Assembly (NCBI RefSeq): GCF_033115175.1
Contig: NC_084838.1
Coordinates: 91,601,968-91,665,967 of the forward strand
Direction: 5' to 3'
DNA: 64,000 nt
DNA from: Lepus europaeus
Taxonomy: Eukaryota; Chordata; Mammalia; Lagomorpha; Leporidae
Under the pieces are notes generated by a model. The model saw only the letters and a program-made list of their open reading frames with translations. It was not told the DNA's origin and did not search any database. How positions within the stretch are numbered: position 1 is the first letter of the stretch; every line of letters begins with the position of its first letter. Position numbers and translations under genes: made by a program. Of the stretch, positions 1 through 64,000 are shown one piece after another.

Positions 1-762
1 TCTTGTGTTCCCTTGCTGGTGGCATGCTTCCTTGTGTTTTCATGTTTCTTGCACATTGCTGTCTGCACATCTGGTGTATCACTTGCTGCTTCCAGTTTCA
101 CAGAGTAGATTTCAAAGGAAAAGACATTTGCATATAAATGGAGAGTAAGCTCTTGCTTGGATAGATGGCATGCCTTTGCTTCTAGATGAGCTCAGAAGTA
201 TAGATTTTGAATGATTTCTTTAGTTGCAATGTCATGATATCCAGGAGTGCCCCAATAGTCCAGTCGGTAGCAGTTCCGGAAATAGTGGTGTGACAGTGCC
301 CATAGATTTGTGCTTCTAGATGTATGTGCCCACACAGGCCCTGTGGAGCTGAGTGCTAATGGCACTGTGCTGCATGATGACATCAGCCACTGTTCCACTT
401 TTGTGGGACATAGAAACGGTCATCCTCAAGTCCTGAGGTATCTGGACACAGGTATCACTGGAACTTGTAAAATGATAGCCACCAGCACAGAGTTCCAAGA
501 GCTGAGATGCCTGTCTTTTGCCCTGTGAGGCACCTGTGGCTTTGGGCAGGGATCACCTATTGACCTATCTAGCAGTGTCTCCAGTCTACACATGGAACTA
601 TGGTGAAGCAGATTGAGTCCTAGGTGCTTGGGGACCCAATGTGTCTGTCCCCAGACAGTTCCCTAAATAGTTCCCTAAATAGCCGGTGAAGGCCATGGAA
701 TCCTCTTGTAATTATGGTCACCAGTCTGCAGTGGTGATGGGGATTGCTGTGCTTCTGCTCAA
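1..762. other. Unassigned intergenic sequence
   Basis: No repeat family or gene is recognised. A short direct repeat of 'gttccctaaata' lies near 658-680. Open frames on both strands near 192-530 have no recognisable domain and read as chance frames. Confidence 0.5.
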
Positions 763-1094
763 TTTTTTTTAAAAGATTTATTTATTTACTTGAATATCAG
801 AGTTACACAGAGAGAGGTAGAGACAGAGAGAGAGAGGTCTTCCATCCTCTGGTTCACTCCCCCGCTGGCCGCAATGGCTGGAGCTGCACTGATCTGAATC
901 CAGGAGCCAGGAGCTTCTTCCAGGTCTCCCACACAGGTGCAAGGGCCCAAGGAGTTGGATTATTTTCCACTGCCTTCCCAGGCCAAAGCGGAGAGCTGGA
1001 TCAGAAGTGGAGCAGCCGGGATCCGAACTGGTGCTCATATAGGATGCTGGCACTGCAGGCATTGACTTTACCTGCTACTCCACGGTGCTGGCCC
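763..1094 (-). mobile_element. CSINE, full length
   Basis: The antisense tail (aaagatttatttattt) starts the copy, followed by the GA-rich stretch and 'gttcactccc'. It ends with 'cacggtgctggccc', the complement of the SINE head. Confidence 0.9.
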
Positions 1095-1757
1095 TTCCTG
1101 CTTAATTTTACCCAGCTTTGTGGAGCTTCCCTTGGGACCTGGGGCAGTATGGTCCAGTGCACTTTGTTCCTCTCTTGAGGCTGCCTTCCCGCATCCCCAT
1201 GCTGTTTGGTGTTCCCACCCCTAACCTGGTGAGTTGCAGTGTTCTCTCCCTCAGTCACTCGCTTCAAAATGTGGTCATTTCTCTGTCACCTGGTTCTTCC
1301 CTGTGGCAGAGGTGACGGCAAAGCACTTTTATTCATCTACCTTGCATTATCTTCTCCAGATCTTAATTTTCAGTGGAGAAAAAAACCCCAGGAAGTAATA
1401 AACTTTGGACTTGTTGCCATATACCAGCAATTTATGACTATTTTTTATAATTCTAGAAACATGTGCTTTCCCATAGAGCAGCTGATGAGTCAGTATTTTA
1501 ATTCACTTGGGAATGACTCTACCATCACTTAATTTAATATCTAAAGTCTTTAATTACATGAAGCTTACTAAAATTTATATCACTTACATTTACCTAACTT
1601 ATTTATTTTTTAGCAATTATACCTGGCCTACTTATGAAAATTGAGAATTAGACAATCATAGTCAGCAATTTAAGTTATTTTTCTGTTAATGAAAACTTTA
1701 AAAGTTACTTTGCTAGACTTGTTATACAGAAAGCAATGGACACTGAATTGCACGTTC
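1095..1757. other. Unassigned AT-rich spacer
   Basis: Non-repetitive as far as can be judged by eye. No gene, CpG cluster or terminal repeat is seen. Confidence 0.4.
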
Positions 1758-2080
1758 TTTTTGAAGATTTATGTATTTATTTGAAAAAAACTACAGAGAG
1801 AGATGGAAAGATAGAGATGGGAGTTGGGGAAGGTGGGGAAAGAGATCTTCCATCCACTGGTTCACTTCCCAGATGGTCACAGCAGCTGGGGCTGGGCCAA
1901 GCTGAAGCCAGGAGCCAGGAACTCCATCTTGGTTTCCTACATGAGTGGCAGGGGCCTATGAACTCGAACCATCTTCTACTGTCTTCTTAGGCACATTAGC
2001 AGGAAGCTAGATCAGAAGCAGAGTATCCAGGACTCAAATCTGCATTCGGCATCTCAAATGGCAGGTGCAAAGCCAGCCCC
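1758..2080 (-). mobile_element. CSINE, diverged full-length copy
   Basis: Antisense tail at 1760-1785 and head complement 'gcaaagccagcccc' at the right end. It belongs to the older type carrying 'gcacattagcaggaagct' in the middle. Confidence 0.85.
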
Positions 2081-2128
2081 TGGATAGCACTTGTATTTGC
2101 ATCTTTGTTCTTAGGGAAAATTTATACC

Positions 2129-2198
2129 TTTTTTTTTTCTTAATTTGAGAGGTAGAGTTATAGACAGAGGCAGGGAGAGACAGAGGGAAAGGTCTTGT
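2129..2198 (-). mobile_element. CSINE tail fragment
   Basis: Only the antisense poly-T tail, the GA-rich part and 'ggtctt' are present. The copy is cut off at the next SINE. Confidence 0.65.
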
Positions 2199-2202
2199 AT
2201 TA

Positions 2203-2328
2203 TTTTAAAGATTTATTTATTTATTGAAAAGGTAGAGTTACAGAGAGGCAGAGGCAGAGAGAGAGAGGCGTCTTCCATTTGTTTGTTCACTCCCCAGATG
2301 GCTGCAATGGCTGGAGCTCTGCCAATCC
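2203..2328 (-). mobile_element. CSINE 3' half, left arm of an inverted pair
   Basis: The antisense tail runs through 'tccccagatggctgcaatgg', then switches at about 2328 directly into a plus-strand SINE body. Confidence 0.8.
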
Positions 2329-2463
2329 TGCTAATGCACCTGAAAAAGCAGTGGAGATGGCCCAAGTGCTTGGGACCCTGCATTCACGTGGAAGACCCAG
2401 AAGAAAATCCTGGTTCCTTGCTTCTGATCCGCTCTGACTGTTGCGACCATTTGGGGGGGGGGA

Positions 2464-2503
<40 letters not shown>

Positions 2504-2534
2504 TAAACTGTCTTTCAAATAAATAAATAAATCT
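2329..2534 (+). mobile_element. CSINE 3' two-thirds, right arm of an inverted pair
   Basis: Starts inside the SINE at 'tgctaatgcacctg' and ends in 'ttcaaataaataaataaatc'. It contains a G9 run and a (CT)n stretch. Its tail is complementary to the arm at 2203-2328. Confidence 0.85.
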
Positions 2535-2706
2535 TTTTAAAAAATACTTAAGTGCTTATTTTGTTATATTAATAGAGCTCTTCTATATATTTTCATGCAG
2601 AAATGTCTCATACAAGTAATGAATAGACATAAAAACATGAAAATACAGACATTAAAAATGTCACAGCTCTCATTTTTAAAATGTAGTTAGGTATAAAACA
2701 TAATAA

Positions 2707-3092
2707 TGTTAGCAGACAGCTGCTCAGAGGTTCTTGTCTTCCCTCAAGAAAGAATTCAGACAGGAGACCGAGAGTGGTGGTGAGCGAGGTAGCAAAGCCT
2801 GATAGACCAGGCAGGTGTCTCGGGAAGTGACTGAGTGCCCTGTCTGTGCACCTGTCAGGCCAGGTGGTCATCTCAGGAAAGGTCTGAGAGCCCAGTCCGC
2901 ATTCAGACTGCAGTCTGTATGGATAGGAGTGTGGGTCCCTCTGTTTCTCCTCCCTGCCTCCTTCTTTCGAAAAGTGTTGGGCGGGGTGTTTTCTGGATGT
3001 GCCATTCCCGGAAGTCCTCCCAGGTCCTTATCAGCACAGTGTTATAGGACCTACCGCCCCCTGGGTAAAACCAGGCAAAAACCCAGCTAACA
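2707..3092 (-). mobile_element. Probable ERV1-like solo LTR, antisense
   Basis: The segment begins TGTTAGC and ends GCTAACA, a perfect 7-bp inverted terminal repeat with TG...CA ends. Read on the minus strand it has a 'cctataacac' TATA-like motif early. Its end contains 'gaattctttcttgaggg', typical of gammaretrovirus-like U5. No flanking target duplication is obvious and no internal viral genes are present. Confidence 0.5.
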
Positions 3093-3123
3093 GGGTTACA
3101 GAACAGGAATATTTTATTTTATT

Positions 3124-3424
3124 TTTTTTTAAAGATGTATTTATTTATTTGAAAGGCAGAGTTACAGAGAGGCAGAGGCAGAGAGGTCTTCCATCTGCCA
3201 GTTCACTCCCCAAATGGCTGCAATGGCTGGAGCTGCGCTGATCTGAATCCAGGAGCCAGGAGCTTCTTCTGGGTCTCTCATTTAAGCGCGGGGGCCCAAG
3301 GGCCATCTTCTGCTGCTTCCACAGGCCATAGCAGAGAGCTGGGTGGGAAGTGGAGCAGCCAGGATCCATGTGGGACACCGGCACTGCAGGTGGTGGCTTT
3401 ACCGGGACACCACAGCACCGGCCC
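3124..3424 (-). mobile_element. CSINE
   Basis: Antisense tail 'aaagatgtatttatttattt' at the left, 'cacagcaccggcccc' at the right. Confidence 0.9.
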
Positions 3425-3572
3425 CAGGACAATTACTTCACCCATAATTGCTCCTCTGCTTTCTGTGCTCGTTTCCTCATTCCATCGCACAAAGGTTTTC
3501 TTTAAAAATTCCCATTCTCTTCAGTCACTTTTACACACATAGGCTAATGTCTACCTAGCTGCCTTAAAAAAA

Positions 3573-3936
3573 AAATGTTTACTTATTTATTTTGAAAGTC
3601 AGAGTTACAGAGAAGGAGAGAGATAGAGAGAGGGAGGGAGGGAGAGAGAGAGGTCTTACATCTGCTGGTTCACCCCCAAGATAGCTGCAATGGCCAGGGT
3701 TGGGCCAGGCTGAAACCAGGAGCCAGGAGTTCCATCTGAGTCTCCAGGCTCCAGGTGGGTGCAGGGGCCTAGACACCTGGGCCATCTTCCATTGCTTTTC
3801 CCAGGCCATTATCAGGGAGTTGGATCGGAAATGGAGCAGCCAGGACATGAACCAACACCCATATGGGATACTGACATCACAGGCAGCGACTTTATCACTT
3901 TAACACATTGTGTTGCTGTGCCACAGTGCTGCCCCC
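3573..3936 (-). mobile_element. CSINE
   Basis: Antisense copy with a longer GA-rich tract (3610-3652). The head complement ends in 'ccacagtgctgcccccc'. Confidence 0.85.
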
Positions 3937-4040
3937 CTCATCCTAGCTCCCTTAATAATATAAATGTACCAGTTTATAAGAAGGACAGTTGGATCCAACT
4001 AATATCATCAACATGACACTGATGTTGAGTTTTACATATG

Positions 4041-4383
4041 GCCGGCGCCGTGGCTTAACAGGCTAATCCTCCGCCTTGCGGCGCCGGCACACCAGGTTCT
4101 AGTCCCGGTTGGGGCGCCGGATTCTATCCCGGTTGCCCCTCTTCCAGGCCAGCTCTCTGCTATGGCCCAGGAAGGCAGTGGAGGATGGCCCAGGTCCTTG
4201 GGCCCTGAACCCGCATGGGAGACCAGGAGAAGCACCTGGCTCCTGGCTTCGGATCAGCGCGATGTGCCGGCCGCAGCGGCCATTGGAGGGTGAACCAACG
4301 GCAAAAAGGAAGACCTTTCTCTCTGTCTCTCTCTCTCTCTCACTATCCACTCTGCCTGTCAAAAAACAAAACAAAACAAAAAA
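4041..4383 (+). mobile_element. Young CSINE with perfect target duplication
   Basis: Young-type copy (head 'gccggcgccgtggctt', 'ggttctagtcccggttgggg', tail 'ctgtcaaaaaac'). It is bounded by the 14-bp duplication 'gagttttacatatg' at 4027-4040 and 4384-4397. Confidence 0.95.
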
Positions 4384-4397
4384 GAGTTTTACATATG

Positions 4398-4917
4398 CTG
4401 ATAGGTTGTCTTATGAAGACCATGCACTGAATATTGGCAGAGAGAAAAAATTAAGAGAGGAAGTTCTAAGAGCTGAGAAGCCCCTACAGGTTAGCCCATC
4501 ATTTCAGTTTTCTGACTTAATTCTCGGAGCATCAAATTTGTAATTTGCCCTTTGGTTTAAAATGTACATGAAGAAGGAGACATTTTCTGAACACTGCTGG
4601 ATTCTCTCCGGTGCCTGAGGATCCATTGGTAGATCACAGGGCAAGCGGGAGGCCAGCCTTGTGGGGTTCTGGTGGGCTTGAGAATGAAATCTACCTCTAG
4701 AACTGGAGTAAGACGAGGAAAAGGATGCCTGCTTTATGTGGCATGGAGTCCTCGTGTGGAAACGAACTGCAAAGACACAGCAGCAGCCATTGTGTGCGTG
4801 CTTGCTGGGCCAAGGACAGGCAACTGTGACTGAACCGGAGGAGGGGGCTTCAGAGACAAGACTTTGCAGCTTGCTCTTGGGCCTGACGTTGCATCTGAGA
4901 AGGTTCAGACTGCTGCC
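4398..4917. other. Unassigned spacer
   Basis: No recognisable repeat, exon or motif. Confidence 0.4.
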
Positions 4918-5260
4918 TTTTTTTTTTTTTTTTTAAGGATTTATTTATTTATTTATTTGAAAGTCAGAGTTATAGAGAGAGGTAGAGACAAAGAGAGAGG
5001 TCTTCCATCTGCTGGTTCACTCCCCAGATGGCCACAACAGCCGGAGTTGCACCAATCCGAAGCCAGGAGCCAGGAGCTTCTTCCGGGTCTCCCACGTGGG
5101 TGCAGGGGCCCAAGCACTTGGGCCATCCTCCACTGCTATCCCAGGCCACAGCAGAGAGCTGGATTGGAAGAGGAACAGCCGGGACTATGAACCGGTGCCC
5201 ATATGGGATGCTGGCGCTTCAGGCCAGGGCTTTAACCCGCTGCGCCACAGCGCCAGCCCC
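4918..5260 (-). mobile_element. CSINE
   Basis: Long T run, then the antisense tail; the right end reads 'gcgccacagcgccagcccc'. Low divergence. Confidence 0.92.
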
Positions 5261-5562
5261 TGTCTTTTAGGGTAGGGAAGGCGCCTTTACGTGGGAAGTG
5301 TATCTTTTGGTTTTTAGGAACAGCACAGAGTCCTTTTTCAAATGTCTACATAAATAGTCAATGTGTCAGAATAGCAGATTTTCACTTGCTCATTTTTCTA
5401 CTTGCACATCCCTTTGCAGATCTGAAGATTGATTAGAAAGCTGAGCTGGCTGCCGGGAAGACTCGATTAGCATCTCGGGATGCTACAGGAAATGGCAGGG
5501 ACATCTCAGGTTGTCTGAAGATGGCTCTCAGGGAAGGAGTCTTTTAATCAGTCTTGGGTGCA

Positions 5563-5863
5563 TTTTAAAGATTTATTGATTGATTGATTTGAAAGGCAGA
5601 GTTACAAAGAGAGAGAATTTTCATCTACTAGTTCACTCCCCAAATGGCCGCAACAGCCGGGACTGGGCCAGGTCAAAGCCAGGAGCCTGGAGCTCCACCT
5701 GGGTCTCCCATGTGGCTGCAGTAACCCAAGGACTCGGGCCATGATCCGCTGCTTTCTCGGGCACATTAGCAGGGAGCTGGATCCAAAATGGAGCAGCTGG
5801 GACTTGAATCATCGCCAGTCTGGGATGCAGGTGGTGGCCTAACCTGCTGAGCCACATCACCTG
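5563..5863 (-). mobile_element. CSINE, older type
   Basis: Antisense tail with (ttga)n at 5572-5590 and an internal 'gcacattagcagggagctgg'. Similar flanks 'gtgcattttaaag' and 'gtgtgttttaaag' suggest a decayed target duplication. Confidence 0.8.
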
Positions 5864-6124
5864 AGTGTGTTTTAAAGCCTCAGGCTGTCAATTGAAACAC
5901 ATTTTATGGAAATTCTTGGATCTTCTGGCTGTGAGTTTTAATTTCAGGCTACAATAAATAAGCTTGGAGAGTTTAAATGATCTTCAAATTATTTGAGCAT
6001 GTCACAAACTGCTGTCCCAGGGGCTTGGGTGATGGTAGAGGATGTGTTGAAAACCTGGAATTACTGAAAGCTCTTCTTACACAAGGATGTTTCAGACACT
6101 TCAGAAAAGTTGGAAATAATTTTT

Positions 6125-6190
6125 CTTGAGGCAAAAATTTTGAAATCACAGGGTTTTTTCATAAAACATATTTCTATGAACTTTTTGAAG
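6125..6190 (-). mobile_element. Partial mariner-like MITE
   Basis: Shares the 3' half and terminal repeat 'ctatgaactttttgaag' with the complete copy at 40965-41097. The left half is missing. Confidence 0.5.
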
Positions 6191-6324
6191 CCTCATTGTC
6201 AACCCCTTTAATCCAGGCAATTCATTTCCAAATAGAACACACAAAAGCCAAAATATTAGAAGAAAAACAAAAACCAACCCAAGGTCAGCAAAAGGGCCTG
6301 AAGGGCCCACTTTAGTCTACAGTA

Positions 6325-6432
6325 AAGTGGTGTGGTGGGTTAAGCGGCCACTTACGACACGAGCATCCCACAGCAGAGTGCTGAAGTCCAGGCTATTCTG
6401 CTTCCGTTCCAGCTTCCTACTAAGGTACTTCT
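6325..6432 (+). mobile_element. CSINE 5' half fragment
   Basis: Carries the head ('gtggtgtggtgggttaagc') and core ('gcatcccac...ttctgcttccg'), then stops. Confidence 0.6.
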
Positions 6433-6494
6433 GGCTGCTTTAACAAAAGGGTCCTAGATTGTAAGGCTTATAAGAAATCATAATTTGACTTCTG

Positions 6495-6778
6495 TCTCTG
6501 GCTGGAGCCCGAGGATGAGGGAGGGTCTCCAGCTGTAGGCACTGCTGTGGTGCGGGTGCTTAGCAAGCACGCAGTGGACATTGAGAGCATTCTGGCCTTA
6601 AATCCTCAAATACAAGCTCATGCTACCCTGTGTTCGACTTCAGCCAAGAAATTAGATGAGAAACATTGGAAGAGAAGCCCTGATAAGAGCTGCTTTAATT
6701 GTGAAAAGCTGAGAATAATTTCGATGACATCAAGCACACAATTCTTGGTGAGCGAGCAGCTCTCTGAGAAGCAATGAG
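6495..6778 (+). pseudogene. DPYD: DPYD processed pseudogene, 5' end only (exons 1-3)
   Basis: The native gene encodes dihydropyrimidine dehydrogenase, the first enzyme of uracil/thymine breakdown. The conceptual protein matches its N terminus without introns: '[10 protein letters not shown]' and '[13 protein letters not shown]' are clear, as is 'NPDK.CFNCEKL' with N changed to S. Similarity extends into the 5' UTR ('ctctggctgg', 'ctgtaggcactg'). The initiator ATG is GTG at 6547. A one-base deletion near 6711 shifts the frame before 'ENNFDD'. Counting that deletion, similarity ends at the equivalent of c.233, which I recall as the last base of exon 3. It then passes straight into an antisense CSINE piece. 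Non-functional: about 78 of roughly 1025 codons remain. Confidence 0.85.
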
Positions 6779-6880
6779 GCACATTAACAGGGAGGTGGAT
6801 TAGAAGTGGAGAAGCAGTGCCTATATGGGATGCTGGCATTGCAAAAGGCAGCTTAACCCACCACGCCACACTGCCGGCCC
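6779..6880 (-). mobile_element. CSINE fragment joined to the DPYD retrocopy
   Basis: Begins exactly at 'gcacattaacaggg', the sequence that follows 'tttcccag' in full antisense CSINEs (compare 63940-63970). It runs to the head complement 'cacactgccggccc'. The tail half of the SINE is absent. Confidence 0.8.
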
Positions 6881-7610
6881 AGAAGTAAATTTTAACCTGT
6901 ATAACACAGTAAAAGTTGTAAAAAGTTGTAACAGTAATTACCCTCATTAGTCTCTCTTTAATAGAAGCATTTCTTTTTGAGAAACTACTCTTGATAGGAG
7001 AGGAAATTTACAGGAAAATTTCAAAATAACAGTAGTAACTTGGAGAAGAAGCAATTTGGAGTTCATTTTATTAGGATATGGAGTAGTGTTTTGGTATATA
7101 CATGGCACAACAAAATAAGATGTATGGCCACTATAACATAGCAGCAATCATAATAATAAAATTTCTCAGTGAAATTCCTATTTTATACTATTTTTATTGA
7201 CCATGTATGTTATGTAATTTAAACCTTGAAATAGTAAGTGACAGTAAAGGAACGCTATAGTGCACTCATTGTTTAAAAAATAAAAACTATGATTATGGTG
7301 TATGAAATTTTGTTTACTATGTTAGAAAGTGAAATTAAGGTAAATATAAACATAAGCAAGTGGTAATTAACATAAGAATGTCCTGGTTATTTCTTTACCA
7401 TAATCTCTATTTTACATTAGTTTGCTTTTAGGTACTTTAAATATTCAATCAGTAGGGACAGCATGTGACTCCATTTTAACATTTGTCACTAAATGTTCAT
7501 TAGTTGATTGTATGTTTATTTGTTATTCTGACACTAAATTGTATGCCTTTAGCATTTTGAAAAGTGATGTCTGATGGAATAAAATAATATAAAAAAATCA
7601 TAATTTAATT
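6881..7610. other. AT-rich spacer
   Basis: No recognisable gene or repeat. Just right of the SINE piece there is a short 'aaaagttgtaaaaagttgta' direct repeat (6910-6929). Confidence 0.4.
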
Positions 7611-7830
7611 CTCAATGTTTTGGGTGCTGGGAGGCCCAGATCTGGGTGCCAGCAGATTGGGTTCCTGTAAAGATGCTCTTCCAGGTTGGAGACTGCCCAC
7701 TTCTTGTTGGATCCTCATATGGCCAGAAGGCACTCATCTCATTCATGACTTCATTGCTTCCCAAAGGCTCACCTCCAGTACCCTCAGTGCCCCCAGGACT
7801 CCCGGTATATCCAGATCTGGGCAACACAAT
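7611..7830. repeat. Unclassified interspersed repeat, copy 1
   Basis: Shares 'ctgggtgc..gcag', 'gggttcctgt.aag..gctcttccagg', 'cttcttg' and 'tggccag' in the same order with 25027-25230. This suggests one old repeat family, possibly LTR-derived. Confidence 0.45.
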
Positions 7831-8811
7831 GAAGATACTTTCACAACATTTTTATCAAGGAATAAAAACAAGGGAAAACCTAATGAAAAGTGGAATTTTA
7901 TGTTGAACAATGATAACCATAGGACCCAGTAGAACAAACAGGGGAAAAGAAAACATGCTAAGGATTTGCAAACCCGTGAAGCTACTGGAACTGTGACACC
8001 TGGTTGGTGGGGGGTTACAGAGATACTATAGCTTTAGAAAGCTTTGTGACTGTCTCTCAGAAATGCAAGAGTGAAACTTCCGTGAGATCTTGCTATTGCA
8101 GGCTCCCAAGCTTCTCTGTGATCATGATCAGGAGAGGAACAGAAAAAGCATGGATGTCCAGGCCTACCCAGTAACACCTGATCAGAGTTCCCCAGGGAGG
8201 ACCAGAGGTGGACATCACTGGTGCTCGCCCTCCTCATTCAGGTCTCCCCATTCCTCCCTCTCCTGCCATCACAACCTTATGCTCCTTCACATTATGTTCC
8301 TGACTCAGCCTCTTCTTCACCACAAAGAGCCCTTGCATCTCTGTCCAGCAGATGGGGATCATTTGCCAGTAATCCACAGGGTCGTGGCATCCCATGTGTC
8401 GTGCCCTGGGACAGGATCTGGTGACAAGATTGTCAAGTGCCATCTCTTCTGGTTCCACATCAAATTGAGGGACCTTTCCTTTAACTCAAACAGGCCTGGA
8501 ATGATGTATATTTTGCATGATTTTGAAGATTGTATTAGGACCTTAAAACTAACATTGCTTATATTTGCCCTTTAGTAAGGTAGAGTAATACCAACTAAAA
8601 AGGTGAGTTCCCATGCAGTTATGTTGGCCACGCAGACTTAATTTTTTGGTCTGTTGACAGTTGCATAAGATTTCATTCAAAGTAATCATCTGCTTTATGA
8701 ATTTTTATAGTTATTAAAAGTTGTCACAGTTTTAGAAGAGTTTGAACTCAGGTAGACCATCACAGTATCATCTATTATCCTGTGTGAAGCAATTTTTAAA
8801 AGTGAAAGAGT
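7831..8811. other. Unassigned spacer
   Basis: A 161-codon frame (8090-8575) has no recognisable domain and no splice context. No repeat is recognised. Confidence 0.35.
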
Positions 8812-9138
8812 GGGGCCAGCACTATGGCTTAGTGAGTGAAGCTGCTACCTGCAGTGCTGGCATCCCAGCCATCCCATGTGGATACCGGTTGGAGTCCTGG
8901 CTGCTCCACTTCCCATCTAGCTCTCTGCTATGGCCTGGGAAAGCAGTAGAAGATGACCCAAGTGCTTGGGCCCCTGCACCTGCATGGGAAATCCAGAGGA
9001 AACTCCTGGCTCCTGGCTTCAGATCAGCTCAACTCCGCCATTGCAGCCATGTGGAGAGTGAACCAGCTGATGGAGGACCCCCCACCCCCGCCTCTGCCTC
9101 TCTATAGCTCTGACTTTCAAATAAGTAAATAAATCTTA
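8812..9138 (+). mobile_element. CSINE with target duplication
   Basis: Starts 'ggggccagcactatgg' and ends 'aataagtaaataaatctt'. It is flanked by 'aaaagtgaaag' on both sides (about 8798-8808 and 9149-9159). Confidence 0.9.
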
Positions 9139-9229
9139 AAAAACAACAAAAAGTGAAAGGGAAGTTCTTAACAATCTGTGGGAAACAAACCAAACAAACC
9201 TTTGCCTGGCCTGGCCAGGGTACAAGGAA

Positions 9230-9425
9230 GTTTGCCCTTCTGAATCAGCTTCCTGCTAATGCTCCTGGGAAGGCAGTGAATGATGGTACTTGGGCCCCTG
9301 CCACCCATGCGGTGGGAGTTCCAGGCTCTGTCTTCAGCCTGGCCCAGACCTGTTGTTTCAGTCACTTGGGGAGTGAACCTCGCTCTCTGTTGCTCTGCCT
9401 TTCAGTTAAATAAGTATATATATTA
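9230..9425 (+). mobile_element. CSINE, 5' truncated
   Basis: Begins in the body ('cagcttcctgctaatgctcc') and ends with 'ctttcagttaaataagtata'. Confidence 0.7.
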
Positions 9426-11680
9426 GAAACAGTTTAAAAACACAGCCCCCTCGAGATGCATTCACTCTCTGGGTGGGAATGACAGGACCACACCCATGCT
9501 CTCGTCCTCACAGAGCATGTGAGCCCGGGGCCTCTGAGGTCGTGGTGGGCCCTTGTCTGGGCTGAGCTGGTCCTGGAGGCTGCCTCCTCCTTCTGCTCTG
9601 CTTGGGCCTCTGGTGCTGGCTGCCTGTTGCCCCAGCGGGACAGGGGGATGGCAGGAGAGAGGGTGGGGCGGCTTTCCCAGGCCTGGAGACAGTCCCTCCC
9701 TGGGTCAGAGGACACCTCCTCCCCTCTTCCCTCAGGTCTAGGGTTGGGGCAGCTGCCCCCATTGCTGGGTCTGGGCCCCTCATCACCCATGTGCTGGCTC
9801 ACAGCCCTGCCCACAGTCAGACTCTGTCCCTCATCACAGTCCTGGTGCTTGTCCCAGGTAGGTGAGGGATCTAGTGGGCATCCTGTCCTGTCCCTGAGGC
9901 CTCTGTCCTGTGTGTAAAACATACAGGAACCTGTGGGGTACCTAGAGGTGAAGCAGACATATTTCTTATTTACTTTAGACATTTATTTCAATACATGCAG
10001 CTATCATTTTTATGATTTCCTTGTTAGAAAAAATAGAAGTGCTTTGTACTAAGTGTGATTATGTGTGTGTGCAATGAAGGAAACGCTATTTTAGACTATA
10101 AAACTTAAAAAAATGTTGAAACAAAGTCTATCTTTAATAAAACTATTTTTCTTAATTTCAAAAGAAGTGCAGTGGCTACTTCATGTCACCTCCTAATATA
10201 TGAGTATTAGTGCTAAACTAAGAATAAAGGCAGGAGATGTAAATTGTGTAGAATTAGGGCTCTGATTTCTTTTATTTGGCCTTGTTTCTTTTAAATCAAT
10301 CAAAAATTAAGGTAAATCAACTTGTACATATTTCTGACACTAGTTCATAATGTACCGAATGTTCCTCATGGTTTTAAATATCCCTGTTTGGGTTGAACAT
10401 GAATTATGGACCAGCTGAAGAGACAGTTCCCAGTGGGCAGCAGGCCTTCTAGGCTCTTAAGGTTCTGTGTCCTGTGGCTGTGTTCCAAGCTAACCGCTTG
10501 GAACTCTGTGGAGTGTCCACATAAAAGGGAAACGAGTGCCCGGTGGCCGCCAGCTGGGCCTGGGGAGAGGTGGCCAGTTGGGCTCTAGATGATGATTGGA
10601 TTAAAAGTTGCTGGTTTTCCTTCTCGTTTGGCATGTTTACTTACATGTTTATACTTGACGGCCTCTTCAACTACTTCTGAGAATTTCTGTCTCTCTGCGT
10701 TACCAGTCTGTTCATGCAGGCTACCTGTTTTATGCTTCAGGGTCCTAAGCACATGACATTCCCTGACGATTCCAACATCCTTTCTGTGTCTGATTCTGAT
10801 ACATGCTCCGTCTCTTTAGACACTGGTAGTTTGTTGTTGTTGTTGTTGTTTGTTTTGTTATTATTATTATTTTTTTTTAGTGTTTTGGTTTGATGATTGT
10901 TGCCTTTCGGTAGGCCAGATGGGACATACTGGGAAAAAGGCACTGTGGTGATCAGATCTGTCGTGAGATGATGGTAATGTGTGTGGAGAGGGAAGCACCC
11001 CATAGTCCTGTGGGTAATTCTCTGTCTCTTGGGTAGCCTATGCCTCTTGCCTGTGAACTCCACACCTGCTTTCCGTCAGGTGGAACAGGGTGATGGCAGA
11101 GGCTGGAGTCGGGAGTTCCCTTCCCTAGGACGATGAGGCTGTGATAAGGCTCCGGTTAGATCCTGTCTCCAGAGAGCAGGCGTCCTTGGGAACTGAATGC
11201 TCTGTTGTATTTTCAGTGGTTCATTTCCCCTTCCACCTTGAGGTCCTTCCAGGGAATTTTTCTCTGGTATTGACTGTGGAACTCCAGCCGGTAAGACTCA
11301 GGAAAGCGTGTGGACATCTGTAGGCCTGGCCCCTTGCACTATTTACTCCTGTGCCTGTCCGCGCTGAGCCTCCAGCTGGGCATTAGTCACGTTCAGGTTT
11401 TCCTACACTGCCAGTGGATCCTGTGTTGCTCTCAGCTCCAGCTCCTGTTCACTGCCATTCCACTCCCACCCATCTGTCTCTAGCTTTGCCCTATGTCCTC
11501 AGTGCTCTGATCAAAAAAGAGAGTTGTTGGCTTTTCAGTTTTTGTTGTTTTTATTTTTTTAAAACTTGTTCAGATGGAGTAGCAAACTTCTGGGTCCTTA
11601 CCTGGCAAACTGGAAATGAGAACTCTCACCTTTGGTTTTGAAAGATATTTTTTTCTTGGTAGTGAATTTTATATTGACAA
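9426..11680. other. Unassigned region; GC-rich in its left quarter
   Basis: 9440-9940 is GC-rich and open in several frames on both strands, without recognisable domains. 10840-10878 holds (ttg)n and (tta)n simple repeats. The rest is ordinary spacer. Confidence 0.4.
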
Positions 11681-11685
11681 TAGTT

Positions 11686-12000
11686 TTTAAAAATATATTT
11701 ATTTTTTAAGCCAGAGGGGGTACAAAGAGAGAGAGATCGCCTATTTACTAATTTACAGCCAATTGCCCATAACAGCCAGGGCTGTTCCAGGTTGAAGCCA
11801 TGAGCCAGGAACTCAGTTTAGTCTTCCATGAGACTAACAGGTACCCAAATACTTGAGCCATCATATGCTGCCTCTCGGGGTGTACATTAGCAGGAAACTG
11901 GAATGGAGTGCAAAGCCTAACTCAAATCCAGGCACTCGGATAGGGGATGCAGGTGCTCCAAGTGGAGGCAGCTGATCCTGTGCACCAAACATCCACCCCT
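11686..12000 (-). mobile_element. CSINE, old and diverged
   Basis: Antisense tail 'aaaaatatatttatttttta'. The GA-rich tract is short and the right end is 'gcaccaaacatccacccc'. First of three SINEs in the same orientation. Confidence 0.75.
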
Positions 12001-12011
12001 AGAATCACTTT

Positions 12012-12329
12012 CTAAAGATTTATTTATGTATTTGAAAGTTATAGAGGGGCAAAGCACACACACACAGAGAAGTCTTCTATCTACTGGTTCACTCCCCAAA
12101 TGGCTGTAATGGCCGGATCTGGACCGATCCGAAGCCAGGAGCCAGGAGCTTCTTCTAGGTCTCCCACACATGTGTAGGGGCCCAAGGACTTGGGCCATCT
12201 TCTACTGCTTTCCCAGGCCACAGCAGAGAGCTGGAACGGAAGTGAACCAGCCGGTACGTGAACCGGCGTCTATATGGGATGCTGACACTGAGGCAGCGGC
12301 TTTACCTGCTACACTATAGTGCTGGTCCT
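12012..12329 (-). mobile_element. CSINE
   Basis: Contains (ca)n at 12055-12065 in the CT-rich part. Ends 'acactatagtgctggtcc'. Second of three. Confidence 0.88.
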
Positions 12330-12334
12330 GAAAC

Positions 12335-12655
12335 TTTTTTTTTTTTTAAATTAATTAATTTATTTGAGAGGCAGAGTTACAGAGAGAGGGAGAGACAAAG
12401 AGGTCTTCCATCCACTGGTTCACTCCCCAATGGGCGTAGCAGCTGGAGCTCAGCTAATCTAAAACCAGGAGCTAGGAACTTCTTCCAGGTCTCCCATCCC
12501 AGTGCAGGGGCCCAAGCACTTGGGCCATCTTCTAATGCTTTCCCATAGCAGTGAGCTGGATCAGATAAGGAGCAGCCGGGACATGAACCAGTGTCTATAT
12601 GGGATACTGGTGCCGCAGGCGGAGGCTTAACCTATTATACCACAGCGCCAGCTCC
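12335..12655 (-). mobile_element. CSINE
   Basis: Starts at the T run 12335-12347 and ends 'accacagcgccagctccc'. Third of three. Confidence 0.88.
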
Positions 12656-14250
12656 CTTAAAATCATTTTCAATACTGCTTTAGCTGTATGCTGTGGTTTT
12701 TGATATGTTATAATTTCATTTTTATTTGTTTCAAAAATATTTTAATTTCCCTGTTAATTTATCTCATAACCCATTGATCATTGAGGACCATGTTGTTCAA
12801 TTTCCATGTATTTGTATATTTTATTTTCTTCGAGGAAGACCCAGGCCCAGTCTGAGGACACTCTTGCTCTTAGCAACTATGTGAGCAGGTGTAAGGTGTG
12901 AGAGATGTTCTGGGGTCCAGAGAAGGCCTTCCTAGAGTGACCTCAAGGAAGATGAGGCTGAAGAGGGAGCGGCACCTGCTCCCCCTAACATCAGCTCCCC
13001 ACAAACCCCACAGGTACAGGGGCAGGTGGGGCAGCGTTGTGGGGTCGGCAGGGCCTCAGATAAGGATGGCAGAGGACACTCAGAAAGTGAGACTGAGAGA
13101 AGGACGCTTCCAGGGGTCCTGGCTGTCTTTGGTCTGAGGTGACCTTTGGGATGCAGGACTCTCCGGGTAGCTGGGGAGGGACCTGAGGCCCAGCCCTGGA
13201 GGTGTTCTGGCTGCCCCACCCCTCTGCCTTCCTGGCATCTGGAGAGTGGGACGTGGCGGTGTGGTGTATGACGTGGCTCCGTGCTTCCCTGTTTGAGAGA
13301 AATAGAAGAAATGTCTTGGAGGGAGGGCCGGGGGCTGTACAGAGGGACATGGGAGGGAAGTGGACATGGCCCGTGGGCATCGTGGAGAGTGACATGGTGG
13401 GGGAGGGCTGTTTGCTTTGGCAGCCTCTAGTCTCAGGTGGGCTGTGCCTGGGCAGAGACAGGCAGAGGGGCGCTGCGGCCTCGGTGTGACCCAGGTCACC
13501 TGGCGCCTGGGGGACAGTCTCGGCTGATGCCCACTCCCTGCACACACCTGTCCCCAGGTATGATAACAGGGTAATGCCCACTGAGGGGACTGCCTGCTGC
13601 AGCCCATGTCAGGCCTGGGGGGGGGCCTCTCCTGTCCATTCCCCATCTCCCCACCAGGCGCCCTGTGGTTGGGAGGTGGTCTTCAGGGTCCCGACACTGA
13701 GGGCCAGCACAGCCCCTCCTCCAGGAGCCCGAGTCTCTCACTCTGGTGTGGAGGCGGCAGGAGCCCAGGGCGGAAGCCTGCGCTGACTGGTCCGTGTCCG
13801 CCTGCAGCCACCCTCCGCTGACCACTTGTGTCGGCCGCGTCCCCAGCCTGCTCCCGCCCCTGGTGCTCAGGGAGACCTCAGCCTGGGACGTTTCCGTGAG
13901 GAAACTCCATTCTGCCAAAGGCAATTGTCTTGTGATGGAAATTGTTTTTGAAATAGTCACAAACTTGCTGAGAAACGATGAAGAAGCTGCTTCTGGGAAC
14001 CGCTCGGGTTGAGTTGCTGACCTGGTGCCCCGCGCACCATATATTTCCGTGTCTGTGTCCCACAAACCGGGACAGCTCCCTGCACAGCTGCACCCGGGGT
14101 CAGCCATGAAAGTGCCACCCCTGTGTCTCCACCCGCCTGTCTCAGGTGACTCAGATCCCCAGCGACACCATCACAGCGAGGGCACAGGACAAGGTCGTGT
14201 GTCCCTCAGGAGGGCTCAGGCATCCTTCTTTGGTTTGGTTTGCGTATTTG
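12656..14250. other. Unassigned, GC-rich from about 12830
   Basis: 12.66-12.82 kb is AT-rich. From 12.83 to 14.2 kb the sequence is GC-rich with scattered CpGs and long frames on both strands (up to 203 codons). None shows a recognisable domain or a convincing exon chain. Confidence 0.4.
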
Positions 14251-14251
14251 G

Positions 14252-14370
14252 TTTTTGTTTTATTAGAAAGACAGAGGTTTCCAGCCTCTGGTTCAGTCCC
14301 CAGATGTCCACAATAGCCAAGGCTGGGTCAGGCTGGAGCTAGAACTCGGAGGCTGCCGCTCTTACCTCGG
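14252..14370 (-). mobile_element. CSINE fragment
   Basis: Antisense middle piece: 'agaaagacagaggt', 'ggttcagtccccagatg', 'gccaaggctgggtcaggctg'. Both ends are missing. Confidence 0.55.
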
Positions 14371-14856
14371 CGCTCTCTCTGGTGACACAGACACCTCAGA
14401 CAGAAAGGGCAGGGCCTGAGGAGTCCCTGGGGTGCTGAGGGCTCAGCCCACGCTGCCATGCGTGCTGGTGTCACGGGAATGGAGGGCCCTGCTCAGCGGG
14501 AGCTGACTCCTGCTCTGTGGCTCCCCGTAGATCTCGATTCCAGGCTCAGTCCCACACCCCTGCTCTGTGTACCTCCCCCGGCGCTGCCTGTCCTAGAGCC
14601 CTGGCGGGGAACGGTGAAGGGAGCCAGGCAGGTGGCAGATCCCCGCCCTGACGGCAGACAGAACCGCAGGGAAGTTTCCATGCAGAGGGAGATGAAGCGC
14701 GAGCCGAGCCTCGGGTGTTCCCTTGTAGCCCACCTGCCTGCCACATCCGCGTGTTCTGAAGGCGTTTTCCCCACAGACGCTCGGTCTCCGTCTCTGTGGA
14801 ACAAGGACTCTCGGAGGCCAAATCAGTCCCATTATTGTGCTGAACCATTGACAAGC
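14371..14856. other. Unassigned spacer, moderately GC-rich
   Basis: No recognisable gene. Frames on both strands lack domains. Confidence 0.35.
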
Positions 14857-15019
14857 TAGCAGCCACTCCTGTGTAGCCATGTAAGGAGCAGAAGTTAAAC
14901 AGCTTCACCGTAATATTAATAAGAAATAAGTAAGAGCTAAGCTGACTGCAGGATATCTGGATGGGCTCGATAAGAACCACCCACGGGCCTTACCGGCCCT
15001 ACACTGACCACCAAAAGTG

Positions 15020-15027
15020 TATATAAA
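15020..15027 (+). promoter_or_regulatory. LTR TATA box
   Basis: 'tatataaa', about 160 bases into the LTR and about 340 bases before the LTR polyadenylation signal. Confidence 0.6.
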
Positions 15028-15368
15028 GTGCAGCTGAAGAGGCCCAGTGAGACCCTCTGAACAGACTCTCCTGAGAGTGGCAGAGCGAAAGCTCCAGTTA
15101 ACCCACTATACGCAGACCTTCCCACAAGAGAGTTCTCCCAGCCAGCCTCATGCTTGTCCAACACCGAGGCTCTGAGCTCGCCTGATGCTGAAGCCCTGCT
15201 CGCCTGAAGTCCACTGCACTCGCCCTTTGAGACCTGCATTCTTCGGCTCAGAGGCACCACCTGTGCGGGTGCTGTGAGAATCTGCCCTCTGTGGTACTTT
15301 GGGAACCTTGGGGGGTCGGTTTGCCCAGTGTGTTGTGTGAATCAGAATGTGTGACTTCCCCACTGCAT

Positions 15369-15374
15369 AATAAA
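15369..15374 (+). terminator. LTR polyadenylation signal
   Basis: AATAAA within 'gcataataaagtcctt', about 50 bases before the LTR end. Confidence 0.65.
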
Positions 15375-15421
15375 GTCCTTATTGGAACCAACACAGCCTC
15401 AGTGCCATTGCTATACTTGCA

Positions 15422-15847
15422 ACAAGCTGATACCCAGGAGCTCAGATACCTAGCTCCCTAGAAACCCAGGAGTGGCAGCCACTGGCTGTGTGGACTGCTC
15501 ACAAAGACAGATGGGCTGTGATTATCTTGCTCCCACAGCTGTGGCTCTTTGTCAGCAGAGACAATGCTGTGAGGAAGGCTGGTCCTGTGTGGTTTTGTGA
15601 ATCCATCAGGAGGCCTGGGTCTCTGTGGGAAGAAGTCTCCTCTGACCAGACACCAGCACAGAATAATTCCAGTTCACCTCCCCCATCTCGCAGAAGGATA
15701 ACTGAGCAAGATAAGGATGTTTTGCTGAAGGCTTTCTGTGAAAAATACCGACTATGCTCATTACAACAAGGTTTCAAAGATAGCAGACCCAGCACCCGTT
15801 GCGGTGCCCACCTGCCCAGTCCAGAGAAAAATATGAAGTATTAAATA
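15422..15847. other. Unassigned, with a 118-codon open frame
   Basis: The frame at 15488-15844 (+) contains 'RRRITEQDKDVLLKAF', faintly like the start of a homeodomain. The helix 3 signature (WFxN) does not follow. I do not recognise it and treat it as chance. Confidence 0.3.
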
Positions 15848-16362
15848 CTGCAGTCTCCTTTATTTGCAGGGGTATAGTTCAAGACCCCCAGTGGATACCT
15901 GAAACGTCAGCTAGCCATGAGTGCTACACATGCTGTGTTTACATACATATGCTAGTGTTTAATTTATAAATTGGGTACAGCAAGAGATTAACAACAGGAA
16001 CTAGCAATGAAACAGAACAATTTCAACAGTTGTAATCATATACTGAAACAAAATTGCCAGCCTCACTACTGTTGTGCTTTGGGGGCCATTATTATGAAAA
16101 AGAGCAGTGACCGGAACACAGGCTCTGTAATTGGCAGTCCATCTCTAACCACGTGACTAAGTGTGGAGACTCAAGGGAAGGATGATTCATGTCCCAGACA
16201 GGATGGAGTAGGACTGTGCAAGATTTCAGCATGCTACTCCAAAAGTACAAGTTAAAATTTATGTATTGTTCACTTCCGGAATTTGCTGTTCAGATGTTCT
16301 GACTGCAGTTGACTGTGAATAGCTGACACCGAGGAACAGGAAACCACAGATAAGGGGTGTGG
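15848..16362 (+). mobile_element. Tigger-like (pogo group) DNA transposon remnant
   Basis: The left end carries 'agacccccagtggatacctg', the right end 'aaaccacagataaggggtgt'. The inside has 'taatttataaattgggtaca' and 'agagattaacaac'. These match the layout of ancient non-autonomous Tigger/MER elements. No transposase frame remains. Confidence 0.65.
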
Positions 16363-16862
16363 GAAATGACTGCGCGAAGCCACACTCGGAAGGCAACATG
16401 AGCAGTGGGGGCTCTAGGTGATGTGGGGGACCCCAGAAAGGAGTGGAGAAGACATAGGACCCCAAGGGGAGCCGCCAGGAGAGGTCCTGGGAGATGCTCA
16501 AAGTTTACAGACAGAGAGGACGGGCATCCAGAAGTGCTGAGCTGGAGAAAGCACAGCAGGAGTGATCGGGCAGGTGACCCCGCCTGCCTCCGACCCACTA
16601 CGCTGACCAACAAGCCAGGCATGCCGGCCTCCAGGCAGGAGTGCACGGCAAGTGGCCCTGGACGTCAACAAGGGAGGGTGTCTCCCAATGTCTCCCACCT
16701 TCTCCCAGCCACAGGGCTCCGAACCCCAGGTCTGACGACGCGCATGGAGGGAGAGGGGCCAACACAGAATGACCAAGTCAGGAGCAGCAAGGCCAAAAGT
16801 TCCCAACAGAGAAAGCACATCCTCAGAAGGGAGCAGGAGGAACAGGCAGCTATAGAATGAAA
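16363..16862. other. Unassigned spacer
   Basis: A 151-codon plus frame (16405-16860) has no recognisable domain. No repeat is recognised. Confidence 0.35.
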
Positions 16863-16874
16863 ACAGTGGTCATG

Positions 16875-17232
16875 GCCTGCGCCGCAGCTCAATAGGCTAA
16901 TCCTCCGCCTGCGGCGCCGGCACACCGGGTTCTAGTCCCGGTTGGGGCACCAATCCTGTCCAAGTTGCCCCTCTTCCAGGCCAGCTCTCTGCTATGGCCC
17001 GGGAAGGCAGTGAAGGATGGCCCAAGTGCTTGGGCCCTGCACCCCATGGGAGACCAGGAGAAGCACCTGGCTCCTGCCTTCGGATCAGCGTGATGTGCCA
17101 GCCACAGCGCGCCAGCCGCAGCGGCCATTGGGGGGTGAACCAACGGCAAAGGAAGACCTTTCTCTCTGTCTCTCTCTCTCACTGTCCACTCTGCCTGTCA
17201 AAAATAAAAAAAAATAAAAAATAAAAAAAAAC
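16875..17232 (+). mobile_element. Young CSINE with perfect target duplication
   Basis: Young type ('caataggctaatcctccgcc', 'gttctagtcccggttggggc', tail 'gcctgtcaaaaataaaaa'). Flanked by 'acagtggtcatg' at 16863-16874 and 17233-17244. Confidence 0.95.
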
Positions 17233-17259
17233 ACAGTGGTCATGAGAAGAGATCAAGTG

Positions 17260-17313
17260 AGAGACTTGATCATATTTCATATTACAGAGACTTGATCATA
17301 TTACATATTACAG
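17260..17313. repeat. 26-bp tandem duplication
   Basis: 'gagacttgatcatatt.cat' occurs twice in tandem next to the 3' end of the RPS15A pseudogene. Confidence 0.75.
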
Positions 17314-17700
17314 AAAAAGAATCTCTGGATTTTCCCTCCTGTGTGTTTTTGTGTTGTTTCTTGGTCCATGATGCCAGCTGAGGTTGTCAGTACAATGGTG
17401 GGATGGGAGCAGGTTAGTCTGCCATTTTTCTCGATCTCCCAGTTGCACATCCAGTCTGAGGCTGATCACCCCACACTTGTTTAAGCTGCCCCTGAGGTTC
17501 ACAACAATTTCCCCAGCTCTGTGATCACCAGTGATTTCAAGTTCCCCAATGCAGCCATGCTTCATCATCACAGTTAGAAACCTGACCAAGACTTTGGAGC
17601 ACAGCCTAATAAAAACCTGGTTTTTGCCTCTCTTTTCGGTGTTATCGAAGCTTTTGAGAGTGTTGGCCAGGGCATTCATGGGCACCATTGTGGCAGCTGG
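17308..17700 (-). pseudogene. RPS15A: RPS15A processed pseudogene
   Basis: The native protein is small-subunit ribosomal protein uS8 (130 residues). The minus-strand frame from ATG at 17688 reads [13 protein letters not shown], then '[11 protein letters not shown]' and '[15 protein letters not shown]', with no introns. After 'NNLLPS' a deletion of about a dozen bases removes the 'RQFGF' segment and shifts the frame. Related nucleotides continue to the native stop ('aacacacaggagggaaaat'). Amino-acid changes throughout, the frameshift and no visible poly(A) tail mark an old dead copy. Confidence 0.88.
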
Positions 17701-17837
17701 AAAGAGGACGTCTCCTATGGGTGCTGTACGTCAGTATCCTGATAAGTATGTATTTTAGTCTTCACTTTGTCCACTTCGGTATTATTTTCAGCGTTTTCAT
17801 AGTCCATTTTGAACTGAATCGCATCTAGTTATTAAAA

Positions 17838-17950
17838 AAGGGAGTCTTTAAAAAGTTTCTGGAAAGTGTTTTATGAAAAAAGCTATGCATGATTTCAAAC
17901 CTTTTACACCAAGATAAGGTTATTTTATTTCCGATTTCCAGAAACTCTTC
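17838..17950 (+). mobile_element. Mariner-like MITE, diverged
   Basis: Inner sequence 'tatgaaaaaagctatgcatg' and 'tttacaccaagataaggtt' matches the family of 40965-41097. Degraded terminal repeats 'taaaaagtttctggaaa' and 'tttccagaaactctt' face each other. Confidence 0.6.
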
Positions 17951-18104
17951 CTACAACACAGGCTGTCAGTAACTGAGAGTTGGCTTCCTGGACTGCAGTT
18001 TCTAACACGTTCACATTTTTTGTGGATCATGTAAGCCCTCAAATTTACTTATTTTACCAGAAAAGTAAAAAGTTTTTAGCTGAAAGGTCAATTTCAATAA
18101 AGCA

Positions 18105-19095
18105 CACAGCTCTGGCGTCGGCCTGGAGCTTCTGAGGGGACCTTGGACGCCGGGCTTCCGTTGCCTCGTGGGTCGGTGCCGCGGAGGACCCGGTCCGCCC
18201 AGAGCAGCTCGGCCAGGCGAGAATCCTCCGGGACCGGCTTCCGAGCACTGCGCAGCGGCGCCCGCAGGAGCCCGCCCACCCGGCGTGGTGCCGCCCCGCC
18301 CCGCCGGTCCTCGGAACCGCAACCCGCGGTGTGCGGTCGCCCTAAGGCCGCGACCCTCGGACGGCCGAGCCCGACCCACAGGCCCGACCCGCTCTCCGCT
18401 CCCCTCGGTCCAGAGAGCCCCGGCCTCCACCACGCTTCGGACCCGTCCCGCCCCCAAATTACCCAGGCCCCGCCCGCCACCACGTCCCCCAACCCCTCCA
18501 GCCGGTTCTTCCCCGGCCCCTGCCCCGTCCCCGTCGGTCCCGCTCCCGCTCCCTTTTAGGGGGTCTGCTCGCCCCACTTCTCCCCTCCTCCGTAGCCGTC
18601 CTCCGCGGTGCTGACCGCCTGGGGCTGCGGGCTGCGGGCCTCCTCCCAGGCAGGGGCCGCGAGCTCTGAGCTGGGAAGGTGCAGGGTGCAGGGCTCCCGG
18701 AGCCCCGAGTCCGCTGGTAGCCGGCTGGTAGTCCGCTGTCTGCGGAGCGCTCGCCCTGCCCTCGGGCCTCGGGGCCGGAGACGGTGGGAGAGGCGCCGGC
18801 GTCCTCGGGGAGGGCAGGCAGGGAGGAACGCGGTCCTCTGTCCTCGGAGCCTGGGCTCCGGAACCCGGCTGCGTCCTCGCCCTGCCTCCTCCGTCGGACT
18901 CTCAGACACAGCAGAGACGCCGCCCTCAGCGCGGACGGGCTCACCCCGGCAGGGCGCGCTCGGATTCGCCAGGACGGGAGCCTGGGCGTCGCGCAGCACA
19001 GAAGCGCTCGCTCCCCGGGGCCTTCAAAAGCCCTCAACAGTCATGGAGGAGCCCGACGACCTCCCGATTCGGTGGGCTGTGCCTGGGGACAGTCT
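18105..19095. promoter_or_regulatory. CpG-rich block 1 (CpG island candidate)
   Basis: Very GC-rich, with CpG dinucleotides retained at high density (for example 18160-18400), unlike the flanks. Such blocks usually mark promoters. No coding exon is proven: open frames exist on both strands, as expected from composition. A short plus frame starts at the ATG at 19043 in strong context (gtcATGG) but stops after 22 codons. Continues after the SINE as block 2. Confidence 0.7.
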
Positions 19096-19132
19096 CCACA
19101 TTAGAAATTAAAACAGAAATCCAAAGTGTATT

Positions 19133-19383
19133 GAGGCCAGCGCTGTGGTGTAGCGGTTGAAGCCGCCGCCTGCAGGGCTGGCATCCCATATGGGTGCGGG
19201 TTCGAGTCCCGGCTGCTCCACTTCCTATCCCACTCTGCTATGGCCTGGGAAAGCAGCAGAGGATGGCCCAAGTGCTTGGGCCCCTGCACCCACGTGGGAG
19301 ACAGGGAAGAAACTCCTGACTCTAAATTGGCGCAGCTCCAGCCCTTGGGGCCGTCTTGGGAAGTGAATCAGCGGATGGAAAAT

Positions 19384-19418
<35 letters not shown>

Positions 19419-19475
19419 TCTCCCTCTCCCTGCCTCTCTGCAACTCTGCCTTTCAAATTAATAAATAAATCTTTG
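19133..19475 (+). mobile_element. CSINE splitting the CpG-rich region
   Basis: Begins 'tgaggccagcgctgtggtgt' and ends 'ttcaaattaataaataaatc', with (ct)n at 19387-19413. Confidence 0.92.
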
Positions 19476-19589
19476 GAGGAAAAAACTGTATAAACTCATT
19501 TGATACCATAATTAACACATTTCTTATGAATGATGTATACGTTTGTTGAGATAAAAAAGAACTCTATGGAAACCCCAAAAATTAAGGGG

Positions 19590-20560
19590 CCAGGCCAGAG
19601 GCCGCAGGGGTCTTGGACGGCGCTCAGGGCCGCGGCGATCCCGTGGTGCGGAGCGGCGGCCAGGCCCTGCGTGGCGGGCAGAGCCGGGGCGGGCGCCACA
19701 CCGACGGGCGGCACTCGGGCGGTGCGTGCCATCTGGGTATCGCAGGAGCGGTTTCCACAGGATGCCCGCCGAGCTGCCCTGGCCCACCTGGTCCTCCACA
19801 CAGCCCTCCCACGTGGGAAGGCGGGCTCGGCGGCCGAGGTCTCCTCAGAAACCCCGACTGCGCTCCCGGCCGGGCCCAGGGGGCTCCGGAGGCTCCCGGC
19901 CGCTTCACCCTCACCGGCAGACCCAGGCAAGGCGCCGGGTCCGGATCCAGAACGCGTGGGCCCTGCACACCGGCCCCCGGGGCCGCGGTCTCGGCGAGCC
20001 CGCGTCAGCCTCCGGGCCAGGAGTCCGCTGGCCCCGGGAGCGCGCGTGGTGCCGGCCCGGCCGCTGCTGCTCCAGGTGAGCTGCCGCCGTGCACCTGCCC
20101 TCTCCCGCGTGGGGACTGGGGTCTCTGAGCAGTGTCCCAGGGGTCGGCGTCTTTCCTGTGGCGAGGACGGGCGTGGTGGCCCCCGAGTGCCCCAGGGCGT
20201 CGCGGGTTCTCCCCGGTTGGTTTCTCTGGGTCTCCGAGTCGCCCCCTCTGGGGAGTGCGGTGCGGGTGGGACCAGACAGGAGCCGCCCTCCTCCCGCCCT
20301 GCCCGGCCTGGGGCGAGGGCGTGGGGGCGGAGGCGGGGTCCCTGGGCCGGTGGTGAGGCCTTGTTCCTCCCGGTGAGTGACGTGGGAGCCGCCAGGGTCT
20401 TAGTGGAGGAGTCCCGGGTGGGTGTTTCGGGGGCGCCCGTGTGCGCTGCGCTGAGAGTGGGCCGAGGGCAAAGCAGGGGGTCGGGAAGGAGACCCCTGCC
20501 CTGGTGCCTGGGGTCTTCTGCGGAACGAGCAGGGATGATGCCGGGTCCCCTTCCTTCCAT
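19590..20560. promoter_or_regulatory. CpG-rich block 2 with splice-donor-like ends
   Basis: GC-rich, CpG-dense sequence. Both strands are open for 354 codons, a composition effect and not evidence of coding. On the plus strand 'ctccag|gtgagc' (donor at 20072) and 'cccg|gtgagt' (donor near 20371) fit 5' splice sites, so this could be the first exon of an unmapped transcript. Weaker minus-strand donor-like sites also exist ('ccg|gtgagg' near 19915). Confidence 0.6.
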
Positions 20561-20879
20561 TTACCGTTGTCACAATCCTCGTTTGGTTCTGTAGGATTCT
20601 CCAAAGGCTAAAAATGTTTTTTTTTTTTTTTAATAACCTTATGCAGTGTGATTCAAGCCATTGCAGTTGTTTTACTCAAATTATTCCGGCTGAGGCCGGT
20701 GGGAGTGGCTTTCCGTTGGCCTCTGGGCCCTACTGAAGTGCCTGCTCCTTGATGGGTCCCTTCTGTCTGCAAGGTGCTCCAGGCTCACCCCTACACTTCC
20801 TGTCCAGACATGGAGGAAATACGAATTTCTCTAAGGATCTCAGGGTCCTTTGCAGTCCCACTGCCGACAAACGTGTGAC
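20561..20879. other. Transition from CpG block to L1
   Basis: Includes a T14 run at 20616-20630. Nothing else is recognised. Confidence 0.35.
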
Positions 20880-21663
20880 CTAGATTCTTTACAGACTTGC
20901 CAGTGTTGGTGTTGACCATGTTTTCTCTTCTCATCAGTGGTTTAGCTTTCATTACACTCATTTCACATCTCTATGCCTGCTGGTGGAATGTCTGTTCATT
21001 CAGTTTCTAACTGGTGGCCTTCTTTTCCTGTTGTGTGTTTGAGTTCATTATGTACTCTACATATGGGTCCTTTATCTGATCTATGCTTTAAAATATTTTC
21101 CCCAGTCTATACGTTGAATTTCTTGTTCTGAACACTGTTATTTCCAGAATAAAATGTTTTTTTTTTTAATTTTTAAAATGTCTACCTTATCCATTTTTGC
21201 TTTTATGGATTGTGCCTTTGGTATGGAGAGGGGGTGGGGAGACTTTTTTCCGCCAAGGATCATTTGGATATTTGTAACACCACTCACAGACCATACAGAA
21301 TTATCAACTTAAAGCTTAGTCTGCTGTGGGTTTATTGAATCTTGAATCTCGCTTGTGGTTGCCTTGGCAGGCCCAGAGCAGATGATTCCCCGGCCTTATA
21401 CGCCTGCTGGCCAGATGTTTCCCACCCCTGATTCAGGCATGAAGTATTATTGATGAAGTCTTATATCCTGGGGTGTTTTTCTTGTGTACTTGTCTAAGAG
21501 ATTGGTGTGATTTGCACGTCATTTGGCCCCTGAACTCGTGCAGCTGTTTAGTCCCCAAACCTTCATGCTAATGTTACTGAGATGGTAGGAACTTAATCCA
21601 GTAATGGTGTTTACAGGTGAAAACTCTGTCATTTTAGTGTGGGTCTGAGTGTCTTTCTTTCTT
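20880..21663 (-). mobile_element. L1 3' part, antisense
   Basis: Antisense ORF2/3' UTR L1 signatures: 'tgtctgttcattcagttt', 'gtactctacatatgggtcc', 'ctaccttatccatttttgc'. The segment near 21380-21433 ends 'gatgtttcccacccctg', which resembles a hAT element end instead. Confidence 0.6.
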
Positions 21664-21716
21664 CTTAAGATTTCTTTATTTATATGAAAGTCAGAGTTAC
21701 ACACAGAGAGAAGGAG

Positions 21717-21754
<38 letters not shown>

Positions 21755-22010
21755 CTTCCATCTGCTGGTCCACTCTCCAATTGGCTGCAACTGCCAGAGC
21801 TGCACCGATCTGAAGTCAGGAGTCAGGAGCTTCCTCTGGGTCTCTCACATGAGTGCAGGGGCCTAAGGACCTGGGCTATCTTTTACTGCTTTCCCAGGCC
21901 ATAGCAGAGAGCTGGATCAGAAGTGGAGCAACCAGGACTTGAACCAGTGTCCATATGGGATGCCAGCACTGCAGGCAGCAGCCTCACCCACTACACCACA
22001 GGACCGGCTC
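21664..22010 (-). mobile_element. CSINE with expanded GA tract
   Basis: Antisense copy with (ga)n at 21722-21751. Ends 'acaccacaggaccggctc'. Confidence 0.9.
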
Positions 22011-22011
22011 C

Positions 22012-22620
22012 GTGAATATTTTTTTAAATTGATTTCTGTGTCTCTCCCTCCACAAACATTAAAAATCTTGATAACTATAGCTACATGTTAAGTCTTGAAA
22101 TGATGTACTCATTCCTCCAAATTCTTATTTCTTACTTCTTTTTCAAAATTGTTGCTATTCTAGATCCTTTGCATTTCCATATACATTTTAGACCAATCTT
22201 GCCTACTTCTGTGAAATATCTAAATTGACTTGTAAAGGAATTCCATTAAACACACACACACACACATAAATTTGAAGAGAATTAACATTTTTACTGTGTT
22301 TGGTCTTTCAGTCCATGCACATAACCAATCTCTCCATTTATTTAATAAATCTTTGTGTTCATTCATTAGAACTCTACAGTATCAGTGTAAAAATATTTTA
22401 TCTAATTTTATTAGATTTATGAGTGGTTTCATTTTTAGCAAATGTCAATGGTATTGCATTTTTAATTCTCATGTTCATCACTAGTGTATAGATGTGCAAT
22501 TGAATTTGTTTTTTATTCTTTTGTATTGTGAAACTCTGGTGAACTCACTGACTGTAGGAATTGGTACATACACACACACACACACCCCTTGGAGTTCTCC
22601 ACATAGGTAGTCCTGGCACC
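22012..22620 (-). mobile_element. L1 ORF2 remnant, antisense, with (CA)n
   Basis: 'gatcctttgcatttccata' followed by 'tttagaccaatcttgcc' is typical antisense L1 ORF2. (ca)n lies at 22252-22266 and 22569-22585. Confidence 0.55.
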
Positions 22621-22739
22621 TTCAAATGAAAAGTTTGATTTCTAGATGTAGCGTGTCACCTGCAGCCTGCCAGGTGGACACATCTAGACGTCCATGGGGC
22701 CACAGAGTCGGGACCTGCTCTCCGGGCATGAGCTGATGG

Positions 22740-23695
22740 CACAACGCTGAGGCCACGAGAGATCTGAAGGGAGTAGAGACCGAAGCTCTTCCCCTGGAGA
22801 ATGCATCCGTGCTCTCAGTGGGCTCTCTGCAGGAAGGCAGATTATGGGTTGGCAACCTGGACCCCAAAACCACAGAATACCATCTTCTCACGCTGCTCCA
22901 GAAGTTTGGCAAGGTGAAGCAGTTTGACTTCGTCTTCACCAGTCGAGTGCCTTGAGGGACAGCCTCGGTACTGTTTTGTTAACTTTGAAACCAAGCAGGA
23001 GGCAGAACAAGCCATCTCAATGGCAAGCCGGCTCTGTCTAAGAAGCTGGTGGCGCAATGGGCACACACACAAGTAAAGAGATACGATCATGACAAGAATG
23101 ATAAGGTCCTTGGGGCTGCTGCTGTGGCACAGCGGATTACAGCTCTGGCCTGAAGTGCCGGCATCCCATATGGGCGCCTGTTCAAGTCCCAGCTGTTCCA
23201 CTTCCGATTCAGCTCTCTGCTTTTTTTTTTTTTTTTAAAAAAAAAAAAAAGAATGATAAGGTCCTTCCAATTAGTCTTGAGCCATCTCAAGCCTGAGGCC
23301 ATTCAGTCTAACCTAAGCCTCAACTGCAAAAAAAATAAAAGGCATTGAAGCAAAGCTGAAAACGATGGTGGAAAATCCTGATGCAGAGTATCCCTCAGTG
23401 CCTGTTTATTCCTACTTTAAACCACCAGATAAAAAAGGTCTATTCCTTGTTCTGGAACAGCCTGGAAATCTCGAAGATGGTGGTTGTGATTTGCCATAGC
23501 AGCAAAAGCAATTCGGTCTCTGCACCTAAAGTCCTCTGCCTTTGTACCCTACAGATGTGATCGGTATTGCCCGACAGAGCACAGTCACGTGTTGGTTTGG
23601 TAACATAGCATTGTTGAATGTTCTTATAGATGTGTCACCCCTGAAGTATGTGTGGAATTGAGCATGGTCCAGAATAAATAGGATTGTCTCGAGAA
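22740..23695 (+). pseudogene. RBM18: RBM18 processed pseudogene, interrupted by a SINE
   Basis: The native gene encodes a small RNA-binding protein with one RRM. The intronless copy reads 'LPLENAS', then '[16 protein letters not shown]' (RNP2 region) and '[13 protein letters not shown]', so the RRM start is clear. The initiator ATG is lost near 22770. A frameshift and in-frame stops follow 'FDFVFTS'. After the SINE it resumes at 'PISLEPS' and reaches '[21 protein letters not shown]' broken by further changes; a 3' UTR with AATAAA at 23673 follows. Dead copy of moderate age. Confidence 0.88.
23112..23250 (+). mobile_element. Truncated CSINE inside the RBM18 pseudogene
   Basis: The 5' half of a CSINE stops at 'cagctctctgc' and is followed by T16 then A14. 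It is flanked by the perfect duplication 'aagaatgataaggtcctt' (23094-23111 and 23249-23266), so it is one insertion event later than the pseudogene. Confidence 0.9.
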
Positions 23696-23699
23696 AAAC

Positions 23700-24446
23700 A
23701 AAGTTTTATTTTGCCTTTCCATATCATGTGCCTTTTGTTTCCTTTCCTGCTTTCTGCTTTGGCTCAGTTGGCTAGAAATGCCAGTACTATGTTGAGTTAG
23801 AGCATTAGAATAGATACTCTTGCTTTATTCACCTTTTGGGGAGGAAAGAGTTTTTCCTGTTAATAGTAAGAATGTGCCAGTGTGTTAGCTTCAGGCATGA
23901 TTTGTGGATGCTCTTCATCACGTTAAAGAAATCCATGCTGATCCGATTCTCTGTGTGTTTTATCAAAAATGAGCATTTAATTTTGTCAAGTAATTTTTCT
24001 GCAGATGGAAGGATCTTGTGCTTTTCTTCTTTAGTCTGTTAACACAATAAGTCTGCCTAGGCCAATGTCTTGCAGCATTTACCTGATGCTTTCCTCTAGT
24101 AATTTTTTGGTTTCAAGGCTGAGGTTTAGATCCTTGATCCATTGTGAGTTGATTCCTGTACAGGGCAGAAGGCAGCAGTCTTGTTGCAAACTTCTGTGTA
24201 TGGAAATCTAATTTTCCAAACACCATTTGTTGAGGAAACTGTCCTTTCTTGAGGGAGTGATTTTAGCTTATTTGTCAAATATTTGTTGGTTGTAAATGCA
24301 TGAATTAATTTCTGAGACTTCTATTCTGCTCCATTGGTCTATATGCCTATTTTTGTGCCAATATCAGGCTGTTTTGATTTGAACAGTGCTTTAGTGTGTC
24401 TTGAAATCTGGTATTGTGGTGCCTCCGGCTTTGTTTTTATTGTTTT
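23700..24446 (-). mobile_element. L1 ORF2 remnants, antisense (two pieces)
   Basis: 23.83-24.06 kb ('ttgtcaagtaatttttctgc') is a more 5' ORF2 segment than 24.06-24.45 kb ('gatccttgatccattgtgag', 'ccaaacaccatttgttgag'). The junction near 24060 therefore joins two L1 insertions or a rearranged one. Confidence 0.6.
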
Positions 24447-24457
24447 AAATTGCTTTG

Positions 24458-24779
24458 GGGGCCAGCACTGTGCTGTAGTGGGTAAGGCCGCCGCCTGCAG
24501 TGCCAGCATCCCATTTGGGAGCTGGTTCAAATCCCGGCTGCTGCATTTCCGATCCAGCTCTCTGCTATGGCCTGAGAAAGCAGTAGAAAATGGCCCAAAT
24601 CCTTGGGCCCCTGCACCCACGTGGGAAACCCGGAAGAAGCTCCTGTCTCCTGGCTTCAGATCGGTCCAGCTCCCGCCGTTTCGGACATTTGGAGAGTGAA
24701 CCAGATGATGAAAGACCTCTCTCTGTGTCTCCCTCTCTCTGTAACTCTCCTTCTCAAATAAATAAATAAATCTTGTAAA
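24458..24779 (+). mobile_element. CSINE with perfect target duplication
   Basis: Full-length older-type copy bounded by 'aaattgctttg' at 24447-24457 and 24780-24790. Confidence 0.93.
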
Positions 24780-24790
24780 AAATTGCTTTG

Positions 24791-25002
24791 AGGGTCCTGC
24801 CCGTGGCACAGTAGGTTAATCCTCTGCCTGCAGCACCAGCATCCCATATGGATGCTAGTTCTAGTCCTGGTTGCTCCTCTTCCAATCCTGCTCTCTGCTG
24901 TGGCCTGGGAGGGCAGTGGAGGATGACCCAAATCCTTGGGCCCCTGCACCTGCATGGGAGACAAGGAAGAAGAACCTGGCTCCTGGATTCGGACTGGCGC
25001 AT
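24791..25002 (+). mobile_element. CSINE, 3' truncated
   Basis: Starts 'agggtcctgcccgtggcaca' next to the previous copy. It stops after 'cggactggcgcataaaaatg', with 'acgcataaaaatg' repeated twice. Confidence 0.8.
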
Positions 25003-25026
25003 AAAAATGACGCATAAAAATGGTCT

Positions 25027-25240
25027 GGGTGCTGGCAGTCCCACGTGTGGCTGCCGGCAGGCCTGGGTTCCTGTGAAGGCGCTCTTCCAGGTGGGGCACT
25101 CCCAGCTTCTTGCTGAATACCCACCCCTCTCCGTGGCCAGAGGGCCCTTATCCCATCCTGAGCACTCTGCCCTCACAGCTCCGTTCCCTCACGGGGGCAG
25201 GCCTCCCCCACTGCCATAGGGATAGTAGGACTCAACTTCA
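25027..25240. repeat. Unclassified interspersed repeat, copy 2
   Basis: Second copy of the family at 7611-7830 ('gggttcctgtgaaggcgctc', 'cttccaggtggggcactccc'). Confidence 0.45.
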
Positions 25241-25536
25241 GCAAGTAAATTAAGAGGAGGTAACTTTAGTTCATTATGGGTTGCTTTTTTTTTTTTTTTA
25301 ATTTCAGAAATTTACTTACAAGGTGGCTTGGTACAGATTTGTTTGACCTTTACCCAAGTTCCTGAAGTATATGCTTATGTCCCTTTCCCACTTTGGGAAA
25401 TTAACAGGCATTAATACCTCTGGAGATCTGCCAAACTCCATATCTTTTCTTATTGTTCTATGGATGCCTGAGACCCTTCTCCCTTTGGCTTAGTTTCCTT
25501 TCTTCTTCAATGTTGCTAATAGCAGGAGTCCTGCAC

Positions 25537-26340
25537 TGTCGGGATGATGGGGGGACCACTTTCTTCAACAAGCACCAGAGACAAGTTTCGGTGAATATGT
25601 CTGTTTATTTTTTTAAAGATTTATTTATTTGCAAGTCAGACTTACACAGAGAGAGGAGAGGCAGAGAGAGAAAGAGAGAGGTCTTTCATCTGATGGCTCA
25701 CTCCCCAATTGACCGCAATGGCTGGAGCTGCGCTGACCCGAAGCCAGGAGCTGGGAAGCTGGAGCTTCTTCCAGGTCTCCCACGTGGGTGCAGGGGCCCA
25801 AGGACTTGGGCCATCTTCTACTGCTTTCCCAGGCCATGGCAGAGAGCTGGAAGTGGAGCAGCTGGGTCTTGAACCCGTGTCCATATGGGATGCTGGCACT
25901 TTAGGCCAGGATATTAACCTGCTGCACTACAGCATTGGCCCCAAATAATGTCTGTTTATTAACAATCAAGCACAAGCTTTTAGAGGGAGGCAGAAGGGTC
26001 AGGCAGTAGCTAGTTCAGGGCAACACTGATTCTATAGGATAGAGCCAATATTGGTGCCTCTATGCTTCTCCAATTAGCTGGAAGGTCACATAGCCTATGT
26101 AGCCTTCCAGGTGATCCTTATGGGTCTGGGCCACACCCAGGAGCTGTTTCCCTGATTGACAACTATAAGGCCCTTCAACAGGGAGCGGGGGTGGGGGAAA
26201 TGTGCCTGGGGTTCCTGCCCCCTGTCAGCAGACAGGTCATAGGGTCCTTCCCAGGAGGCATGGTGTGCCATGCCCTCTTAACTTCCTGCATGGACGAGGC
26301 AGGCAGTCTCCCAGCCAGGCAAGGATCACCCGTAGCAAAT
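25537..26340 (-). mobile_element. Possible LTR, antisense, split by a SINE
   Basis: After removing the SINE, the minus strand has AATAAACAGAC (complement of 'gtctgtttatt') with GC-rich flanks. This resembles an R/U5 region. Ends and target duplication could not be fixed, so the call is tentative. Confidence 0.3.
25610..25942 (-). mobile_element. CSINE with target duplication
   Basis: Flanked by 'aatatgtctgtttatt' (25594-25609) and 'aataatgtctgtttatt' (25944-25960). Confidence 0.93.
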
Positions 26341-26519
26341 TTCTACTTTTCTACCTTAAAGTGAGCTGTTTCTTTCCTCTATTCCTTTTATTCTACTATT
26401 GAGTTCATTCAGTGAACTTTATATTGTTTTTCAGTTCTAAAATTTATATTTTTTAATACTTTATAATTCTGTGCTGAGAAATTTTTTAAAAGAAAGCTAT
26501 TTGTTTTAAAAGTGATTTC

Positions 26520-26538
26520 TTTGCTTATTTGAGAGACT

Positions 26539-26588
<50 letters not shown>

Positions 26589-26631
26589 GAGAGAGAGAAG
26601 AGGAGAGAGGGGAGGAGGAGAGAGAGAGAGA

Positions 26632-26676
<45 letters not shown>

Positions 26677-26908
26677 CCCCCATCACTGGTGCAATTCCCA
26701 AATGCCCACAGTGGTAGGGGCTGGGCTGTGGCTGAAGCTGGGAGTAGGAAACGCAGCCCAGATCTGACAAGAACCCAGGTACTGGAGCCATCACCACTGC
26801 TGCCCAGGGTCTCTACCACCAGGGAACTGGAGTCCTCAGATGGAGCTGGGAATCAAACCCAGCACTTAGATGTGGGACACCAGTGCCTTAACCGTTAGGC
26901 CAAACAGT
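26520..26908 (-). mobile_element. CSINE with large GA expansion
   Basis: 'gatttctttgcttatttgag' at the left and 'gttaggccaaacagtcctg' at the right. The GA-rich part has grown into the microsatellite below. Confidence 0.8.
26541..26671. repeat. (GA)n/(GGA)n microsatellite
   Basis: About 130 bases of nearly pure purine on the plus strand, with GAGG interruptions near 26578-26625. It arose inside the CT-rich segment of the surrounding SINE. Confidence 0.9.
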
Positions 26909-27004
26909 CCTGCTTTGCTAAGACGTCTATATTTCCCAGTTTTTTCACATAGGCTTGTAGTTGATTGGAAGGTATTTTTATCATGAGATTAAAGAGCTTA
27001 CGTG

Positions 27005-27315
27005 GGGCCAGCACTGTGGCGTAGTGGGTAAAGCCTCTTCCTGTGGTGCCGGTTCAAGCCCTGGTCGCTCCAGCTCTGATGCAATTCCTTGCTAATGTGC
27101 TTGGGAAAGCAGCAGAATGTGGCCCACGTTCTTGGGTCCCTGCCACCCACACGGGAAACCTGGATCAAGCTCCTGGCTTCAGCCTGGCCCAGTTCTGACT
27201 GTTGCGGCCATCTGGGGAGTGAGCCAGTGGATGGAAGATTTCTTTCTGCCTCTCCCTCTGCCTTTCCCCTTTCTATAATTCTGCTTTCCAAATAAGTGAA
27301 TAAATATTTAAAAAG
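27005..27315 (+). mobile_element. CSINE, older type
   Basis: Head 'ggggccagcactgtggcgta', body with 'tgctaatgtgcttggg', tail 'caaataagtgaataaatatt'. Confidence 0.88.
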
Positions 27316-28232
27316 GAGGGGGGCTTATTAAATAATTTTAATATAAATTTATTTTACTGTTTACAGAATATCTACTAAAACTTTTTATTACATCTGTTAG
27401 TGAATTTTAGTTTCACAGCTCAGCTGAGCAGGGCTCATCACACAGGATGTGGGCTGTGAGGTGTTGTATAACTTTCTTCACATCTCTGATCCACTGTCGG
27501 GTCCAAGCTGATGCAAACCACAGCCTCGGGAGGAGTTCCACACTCTGTACTTTCAGTATCTTCAGCCTCCTGCTCCCAAGACTGTTGGAAGCTGAGTCAG
27601 GGTAGGAACCACGGGACCCTCACAAAGCTCACTGTGGCCCCCTTTGAGAGTCAAAGGTCAACTTGTGTCCAACCAGGGTGAGAGTGGGCAGGATCCTGCC
27701 AGGCACAAGACCTCTTTGGGGGCCATTTCCACATCGTGTGCTGCCTTGCCCAGGCCTGTCCAGAGGGGACGTTCTTGAAATGCCAGAGGAATGGATGCAT
27801 TTGCCTGGTCCTTCAGGAAGTGTGAGCTTCGAGACTGCCCGAGCTGGGGGACGAGGCGCCACCTGGTGTCGGGGTTGTTCGGCGTTGAGACCGTTTCCCT
27901 GTTAAGCGAAGAGGAAGCCTAAGGAACAAGGTGGAAGTCTGCACACATGTAAGTAACTTAAACTGAGAGGCTGTCTTATTTTAGGCATCTTCTCCTCCTT
28001 TTCCTGCTTAAAAATATCCTTTGATGAAATGGCAGTGATCATGGTAGTGGGCTTTTATTTTCTGTATTTGGCAAAATGAAAATGCAGTAATTTGGTGTAC
28101 TGGAGCCCTGGGTTTCTGTTATTACTAAAATTGCAAAGGTCTGTAAACTTCATAGTCTGACTGTGGCCTATAGCCCAGCAGGGTAACTGGACTCTGCAAT
28201 GCTATATTGTACATTTAGAAATAACTAGAGGA
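27316..28232. other. Unassigned spacer with a GC-richer centre
   Basis: 27.42-27.95 kb is richer in GC, with a few CpGs and a donor-like 'cat|gtaagt' near 27950. No coding frame is recognisable. 28.0-28.2 kb is AT-rich spacer. Confidence 0.35.
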
Positions 28233-28458
28233 GGGGCTGGCGCTGTGGCGTAGCAGGTAAAGCCACCACCTGCAGTGCTGGCATCCTATGTGGCTACCGG
28301 TTCGAGTCCTGGCTGCTCCTTTTCTGATCCAGCTCTATTCTATGGCCTAGAAAAGCAGTGGTGGATGGGCCAGGTACTTAGGCCCCTGTACCCACGTGGG
28401 AGACCCAGAAGACGCTCCTGGCTCCTGGCTTTGGATAGACCCAGCTCCAGCTTGCAAG
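28233..28458 (+). mobile_element. CSINE, 3' truncated
   Basis: Head 'ggggctggcgctgtggcgta' to 'cccagctccagcttgcaag'. The tail is absent. Confidence 0.88.
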
Positions 28459-28667
28459 TTGTCCAAGTTAGGTTTTTATCAGCTAAAACAACCATCAGAT
28501 GACTTATGTAAGCTTAATGGTAACTGCAAAGTGAAAATTTGTCATAGAAACACAATAAAGGGAAAATAATGATAACACTACAATCATCAAATCACAGAAA
28601 CAACACAACAAGAGAGGAAAGAAGAAACTGTAGAATAGCCAGAAAACAATCAACAAAATGTAACTAG

Positions 28668-28815
28668 TAACTCCTTATCAACAATGACTTTTTACTTAAA
28701 AAAATAAATTTATTTATTTGAAGGGAAGAGTGTACAGAGAGAATAATTCCTTATCAATAATGACTTTTTATATAAAAATTATTTATTTGAAAGTCAGAGT
28801 GTACAGAGAGAGACA
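28668..28815. repeat. About 75-bp tandem duplication including a SINE tail
   Basis: 'ccttatcaacaatgactttt' through 'gagtgtacagagaga' occurs twice (28672-28743 and 28748-28816). It duplicates a unique flank together with the antisense SINE tail. Confidence 0.8.
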
Positions 28816-28969
28816 GAGAGAGATTTTCCATCTGTTGGTTTTCTCCTCAAATGGCTGCAATGGCCAGGGCTGGGCCAGGCCTAAGCCAGCAGCCAGAGTT
28901 TCATCTGGGTCTCCCACGTGGGTGCAGGGGTCCAACTACTTGAACCATCCTCTGCTGCTTTCCCAGGCA
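28772..28969 (-). mobile_element. CSINE, 3' part
   Basis: Antisense tail through 'ctctgctgctttcccaggc', where the next SINE has inserted. Confidence 0.85.
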
Positions 28970-28974
28970 TATAT

Positions 28975-29285
28975 ATATATTTTTTGACAGGCAGAGAGGA
29001 CAGTGAGAAAGAGACAGAGAGAAAGGTCTTCCTTTACCTTTACCATTGGTTCACCCTCCAATGGCCGCTGCGGCCAGCGCACCGCGCTGATCTGAAGCCA
29101 GGAGCCAGGTGCTTCTCCTGGTCTCCCATGCGGGTGCAGGGCCCAAGCACTTGGGCCATCCTCTACTGCCTTCCCAGGCCACAGCAGAGAGCTGGCCTGG
29201 AAGAGGAGCAATCGGGACAGAATCCGGCACCCCGACCGGGACTAGAACCCGGCACAGGCAGAGGATTAGCCTAGTGAGCTGCAGC
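28975..29285 (-). mobile_element. Young CSINE nested in an older one
   Basis: Young antisense type ('ttttgacaggcagagagg', 'cgaccgggactagaaccc'). Flanked by 'cccaggcatat' at 28964-28974 and 29286-29296. Confidence 0.92.
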
Positions 29286-29296
29286 CCCAGGCATAT

Positions 29297-29345
29297 TTTT
29301 TTAAAGATTTATTTGAAAGTCAGATTTACACAGAGAGAGAAGGAG

Positions 29346-29377
<32 letters not shown>

Positions 29378-29637
29378 GTCTTTCATCCGATGGTTCACTC
29401 CCCAGTTGGCCGCAATGGCTGGAGTTGAGCCAACCCGAAGCGAGGAGCCAGGAGCTTCTTCTGGGTCTCCCACATGGGTGCAGGGGCCCAAGCACTTGGG
29501 CCATCTTCTACTGCTTTCCCAGACTGTAGCAGAGAGCTGGATCAGAAGTGAAGTAGCCAGGACACAAACTGGTGCCCATATGGGATGCTGGCACTGCAGG
29601 CAGCAGCTTTACCCACTATGCCACTGTACCGGCCCCT
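29297..29637 (-). mobile_element. CSINE
   Basis: Antisense tail from 29299, (ga)n at 29352-29377, head complement 'gccactgtaccggcccc'. Confidence 0.92.
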
Positions 29638-29639
29638 CC

Positions 29640-29828
29640 TGGGCATATTTAAAACAAACTTTAATTGACATATAATTTTCCTTGTTTATGGAGCAGAGTA
29701 TTATAATACAATATGTGCACACATACAGTGTGTAATGTCAAATGAGGGTATTTTGCATTTCCACCTCCACAGATACTCTCAATTCTATGTGTTGAGAGCC
29801 TTGCAAGTCTCCTCTAGTTATTATTTTT
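29640..29828 (-). mobile_element. L1 3' UTR remnant, antisense
   Basis: 'ttaattgacatataattttc' and 'tttgcatttccacctccaca' resemble the common antisense L1 3' UTR. Confidence 0.5.
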
Positions 29829-29831
29829 TTC

Positions 29832-30160
29832 CAAAGATTTATTTGTTTATTGTAAAGGCAGAGTTACAGAGAGGCAGAGCCAGAGAGAAAGAAAGGCTCT
29901 CCATCCGCTGGTTCACTCCCCAAATGGACATTTGGCCAGAGCTGGGCGAATCCAAAGCCAGGAGCCAGGAGCCAGGAGCTTCTTCTAGGTCTCCCACATG
30001 GTTTCAGGGGCCCAAGGACTTGAGCCATCTTTCACTGCTTTCCCACACACACCATCAGGGAACTGGATCAGAAGTGGAGCAGCTGGGACTCGAACCAGTG
30101 ATCATATGGAATGCCTGCACTGCAAGCGGCAGCCTTACCTGCTACGCCACAGCACCGGCC
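29832..30160 (-). mobile_element. CSINE
   Basis: 'aaagatttatttgtttattg' tail and 'acgccacagcaccggcc' end. Contains a short internal duplication 'aggagccaggagccagg'. Confidence 0.92.
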
Positions 30161-30162
30161 TC

Positions 30163-30830
30163 AAACTCTACACTTTTACTCCTTTTCTCTGACTTAATAT
30201 GTTTTTAAAGAAGTAAACACCTGTTTCTGTTTGACAGCTTGTTTTGGTAGGCGGAGACCTTACCCTGCTGGGTGGGACAGTGATAGGTCTGCCTCCAGGA
30301 TCACAGTCAAGCTGCACAGGAGTCAAGACGTTTGACCATTCTGTAGGCCTAGGTCCAGGCCTAGGTCCGGAGTTGCATCTGTGGTTGGCAAGTTTGTTTC
30401 CATGCTTCCTGCAGGACCCCATGGTGGATCTCCAAGGCCATAATCTATCAGGGTTGGAGCCATGTGACAGATAGTTTCTATGACCACAATCAAGACCACA
30501 GCGAGCAAGCCTGGTTCCCGGGGCACAGCCAGGTGTAGCTCCCATCATGTCCATCTATGGGCAGACTGATTTCAGGAGTGTGGGCGAGCAGGCCTGGAAC
30601 TGAGGCACAGGGCTGCTTCAGGGTCCACCGTTGAGACCTCAGTCAGCAGGCTCGCCACTGTGGCTCAGATGGCCCTGTGTCCTGCTGGCCCCTGGGACAG
30701 GACTTCCCCAGACCACAGCAGAGACAGGTACTGAGTACCCAGGGCTCTTTAGGGTCCACGGTCAGGACTGACTGTGTTGGGGCTGACAGTAAGGTCATAA
30801 GTGCATATCACTGATATACCCCTAAAACTG
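30163..30830. repeat. Degenerate repeated sequence, possibly L1 3' UTR
   Basis: Motifs 'cagggctgcttcagggtcca' and 'cagggctctttagggtccac' recur (about 30606 and 30741), and 'cctaggtccaggcctaggtc' is a local duplication. It leads into an L1 3' end, so it may be a tandemly repeated L1 3' UTR. Not classified further. Confidence 0.35.
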
Positions 30831-31025
30831 GTTAAGATGGTGAAGTTTATGTTCTGTAAATTTTATCACAATTTTTAAAAAACAAGAACATATCCAAAAC
30901 TACTACCCTAGATAGAGTCTTTAATAAGTCCTTTACCAAAGTCTCAATGTTAACAGGGGCCAAAACCCTTAAATTATGCATATCCTTTGATCCATTTCTA
31001 GAAATGTATTCTAAAAAATCAGACA
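30800..31025 (+). mobile_element. L1 3' end, sense
   Basis: 'aaaactggttaagatggtga' and 'ttctgtaaattttatcacaa' are typical of mammalian L1 3' ends. 'catatcctttgatccatttc' belongs to the preceding L1 part. Confidence 0.5.
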
Positions 31026-31027
31026 AA

Positions 31028-31322
31028 GGGGGCAGGCACTTAGCCTAGTGGTTAAGATGTTAGCTACGATGCTCATATCCCAAATCAGGTCAATGCCTGG
31101 CTCTTACTCCCAATTCCAGTTTTCACCAGTGCAACCCTGGGAGGCAGTAAGTAATGGCTTAAGTTATTGGATCCTTGCCACCTGCATAGGAGACCTAGAT
31201 TTGAGTTCCTAATTTGTGGCTTAGTCTGACTCAGTCCTGGCTTTTGGGGTATTTGGGAGTGAACCAGCAAATGAAAGCTTACTCTGTCTGTGTCTGACTC
31301 TCTCTGCTTCTCAAGTAAAATA
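31028..31322 (+). mobile_element. CSINE, divergent subtype
   Basis: Head reads 'caggcacttagcctagtggt', unlike the major type. The tail is 'ctctgcttctcaagtaaaat'. Confidence 0.75.
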
Positions 31323-31423
31323 AAATAAGAAGACAAGGGAATAATGGTGAACACACACATATTTACCACATATGTCACTGTACATGTAACTATTTAAAAA
31401 CTGATCCAAATGTGAGTTTTCTT

Positions 31424-31765
31424 TTTTAAAAAATATTTATTTATTTAGCTGAAAGGCAGAGTTACAGAGACAGTGGAAGGGACAGAGAAAGAGAGAGATC
31501 TTCCATCCGCTGGTTTATTCCTCAAATGGCTAAAGCAGCCAGGGCTGAGCCAGGCCAAAGTGAGGAGCTTGTAATTCCATCTAGATCTCCCACATTGGTG
31601 GCAGGGACCCAAGGACTTGGGCCATCTTCTGCTGCTTTCTCAGGTACATTAGCAGGAAGCTGCATTGGAAGTGGGGCAGCTGCGACTCTAACCAGTGCTC
31701 CTATGTGATGCTGGTGTTGGTGTTGCAGGTGGAGGCTTTACCTGTGGCATCACAGCACCAGCCCC
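31424..31765 (-). mobile_element. CSINE
   Basis: Tail 'aaaaatatttatttatttag', end 'catcacagcaccagcccc'. Confidence 0.9.
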
Positions 31766-31818
31766 TGTGCTTTTGACATGAAATTTTGTCCCAATATTTC
31801 CTTTATAAAGCAGATCAT

Positions 31819-32133
31819 GAGGCCGGTGCTATGGTGCAGTGGGTTAAATCCCTGGTTTGCAGGGCTGGCATCCTATATGGGCGCCAGTTCGAGCCCTGGC
31901 TGCACCACTTCTGATCCAACTCTCTGCTATGGCCTGAGAAAGCAGTCCTTGGCCCCCTGCACCCATGTGGGAGACCTGGAAGAAGCTCCTGGCTCCTGGC
32001 TTCGGATCAGTGTAGCTCCAGCCATTGTGGCCATTTGGCGAGTGAACCGGTGGATGGAAGACTTTCTCTCTCTGCCTCTGCCTCTCTGTAACTCTGCCTT
32101 TCAAATAAATAAATATATCTTTTTTTAAAAAAA
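31819..32133 (+). mobile_element. CSINE with perfect target duplication
   Basis: Bounded by 'aaagcagatcat' at 31807-31818 and 32134-32145. Confidence 0.94.
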
Positions 32134-32145
32134 AAAGCAGATCAT

Positions 32146-32299
32146 AAAACAGTGTACATAGTGCACGTGTGCACGTGTAATGGTTTTCAAGTGATGAACC
32201 CAGACAATTAGCTGACAAATACCCAGAGACCAGGTTAAAACCACCCAGGTGACTCCTGTGGAACCTGCCTAGGTTTTTGTCTACACAGAAGACGGCACC
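32146..32299. other. Unassigned spacer
   Basis: No recognised feature except 'gtgcacgtgtgcacgtgt' at 32161-32178, a short purine-pyrimidine alternating repeat. Confidence 0.4.
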
Positions 32300-32475
32300 A
32301 CCATCTCTGGAGTGCTCATTCTGGGCCAGGCTCTTAGTGTCCCCAGCACGCTGAATCTGCACAACAGCCCTTGGTGGGGAGCACTTTCATTATTCCTGCT
32401 TTCTAGATAGGGACACTGAGAAACTGAGTGCCAGGCTTGGCTCACAGAGCATCAGTGGCAGGTTGGGAAGCCTGG
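32300..32475 (+). mobile_element. MIR (mammalian-wide interspersed repeat)
   Basis: Ordered MIR landmarks: 'gggccaggctcttagtgtcc', 'agggacactgagaaactgag', 'ggctcacagagcatcagtgg', 'gagcccaggctgg'. Ancient, so only moderately similar. Confidence 0.7.
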
Positions 32476-33329
32476 AGCCCAGGCTGGGTAAGTCCATGCC
32501 CCACCCCCAGCAGCCTGCTGCCCCCGGAAGCCTTGCCTGCACGTGGGCCTGAGTCTGCAAAGTGTTGGGCGCTCAAGGAATCTGGGGGCAGATAGACAAG
32601 AAGACGACCACAGGTGGCCAGAAGCCAGTAGCAAGCACCAGCTGCATTCGGCCATGCTTAGAGAGGTCTGCAGGTGGAGTCTTCTCCAGGAATGAGGCTG
32701 TCAGAGGCTTAGAGGAGGGGGACACCACACTGAGGAGCAGGAGGGAAAGGGAGAGAAGGGGACAGAGGGGATGGGGGAGTCCTGTGTCCAGGTGATGTCA
32801 CTCAGCAACCAGGCCAGGGGTCTGGGTCACAGAGCGTCCCAGGGCAGCAGCGGCTTGGGGTCTTTGCAGCCTCCGGTTAATCTTTCCTGGTCCAGCATAG
32901 GTCCATGGAGTTGTGAAGGGTATGAAAGGTAGACAGACTCTGAATGGCTAAAAACCTGCTTATTTGGGCCACATTTAGAACAACTGGATGTGTAAAAATT
33001 TGAGTTTGGTATTAGCAGCAGTCATTTGACTAACGGACCTCAGCTTTTGAAGAAATGAAAACCCGTGGGGCCAATATTCACAGGCCGGCTTTGGCTCATG
33101 TAGCATCTTTGGCTTAAAAGCACGAGCCAGCAGCTCCTGGCAGGGAGTGCAGCCTGGAGAGGACAGGCTGAGCTGGAGGATGGCGGGTAAGAGAGCACCA
33201 CTGCCCAGAGCAGGATCTTTGTGGGCCAGGGTGTCCCCCACGCGCTTCCCCTGAGACAACCTGGGTATGAGGTGGCTGTGGCTGAAGGCAACAAGCACCC
33301 TTCCATGGGGCAGGAAAATATTTAAATTT
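32476..33329. other. Unassigned spacer
   Basis: Moderately GC-rich, no coding signature recognised. Minus frames at 32975-33352 lack domains. Confidence 0.35.
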
Positions 33330-33639
33330 CTTTCTTTTGGCAAAACATACATAGCATAAAATTTATCGTTTAATCCTTTTTAAGTATACAATTCAGTGGC
33401 ATCAAATACATTAACAGTGTTGTACAACTATCATCCCCATCCATTTCCAGGACACTCCCATCATTCCAGACTGGAACTCTATACTCATTAAACAATAACT
33501 GCCAATTTCCCTCTCCCCCAGCCCCTGGTAATCTCTGTCTGCTTTTTAGTGTCTATGAATTTGCCAAATCTGGGCACTTCATAGTAAATGAAATTATACA
33601 ATATTTGTCCTTTTGTGTCAGGATTTTTTTTTTAATAAA

Positions 33640-33955
33640 TATTTTTTTTCTTGACAGATAGAGATAGACAGTGAGAGAGAGAGAGACAGAGAGAAAAGTC
33701 TTCCTTCTGTTGGTTCACCCCCCAAATGGCTGCCACAGCCGGCGCCGCGCCGATCTGAAGCCAGGAGCCAGGTGCTTCCTCCTGGTCTCCCATGCGGGTG
33801 CAGAGCCCAAGCACTTGGGTCATGTTCTGCTGCTTTTCCAAGCGCATTAGCAGGGAACTGGATCTGAAGTGGAGCAGCCAGGTCTTGAACCGGTGCCCAA
33901 ATGGGATGCTGGCATGGCAGGTGGTAGCTTTATCTGCCATGCCACAATGCCAGCC
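33640..33955 (-). mobile_element. CSINE, young-intermediate type
   Basis: 'ttcttgacagatagagatag' tail with 'gccggcgccgcgccgatctg' core; ends 'ccacaatgccagcc'. Confidence 0.88.
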
Positions 33956-34396
33956 ACTGTGTTAGGCTTATTTCACTTAGCATCATGTCTTCAAATCTTG
34001 GTCATGTGGAGCGTGGATCAGAATTTTATTCCCTTTTATTGTTGAATAATATTTCATTTTATGTATGTAGCACATTTTGGTTGTCTGTTGGGCATTCAAG
34101 CTATTTCCATGTTTTGGCACTTGTGAATGATGTCACAGTGAACACTGGCACACAAGTGTGTGTGAGAGTCCGTGTTTTCAATTCTTTCAGGTATATTCCT
34201 AGGCGTGGAATCACGGAATCCTATGATAATTCTAGGTGTATCTTTTTGAAAAGCTACCAAGCAGTTTTCCACAGCAGCTGTACCATTTTACATTTCAATC
34301 AGCAAAGCCCAAGAATTACAAATTCTCCCCATCCTAACACTTGTTGTTTTCTGTTTCTCTTTTCTTTTCTTTTTTTTTTTTTTTGCTCACTTTATG

Positions 34397-34760
34397 TAAA
34401 GATTTATTTACTTACTTAATAACTTGTAAGGCAAAGCTACAGAAAAAGAGTCAGAGAAAGGGAGGGAGGTGAGAGAGAGAGAGACAGAGAGAGAGAGACA
34501 GAGAGAGAGAGAGAGACAGAGAGAGAGAGAGACAGACAGACATAACTTCCTTCTGCTGTTTCTGCAGCAACAGCCGGGGCTGAAGCAGGCCAAGCCAGGA
34601 GCCTAGAACTCTGTCGGGGTCTCCCACATGAGTGGTAGGGGCCCAGGCACTGCTGCTTTTCTAGGCACATTACCAGGGATCGGAACTGGAAGTGGAGCAA
34701 CCAGGACGTGGGCTGGCACTCTGATATGGGATGTCGGTGTTATGTGCCGAGACCATCCTT
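34397..34760 (-). mobile_element. CSINE, diverged
   Basis: Tail 'taaagatttatttacttact', long (ga/gaca)n at 34470-34540. The right end is degraded. Confidence 0.75.
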
Positions 34761-35030
34761 GCTTGTTTGTTGTTGGTATTGGCCTTGATAATAAGGTTGA
34801 AGTGGTATTGCATTGTGGGTTTAACTTGTATTTCACTAATAAGTAATGGTATTGAGTATCTATCTCTTCATGTGCATATTGGCCATTTGAATATCCTCTT
34901 TGGAGAAATGTCTACTCAAATCCAGTTGTTTCTTTTTGTTATTCAGTTGTAGTTTTTTTATGTATTCTATATATTAATTATTTATCAAATATATGACTTA
35001 GAAATATTTTCTTCCATTTCATAGGTTACC

Positions 35031-35051
<21 letters not shown>

Positions 35052-35062
<11 letters not shown>

Positions 35063-35374
35063 AAATTTATTTGACAGATAGAGTTAGACAGTGAGAGAGA
35101 GAGACAGAGAGAAAGGTCTTCCTTCCGTTGGTTCACCCTTCAATGGCTGCTACAGCCGGAACTGTGCTGATCTGAAGCCGGGAGCCAGGTGCTTCTTCCT
35201 GGTCTCTTATGAGCGTGCAGGGGCCCAAGCACTCGGGCCATCCTCCACTGCCCTCCCGGGCCACAGCAGAGAGCTGGCCTGGAAGAGGAGCAACCGGGAC
35301 TAGAACCGGTGCCCATATGGGATGCTGGTGCCACAGGCAGAGGATTAACCAAGTGAGCCATGGTGCCAGCCCCT
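35052..35374 (-). mobile_element. CSINE, young-intermediate type
   Basis: 'ttatttgacagatagagtta' tail, 'gagccatggtgccagcccc' end, preceded by a (ttttc)n stretch at 35032-35052. Confidence 0.9.
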
Positions 35375-35666
35375 CATTTTATTGTTTTCTTTGATGCACA
35401 AAAGTTTATAATTTTGATGAAGACCAACTTATCTACTGTGTTGACTATGCTTTTGGTTTCATACCCAAGATATCATTGCCAAATCCAGTATAAGGAAGTT
35501 TTTCTCTATGTTTTTTTCTAACAGTTTTACAGTTTTAGCTCTTATGGGAAGATTTTTAAAAATATATTTTGAGTTGATTTTCATATATAATGTCAGATAA
35601 GGGTATAGTTCCATTCTTTTGCATGTGGATATCCAGTTTCCTCAACACTACTGTTAGAAAGACTGT

Positions 35667-35988
35667 TCTGGGGCCGGCACCGTGGCTCACTTGGTTAATC
35701 CTCTGCCTGCAGCGCCGGCATCCCATATAGGAGCCGGGTTCTAGTCTCGGTTGCTCCTCTTCCAGGCCAGCTCTCTGCTGTGGCCCGAGAAGGCAGTGGA
35801 GGATGGCCCAAGTGCTTGGGCCCCTGCACCCGCATGGGAGACCAGGAGGAAGCACCTGGCTCCGGACTTTGGATAGTCGCAGCGCCAGCCACAGTGGCTA
35901 TTTGGGGGGTGAACCAATGGAAGGAAGACCTTTCTTTCTGTCTCTCTCTCACTGACTAACTCTGTCTGTCAAATAAAAAAAAAAAAAA
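35667..35988 (+). mobile_element. Young CSINE with target duplication
   Basis: 'ggggccggcaccgtggctca' head. Flanked by 'agaaagactgt' at 35656-35666 and 35999-36009, with (gaaa)n after the A tail. Confidence 0.92.
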
Positions 35989-36167
35989 AAAGAAAGAAAG
36001 AAAGACTGTCCTTTCCCCATTGAGTGGTCTTTGCACCCATGTCAAAAATCTATTAATCATACTTGTGAGCGTTTAGTTTTGGGTCTTCCATTGCTTTAAA
36101 CTGGTCTCTATGCCTGCTTTATGCAAATATGATGCTGTTTTGTTTACCAAGTTTTGTGATAACTTTT

Positions 36168-36474
36168 TTAAAGATTTATTTATTTATTTTGAAAGTCAGA
36201 CTTACAGACGGTGCGGGGGGGATCTCTTCCATCTGCTAGTTCACTCCTCAGAAGGCTACAATGGCCAGTGATGAGCCAGGCCAAAGGCAGGAGCCAGGAG
36301 CTGAATTTGGGTCTCTCAGGTGGGTGGCAGGGGCTAAACACTCAGGTCATCTTCTGCTGCTTTTCCTAGGCCACCAACAGAGAGCTGAATTGGAAGTGGT
36401 ACTGCCAGGATTTGAACTGGCACCCATATAGATTGCCAGTGTCACAGGCAGCAGCTATACTACAACACCAGCCC
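36168..36474 (-). mobile_element. CSINE
   Basis: Tail 'aaagatttatttatttattt' and end 'actacaacaccagcccc'. The GA stretch is unusually short. Confidence 0.85.
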
Positions 36475-36873
36475 CTATGATAAATTTTAAAAATCACATC
36501 TTGTTAGCGATGCTGTTTTGAGCTGGGTGAGCAAGTTAGCCTGTACAGGTTTGCTAATAAAGGGTTATTGAAAAAAAAAAACTAAAAAAAAATTTTAAAA
36601 ATCAGAAGTGTGAGTCCAATTTTGCTCTTCTTTTTCAACATTGCTTTGCGAGCCCATATAAATTTTAGTATGGTATTTTCTATTGCTGAAAAAAATTTTA
36701 AATGCCATTGTATTTTGATACTGACTGATTTGATCTATAGATCACTTTGGATAGTATTGGCATCTTAGTTAAGTGTTCCAATCTATGAACATGGATGTCT
36801 TTCCATTTTTTCTGTTTTCTTTAATTTGTTCCAACAATGTTTTGTAGGTTTTTTTTTTTATGGCTCTTTTCAG

Positions 36874-36879
36874 TTTATT
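36874..36879 (-). terminator. Polyadenylation signal of the EIF1 retrocopy
   Basis: AATAAA on the minus strand ('gcaataaactgaaaag'), followed by the T run at 36849-36859, which is the retrocopy's poly(A) tail. Possible 8-bp flanking repeat 'tgttttgt' at 36838-36845 and 37448-37455. Confidence 0.8.
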
Positions 36880-37029
36880 GCATGAAGGAGTTACACTAGT
36901 CCAAGTTAAAAGCGGACCCCAAATACATCATACAAGCTGTGAGGTTTTTAAACTTGTGACAAGGGACAGAAGGGCAATTCTACTCATTGCAAGGAAATCC
37001 TCACTTAAGCTTCTGTGAGCCACAAGCAC

Positions 37030-37371
37030 TTAAAACCCATGAACCTTCAGCTGGTCATCCTTAGCCAGTCCAATCTCGACCAGGAACTGGCATATGTTCT
37101 TGCGCTGGTCACCCTGTAGCTGAATCACTTCTCCGTATTCCGGATGCTCAATCACAGTACCATTGCAGGCAAATTTCTTCTTAAACGCCTTCACTAGTTT
37201 CTTTTTATCGTAATCATCAGCGATCCCTTGGACAGTAGTTAGGGTCTTCCTGCCGTTTCTCTGTTGAATTCTTATATGGATATAATCCTCAGTGCCAGCA
37301 GGAAGCAGGTCATCACCCTGACTTGCATCAGCAAAGGGGTCGAAAGAGTGGAGGTTCTGGATGGCGGACAT
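37030..37371 (-). CDS. EIF1: EIF1 retrocopy with intact 113-codon frame
   Basis: The frame encodes a full-length SUI1-family protein, the native product of which is eIF1, a 40S-bound factor that enforces start-codon selection. It runs from MSAIQNLHSFDPFADAS to the native C terminus QLKVHGF with no gap or stop. Against the human protein as I recall it, one residue differs (K18Q). The start matches native EIF1 rather than EIF1B (which begins MST and ends differently). No introns; 5' UTR-like sequence ('ccatcgaggaaaaggaatc' on the minus strand) and a 3' UTR with AATAAA are retained. It lies inside an antisense L1. Either a recent processed pseudogene or a functional retrogene; no promoter evidence is seen. 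Confidence 0.9.
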   Translation of the reverse strand: MSAIQNLHSFDPFADASQGDDLLPAGTEDYIHIRIQQRNGRKTLTTVQGIADDYDKKKLVKAFKKKFACNGTVIEHPEYGEVIQLQGDQRKNICQFLVEIGLAKDDQLKVHGF

Positions 37372-37471
37372 ACGATACGATTCCTTTTCCTCGATGGAAA
37401 CGGCCTGCGGAAGGCTGCAGCGGGAGAAGGCGGGCGGCCCCCTTTTGTGTTTTGTTTCACATATAAGTTCA

Positions 37472-37775
37472 TGTCAGAGGCCCATGTTCCGACACAGTGG
37501 GCTAAGCCACTGCTTGGAATGCCAGCATCCCGTATCAGAGTGCCAGTTCGGGTACCAGCTGTTCTGCTTCCCATCCAGCCCCCTGCTAACGTGCCTGGGA
37601 AAGCAGCAATGGACTTGGACACCTGCCACCCATGTGGCTCCTGGCTTCAGCCTGGCCTAGACCTGGCTGTTGTGGCCATCTGGGGAGTGAGCTGGTGACT
37701 GGAAGATTCATATTCTCTTTCTCTCTCCCTCTCTCTGTCACTCTGCCTTTCAAATAAATACACAAATAAACAAAA
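37472..37775 (+). mobile_element. CSINE, older type
   Basis: Head 'gaggcccatgttccgacaca', tail 'ctttcaaataaatacacaaa'. Lies just upstream of the EIF1 retrocopy. Confidence 0.85.
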
Positions 37776-38000
37776 CTTTGTTTAAAAATGTCATCTATAA
37801 AGAGAGATAGTTTTGCTTCTTCCTTTCTAATTTATTTTGTCTTTTATTTATTTTTCTTGCTTAAGTACTCTAGCTAGGACTTCCATCCTATGTTGAATAG
37901 AAGTGGTGAAAGCCTGCCTCTGTGTCTTGTTTCTAACATCAGGGGAAGCCTTTGGTCTTTCCCCATTGAACATGATGTTGGCTGTGGGTTTTTCAAAGTC

Positions 38001-38664
38001 CTGAGGATTAGGGTAGAAAATCTGAAGAATTGTTTTAGAATTTTGCACACTTGGAGGCTACACAGGGCCCAGCGTAATTGTGATCTTAAACAGGCACCTG
38101 CAAGTACCTATGGGGGTGATTTTCTTCTTCCTCCAGCTCCTCTCTCCATCTTTCACCTTGCTCTGGTCCCACAGTGCTGCTGGCCTTTGTGGATTTCACC
38201 AATGGATTCGTCTGTCTTCTGGGTTCCTGCTACGTTTGCTAATGGGAGACACCAGCCAAAGGTTAGCGGGTGGGAGGAGAGTGAGGAAGGTATTTACTCC
38301 CTGCCTCCACCCTTCTGGGTCAACACGGGCTGACTGTGTACTCTTTCACTGTGGAAGGACTTTCGTATGGCCCTCTCCTACACTTGTCTCATGAGGTTAT
38401 GGGAACTCTTCCTGCTTTGTTCCTGTTAAGTCCTGGGGAAGGAAAAGCTACTGCCCCACCCCTTACCTGAATCCACGCCTTTGTAAATAATCCTTTGTTA
38501 CTCCACCTAGCTGCCTCATCTGAGGTGTTCCATCTGTGTCCCTTGGGATCCTGACTGTTAAGACACTTGCATGCCAACTTCTCCAAGTCACCTCCATACA
38601 TGTGTTCTTTCATTCATTTCTTCACTCAACAAATTTTTTAAAATCATATACCATATGCTAGATG
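38001..38664. other. Unassigned, possibly an ancient repeat
   Basis: 'cacgcctttgtaaataatcc' followed by 'gaggtgttccatctgtgtcc' suggests an old interspersed repeat that I cannot name. No gene. Confidence 0.3.
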
Positions 38665-38943
38665 CTGTGCTACAGAGAGAGAGGTCTTCCATCTGCTGGT
38701 TCACTCCCCAAATGGCTGCAATGGCTGGAGCTGAGCCAATCTGATGCCAGGAGCCAGGAGCTTCTTCCTGGTCTCCCACATGGGTGCAGAGGCCCAAGCA
38801 CTTGGGTCATCTTCTGCTACTTTCCCAGGTCATAAGCAGAGAGCTGGATTGGAAGAGGAGCAGCCGGGACACAAACCAACACCAGTATGGGATGCCAGCA
38901 CTGTAGGTGGAGGCTTAGCCTAGTACTCCACAGCACCAGCCCC
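38665..38943 (-). mobile_element. CSINE lacking its tail
   Basis: Starts in the GA stretch ('ctacagagagagaggtcttcc' region) and ends 'ccacagcaccagcccc'. Confidence 0.85.
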
Positions 38944-39335
38944 ATGTTCTTGAAAGAGTATTTTATAGAGTTCATTTCAAAATATTTATGGATGAAATTA
39001 TGTGATGCCCAAGATTTGCTTTACATTCAGGACAGGAAGGGGATGCACACCAATAAATACACCATTGGTTATGAGCTGACACCTGCTAAGAGTGATGGGT
39101 ACATGAGAATTCATAACACTAGTCTTTCTATTTCTATATCTGGTTGGAATATCCCTTAAGAAAAATTTTAAATAAATAAGTAAAGAGGATTACTATAGAC
39201 TAACTAAATGAAAAAGCAAATTTAGATTATACCCTACACCAGGAACCGAAACAAATTCCAGATTGATTAAAGAACCAAGCATAAGTAATATCAGGGAAGA
39301 GTCAGCGGATAATATAGGTTAATGTTTAACTGATT

Positions 39336-39715
39336 GTGTTCATCGGCTTTTTGTTACTTTAACTAAAATACCCCAGAGGAGCTCCTTGGGAAGGGACACG
39401 TTTATTGTGGCTTACAGTTTCGAGGTTCATAGTTCAGGATCAGGTGGCCCCATTAATCTGTTGTTTGACAGAGGCTGGCAATGGCAGAGAACAATCACTT
39501 GGTGAGCCAGGGAGCGGAGAGAGAAGCTAGGCCTGTCCAGAGAGCTACCTCCTGAGGGCGCGCTCCTGCCCACCTGCAGACCTACCAGATGCCTTCAGAG
39601 CAAGTCCCCCCCCCCCCCCTTAATCCATCACCACTGATGTAAGCAATGCGGAGGGTAAACACCTGCAGGAGTCTGGGGAGTCAAGTCCTGTCCAGTCCAT
39701 AGCATAGGAGCAACA
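39336..39715 (+). mobile_element. MaLR-like LTR remnant
   Basis: 'taaaataccccagaggagc' then 'tttattgtggcttacagttt' and 'caggatcaggtggccccatt' follow the order of THE1/MST/MLT-type MaLR LTRs. Includes C13 at 39607-39619. Confidence 0.45.
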
Positions 39716-39923
39716 AAAAGACTACGAAGTAAAACATCAACTGATTCAACTATGTAAAAATTAGCAAAGTCTCCACATTAAAACTGACAGAAAACGGCCT
39801 TTGAACAGGCCAACAGCAAACTGGGGAAAGTATTTATAATATATAGGACAAACCATTATTATATAAGAGAGCGTCTGTAAAATAATAAGAGATTAACATC
39901 TCAACATAAAAGTATCAAAAGAC

Positions 39924-40210
39924 GGCCGGCGCTGTGGCTCAACAGGCTAATCCTTCGCCTTGCGGCGCCGGCACACCGGGCTCTAGTCCTGGTCGGGGTG
40001 CCGGATTCTGTCCCGGTTGCCCCTCTTCCAGGCCAGCCCTCTGCTGTGGCCCGGGAATGCAGTGGAGGATGGCCCAAGTGCTTGGATCCCTGCATCTGCG
40101 TGGGAGACCAGGATAAACACCTGGCTCCCGGCTTCGGATCAGCACGATGCGCCGACCACAGCACGCCGGCCATGGCGGCCATTGGAGGGTGAACCAACAG
40201 CAAAGGAAGA

Positions 40211-40248
<38 letters not shown>

Positions 40249-40272
40249 CACTCTGCCTGTCAAAAAAAAAAA
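39924..40272 (+). mobile_element. Young CSINE with target duplication
   Basis: Flanked by 'agtatcaaaagac' (39911-39923) and 'agtattaaaagac' (40273-40285). CpG-rich head and (ct)n at 40217-40241. Confidence 0.94.
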
Positions 40273-40964
40273 AGTATTAAAAGACAAGAGTGGGAAATTT
40301 ATTTTATAAGTAAATAGCAAAAAAAAAAAAAAAAAAAAACCCAACTCAGTGAAATTAAGAGGAACCCTTTTGCACCCATCAGACAAGCAAGTCTTTACAA
40401 TGATAACACCTGGAGAAGGTGGGCGACAGAAATCAAGCACATGCGTCAGTGGGATTAGAGTAAGGATGTGACAGCACTTCCTCAGAGTGATTTGACAGTG
40501 TGCATCAAAAGACTAAAAATGGTTGTACTGTTTGACCTACTAAATCCACCTTTGAAATTTTTCTTAGTAAATAAGAGAAGTACAAGTATACTGATATTCT
40601 GTGACATTTGTTACAATTTATTTATAGGAACACACTGTGAACAAATAGAAGTGTCCAAAAGTAATGCTTTGGTCCGTGCACAGGGCATGTCATGCGCCTT
40701 CCCAGGCAGAGTACTGCCCAGACGTTAGACCCAGCATCAGGAAAAGTGTAGAAACAGGAGTGACCATCTTCTCCTATTTTGAAATATTTGTTGGGAACAT
40801 GATTATAATGGCTACTGAGAATGCCATGTAGGATTTTTATCAAATAATCATAGTTTGAAGTACGTATCACAAAATGGTAGCAGTGGCTACTGCTAAGTAG
40901 TGGGTTAAGCATCTGTTTCCTCATCATATTTTCTGCATGTTATAAAGATTTGACAATGAGCATA

Positions 40965-41097
40965 TATGAGGGTACTTCAAAAAATTCATAGAAGATGCAT
41001 ATTATGAAAAAACTATTCATGAATTAAACATTTTTTGCATCCAAATAAGCTCATCTTTAAATTCCATTTTCTATGAACTTTTTGAAGTATCCTCATA
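40965..41097. mobile_element. Complete mariner-like MITE with terminal inverted repeats
   Basis: Begins 'tatgagggtacttcaaaaa' and ends 'tttttgaagtatcctcata', inverted repeats of about 27 bp with few mismatches, at TA. About 133 bp, no coding capacity, so it must have moved with a transposase supplied in trans. Confidence 0.75.
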
Positions 41098-41345
41098 CTG
41101 CTTTAACATAAGACAATAACTGACTCGACAATTATATAACCAGAAAGATGATTGAAATCAAAGAACTTTAGACTTGGGGAAAATATGGCCACAGGATCTT
41201 GTGCACCCCATGGACTGCCTCCATTTGACAGGAGATGAGTCTAGAGCATTGGGAGTGGCTGGTCCAGGCCACCAGTAACCAGCCCAGCCCTGTCCTGCCT
41301 CCAGGGTCTCCTCAGTGTGCTCCTCTCCAGGAAGTCTTTCTTTTT
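41098..41345. other. Unassigned spacer
   Basis: No recognised feature. Confidence 0.35.
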
Positions 41346-41667
41346 TTAAAGACTTATTTATTCACTTCAACGGCAGAATTACAGAGAGGCAGAGGCAGAA
41401 AGAGAGGTCTTCCATCCACTGGTTCACTCCCCAATTGGCTGCAACGGCTGGAGCTGCGCCAATCAGAAGGCAGGAGCCAGGAGCTTCTTCCAGGTCTCCC
41501 ATGTGGATGCAGGGGCCCAACGACTTGGGCCATCCTCTACTGCTATCCCAGGCCATAGCAGAGAGCTGGATCGGAAGTGGAGCAGCCAGGACTCAAACCG
41601 GCACCCATATGGGATGCTGGCACTGCAGACAGCGGCTTCTCCTGGTATGCCACAACGCCAGCCCCCA
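41340..41667 (-). mobile_element. CSINE with target duplication
   Basis: Flanked by 'gaagtctt' at 41332-41339 and 41668-41675. End 'ccacaacgccagccccc'. Confidence 0.92.
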
Positions 41668-41675
41668 AGAAGTCT

Positions 41676-42719
41676 TGAGGGACAGAGGCTGTCTTATGAA
41701 AGCAAGTATCTGAGGAGCTGCTATGAGAAGAGCCTGACAGGTCCCTCATTTTCGTCTCACAACTTGATATTTATTCTGAGGCATTTGAAGTGCTAAAAAG
41801 CAAAAGTACACTTTCCTGGAGTCTATCCACATTAATTAGACCTTAAAATGATACTTTCACAGTTGCTGCATTATTTATAAGCTAGCTGGTGAATTACTGA
41901 TTTTTCTATCCCTTCCAGGGCCTCACACAGTTCTGCCAACGTAGTGGGGTCCAACAGGACCTTTTGCTTTTGCTTGCATTTGCATTTGCTTTTGTTGCTG
42001 TTCTGTTTAAAAAAAAAAAAAAACAAACACATTTGAATGTTTATGATTTTAATTCATGAGTGTGATTTTAAAAGGCAGATAGTAATAGAAACAAAAATAG
42101 CATCCCCTCCCCCTCCCCATCACTCCCTGGTCTTGAACAATCACAAGAAGTTGTAAGAAGAAACCGTGTTCAATTTGTTAAGCTGCTCTTCTGCCATGTC
42201 CTCCATATTCCCAAGACCTAAGCACATGCCGTTCTTTCTTCAGCTTACTTCCAGTGTCCTCACTTGTCTGCCTGTTCAGACAGACTTGGGCTTAGCTCAC
42301 ATGCACTCTGCTCTTTCTCCCCAGTCTCCCCAGGACAATTAGCCCACGGCATTTGTGTTATTATCTGTATCATGCAACTACTGTTCACCTAAGTCACATA
42401 GAGTACAACGTTTTTCTTAGAGTGAACCACCATCTCTCATGACATAGCTTAGTTTTCCACGTACCTTTCTTTACAGTCTCCCCATGTGCTTTGATCTGGC
42501 TGCAGTCTCCACGACCATAGACCCATGGCTTCCCTTGTCTCCAGTTGGGTTCTCTGACCCCCAGCATCTTCCGTCCTGGCTCGGCACCTCCTGGCCCTGC
42601 CATGCACCTTGCTTAAGCCCTGTGCTGAATGACCTGCTTTGGAATCCCAAGCCCTCCGTGCCATGGGCTATAGGGTTGTTTTGCTGGGGTGCTTTCTCCA
42701 GTAGCCATCATGCATAGAG
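41676..42719. other. Unassigned spacer
   Basis: Holds a degenerate (ttgctt/ttgcat)n patch at 41961-41995 and an A15 run at 42009. No gene or repeat is recognised. Confidence 0.35.
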
Positions 42720-43070
42720 TAAAGAAGGTAAAACCTTTGAGTGCTTGTGTGTGTTTAAATGCCTTCCAACTGACTGAAAGTTTGGCTGAACAAAGACTGT
42801 TAGGTTGAACATTATTTCCCCCTGAATGTGGGGGATCATTTTTCTTGAGTTTCCTCGAGCTGCGGGTGAAGGCCTGGTGTCATTTTGGTGTCCATCTGCC
42901 TGCTTCTCTCCACACAGCACTGTCCAGCAGTTGTGTAGCACAAACCACCCATGGCATTTAAAATTTTCCAGTAGCCATCTTAAAGAGGAACATGTGAAAT
43001 TCATTTTAATAATCTTTTGTTTAACCCAGCATGTTAAGGATATATTATACTTCAACATGTGATCAATACT
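42720..43070 (-). mobile_element. Old L1-derived fragment, antisense
   Basis: 'agtttggctgaacaaagact' plus 'taggttgaacattatttccc' follows the antisense 5'-region L1M pattern also seen at 51.3 kb. Confidence 0.4.
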
Positions 43071-43256
43071 AAGTTATTGATGGTTTTACTTTTTTTTTTT
43101 TTTTTTTTGTAGTAAGTCTCCAAGTACATCTATGTTCAAAGCAGCCTCTTTCCAGTGTTGAGCAGTCCCCTACAGCCGATACCCACCATATTGGACATGT
43201 GGATTTACAGCTGCCAGCATGTTCTCTCCATCCCTAATATACTGAAGTTTCAGGCC

Positions 43257-43372
43257 AATATATGAGGGTACTTCAAGAAGCTTGGGGAAAATGGAATTTA
43301 AAGGTAAGTTTATTTTGGTGTAAAGAATTTGAAACCCATGCATAAATAGGATATTCAAAAAGTTTGTGAAAA
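43257..43372. mobile_element. Mariner-like MITE, partly decayed
   Basis: Left repeat 'tatgagggtacttcaagaag', inner 'aagtttattttggtgtaaag' and 'aaacccatgcata'. The right end is degraded. Confidence 0.7.
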
Positions 43373-43452
43373 ATACATCTTTGAAGAAAACTGTGTGTAT
43401 TTGCTGCTCTGTTTTCTTTATCTTTCTCTCTTATTTTCTTTACCTCTTTCAG

Positions 43453-43549
43453 TTCGGAGCCTCACATCTCATCACTGTGTCGGTGTCTGGAGCTGCTACC
43501 CTGACGTCTACGTACACAACTGAGCCGGGAGGAACAGTACCTATAGGTG
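43453..43549 (+). other. Candidate internal exon of an unknown gene
   Basis: A long pyrimidine tract ends 'tttacctctttcag' at 43452. An open stretch with retained CpGs follows, then 'ctataggtg|gtaaga' (or 'atag|gtggta'). Read from the acceptor in phase 0 it gives FGASHLITVSVSGAATLTST and on to GGTVPIG, which I do not recognise. An in-frame stop follows the donor. It may be a real exon or a chance pairing. Confidence 0.4.
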
Positions 43550-43572
43550 GTAAGAGTTAGGGCGAGAGGTCA

Positions 43573-44026
43573 GGGCAGCCTGAGCCTCCCTCTGTAGATT
43601 GCCAGTAATCCCTGCTCACCACCAGGGCTGGACAGCACCTGGTGTCACAGGCCCTGGCACTCCAAGTCCCACAGCCCTTCACACTCTGCCCCACCTCCCT
43701 CCTCCTCTCCAGTATCAGCTGTCCAATTCCCATCTCTGTGCATGTTCCCTTTCATATTGATGGTTGTGGATTTCAGTTACTTTCTAATTCTGTTCCTCTA
43801 TTTTCGTGAGCTCTCTGGAGGAAGAGGGGATGAAAACGGTTGCCCTCCTGTCTGTAATTCAAAGTGCTCCATTACAGACTTTGTACATAGGCTGCTCCTC
43901 ATATTTGTCTAGAAAAAATTATGGTAGCCATTACTAAAGCTATGTCTATACGATTTCAGTGTAATTTGGAAAGTAGTAATTGATTAATATAATTATTAAT
44001 AAGTATTTAGTGGAGAAGTATTGGTT
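43573..44026. other. Unassigned spacer
   Basis: Follows the candidate exon. No further exon-like block is seen. Confidence 0.35.
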
Positions 44027-44041
44027 CCTTGTACCTTATTA

Positions 44042-44372
44042 TTATCATTTTTTTTTTTTTTGACAGGCAGAGTGGACAGTGAGAGAGAGAGAGAGACAGA
44101 GAGAAAGGTCTTCCTTTGCTGTTGGTTCACCTTCTAATGGCCGCCGAAGCCAGCGTGCTGATTCGAAGGCGGGAGCCAGGTGCTTCTCCTGGTCTCCCGT
44201 GGGGTGCAGGGCCCAAGCACTTGGGCCATCTTCCACTGCACTCCTGGGCCACAGCAGAGAGCTGGCCTGAAGGGGGGCAACCAGGACAGAATCCGGCACC
44301 CCAACCGGGACTAGAACCCGGTGTGCCGGCGCTGCAGGCGGAGGATTAGCCTATTGAGCCACGGCGCTGGCC
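44042..44372 (-). mobile_element. Young CSINE with perfect target duplication
   Basis: Bounded by 'ccttgtaccttatta' at 44027-44041 and 44373-44387. Confidence 0.95.
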
Positions 44373-44459
44373 CCTTGTACCTTATTATGACAGATATGAA
44401 CAGTATTAAGAAAACTAGTATGACTGATCATTTTCCCCTTGTGATTGCTAACACAATTT

Positions 44460-44777
44460 TTCTTTGACAGGCAGAATTAGTAGAGAGAGAGAGACAGAGA
44501 GAAAGGTCCTCCTTCTGTTGGTTCACCCTCCAAGTGGCTGCTACGGCTGGCGCGCTGCGCCAATCCAAAGCCAGGAGCCAGGTGCTTCCTCCTGGTCTCC
44601 CATGCAGGTGCAGGGTCCAAGCACTTGGGCCATCCCCCACTGCCCTCCTGGGCCACAGCAGAGAGCCGGACTGGAAAAGGAGCAACCTGGACAGAATCCG
44701 GCGCCCCAACCGGGACTAGAACACAGAGTATCGGTGCCACAGGTGGAGGATTAGCCTAGTGAGCCATGGCGCCATCC
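44460..44777 (-). mobile_element. Young CSINE with perfect target duplication
   Basis: Bounded by 'gctaacacaattt' at 44447-44459 and 44778-44790. Lies under 100 bp from the previous young copy. Confidence 0.95.
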
Positions 44778-44844
44778 GCTAACACAATTTGATTGATAAA
44801 AATCTTTCTGGGAAAATTTTTCATACACCTAAAAACCATAAATG

Positions 44845-45172
44845 AGAGGTTGGCCTTGTTGTATAGCAAATTATGCCACCACTTGTGATGCTGGTATAGG
44901 GATATATTAGAACATGGTTCAAAGCCCTTCTAATCCAGCTTCCTGCAAATATGCTTGGGAAAGCAGTGGGTGATGGCCAAGTGCTTGAGTCCCTGCTGCC
45001 CATGTGGGAGACCTGGATGAAGTTCATGGCTCATGGCTTCAGCCTGACCCAGCCCTGGTTTTGTGGTTATTTGGAGAGTGAACCAGGAGATGGAAGATTT
45101 TCTCTCTCTCTCTCTCTCTCTGTTGCTGTCTCTCTCTGTCACTCTACCTTTCAAATAAAGAAATAAACACAT
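44845..45172 (+). mobile_element. CSINE, older type
   Basis: Head 'gaggttggccttgttgtata', tail 'ctttcaaataaagaaataaa', (ct)n at 45102-45121. Confidence 0.85.
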
Positions 45173-45261
45173 TTTAGAAGAAACTATAAGTGAAAATTTG
45201 ACTTGTAGTCAGCAGATCCTCTCTGAGAAATTTATTTTCTACGTTTAAAAATATATACTAG

Positions 45262-45570
45262 AGTCTGGCATTGTGGTGTAGTGGGTAAAGCCAGCCTGCA
45301 ATGCTGGCATCCTATATGGATACCAGTTCATGTCCTGGCTGCTCCATTTCTGACCCAGCTCCCTGCTAATGGCCTGGGAAAAGCAGCTGAAGATGACTTA
45401 AGAGCTTGAGTTTCTGCACCCACGTGGAAAACCTGAATGAAGTTCCTGGCTTCTTGGCTTTGGCCTGGCTCAGCCCTGGCCATTTAGGGAGTGAACCAGC
45501 ACATGAAAGTTCTCTTTCTCTCTCTCTTTGTAGCTGCGAGTTTCAAATAAATAAATAAATAAATTTTAAA
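45262..45570 (+). mobile_element. CSINE, older type
   Basis: Head 'gtctggcattgtggtgtagt', tail 'ttcaaataaataaataaata'. Confidence 0.88.
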
Positions 45571-47061
45571 AAAATATAAACTGAAATTTTTACTTTTGTG
45601 TTATGCAAAATTAAACTTTTTAAACTGATTGATTAAATATTTCACTTGTTATTTCTATTTAATAATTAAATCATTTTTATGTACTTGTCAGGATTCTTCC
45701 AAAAATAGAGGGTCTATTCTTCTGGGATCCCAAAGAGACTCTCAGGAAGGCCCACTGAGCAGGTGCAGCAAGGGACTCTGTGGGAAGCAGGTCTGAGAGG
45801 ACAGGGGCGGAAATAGTGTGGTCCCGGGGAGTCTGGAGCTGGCGTCTTTGTGGGAGTCAGTCGCTGACAGGCAGGGAGGGAGTGTGGGTAGTAACAGCTC
45901 GACACCTCTCTCTTCTCGCTCTAGGTCTGTGATCTTCAACTGTTGACCAAACCCAGCCAGGTGTAAGGGTCAGCTCCCGGGCCCTTAGCTGGAAAAGGAA
46001 TGGACAGAGCAGAGAGTCTATGTAGTGGCATGAGCTGCGTTACAACACGGAATTGTTGATGTGGGTGAATTTGGAGTGAACTTGAGAATTCTCTGATACA
46101 CACAGGACTCGGGATAGTGGTATCTCCCATTCCCAGCTGTTGTCTAGGCTTTCAGTTCAGTATTCTCCTCAGGTTTGGAAATGCTTGTGCCAAGGACTAC
46201 TTGCTGGTTCTGTGTGAAAATAAGCTAAACTAGTATTAGCACACTTAGGATTTTCTGAGGGGAGATGGAAATGCTAATTGCAGCTCAAGTAAAGAAATGT
46301 TCATGTTTCCCCATAAACTCTTTCTGTAGTGTTAGCAATTTCATCTAAAACTTAAGGGACATTCAGTACTTTAAATCCACGTTAACCTTTCCATTTAATT
46401 TTGCTGACTTCCTCGTGCCTCAGGCTTGACATGTAACGCTCTCAGTAAAATTTTAGTGCTGGTTTTCTCTTCGTACCTATGAGAGAGGGCACTTTTCACA
46501 AAGTGTCAAGTGTGCTCACAGAAATTTGCTTTATCATCGTCTTTTACTTTGATTTCATGGAGCTGTTTGGGGGTTAATCTTGGGGCCCTTCCACGCCCAG
46601 TACGCCGTGAGTTCAGAGGGTTTTAATGTGCAAGAAGAACTCAAGAATTGGGCCTTTGGTTTGTTTTTGAATGCTCATTAGAATTGCCTCTGCTGTTTTC
46701 AAAAGGTGATTTCCCAGGCCTCTATTCATCAGTGGACTGCACCCTTTCTTTCCCTTGTGGGTTTAGACAGTTCTAGCCCCTGCCCTCTTGTTGGTGTCCA
46801 CAAGTTCTGGTCTGTGAAGCACTGTTGCCTGGCAACGGGCTAATGAGGCTTCCTCTCCATGGTGCTACAAAAGCTGATCAGAACCTCACACAGTCTTATT
46901 TACCCCATGGAGATAGGTACAGTTTCTTACGCTACATTAATGGCAGACAGGATAATTTTGTCTTTAAACTACAGCCTGATAGAAAAGTATGTTTTAAAAT
47001 CAAACATTTCTTATTAAAATTTGCATAATTATTGACTTATTTTTAAAGCAATTTTTTTGCT
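45571..47061. other. Unassigned region without recognised repeats
   Basis: The longest stretch in the right half without a recognised mobile element. 45.7-46.1 kb is GC-richer. It contains the X-box-like palindrome listed separately. No exon chain is evident. Confidence 0.4.
46825..46837. promoter_or_regulatory. RFX X-box-like palindrome
   Basis: 'gttgcctggcaac' is a perfect inverted repeat of GTTGCC around one base, matching the X-box bound by RFX factors. A single site can occur by chance. Confidence 0.3.
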
Positions 47062-47260
47062 TGGGGACAGCGCCATGGTGTAGCCAGTAAAGTCACTGTC
47101 TGCAGCGCCTGCATCCTACTTGGGTACTGGTTTGTGTCCCCGCTGTTCCACTTCCAATCCAGCTCCCCGCTCAAGAGCCTGGAGAAAGCAGTGGAAGATG
47201 GCGCAAGTGCTTGGGCCCTGTGCCCATGTGGGAGACCTGAAGGAAGCTCCTGACTCCTAG
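47062..47260 (+). mobile_element. CSINE 5' two-thirds, left arm of an inverted pair
   Basis: Head 'ggggacagcgccatggtgta' to 'aagctcctgactcctag'. It then switches without a gap into an antisense copy. Confidence 0.9.
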
Positions 47261-47484
47261 CCACAATGGCTGGAGCTGCGCTGATCCGAAGCCAGGAGCC
47301 AGGAGCTTCTTCCAGGTCTCCCACATGGGTGCAAGGGCCCAAGGGCTTGGGCCATCTTCCACTGCTTTCCCAGGCCATAGCAGAGAGCTGGATGGGAAGT
47401 GGAGCAGCCAGGACTTGAACCGGCACCATATAGGATGCTGGCACTGCAGGCAGCCACTTTACCCGCTACGCCACAGTGGCAGCC

Positions 47485-47487
<3 letters not shown>
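47261..47487 (-). mobile_element. CSINE 5' two-thirds, right arm of an inverted pair
   Basis: From 'ccacaatggctggagctgcg' to 'gccacagtggcagccc'. Lacks the tail, like its partner. Confidence 0.9.
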
Positions 47488-47489
<2 letters not shown>

Positions 47490-47515
<26 letters not shown>

Positions 47516-47843
47516 GACAGGCAGAGTGGACAGTGAGAGAGAGAGACAGAGAGAAAGGTCTTCCTTTGCCGTTGGTTCACCCTCCAATGGCCGCCGCGGC
47601 CAGTGCACTGCGGCTGGTGCACCGCGCTGATCCGAAGGCAGGAGCCAGGTGCTTCTCCTGGTCTCCCATGGGGTGCAGGGCCCAAGGACTTGAGCCATCC
47701 TCCACTGCCTTCCTGGGCCACAGCAGAGAGCTAGACTGGAAGAGGGGCAACCGGGACAGAATCCAGCGCCCCAACCGGGACTAGAACCCGGTGTGCTGGC
47801 GCCGCAGGCGGAGGATTAGCCTATTGAGCCGCGGCGCCGGCCC
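47490..47843 (-). mobile_element. Young CSINE
   Basis: T26 run then 'gacaggcagagtggacagtg'; ends 'gagccgcggcgccggcccc'. Inserted at the edge of the inverted pair, with a weak flanking match 'cccag.tttt'. Confidence 0.93.
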
Positions 47844-47917
47844 CAACCCAGTTTTAAATTTTTTTCTAAACCCCTATTTATTTGCTTATCTTTCATCTGG
47901 TTGTTCTATCCATTTTT

Positions 47918-48080
47918 TTAAAGTTTTTTTTTTAAATTAAAAAGGCAAAATAATACACATACACAGAGAGAGAGAGAGAGAAACAGATCTTCCATCCTCT
48001 GGTTCACTCCCCAGATGGCCACAACAGCTTAGGGTGGGCCAGGCTGAAGCCAGGAGCCAGAAACTCCATCCCAGTCTCCT
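47918..48080 (-). mobile_element. CSINE, 5' part missing
   Basis: Antisense tail, (ga)n and 'gttcactccccagatggcca'. Ends near 'ccatcccagtctcc'. Confidence 0.75.
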
Positions 48081-48676
48081 AAATTTAAATCAAAGAAAAT
48101 AGATAGGGTTTTAGGCATATTGTAAAAACTTCTCCAAAATTCCTTTTGTTATTAAGTTTGCTCCATATAAATACTGTTCAAACTAGATTAGTGAGAACAT
48201 CATCTTCATGCATCTTATATCAAATGTACAGTGGTAGCTAAATTGGAAGACAGATGTAATACCATCACACTGAAAAACAAGAAACTTAAAAAAATTCTAA
48301 CTATACTGAACCGGGGAGAAAATAAATCTAAGGAGAAGTTTGATTTTTTCATTTATTCAAAAATCATAGGATTGGGGAGCCTTCACCTGCCAAACCGTTC
48401 TGAAAGTCCCTGCTGCTAGGGAGGAAGATAAAAGGAGTATGTTCAAGTCGCTCAAAACACTTTATTACCTTAAAAAAGGACCCAAAAAACCCTCAAACTT
48501 TAATTTTATGATTTTTAGCATTTGGGGCCTGCTCATATTGGTCAACAAGAAGGAAATGCATTACAGTTTTCCTGTACCTCTCATCTGAACTAGAAGTTCT
48601 GACAGAATTAAATCTGAACTCCCTGAGGATTCTGAGAAGTTAGCAAACATCAGGCAAATAGAAAGTAGGGGTGAAT
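48081..48676. other. AT-rich spacer
   Basis: No recognised feature. Confidence 0.35.
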
Positions 48677-48973
48677 GGGGCCAGCGCTCAGCTGACGCTG
48701 TGGCATCCCATATGGGCACCAGTTTGAGTCCCAGCTGCTCCACTTCTGATCCAGCTCTCTACTATGGCCTAGGAAAGAATCAGAAGATGCCTTGGGCCCC
48801 TGCACCTGTATGGGAGACTCGGAAGAAGCTCCTGGCTCCTGGCTTCTGGCTATAGATCTGCCCAGTTCGAGCCATTGCAGCCATTTGGGGCAAGAACCAG
48901 AGGATGGAAGACCCCTGTCTCTCTGACTCTGCCTCTCTGTAACTATGCCTTTCAAATAAATAAATAAATCTTA
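48677..48973 (+). mobile_element. CSINE with a head deletion
   Basis: 'ggggccagcgctcagctgac' goes straight into 'gctgtggcatcccatatggg'. Part of the tRNA-like head is missing. Tail intact. Confidence 0.88.
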
Positions 48974-48986
48974 AAAAAGAAAAAAG

Positions 48987-49312
48987 GGGGCCGGCGCTGT
49001 GCTATAGCCGGTAAAGCCACCACCTGCAGTGCCAGCATTCCATATGGGCACCGGTTCGAATCCTGGCTGCTCCACTTCTGATCCAGCTCTCTGCTATGGC
49101 CTGGGAAAGCAGAAGAAGATGGCCCAAGTCCTTGGGCCCCTGCACCAACATAGGAGACCTGGAAGAAGCTCCTGGCTACTGACTTTGAATAGGCGCAGCT
49201 CCAGCTGTTGCTGCCATCTGGGGGAGTGAACCAGCAGAAGGAAGACCTCTCTCTCTATCTGCCTCTGCCTCTCTGTAACTCTGCCTTTCAAATAAATAAA
49301 TAAATCTTTTTT
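48987..49312 (+). mobile_element. CSINE
   Basis: 'gggggccggcgctgtgctat' to 'ttcaaataaataaataaatc'. Directly follows the previous copy. Confidence 0.92.
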
Positions 49313-49429
49313 AAAAATTGTTTTTTGTTAGGAAAGATTAGTATGTTCACAATTAATGTAATTATTGATGAAGAGAGTTTTACTTCTGCCATTTAGCTCT
49401 TTATTTTCTATGTGTTTCTTTTTTTTTTT

Positions 49430-49762
49430 TTTTCTTTCTTTCTTTTTTTTGACAGGCAGAGTGGACAGTGAGAGAGAGAGAGACAGAGAGAAAGGTCTTC
49501 CTTCCATTGGTTCACCCTTCAATGGCTGCTGTGGCCAGTGTGCTCCGCCGATCTGAAGCCAGGAGACAGGTGCTTCTCCTGGTCTCCCATGGGGTGCAGG
49601 GCCCAAGCACTTGGGCCATCCTCCACTGCACTCCAGGGCCACAGCAGAGAGCTAGACTGGAAGAGGGGCAACCGGGACAGAATCCAGCACCCCGACCGGG
49701 ACTAGACTCGGTGTGCCGGCGCCACAGGCGGAGGATTAGCCTAGTGAGCCGCAGCGCTGGCC
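49430..49762 (-). mobile_element. Young CSINE
   Basis: 'ttttgacaggcagagtggac' to 'gagccgcagcgctggcc'. Confidence 0.93.
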
Positions 49763-50269
49763 TCATTTGTTTTTGTTCCTCAATTCTTCCATTACTTGTT
49801 GGTATTTAATTGGTTTTGTAGTATATCATTTTCACTTCCTTTTCTGTATGTTTGTTATTGATTAAAGGAATTATAACAACGTAGTTTGGTTAATAGCTGC
49901 TTGGTTACAATAGTTGACACTCTGCTGCTCCTATACCTTCCCACTTCTCCCATTGTGTTGTTATTGTCACAGATTACCTCCTTATGCATTGTAACCTCAA
50001 TAACATGGATTTATATTATTTTATGCATTTGCCACTTAATTAATGTAGGGAAAAGAGAAATTATAAGCCAAGCCAAAAGGATATTACTTTTATATTTACT
50101 CGTGAAGTTATCTTTACTAGTGTTTTTTATTTTTTATGACTTGAAGTCACCGTCTGAGTCTCTTTATTTCAGCTTGAAGGACTCCCTTTAGCATTTCTTA
50201 CTGGGCATAGCTGCTGGTGTTGAACTCCCTTAGCTTTTGTTTACCTGGAATGTCTTCTTGTACACTGCT

Positions 50270-50608
50270 TTTTTTAAAGATTGATTTTTATTTATTTGAA
50301 AGGCAGAATGACATGGAAAGAGGGAGAGACAGAGAGAAAGATATCTTCTGTCCACTGGTTCATTCCCCAAATGGCTGCAATGGCTGGGGCTGGACCAGGC
50401 TAAAGCCAGGAGCCAGAAGCCTGGAACTCCCTCCAGGTTTCCCACATGAATGACAAGGACCCATGTACATGGGCTATCCTCTTCTGTCTCCCTAGGCACA
50501 TTAGCAGGGAGCTGGATTAGAAGTGGAACAGCCAGGATTCGAACCGGCACTTCCATATGTAATGCTAGCACATAGTGGCTTAACCTGCTGCATCACCTCA
50601 CTGGCCCC
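50270..50608 (-). mobile_element. CSINE, older type
   Basis: Tail 'aaagattgatttttatttat', body 'gcacattagcagggagctgg', end 'atcacctcactggcccc'. Confidence 0.88.
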
Positions 50609-50651
50609 TGTCTCTTTCATTGTTGAAGGGTATATTTCCCAGATATGGATT

Positions 50652-51316
50652 TTTTTTTCTCTTTCACTTGAGAGGCTGAGAAAAAGAAAAGCAGAGGAAG
50701 ACAGGGAGAGAATTTCTATCTGCTGGCTCACTCCCCAGATATCTGTAACAGCAGGTGTTGGCCTAGACCAAAGCAAAGTGCCAGGAACTCAGTGCAAGTC
50801 TCCCATGTGAGTAGCAGGAATTCAACTACTTTTTTAAAAAGGAGATTTATTTATTTGAAAGGCAAACTTATATAGAGGGAAAGACAGAGAGAGAGAGAGA
50901 TCTTTCATCCACTGATTCACTCCCCAGAGGGCCACAACAGCTGGAGCTGGGCCAATCTGAAGCCAGGAGTCAGGAGCTTCTGCTGGATCTCCCACATGGG
51001 TACAGGGACCCAAGCACTTGGGCCATCTTCTGCTGCTCTCCAAGGTGCATTAGCAGGGAACTGGCTCACAAGTGGAACAGCCAGGACTCAAACTGGCACC
51101 TTTATGGGATGCCAGCATCACAGGCAGCAACTTTACCCACTACACCACAGCACTGACCCCAAACCCAACTACTTAAACCATCACCTGGTGCTTCCTTGGG
51201 TTTTCATTGTTGGGAAGCTGGAGTGAGGACTGGAGCTGAGACTTGAGCTCAGGCACTCCTATATGCTACATGGGCATCTTATCTGGTGTCTTTACCACTA
51301 GGCCAAATGTCTGCCC
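50652..51316 (-). mobile_element. Old CSINE interrupted by a younger one
   Basis: Left part to 'gtagcaggaattcaactac' (50829). It resumes after the insertion at 'aactacttaaaccatcacc' and ends 'aggccaaatgtctgccc'. Confidence 0.75.
50830..51165 (-). mobile_element. CSINE nested in an older CSINE
   Basis: Antisense copy ending 'ccacagcactgacccc'. 'caactactt' occurs on both sides. Confidence 0.9.
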
Positions 51317-51493
51317 TGGATATAGAATTCTTGGTTCAGTTTTTTGTTCTTTATATTTTGTTATTGTTTTAAATCCAGGACTTTAGATATGTCATCCCAC
51401 TGCCTTCTGGCCTCAATGGTTTCTGGGGGAGAAAACAGCTGTTAATCTCACTGAGGATGAGTTTACCTGAGTTGCTTCTCTCTCTCTCTCTCT

Positions 51494-51837
51494 CTTTTTT
51501 TTTTTTTGACAGGCAGAGTGGACAGTAAGAGAGAGAGACAGAGAGAAAGATCTTCCTTTTTGCCATTGGTTCACCCTCCAATGGCCGCCGCGGTAGGCAC
51601 GCTGCGGCCGGCGCACCGCGCTGATCCGATGGCAGGAGCCAGGTGCTTATCCTGGTCTCCCATGGGGTGCAGGGCCCAAGGACTTGGGCCATCCTCCACT
51701 GCACTCCCTGGCCACAGCAGAGAGCTGGACTGGAAGAGGGGCAACCGGGACAGGATCGGTGCCCCGACCTGGACTAGAACCCGGTGTGCCGGCGCCGCAA
51801 GGCGGAGGATTAGCCTAGTGAGCCACGGCGCCAGCCT
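51494..51837 (-). mobile_element. Young CSINE
   Basis: 'tttttgacaggcagagtgga' to 'gccacggcgccagcc', inserted in a CT-rich site. Confidence 0.93.
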
Positions 51838-52158
51838 CTCTCTCTTTTTAGCAGGCAGAGTTAGACAGTGAGAGAGAGAGAGAGAGAAAGGTCTTCCTTC
51901 CATGGGTTCACTCCCCAAATGGCCGCTATGGCCAGCGCCAATCTGAAGCCAGGAGCCAGGTGCTTCCTCCTGGTCTCCCATGCGGGTGCAGGGCCCAAGC
52001 ACTTGGGCCATCCTCCACTGCCTTCCCGGGCCACAGCAGAGAGCTGGCCTGGAAGAGGAGCAATTGGGACAGAATCCAGTGATCCAGCCGGGACTAGAAC
52101 TCGGGGTGGCGGTGCCGCAGGTGGAGGATTAGCTTAGTGAGCTACGGCGCTGGCCTCT
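51838..52158 (-). mobile_element. CSINE, young-intermediate, abutting the previous copy
   Basis: 'tttttagcaggcagagttag' to 'agctacggcgctggcc'. (tc)n separates and flanks the two. Confidence 0.9.
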
Positions 52159-52404
52159 CTCTTCCTACTTTCAAGATCTGTTCTTTGTCTTCGAGCTTTG
52201 ACAATTTGATGATAATGTGTCTTTGTGTAGATCTCTTTGAGTTTATCTGGCTTATAGTTTATTAAACTTTTTTGGATATGTATGTTCATGTCTTTCATTG
52301 AATTACTAATTTGGGGGTATTTTTCTTCTATCACTCTTCTCCTTCTATTATTTCTATAAGCATACCTGATAGTGTCCCAGGATTTCTTCACTTTGTAGTT
52401 TGTT

Positions 52405-52751
52405 CTTTTTTTTTTTTTTTAAAGGCTTTTATTCACCTATTTGAGAGGTAGAGTTACAAACAGAGGGAGAGAAAAAGAGAAAGGTCTTCCATCCAAATGG
52501 CTGCAACTGCCAGAGCTGGGCCGATCTGTAGCCAGGAGCAGGCTTCTTCTGGATCTTCCACCTGAGAGCAGGGGCCGAAGCACTTGGGCCATCTGCTGTT
52601 GCTTTCCCAGTGGGCCATCTGCTACTGCTTTCCCAGAGCATTAGCAGGGAGCTGGATTGGAAGTGGAGCAGCCAGGACATGAACCGGCACGCATATGGGA
52701 TGCTGGCACCACAGGCAGAGGCTTAGCCTACTATGCCATAGCACTGGTCCC
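52405..52751 (-). mobile_element. CSINE with internal 26-bp duplication
   Basis: 'gggccatctgctgttgcttt' and 'gggccatctgctactgcttt' are adjacent copies at 52586-52637. End 'gccatagcactggtccc'. Confidence 0.88.
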
Positions 52752-53097
52752 ATACTTTGTTCATCCGTCTCCTCAAGATAAGTAATTATAATTGTCTGAT
52801 GGGGTTTTTGGGATATATTTTGTAATTTTTTGTCTTAATCTGACACTTTGAGTTGTGGTAACTCTGTAATTCTAATTCTCCCTCTCCTTAAGGATTACTG
52901 ATTTTTGTTTACTGAAGGCTGAAGCTATCCACTTGTGACGTCTCTAAACTGTTTTTGGAAAGCATGTGCTCCTTTTTATGTGTAATCGCTGAAGTTTCTG
53001 TTCCCTTGTAATTTTCAGGTCAACCAGGTCAACCAGTGACATGACCATTATTTCCTTAAATAGCTGGTTCTCCAAAGAGGAAAAAAAAAAATTGTCT

Positions 53098-53765
53098 TTA
53101 CTCTTCAGGATCTGTGAGGAATTAGCTCCAGAATCCCCATGGATGCCAAAAACAGTGTATGCTCAAGTCTCTTATATAAAATGTGTAGTATTTTCAAATA
53201 GCTGTGCATACCATCCTATATATTTTAGGTCATCTCTAGAACACTCTAACACCTGATATGGTGTAAGTGCTATGTTTCATAGTTATTACACTATATCACT
53301 TAGGGAATAAAGATAAGAAAAAGTCTGTACATATTCAGTACAGAGGCAGTTTTACATTTTTTTAACTTCAAAATTATTTTATTTTATTTTATTTGAAAGT
53401 TGAGAGCTAGAGGGAGAGATAATTTCCATCTGCTGGTTCACGTCCCAAATGTCCATAAAAGTTGAGGTTTGGCCAAGTGGAAGTCAGTAGCCTGAGACTC
53501 ATTCCAGGTCCCCCAAGTAGGTGCCAGGGACTAAAATCTTGAGCCATTACCTCTAAGGGTAAATATTAGCAGGACGCTAGATCAGAAGTAGAGTTGAGAC
53601 TCAAACCCAGAACCCTCATATGGGATGGGATGCAGGTGTCCCAAGTGGCATCTTAACCACTGTGCTAAATGCTCATCCCCAGTGCAGTTTTTAAAATATG
53701 TATTTTTAAATCCACAGTTTAATTAATCCATGCGTGCAACACCCACAGATACAGAGTGCTGACTT
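53098..53765 (+). mobile_element. MER2-like DNA transposon split by a SINE
   Basis: 'ctcaagtctcttatataaaa', 'aaagtctgtacatattcagt' and, beyond the SINE, 'atccacagtttaattaatcc' occur in MER2-type order. The end is 'cacagatacagagtgctgac'. Confidence 0.6.
53370..53683 (-). mobile_element. CSINE inside the MER2-like element
   Basis: Short (tttta)n tail, 'gctggttcacgtcccaaatg', end 'gtgctaaatgctcatcccc'. Confidence 0.8.
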
Positions 53766-54174
53766 AACTGTTTCTTTAAATCTTCTGGCTAGGAAACCAT
53801 TTCTCTCTTTCGGGATTAAAACAATGGCCAGCTTGCAGGCTGGTCCCCCAGTAACCAAAAGTAGTGATCAGTAATCAAAATCCTTAAGCTCAATTTTTGG
53901 AGGAAAAGGTCCTTATTGCTTATCCTGGCTCCAACAAGCCACACAAAGGACTGGGCTGATGCCTCCACTGCTGACTGTTAGGGTGCCAGGGTAAGAGGGA
54001 TGGTAGCCCCTGAAATTCTAAAGTCCAAATTTATTTAATGAAATTTATCACCCTCTTAATCAAGTTCTTCCCTGGAAACCAGTCTGGTTCTTTGAGACCA
54101 GAGTGGCAAAATAGTTGCTCCAGGCAGTTCCTGCCAGCTGTGTTGTTCCTGAAGCTTCCTACTCTGTCATCTTT
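53766..54174. other. Unassigned spacer
   Basis: No recognised feature. Confidence 0.35.
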
Positions 54175-54313
54175 CCTCATATCTCTTCATTGTGGTTTCA
54201 ATATTCATTTCACTAACTAATAAGATTTTGAACCTGCTTTCATGTGTTTATTTGCTATCTGTGTATTTTCATTGGTGTTGTGACTGTTCAAATTATTTGC
54301 ATAAATTACATAC

Positions 54314-54638
54314 TGGGGAACTGGCATGGTGGCATAGCACGTTAAGCTGCTGCCTGCAATGCCAGCATCTCATATGGGTGCCTGTTTGAGTCTTGACTGC
54401 TCCACTTCCGATCCAGCTCTCTGCTAATGTGCTGAGAAAGCAGAGGAGGATGGTTCAAGTCCTTGGGCCTCTGCACCCATGTGGGAGACCTGGAAGACGC
54501 TCCTGGCTCCAGGCCTAGCCCTGTCTGTTGTGGTCATTTGGAGAGTGAATCTGCAGATGGACCATTTGTCTCTCATTATTTCTTTCTATCTAGATATATA
54601 TCTGCCTTTCAAATAAATAAAATAAATATTTTTTTAAG
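54314..54638 (+). mobile_element. CSINE, left member of a tail-to-tail pair
   Basis: Head 'gggaactggcatggtggcat', tail 'ttcaaataaataaaataaat'. 'tacatactg' flanks the whole pair (54308 and 54990). Confidence 0.9.
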
Positions 54639-54966
54639 ATTTAATGTATTTATTTGAAAGACAGAGTTACAGAGATGCAGAGGCAGAGAGAGAGAGAGAG
54701 AGAATCAAAGACATTCCATCCACTGGTTCATTCCCCAGATGGCTGCAATGGCCGGAGCTGGGCTGATCTGAAACCAGGAACCAGGAGCTTCTTCCAGATC
54801 TCCCATGTGGGTGCAGCGGCCCGAGGATTTGGGCCATCAACTGCCTTCCCAGGCCATAGCAGAGAGCTGGATCAGAAGTGGAACTGCCAGGACACGAACC
54901 AGTGCCCATATGGGAGGATGGCACTGCAGGTGGTGGCTTTACCCGGTATGCCACAGCACCAGCCCC
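54639..54966 (-). mobile_element. CSINE inserted in the tail of its neighbour
   Basis: Antisense copy ending 'ccacagcaccagcccc'. The neighbour's tail resumes after it ('aaaataaatctttaaaaaaa'). Confidence 0.9.
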
Positions 54967-55454
54967 TAAAATAAATCTTTAAAAAAAAGTACATACTGAA
55001 TTTTTTTTCCATAGAGTCTTAAGAGTTTTTATGATATATTATGAATACAAGTCCTTTATTAAACACATGATTTGTAGATATTTTCTACCATTATAACTTA
55101 TCTTTTCATTTCTTTAAGAAACCAAAAGCAGAATTCTTGGTTTTGATGAGAATAATTTTCTAGTTTGTTTTTCTTTTTTATGGATGCTGTCTTTGGCACA
55201 ATCTAAAGATCTTCAACCAAGGATCACAACAATTTTTTTCATGTCTGTAGGTATCTATCTGTACTCTTTATTCTGTTACATTGATCTCTTTGTCTATCAT
55301 TACGCCAGTACAGACTGTCCTAATTACTCTATTTTTATAGTCAATTTTAACATGAGGTAATATGAGTGCTCAACCTTTGTTCTTTTACCCCACAAAGTTA
55401 TTTTTGCTGTCATAGGTCCTTGCATCTCCATATGAAATTTAAAATCAGTATATT

Positions 55455-55715
55455 GGTGCCAGCGCTGCAGCGTAGCAGGTAAAGCTGCCACCTGCAGTGC
55501 CAACATCTCATATGGGTGCTGGTTTGAGACCTGGCTATACTCCATTTCCTATCCAGCTCTCTGCTATGGCCTGGGAAAGAAGTAGAAGAGGGCCCACGTC
55601 CTTAGGCCCCTGTACCCTTGTGGGAGTCCCAGTAGAAGCCCCTGGCTCCTGGCTTTGGATCAGCGCAGTCTGGCTATTGCTGCCATGTAGGGATTGAACC
55701 AGCAGATGGAAGACT

Positions 55716-55746
<31 letters not shown>

Positions 55747-55800
55747 CTGGCTTTCTGTAGCTCTGCCTGTCAAATAAATAAATAAATAAATAAATCTTTA
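55455..55800 (+). mobile_element. CSINE with target duplication
   Basis: Flanked by 'aaaatcagta' and 'aaaatcagca'. (ct)n at 55715-55741. Confidence 0.9.
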
Positions 55801-56108
55801 AAAAATAAAATAAAATCAGCATGTTGATATCTCTCACAAGGCCTATTGAAATTCTGGATGGGTTTGTGTTAAATCTAAAGATAACTTGATGTCTACTTAT
55901 TTAGAACGTACATATATGGGCAGGTTTTTATGGGCTGAATTGTGTCCCCCTCCCCCTTAAATTTGTATGTTCAAGTTCTAATCCCTGGTATCTCGGAGTA
56001 TAACTGTGTCTTGACATAGGATAATTAGAGGTAGTTAAAATCACATGAGGCCACATGAATGGCCCCTAACCTAGTGTAACAGGCAACCTTATAAAAAGAG
56101 AAGTTGTG

Positions 56109-56506
56109 GGGGCCAGCCTTGTGGTGCAGACATTAAGCCATGCCTACCTATATCCTGTATCCTGTAGGATATAGATATAGGATATCCTATATCCTATAGG
56201 AGTGCTGGTTTGAGTCCTGGGTGTTCCACTTCCAATCCAGCTCCCTGCCAAGGCGCCAGAAAAAGCAGTGCAAGATGGCCTAGTACTTGTGCCCCTGCTA
56301 CCCAAGAGGGAGACCTGGATGGATTTCCAGGCTCCGGGCTTCAGCCTGGCCCAGCCATGGCCATTGTGGTCATTTGAGGAATGAACCAGCAGATAGAAAA
56401 TCTCTCTGTTTCTCTCTTTCAGTCCTTCTCTGTCTCTACCCATTCCCCCACTTCCACCCCCTCGTAACTCTGCCTTTCAAATAAATAAATAAATCTTAAC
56501 AAAAAC
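56109..56506 (+). mobile_element. CSINE carrying a palindromic TATCC array
   Basis: Head 'gggggccagccttgtggtgc', tail 'ttcaaataaataaataaatc'. The core is expanded at 56151-56200. Confidence 0.88.
56151..56202. repeat. Palindromic TATCCTGTA/TATCCTATA short repeats
   Basis: Alternating 'tatcctgta' and 'aggatatag' units fold back on each other within the SINE. Confidence 0.75.
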
Positions 56507-56839
56507 TCTGAGAAAAGAAGAGGAGGTTAGGAGGACACAGACACACGAAACGGGAAGATCATGAGAAGACCCAGAGAGACTAGATGGGTTCCTGCAAGCC
56601 AGGGGGAGAGACTCTCAGAGGAAAAAACTCTGCCCAAGCCTTGATCTTAGACTCCTCAAATTATGGGAAAAATTAATTTTGGTGTCTAAGCCACTCAGTA
56701 TGTGGTATTTGCTATGACATTCATAGAAAACTAATACAGGAGAGGTTAAACCAGGGCATGAAGAGAAAGAGGAGATCATGGGAAGCCATGCTGAAGACTG
56801 CCTGCCCCAGAAATGTTGAAATATCCAACTCTATTGGGG

Positions 56840-57136
56840 TAGATAGGCATTGTGGTGCAGTGGGCTAGGCAGCTTCATCGGATATCGGCATTCCATATCG
56901 AGTTCAAGTGCTGGCTACTCTGCTTCAGATCCTCTACTTGAGATTCCTTCTAACGCATCCTGGGAGACAGCAGATGATGGCTCAGGGGCTTGGGCCCCTG
57001 CACTCACATGGGAGACCTGGATGGAGTTCCTGGCTCCTAGCTTTGTCCTGGCCCTGGCTGTTGTGGGCACTTGGGAATGAACCAATGACTGGAAGCACTC
57101 TGTCTCTCTTTTTCTCTGTCACTATGCCTTTCAAGG
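56840..57136 (+). mobile_element. CSINE, older type
   Basis: 'gtagataggcattgtggtgc' to 'cactatgcctttcaagg'. Confidence 0.82.
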
Positions 57137-57183
57137 AGATGGAAAATATACAGCTTATAAAAACTTTTAAAAATCCAACTATA

Positions 57184-57491
57184 GGAGCCGGTGCCATGGC
57201 TCACTTGGATAATTCTCCACCTGCGGTGCCAGCATCCCATATGGGTGCCGGTTCTAGTCCCGGTTGCTCTTCTTTCAGTCCAGCTCTCTGCTGTGGCCCA
57301 GGAAGGCAGTGGAGGATGGCCCAAGTGCTTGGCCCCTGCACACACATGGGAGACCAGGAGGAAGCACCTGGCTCCTGGCTTCAGATTGGCACTGGCCATA
57401 GCGGCCATTTGGGGAGTGAACCCACGGAAGGAAGACCTTTCTCTCTGTCTCTGTCTCTCTCACTGTCTGTAACTCTACCTGTCAAATAAAT
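57184..57491 (+). mobile_element. CSINE with 19-bp target duplication
   Basis: Bounded by 'ttttaaaaatccaactata' at 57165-57183 and 57492-57510. Confidence 0.95.
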
Positions 57492-57510
57492 TTTTAAAAA
57501 TCCAACTATA

Positions 57511-57591
57511 ACTGCAGATTTTTCTAGTTTTTTTTTTCAGTTCTGTCAACTTTTCCTTCATGTATTTTGAAGCTCTATTATTAGATACAAA

Positions 57592-57628
<37 letters not shown>

Positions 57629-57722
57629 TTGTATGGTCTTGATGAATTTATCCCTTTATCCTTATGAAATGACCATTTTTATTTTTTAATTAGTTGCTCT
57701 GAAATATATTTTTTATGAAATT
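57511..57722 (-). mobile_element. L1 remnant, antisense, with (TA)n
   Basis: 'ttttgaagctctattattag' and 'tgatgaatttatccctttat' are L1-like. (ta)n at 57595-57624. Confidence 0.5.
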
Positions 57723-57737
57723 AGCTATGCTCCTTTT

Positions 57738-58080
57738 TTTTTTTTTTTTTGACAGGCAGAGTTAGACAGTGAGAGAGAGACAGAGAGAAAGGTCTTCCTT
57801 TTGCCGTTGGTTCACCCCCCAAGTGGCCGCTACGGCCAGCACATTGCGGCTGGAGCGCTGCGCTGATCCGAAGCCAGGAGCCAGGTGCTTCTCCTGGTCT
57901 CCCATCTGGGTGCAGGGGCCCAAGGACTTGGGCCATCCTCCACTGCCTTCCCGGGCCACAGCAGAGAGCTGGACTGGAAAAGGAGCAACCTGGACAGAAT
58001 CCGGCGCCCCAACCGGTACTAGAACCCGGGGTGCCGGTGCTGCAGGCGGAGGATTAGCCTAGTGAGCTGCGGCACTGGCC
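57738..58080 (-). mobile_element. Young CSINE with target duplication
   Basis: Flanked by 'agctatgctccttt' at 57723-57736 and 58081-58094. Confidence 0.95.
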
Positions 58081-58277
58081 AGCTATGCTCCTTTCTTTTT
58101 TATATACTTTTAGATTTTAACTAAAACATAAAAATTGTGTAATGTCCAGATCATGGTGAATATATCTGTCTTTGCAAACATATATCATTTTTTATTTGAA
58201 AAACATTCAAAATCCTTTATTCTAGCCTTTTAAAAAGAAAAGTATATGGTACATTATCTTATCATTATCTTATCTTT

Positions 58278-58805
58278 CAGGGGTAGGGAATGTCCAGCCC
58301 ATGGGCTGCATCAGGCCCACAGATTCATCTGGTCTGGCCCTACCCAGGCAACTGCAGGTGGGACTCGAAATTCAATAAATCTGTAGCAGACACAACCCTT
58401 TTAAAGATTTTTATTCGTTTGAGGCAGAGTTACAGACAGAGAGAGGGAAAGACAGAGTGGGAAGTCTTCCACCTGCTGGTTCACTCCCCAAATGGCCGTA
58501 ACGACCATAGCTGGGCTGATCTGAAGCCAGGAGCCAGGAGCCTCTTCCGGGTCTCCCATGTGGGTGCAGGGGCCCAAGCACTTGGCCCATCTTCTACTGC
58601 TTTCCTAGGCTGTAGCAGGAAGCTGGATCAGAAGCTGAGCAGCCAGGACTTCAACTGGGGATGCTAGCACAGCAGGCAGATGCTTAACCCGCTACGCCAC
58701 AGTGGCAGCTCCAGCAGGCTAATTTTAAGTTGATAATTTTGTATGGTCCTCAGTTGATGTTATAAAAATCCATATAGTCCATTAGCAGAAAAGTTTCCCA
58801 ACCCC
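58278..58805. mobile_element. hAT-like non-autonomous DNA transposon split by a SINE
   Basis: Left end 'caggggtagggaatgtccag', right end 'aaagtttcccaacccc', inverted to each other. The inner 'cccatgggctgcatcaggcc' fits a Charlie/hAT-type element. Confidence 0.6.
58399..58711 (-). mobile_element. CSINE inside the hAT-like element
   Basis: Tail 'aaagatttttattcgtttga', end 'acgccacagtggcagctcc'. Confidence 0.9.
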
Positions 58806-58859
58806 ATATAGTCACCTTCGTGTGTAATAGAACATTGGAACTTCTTACTCCTAATAAAC

Positions 58860-60465
58860 TTAATACCCACTGAGTAATTTTTGCCCAGCTCTCCCTCCCT
58901 CATACGCTCCCCAGTCTCTGGTAACCAGTAACATATGTTGAACTTCTATGATTTCAATTTTTCTTTTTTTTAGAGTGACATCATGCAGTACTTGTGTTTC
59001 TGGGTTTAGCTTATTTCACTTAATATAATGACGTCCAGTTCCATCTTTGTTGTTGAAATGGCAAGATTTCGTCCTTCTTTATGGCTGAATAGTGTTCCAT
59101 TGTGTCTATGAACCACATTTTCTTTTTTTATCAGTTGATGGACACTTGGGTTGTTTCCATTTCTTGGCTGTTAACTGTGCTAAAATAAATGTAGGCGTGC
59201 CGATGTCTCTTTGGAAGACTGGTTTCATTTCCCCTGGATATGCCCAGTGTGCTTGCTGGGTCCTATAGTAGTTCTATTTTTAGTTTTTTCAGAAACCTCC
59301 ATATGCTTTTCCTTGATGGCTGTACTATATTACATTCCCACCAATGGTGTGCAAGAGTTTGCTTTTCTCTACATCTTCACCAGCACTTGTCTTTTTGAAA
59401 GTAGACAATCTAGGCCACAGCTCAATAGGCTAATCCTCCGCCTTGCGGCGCCGGCACACCAGGTTCTAGTCCCAGTTGGGGCGCCGTATTCTGTCCCGGT
59501 TGCCCCTCTTCCAGGCCAGCTCTCTGCTGTGGCCAGGGAGTGCAGTGGAGGATGGCCCAGGTGCTTGGGCCCTGCACCCCATGGGAGACCAGGAGAAGCT
59601 GGCTCCTGCCTTCGGATCTGTGCAGTGCGCTGGCTGCAGCACGCCGGCCGTGGCGGCCATTGGAGGGTGAACCAACGGCAAAAGGAAGACCTTTCTCTCT
59701 GTCTCTCTCTCTCACTGTCCACTCTGCCTGTCCAAAAAAAAAAAAAAAAAGAAAGAAAGAAAGAAAGTAGACAATCTAAATGGAGTGAGGAGATACCTCA
59801 CTGTGATTTTGATTTACATTCCTGTGATGATGTGATATTTAGCATTTTTTCATATATCTGTTGGCTATTTGTATGTCTTCCTTTGAAAAAATGTCTGTTT
59901 AAATCCTCTGCCCATTTTTTATTAAATGCTTTTAAATTTTTTATTAGCAATAACTGTACATAGTTATGGAGTGCAGTGTAATGCTTCAACACACATACAC
60001 AAATACACTGATCAAATGAGAGTAATCAACATTTTCCAGCTTTGATATTACTTTATTATTGGAGGCCTGGAGCTCCTTTCTTCTATGTGTTCATAAAATA
60101 TACACTAGGTTATTGTCAACTATAGTAACCCAACCCTGCAGTGTAACACTAGGAATTTATACACTGATCTGATTTTGGTGCCAGTTATTCAAACTCTCTT
60201 TGTCCCAGCTACCTACCTCTCCCAGACTCTCATAGCCACTATTCTATGTTCAGACTGAATTTTTTAGCTTCCACATATGAAGGAGAATACATGGTATCTG
60301 TCTTTCTGTGTCTAGCTTATTTCACTTAACACAATGACCTCTAGTTCCATATATTTTGTAGCAAATGATGGGATTTCATTCTTTTTTTATAGCTGAATAA
60401 TATCCCGTTGTGCATATATGCCACATTTTCTTTATCCATTCATCTGATGATGGACACTTGTGGCT
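58860..60465 (-). mobile_element. L1 3' end, antisense, at least two insertions
   Basis: 58.9-59.94 kb: 'gttgatggacacttgggttg', 'attcccaccaatggtgtgca'. 59.94-60.46 kb repeats earlier landmarks ('gcttatttcacttaacacaa', 'atctgatgatggacacttg'), so a second L1 3' UTR lies within or beside the first. Confidence 0.65.
59413..59762 (+). mobile_element. Young CSINE with perfect 16-bp target duplication
   Basis: Bounded by 'gaaagtagacaatcta' at 59397-59412 and 59763-59778, inside L1. A17 then (gaaa)n tail. Confidence 0.96.
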
Positions 60466-60536
60466 CATTTGGTGCTCATATGGGATACTGGCATTGCAAG
60501 TGGCAGCTTAATATGCTGAGTCACAAATCAGCCCTG
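60466..60536 (-). mobile_element. CSINE head fragment
   Basis: Only 'ggtgctcatatgggatactg' to 'gtcacaaatcagccctgg' remains. Confidence 0.6.
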
Positions 60537-61269
60537 GTACGTCTCTGTCTTTAATGGGGATATTGAAACTCTTACATTTGATGTAATTATTGATGTTAGA
60601 GTTCATGTTTGCCATTTTATTTTTTGTTTTCTATTTCCTTTGGTTCGTTTTCTGTTTTACCTGCTTTCTCATGGATTACTTGTTCATTTGTTTTTAGAAT
60701 TAAAAAAGATTCATCTGTAATGTTTTTGGTGTATCTCCTTGAATACCTCCTATACTGGTTGCTTTAAATATTATATTATGTGCACATGACTTATCACTAT
60801 CCACTGCTATGTCAGCATTTTGAAAGTTCAAGTGAAGTATATAAGCCTTACTACCCTTTGTGTCCCTTTACCTTTTCTCATTTATGATTATCTTAAATAT
60901 TTTATCTACATATATTAAATACTTCCTCTACGTATCATCATTCCAATTATCATTTTTCTTTCATCACCATGTGTAATTTCAAAAACTCAATAAGAAAATA
61001 AATATGTATTGTGATTACCTCTCTTTTTCTTTTTTCACTTCTTCCTTCTTCATTAATGTTCCATGGCTTTATCTTTTATTATTTCCTTTCTGTTTAAAAA
61101 AGTTCCTTTAGCCATTATTTTAGGGTAGATTTGCTGTCAATAAATTTTCTTGGTTTTCCGTCTTCTGAGGATGTCTTGATTCCTCCTTGATTCCTTTAGG
61201 ATGTTGAGTGAGTTGACATTTTTTTTTTGAATGTGCATTTTTTTTTTTACTGTACCTATTTGTGTAAAC

Positions 61270-61582
61270 TTTTTTAAAAGATATGTTTATTTATTTGAAA
61301 GGCAGAGTTACAGAGACAGAGAGGTGGAGACAAACAGATTTTCCATCTGCTGGTTCATTCCCCAAATGGCTGCAATGGCCAGGACTGGGCCATGCTGAAG
61401 CCAGGAGCCAGGAGCTTCTTCCAGGTCTCCCACATGGGTGCAGGGGCCCAAGAACTTGGGCCACCCTCTCCTGCTTTCCCAGATGCATTAGCAGGGAACT
61501 GGATTGGAAGTGGAGCAACTGGAACTCCAACCAGTGCTCATATGTATGCTGGTGTAACCTGTTGTGCCACCACACCGGCTCC
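61270..61582 (-). mobile_element. CSINE
   Basis: Tail 'aaagatatgtttatttattt', end 'gccaccacaccggctcc'. Confidence 0.92.
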
Positions 61583-61595
61583 ATTTCTTTCTTTC

Positions 61596-61968
61596 TTTTA
61601 AAATATTTATCTGTTTATTTGAAAGGCAAAGATACAGAAAGAGAAAGGAGGTGGGAGGGGGAGAGAGAAAGAGGGAGAGGGAGAGGGAGAGAGAGAAAGA
61701 GAGAGATTTCATCCACTGGTTCGCTCTCCAAATGGCTGGAGTGGCTGGGGCTGGACCCGGCTAAAGCCAGGAGCCAAGAGCTTCTTCCAGATCTCCCACA
61801 TGGGTGCAGGTGCCCAAGCACTTGGGCTATCTTTCACTGCTTTCCCAGGTGCATTAGCAGGGAGCTGGATTGGAAGTGGAACAGCTGGGATTCGAACCAG
61901 CACCCATATGGGATGCCGACACTGCAGGCAGAGGCATAACCTTCTATGCCACAGCGCTGGTCCCCAGC
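61596..61968 (-). mobile_element. CSINE with expanded purine tract
   Basis: Purine-rich 61628-61706, 'ctgctttcccaggtgcatta', end 'gccacagcgctggtcccc'. Confidence 0.9.
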
Positions 61969-62261
61969 CCCATTTCTTTTGCTTCTGTGTTCCCAAAAAT
62001 ATTTTGCCAATTCTTCTTGGTTACTATGGTTTCTAATGAAGGATCCACTGTCATTCTAACTGATTTCTTCCTTTGGTAAAATTTTATTTCTCCCCTGCTG
62101 CTTTCAAGATTTTTTTGTCTTTAATTTTCAGAAGTCTGACTATGCTGTGTTTTGGTATTTATTTTATTTTGGGTTTGTTCAGCTTCTTTAATCTGTAGCC
62201 TTATATCTCTTGCCAAATTTGGGAAAATTTAAGTCATTATTTGTATACTTTCTTTTAAAAT

Positions 62262-62571
62262 TTTAGCTTTATTGTTTATTTTCATTTCATTCAAAATGCT
62301 CAGAAAGAGAGAGAGAGAGAGAGAGAGAATATTCCAAATGCCCCAAACAGTCAGGGAGCTAGGGTGAGCCATGCCAAAGCCAGGAGCCTAGGACTCAACT
62401 CAGTCTCATGTGGGTGGCAGGGACCCAAGAACCTGTGCCATCTTTGCTGCTCAGGCTGGGCAGCAGCAGAAAGCTGGATGGGGTATGGAGTGGCTAGGAC
62501 TTGAACCAAGCACTTCCATAAGGGATGTAGGCATCCCTAGTGGCAACTTAACTGTGCTAAATGCTCACCCT
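62262..62571 (-). mobile_element. CSINE, diverged
   Basis: (ga)n at 62306-62327, 'gccatgccaaagccaggagcc', end 'gtgctaaatgctcaccc'. Confidence 0.75.
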
Positions 62572-62956
62572 CTCTGCGCATACTTATTTAGCTCTACTCT
62601 TTTTATCCTCTCCTTCTTAGATTCTGACAACACAAAGTTTAGATCTTTTGTTATAGTTTCACAGCTCCCTGAAGTTGTTTGGGTCAGCTTGAATCACTTC
62701 TATTGTTCTATCTTCCAGTCCACAGTCTCTTTTCTCTGTCTTTTCCATTTTGTTTTGAGCCCATTCACTGAGTGTTTGTTTTGATTGCCATATTTTTCAA
62801 TTCTAAAGCTTCCATTTGGTTCTTCACACTTTCTATTTCTTGGCTGAGACTTTCTATTTTCATTTGTTTTAAGCACTTTCAAATTCCTCATTGAAGCATT
62901 TTCATGGTGGTTGCTTAAAATCCAAGAAAAAATAATTATGACATCTTTGTCATCAT

Positions 62957-63022
62957 TGTATCCCATATGGAATGCCAGTGCCGCAGGTGGAGGTTTCACC
63001 TACTACACTACAGCGCCAGGCC
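62957..63022 (-). mobile_element. CSINE head fragment
   Basis: 'cccatatggaatgccagtgc' to 'ctacagcgccaggcccc'. Confidence 0.65.
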
Positions 63023-63767
63023 CCTGCGGTCTCTTTTGACACAAAGAGACCAGGCCTCACTACGTTTGGAGAAGATGAAAGTCCTAAGTCCCTACCTGGG
63101 CTTCTCTAAAACCACCCTGGTGGATGGGCTCCCTGGGGAGCCTCTTTAATACCCAGCACAGGTGAAAGACAAGGCTCCCCTCTCCGCCTTTTCTGATGTG
63201 ACCGGGAGTCTTGGTTACAGTTTCTTCTGTGGTGCTTGCCTAGACTAGTGCAGTTTTTGTTGAAATTGTTGGAGACTGCCCTTTTCCTGGTCCTTTGTTC
63301 ATAGCAGATGGGTTCCATATTGACATTTTTGGTTGTGCCCTTTGTCCTTCCATGTTGTCAGCTTCTTTCAGTCTTGGATACATGAAAGAAAAAGAAAAGC
63401 CATGGAGCTTGCTGCTATGGTGTTCCTGGGGCCTGGAGTGCCTCGCCAACCCGTCATCTTTCCACCTTCTAAGGCTTGTTACGTTTGTTCTCCTTAGCAG
63501 GAGGAATAGGGAAAAGTACTTCCACTCCATCATTCTGGAAACAGAAGTCCTAGGTAATTTATATTGAATTTGATTATTGATGTGGTTTGATGTGAATCTA
63601 CCATCTTACTGTTTTATATTTGCTGCACATGTCCATTTTTTAAAAATTTTTGTTTGTATCAATCGAGTATTTGGTATGATTTTGTTCAATCTCCTTTGTT
63701 GTTTTAACAACTATTATTTATTTATGCTGATTCTTAAGATCTTAATTCTTCTTAGGATCTTTAATCT

Positions 63768-64000
63768 TTTTTAAAAAGATTGATTTATTTATTTGAAAGG
63801 CAGAGAGACATGGAGAGACAGAGAGATCTTCCATCTACTGGTTCACGCCCCAAATGGCTACAACAGCCAGTCAGGAGTTAGAAGCTCCATCTGGTTCTCT
63901 TGGATGGGTGATAGGGGCCCAGGTACTTGGGTCATCTGCTTCTTTCCCAGGCACATTAACAGGGAACTGAATTGGAAGCAGAGCAGCCAGGACTCAAATT
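63768..64000 (-). mobile_element. CSINE running off the window end
   Basis: Tail 'aaagattgatttatttattt'. It shows 'tttcccaggcacattaacag' intact, the reference for the DPYD junction. Head lies outside the window. Confidence 0.88.

Follow-up and report, generated by a model that had tools for sequence, protein, structure and literature searches.

How does a retrocopy of the gene DPYD come to stop exactly at an exon border and to continue, with the very next base, inside an antisense SINE? This question is raised by a locus in the window, i.e. the whole stretch of 64,000 nucleotides analysed here (C14:91601968-91665967). An earlier note had read the locus as an intronless DPYD copy (5' UTR plus about 78 codons with one 1-bp deletion), similarity to DPYD stopping at position 6778, equivalent to c.233, and had placed the end of the unit at 6880.

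Extent and parts of the retrocopy

Window positions 6487 to about 7591 constitute the retrocopy of a single DPYD transcript, comprising the 5' UTR, exons 1-3 and a terminal exon of about 810 nt, which starts inside an antisense CSINE and runs for about 700 nt past it. The parts are as follows (slashes mark splice junctions).

6472..6486, + strand: 5' copy of the target-site duplication, AAGAAATCATAATTT, 15 bp, one mismatch to 7592-7606
6487..6546, + strand: DPYD 5' UTR (exon 1); 6488-6585 matches C6:91831440-91831343 (minus strand) at 86.7%
6547..6585, + strand: coding part of DPYD exon 1, c.1-39, with GTG for ATG; the parent has ATG and the donor GAG/GTACAG after c.39
6586..6696, + strand: DPYD exon 2, c.40-150; matches C6:91786966-91786851 (minus strand) at 90.5% (BLAST stretch 6581-6696); parental donor TTT/GTAAGT after c.150
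6697..6778, + strand: DPYD exon 3, c.151-233; protein match to dihydropyrimidine dehydrogenase (DPD) with 78 as last residue; one base lost after codon 55, TGA at codon 74
6779..6880, + strand: exonised 5' part of the antisense CSINE; collinear with C6:91670456-91670340 (minus strand), directly after the parental acceptor AG
6881..7587, + strand: remainder of the alternative terminal exon, i.e. DPYD intronic DNA 3' of the SINE; a single match in 21 DPYD pieces
6881-6893, + strand: the SINE's own downstream duplication copy, within the terminal exon; equals the parental duplication copy
7578..7583, + strand: AATAAA, possible polyadenylation signal; parental counterpart AATCAA
7584..7591, + strand: A-rich 3' end, probably a decayed tail; boundary ambiguous between 7587 and 7597; the parental match stops here
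7592..7606, + strand: 3' copy of the target-site duplication, AAAAAATCATAATTT, pairing with 6472-6486

The DPYD part is as the earlier note described it. The 77-residue translation, with X at the codon of the lost base and at the stop, matches solved dihydropyrimidine dehydrogenase chains (presumably those of pig) over residues 4-78 with an E value of 1.7e-33, the match ending at residue 78, and counting from c.1 at 6547, with one lost base allowed for, position 6778 is indeed c.233. Exons 1 and 2 are joined at c.39/40 and exons 2 and 3 at c.150/151, where the parental gene has the donors GTACAG and GTAAGT, so that both introns are absent. As one base is lost after codon 55 and codon 74 is TGA, the copy is a dead pseudogene. 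Position 6487, between the 5' duplication and the first matching base, is a single G absent from the parent, which has C there; it may stem from the mRNA cap, although little weight can be given to one base.

The end of the unit has to be moved from 6880 to about 7591, as indicated by the flanking duplication, a step in GC content and the collinear match to the parent. GC content drops from 0.50 to 0.28 at 6883 and rises from 0.27 to 0.48 at 7622, and among the 63,289 starts of 711-bp segments in the window only 39, all located at 6881-6919, have a GC content of 0.277, the value of 6881-7591, or less. The target-site duplication has one mismatch in 15 positions; an equally good pair was obtained in one of 200 dinucleotide shuffles of the 3' region and, as a harsher control, at seven of 100 other places of the real, repeat-rich window, for which its many SINEs may account. 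The region 7578-7597 consists of 80% A and its sole pure run, seven A at 7591-7597, overlaps the duplication, i.e. there is no clear poly(A) tail.

Other features of the window lie apart from this unit. An uninterrupted EIF1 frame at 37030-37473 (minus strand) covers residues 1-113 of a solved eIF1 (4kzx_l, E value 8.7e-73; Pfam SUI1, E value 3.1e-29) and looks like an apparently intact retrocopy. A decayed retrocopy of RPS15A (uS8) lies at 17308-17730 (minus strand); a single frame of it corresponds to 40S ribosomal protein S15a over residues 1-98 (22tu_SW, E value 6.7e-42). Two GC-rich blocks at 18000-20700, with a GC content of up to 0.76 in 500-base windows, could, judged by GC content alone, be CpG islands; two long frames in this region had no Pfam match. 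An Rfam scan of the window gave no match.

The junction and its source in the parental gene

The element that follows exon 3 belongs to the same family as 78 other pieces in the window, giving 79 pieces in total, and we take this family to be CSINE, a leporid tRNA-derived SINE. In the alignment with window copies, for which 15 of the 16 other window matches starting in the first 10 query bases were used, position 6779 is the first base of antisense CSINE sequence directly after the consensus TGCTTTCCCAG, so that the junction lies at the cryptic acceptor of the antisense element, as the earlier note had proposed. The AG is kept in 12 of the 15 aligned copies, in two of them shifted by one alignment column, and is absent in three. 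The exonised piece covers consensus positions 225-340, and two of the 78 other pieces start within 10 consensus positions of the acceptor (226 and 233 as compared to 225). As two other pieces begin nearby and three of 15 copies are without the AG, the truncation point, taken by itself, would be no proof of splicing. One of these two pieces, a sense-oriented CSINE head fragment at 6320-6428, immediately before the retrocopy, covers consensus 226-336, i.e. nearly the exonised range in the opposite orientation, which is probably due to chance.

The parental gene was sought in the window's own genome, where it lies on the minus strand of C6; 21 DPYD pieces were fetched, one of them being L009, and six of the 21 contain N. 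Exon 1, exon 2 and the SINE with its flank are all found on the minus strand in transcript order, starting at 91831440, 91786966 and 91670458, respectively, within about 161 kb. Window positions 6777-7587 align to L009 4458-3650 as one collinear block in which 697 of 843 columns are identical (873 bits). The flank has one match in the 21 pieces and the SINE part 32, the best at the same place, and of the 40 scored candidates (out of 1156) none but the parent and the window itself reaches beyond query base 416 (window 6895). In the SINE part 14 of 102 ungapped sites differ from the parent. About 32 bases at window 7081-7112 (opposite L009 ~4132) have no counterpart in the parental intron, owing either to a later deletion in the parent or to an insertion in the copy.

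The earlier note had suggested looking in intron 3 for an antisense CSINE matching 6779-6880 and for a counterpart of the DNA just beyond 6880, and both are present in DPYD between exons 2 and 4. The parental CSINE is antisense, nearly of full length and flanked by two copies of AGAAGTAAATTTT, 13 bp (L009 4635-4623 and 4339-4327). Its acceptor reads CTTTCACTGCTTTTCCAG/GCACATTAACAG, also written TGCTTTTCCAG/GCACATTAACAG, with the AG ending at L009 4457, exactly at the position where exon 3 is joined in the copy. Thus, the copy records in DNA a join of c.233 to the base directly following the acceptor AG of the parental SINE. The exon 3/4 border assumed in the earlier note is borne out as well: the exon 4 acceptor of the parent lies at c.234 (TTTCCTAG/A TGC CTG), and human variant names agree, as c.234-123G>C in tables of PMC7564232 and PMC8002131 implies the same border and c.40-461delT, also in the tables of PMC8002131, agrees with the exon borders.

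From exon 2 to the parental SINE there are about 116 kb, and a further 59 kb separate the SINE from exon 4. Neither blastn nor tblastn detected the parental exon 3 in the 21 fetched pieces, six of which contain N; the exon should end in ...GAAGCAATGAG/GT, upstream of the SINE. The assignment of the SINE to intron 3 rather than to intron 2 is therefore based on the order of the parts in the copy.

Origin of the retrocopy

Based on the exact acceptor junction and the collinear parental flank, which support the splicing of exon 3 onto a SINE-derived exon as put forward in the earlier note, we are highly confident that the retrocopy represents the fossil of a DPYD mRNA in which exon 3 was spliced to a SINE-headed last exon and which was then retrotransposed. 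An antisense CSINE would have been inserted into DPYD between exon 2 and exon 4, in intron 3 by reading order, in an ancestor of the species, presumably a leporid, judging from the CSINE family. Exon 3 would then have used the internal pyrimidine tract and AG of the CSINE (TGCTTTTCCAG/GC) as 3' splice site instead of that of exon 4, and the transcript would have ended about 810 nt past this acceptor, in intronic sequence. The resulting short mRNA, composed of exons 1-3 and the SINE-headed last exon, would encode an N-terminal fragment of about 85 residues. Finally, the L1 machinery may have reverse-transcribed this mRNA, the copy beginning near the 5' end of the transcript, and integrated it at 6487 to about 7591 with a 15-bp target-site duplication.

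In the copy the frame past exon 3 reads R H I N R E V D, followed by a stop, and about 85 residues would thus be encoded by the fossil mRNA, the last seven of them derived from the SINE; these are seven rather than eight as the arginine is the split codon 78. Since the stop lies in the last exon, nonsense-mediated decay would not be expected. In the parent of today a run of G is longer by one base, with which no stop would be reached for 75 codons, codon 78 being the first; this additional G was probably acquired later, as the copy has the length of the window CSINE consensus at that spot.

Two alternatives are both very improbable. Chimaeric retrocopies resulting from template switching are known, and such a switch during reverse transcription might have joined a fragment of DPYD mRNA to a separate, intron-containing DPYD RNA, a view helped by the lack of a spliced RNA that contains both exon 3 and the SINE. 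A switch of this kind would, however, have had to occur by chance at the end of exon 3 and directly after a pyrimidine tract plus AG, in the same gene and on the same strand. Alternatively, and with equally little probability, the SINE might be located upstream of exon 3, a reading left room by the fact that exon 3 was not detected in the parental pieces read, and the join would then have been brought about by trans-splicing or another non-collinear event. This requires an exotic step, and human DPYD has an intron 2 of about 55 kb and an intron 3 of about 88 kb, lengths which would place exon 3 before the SINE, given its distances of ~116 kb from exon 2 and 59 kb from exon 4.

Still less credible is a DPYD retrocopy in which an independent CSINE insertion and a deletion later created the join, since, for all the density of CSINEs (79 pieces in the window), the further fragment at 6320-6428 and the two of 78 other pieces that start near the same consensus position, 707 bases past the SINE match the DPYD gene beside a SINE with the same join, the whole unit lies inside one duplication, and the join falls at c.233 and at the acceptor AG. 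A separate insertion with its own target duplication, which the earlier note had named as the competing explanation, is ruled against by this single bracketing duplication and by 6881-6893, which is the duplication of the parental SINE. Insertion, later deletion and template switching do not account for a join that unites the end of exon 3 and the SINE acceptor of the same gene, with a collinear flank. Two further readings were rejected: a deletion inside a full-length DPYD retrocopy, with 6881-7591 as its 3' UTR, as this segment matches between exons 2 and 4, and an origin of 6881-7591 at the window locus itself, in view of the GC step and as there is no other match in the window.

Fate of the isoform and significance

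The fossil mRNA would also bear on what became of the isoform in the parental gene. The copy has AATAAA at 7578 where the parent has AATCAA, the other AATAAA motifs of the copy, at 7155 and 7279, being far upstream. Past AATCAA the parent continues ...CTTGACAAAACTTGTTATAAGTAGATGTTTTTGTTG, in which the spacing of a CA and of a U/GU-rich stretch is plausible. Since similarity to the parent is lost about 4 nt past the hexamer, cleavage can be placed only roughly, and a later site may be hidden in 7588-7597. The difference between AATAAA and AATCAA suggests that the isoform may be extinct, with the direction from AATAAA to AATCAA presumed, as only two sequences are compared. Thus, we tentatively consider, at somewhat less than an even chance, that the CSINE acceptor gave rise to a short DPYD mRNA in the germline, which was retrotransposed, and that the parent later lost this isoform via a change from AATAAA to AATCAA with its acceptor intact. 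If so, both the birth and the death of a transposon-derived exon would be legible.

A rough age can be given for the retrocopy. Between 6881-7585 and the parent there are 71 differences in 671 ungapped sites (K2P 0.115), and with a neutral rate of 2-3 x 10^-9 per site and year, this distance being shared between two lineages, the copy would be about 19-29 million years old.

Shemesh et al., cited in PMC7290577, are said to have described retrocopies as records of splice isoforms in 2006. A transient exonisation, to our knowledge, normally leaves no trace once its RNA is gone. The recording of isoforms by retrocopies, the exonisation of antisense SINEs and early polyadenylation driven by transposable elements (TEs) are each already in print. 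In antisense Alu exonisation, according to passages of PMC2879366, an antisense intronic SINE likewise provides the host gene with a pyrimidine tract and a 3' splice site; in Alu elements this tract is complementary to the poly(A) tract, and the exon is closed by a 5' splice site about 120 nt further on, whereas the CSINE tract is internal to the element and the DPYD exon runs to the 3' end of the mRNA. IL18R1-Short, a case of TE-linked intronic polyadenylation set out in part of PMC13232192, resembles the DPYD case in that an intronic TE truncates the host mRNA and protein. In this isoform, which is expressed today, the poly(A) signal comes from an L2 element, whereas in DPYD the SINE contributes the acceptor, with the presumed signal located past the element, and the event is known from the DNA of a retrocopy. 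The MIR302CHG retrocopy, in the account that passages of PMC7692494 give, similarly reveals an exon combination of its parent gene that had not been described, the difference being that the DPYD exon recorded here is SINE-headed and brings the mRNA to an early end.

Alus embedded in 3' UTRs offer another parallel, as they too place SINE sequence in the terminal exon of mRNAs that are retrotransposed: according to PMC5199112, processed pseudogenes were more frequent for human genes whose 3' UTR Alus are antisense (15.57%) or mixed (18.45%) than for those whose Alus are in sense orientation (12.84%). That association is genome-wide and human, whereas ours is a single CSINE case that shows no cause. 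Among the matches listed in a literature search, outside which most subscription journals lay, no title dealt with a retrocopy of a SINE-terminated mRNA or with one of DPYD, and nothing among the matches listed was on point for the DPYD exon border or for CSINE exonisation.

Most exonisations are transient, as stated in a passage of PMC2584115. The DPYD locus keeps one in the form of DNA, with the junction resolved to the base, nearly the whole terminal exon, a molecular clock and a source SINE that is still readable, and the example is unusually complete, as source, product and junction can all be read. The raw material for such events is common: the exact acceptor motif TGCTTTYCCAG occurs 13 times on the gene-sense strand of 19 DPYD pieces of 10 kb, a count of the motif as such, whether or not within a CSINE, and with small overlaps between pieces left in. 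Taken together, this suggests that lost TE-derived isoforms may be surveyed via retrocopies in which an exon is joined to the acceptor of a TE.
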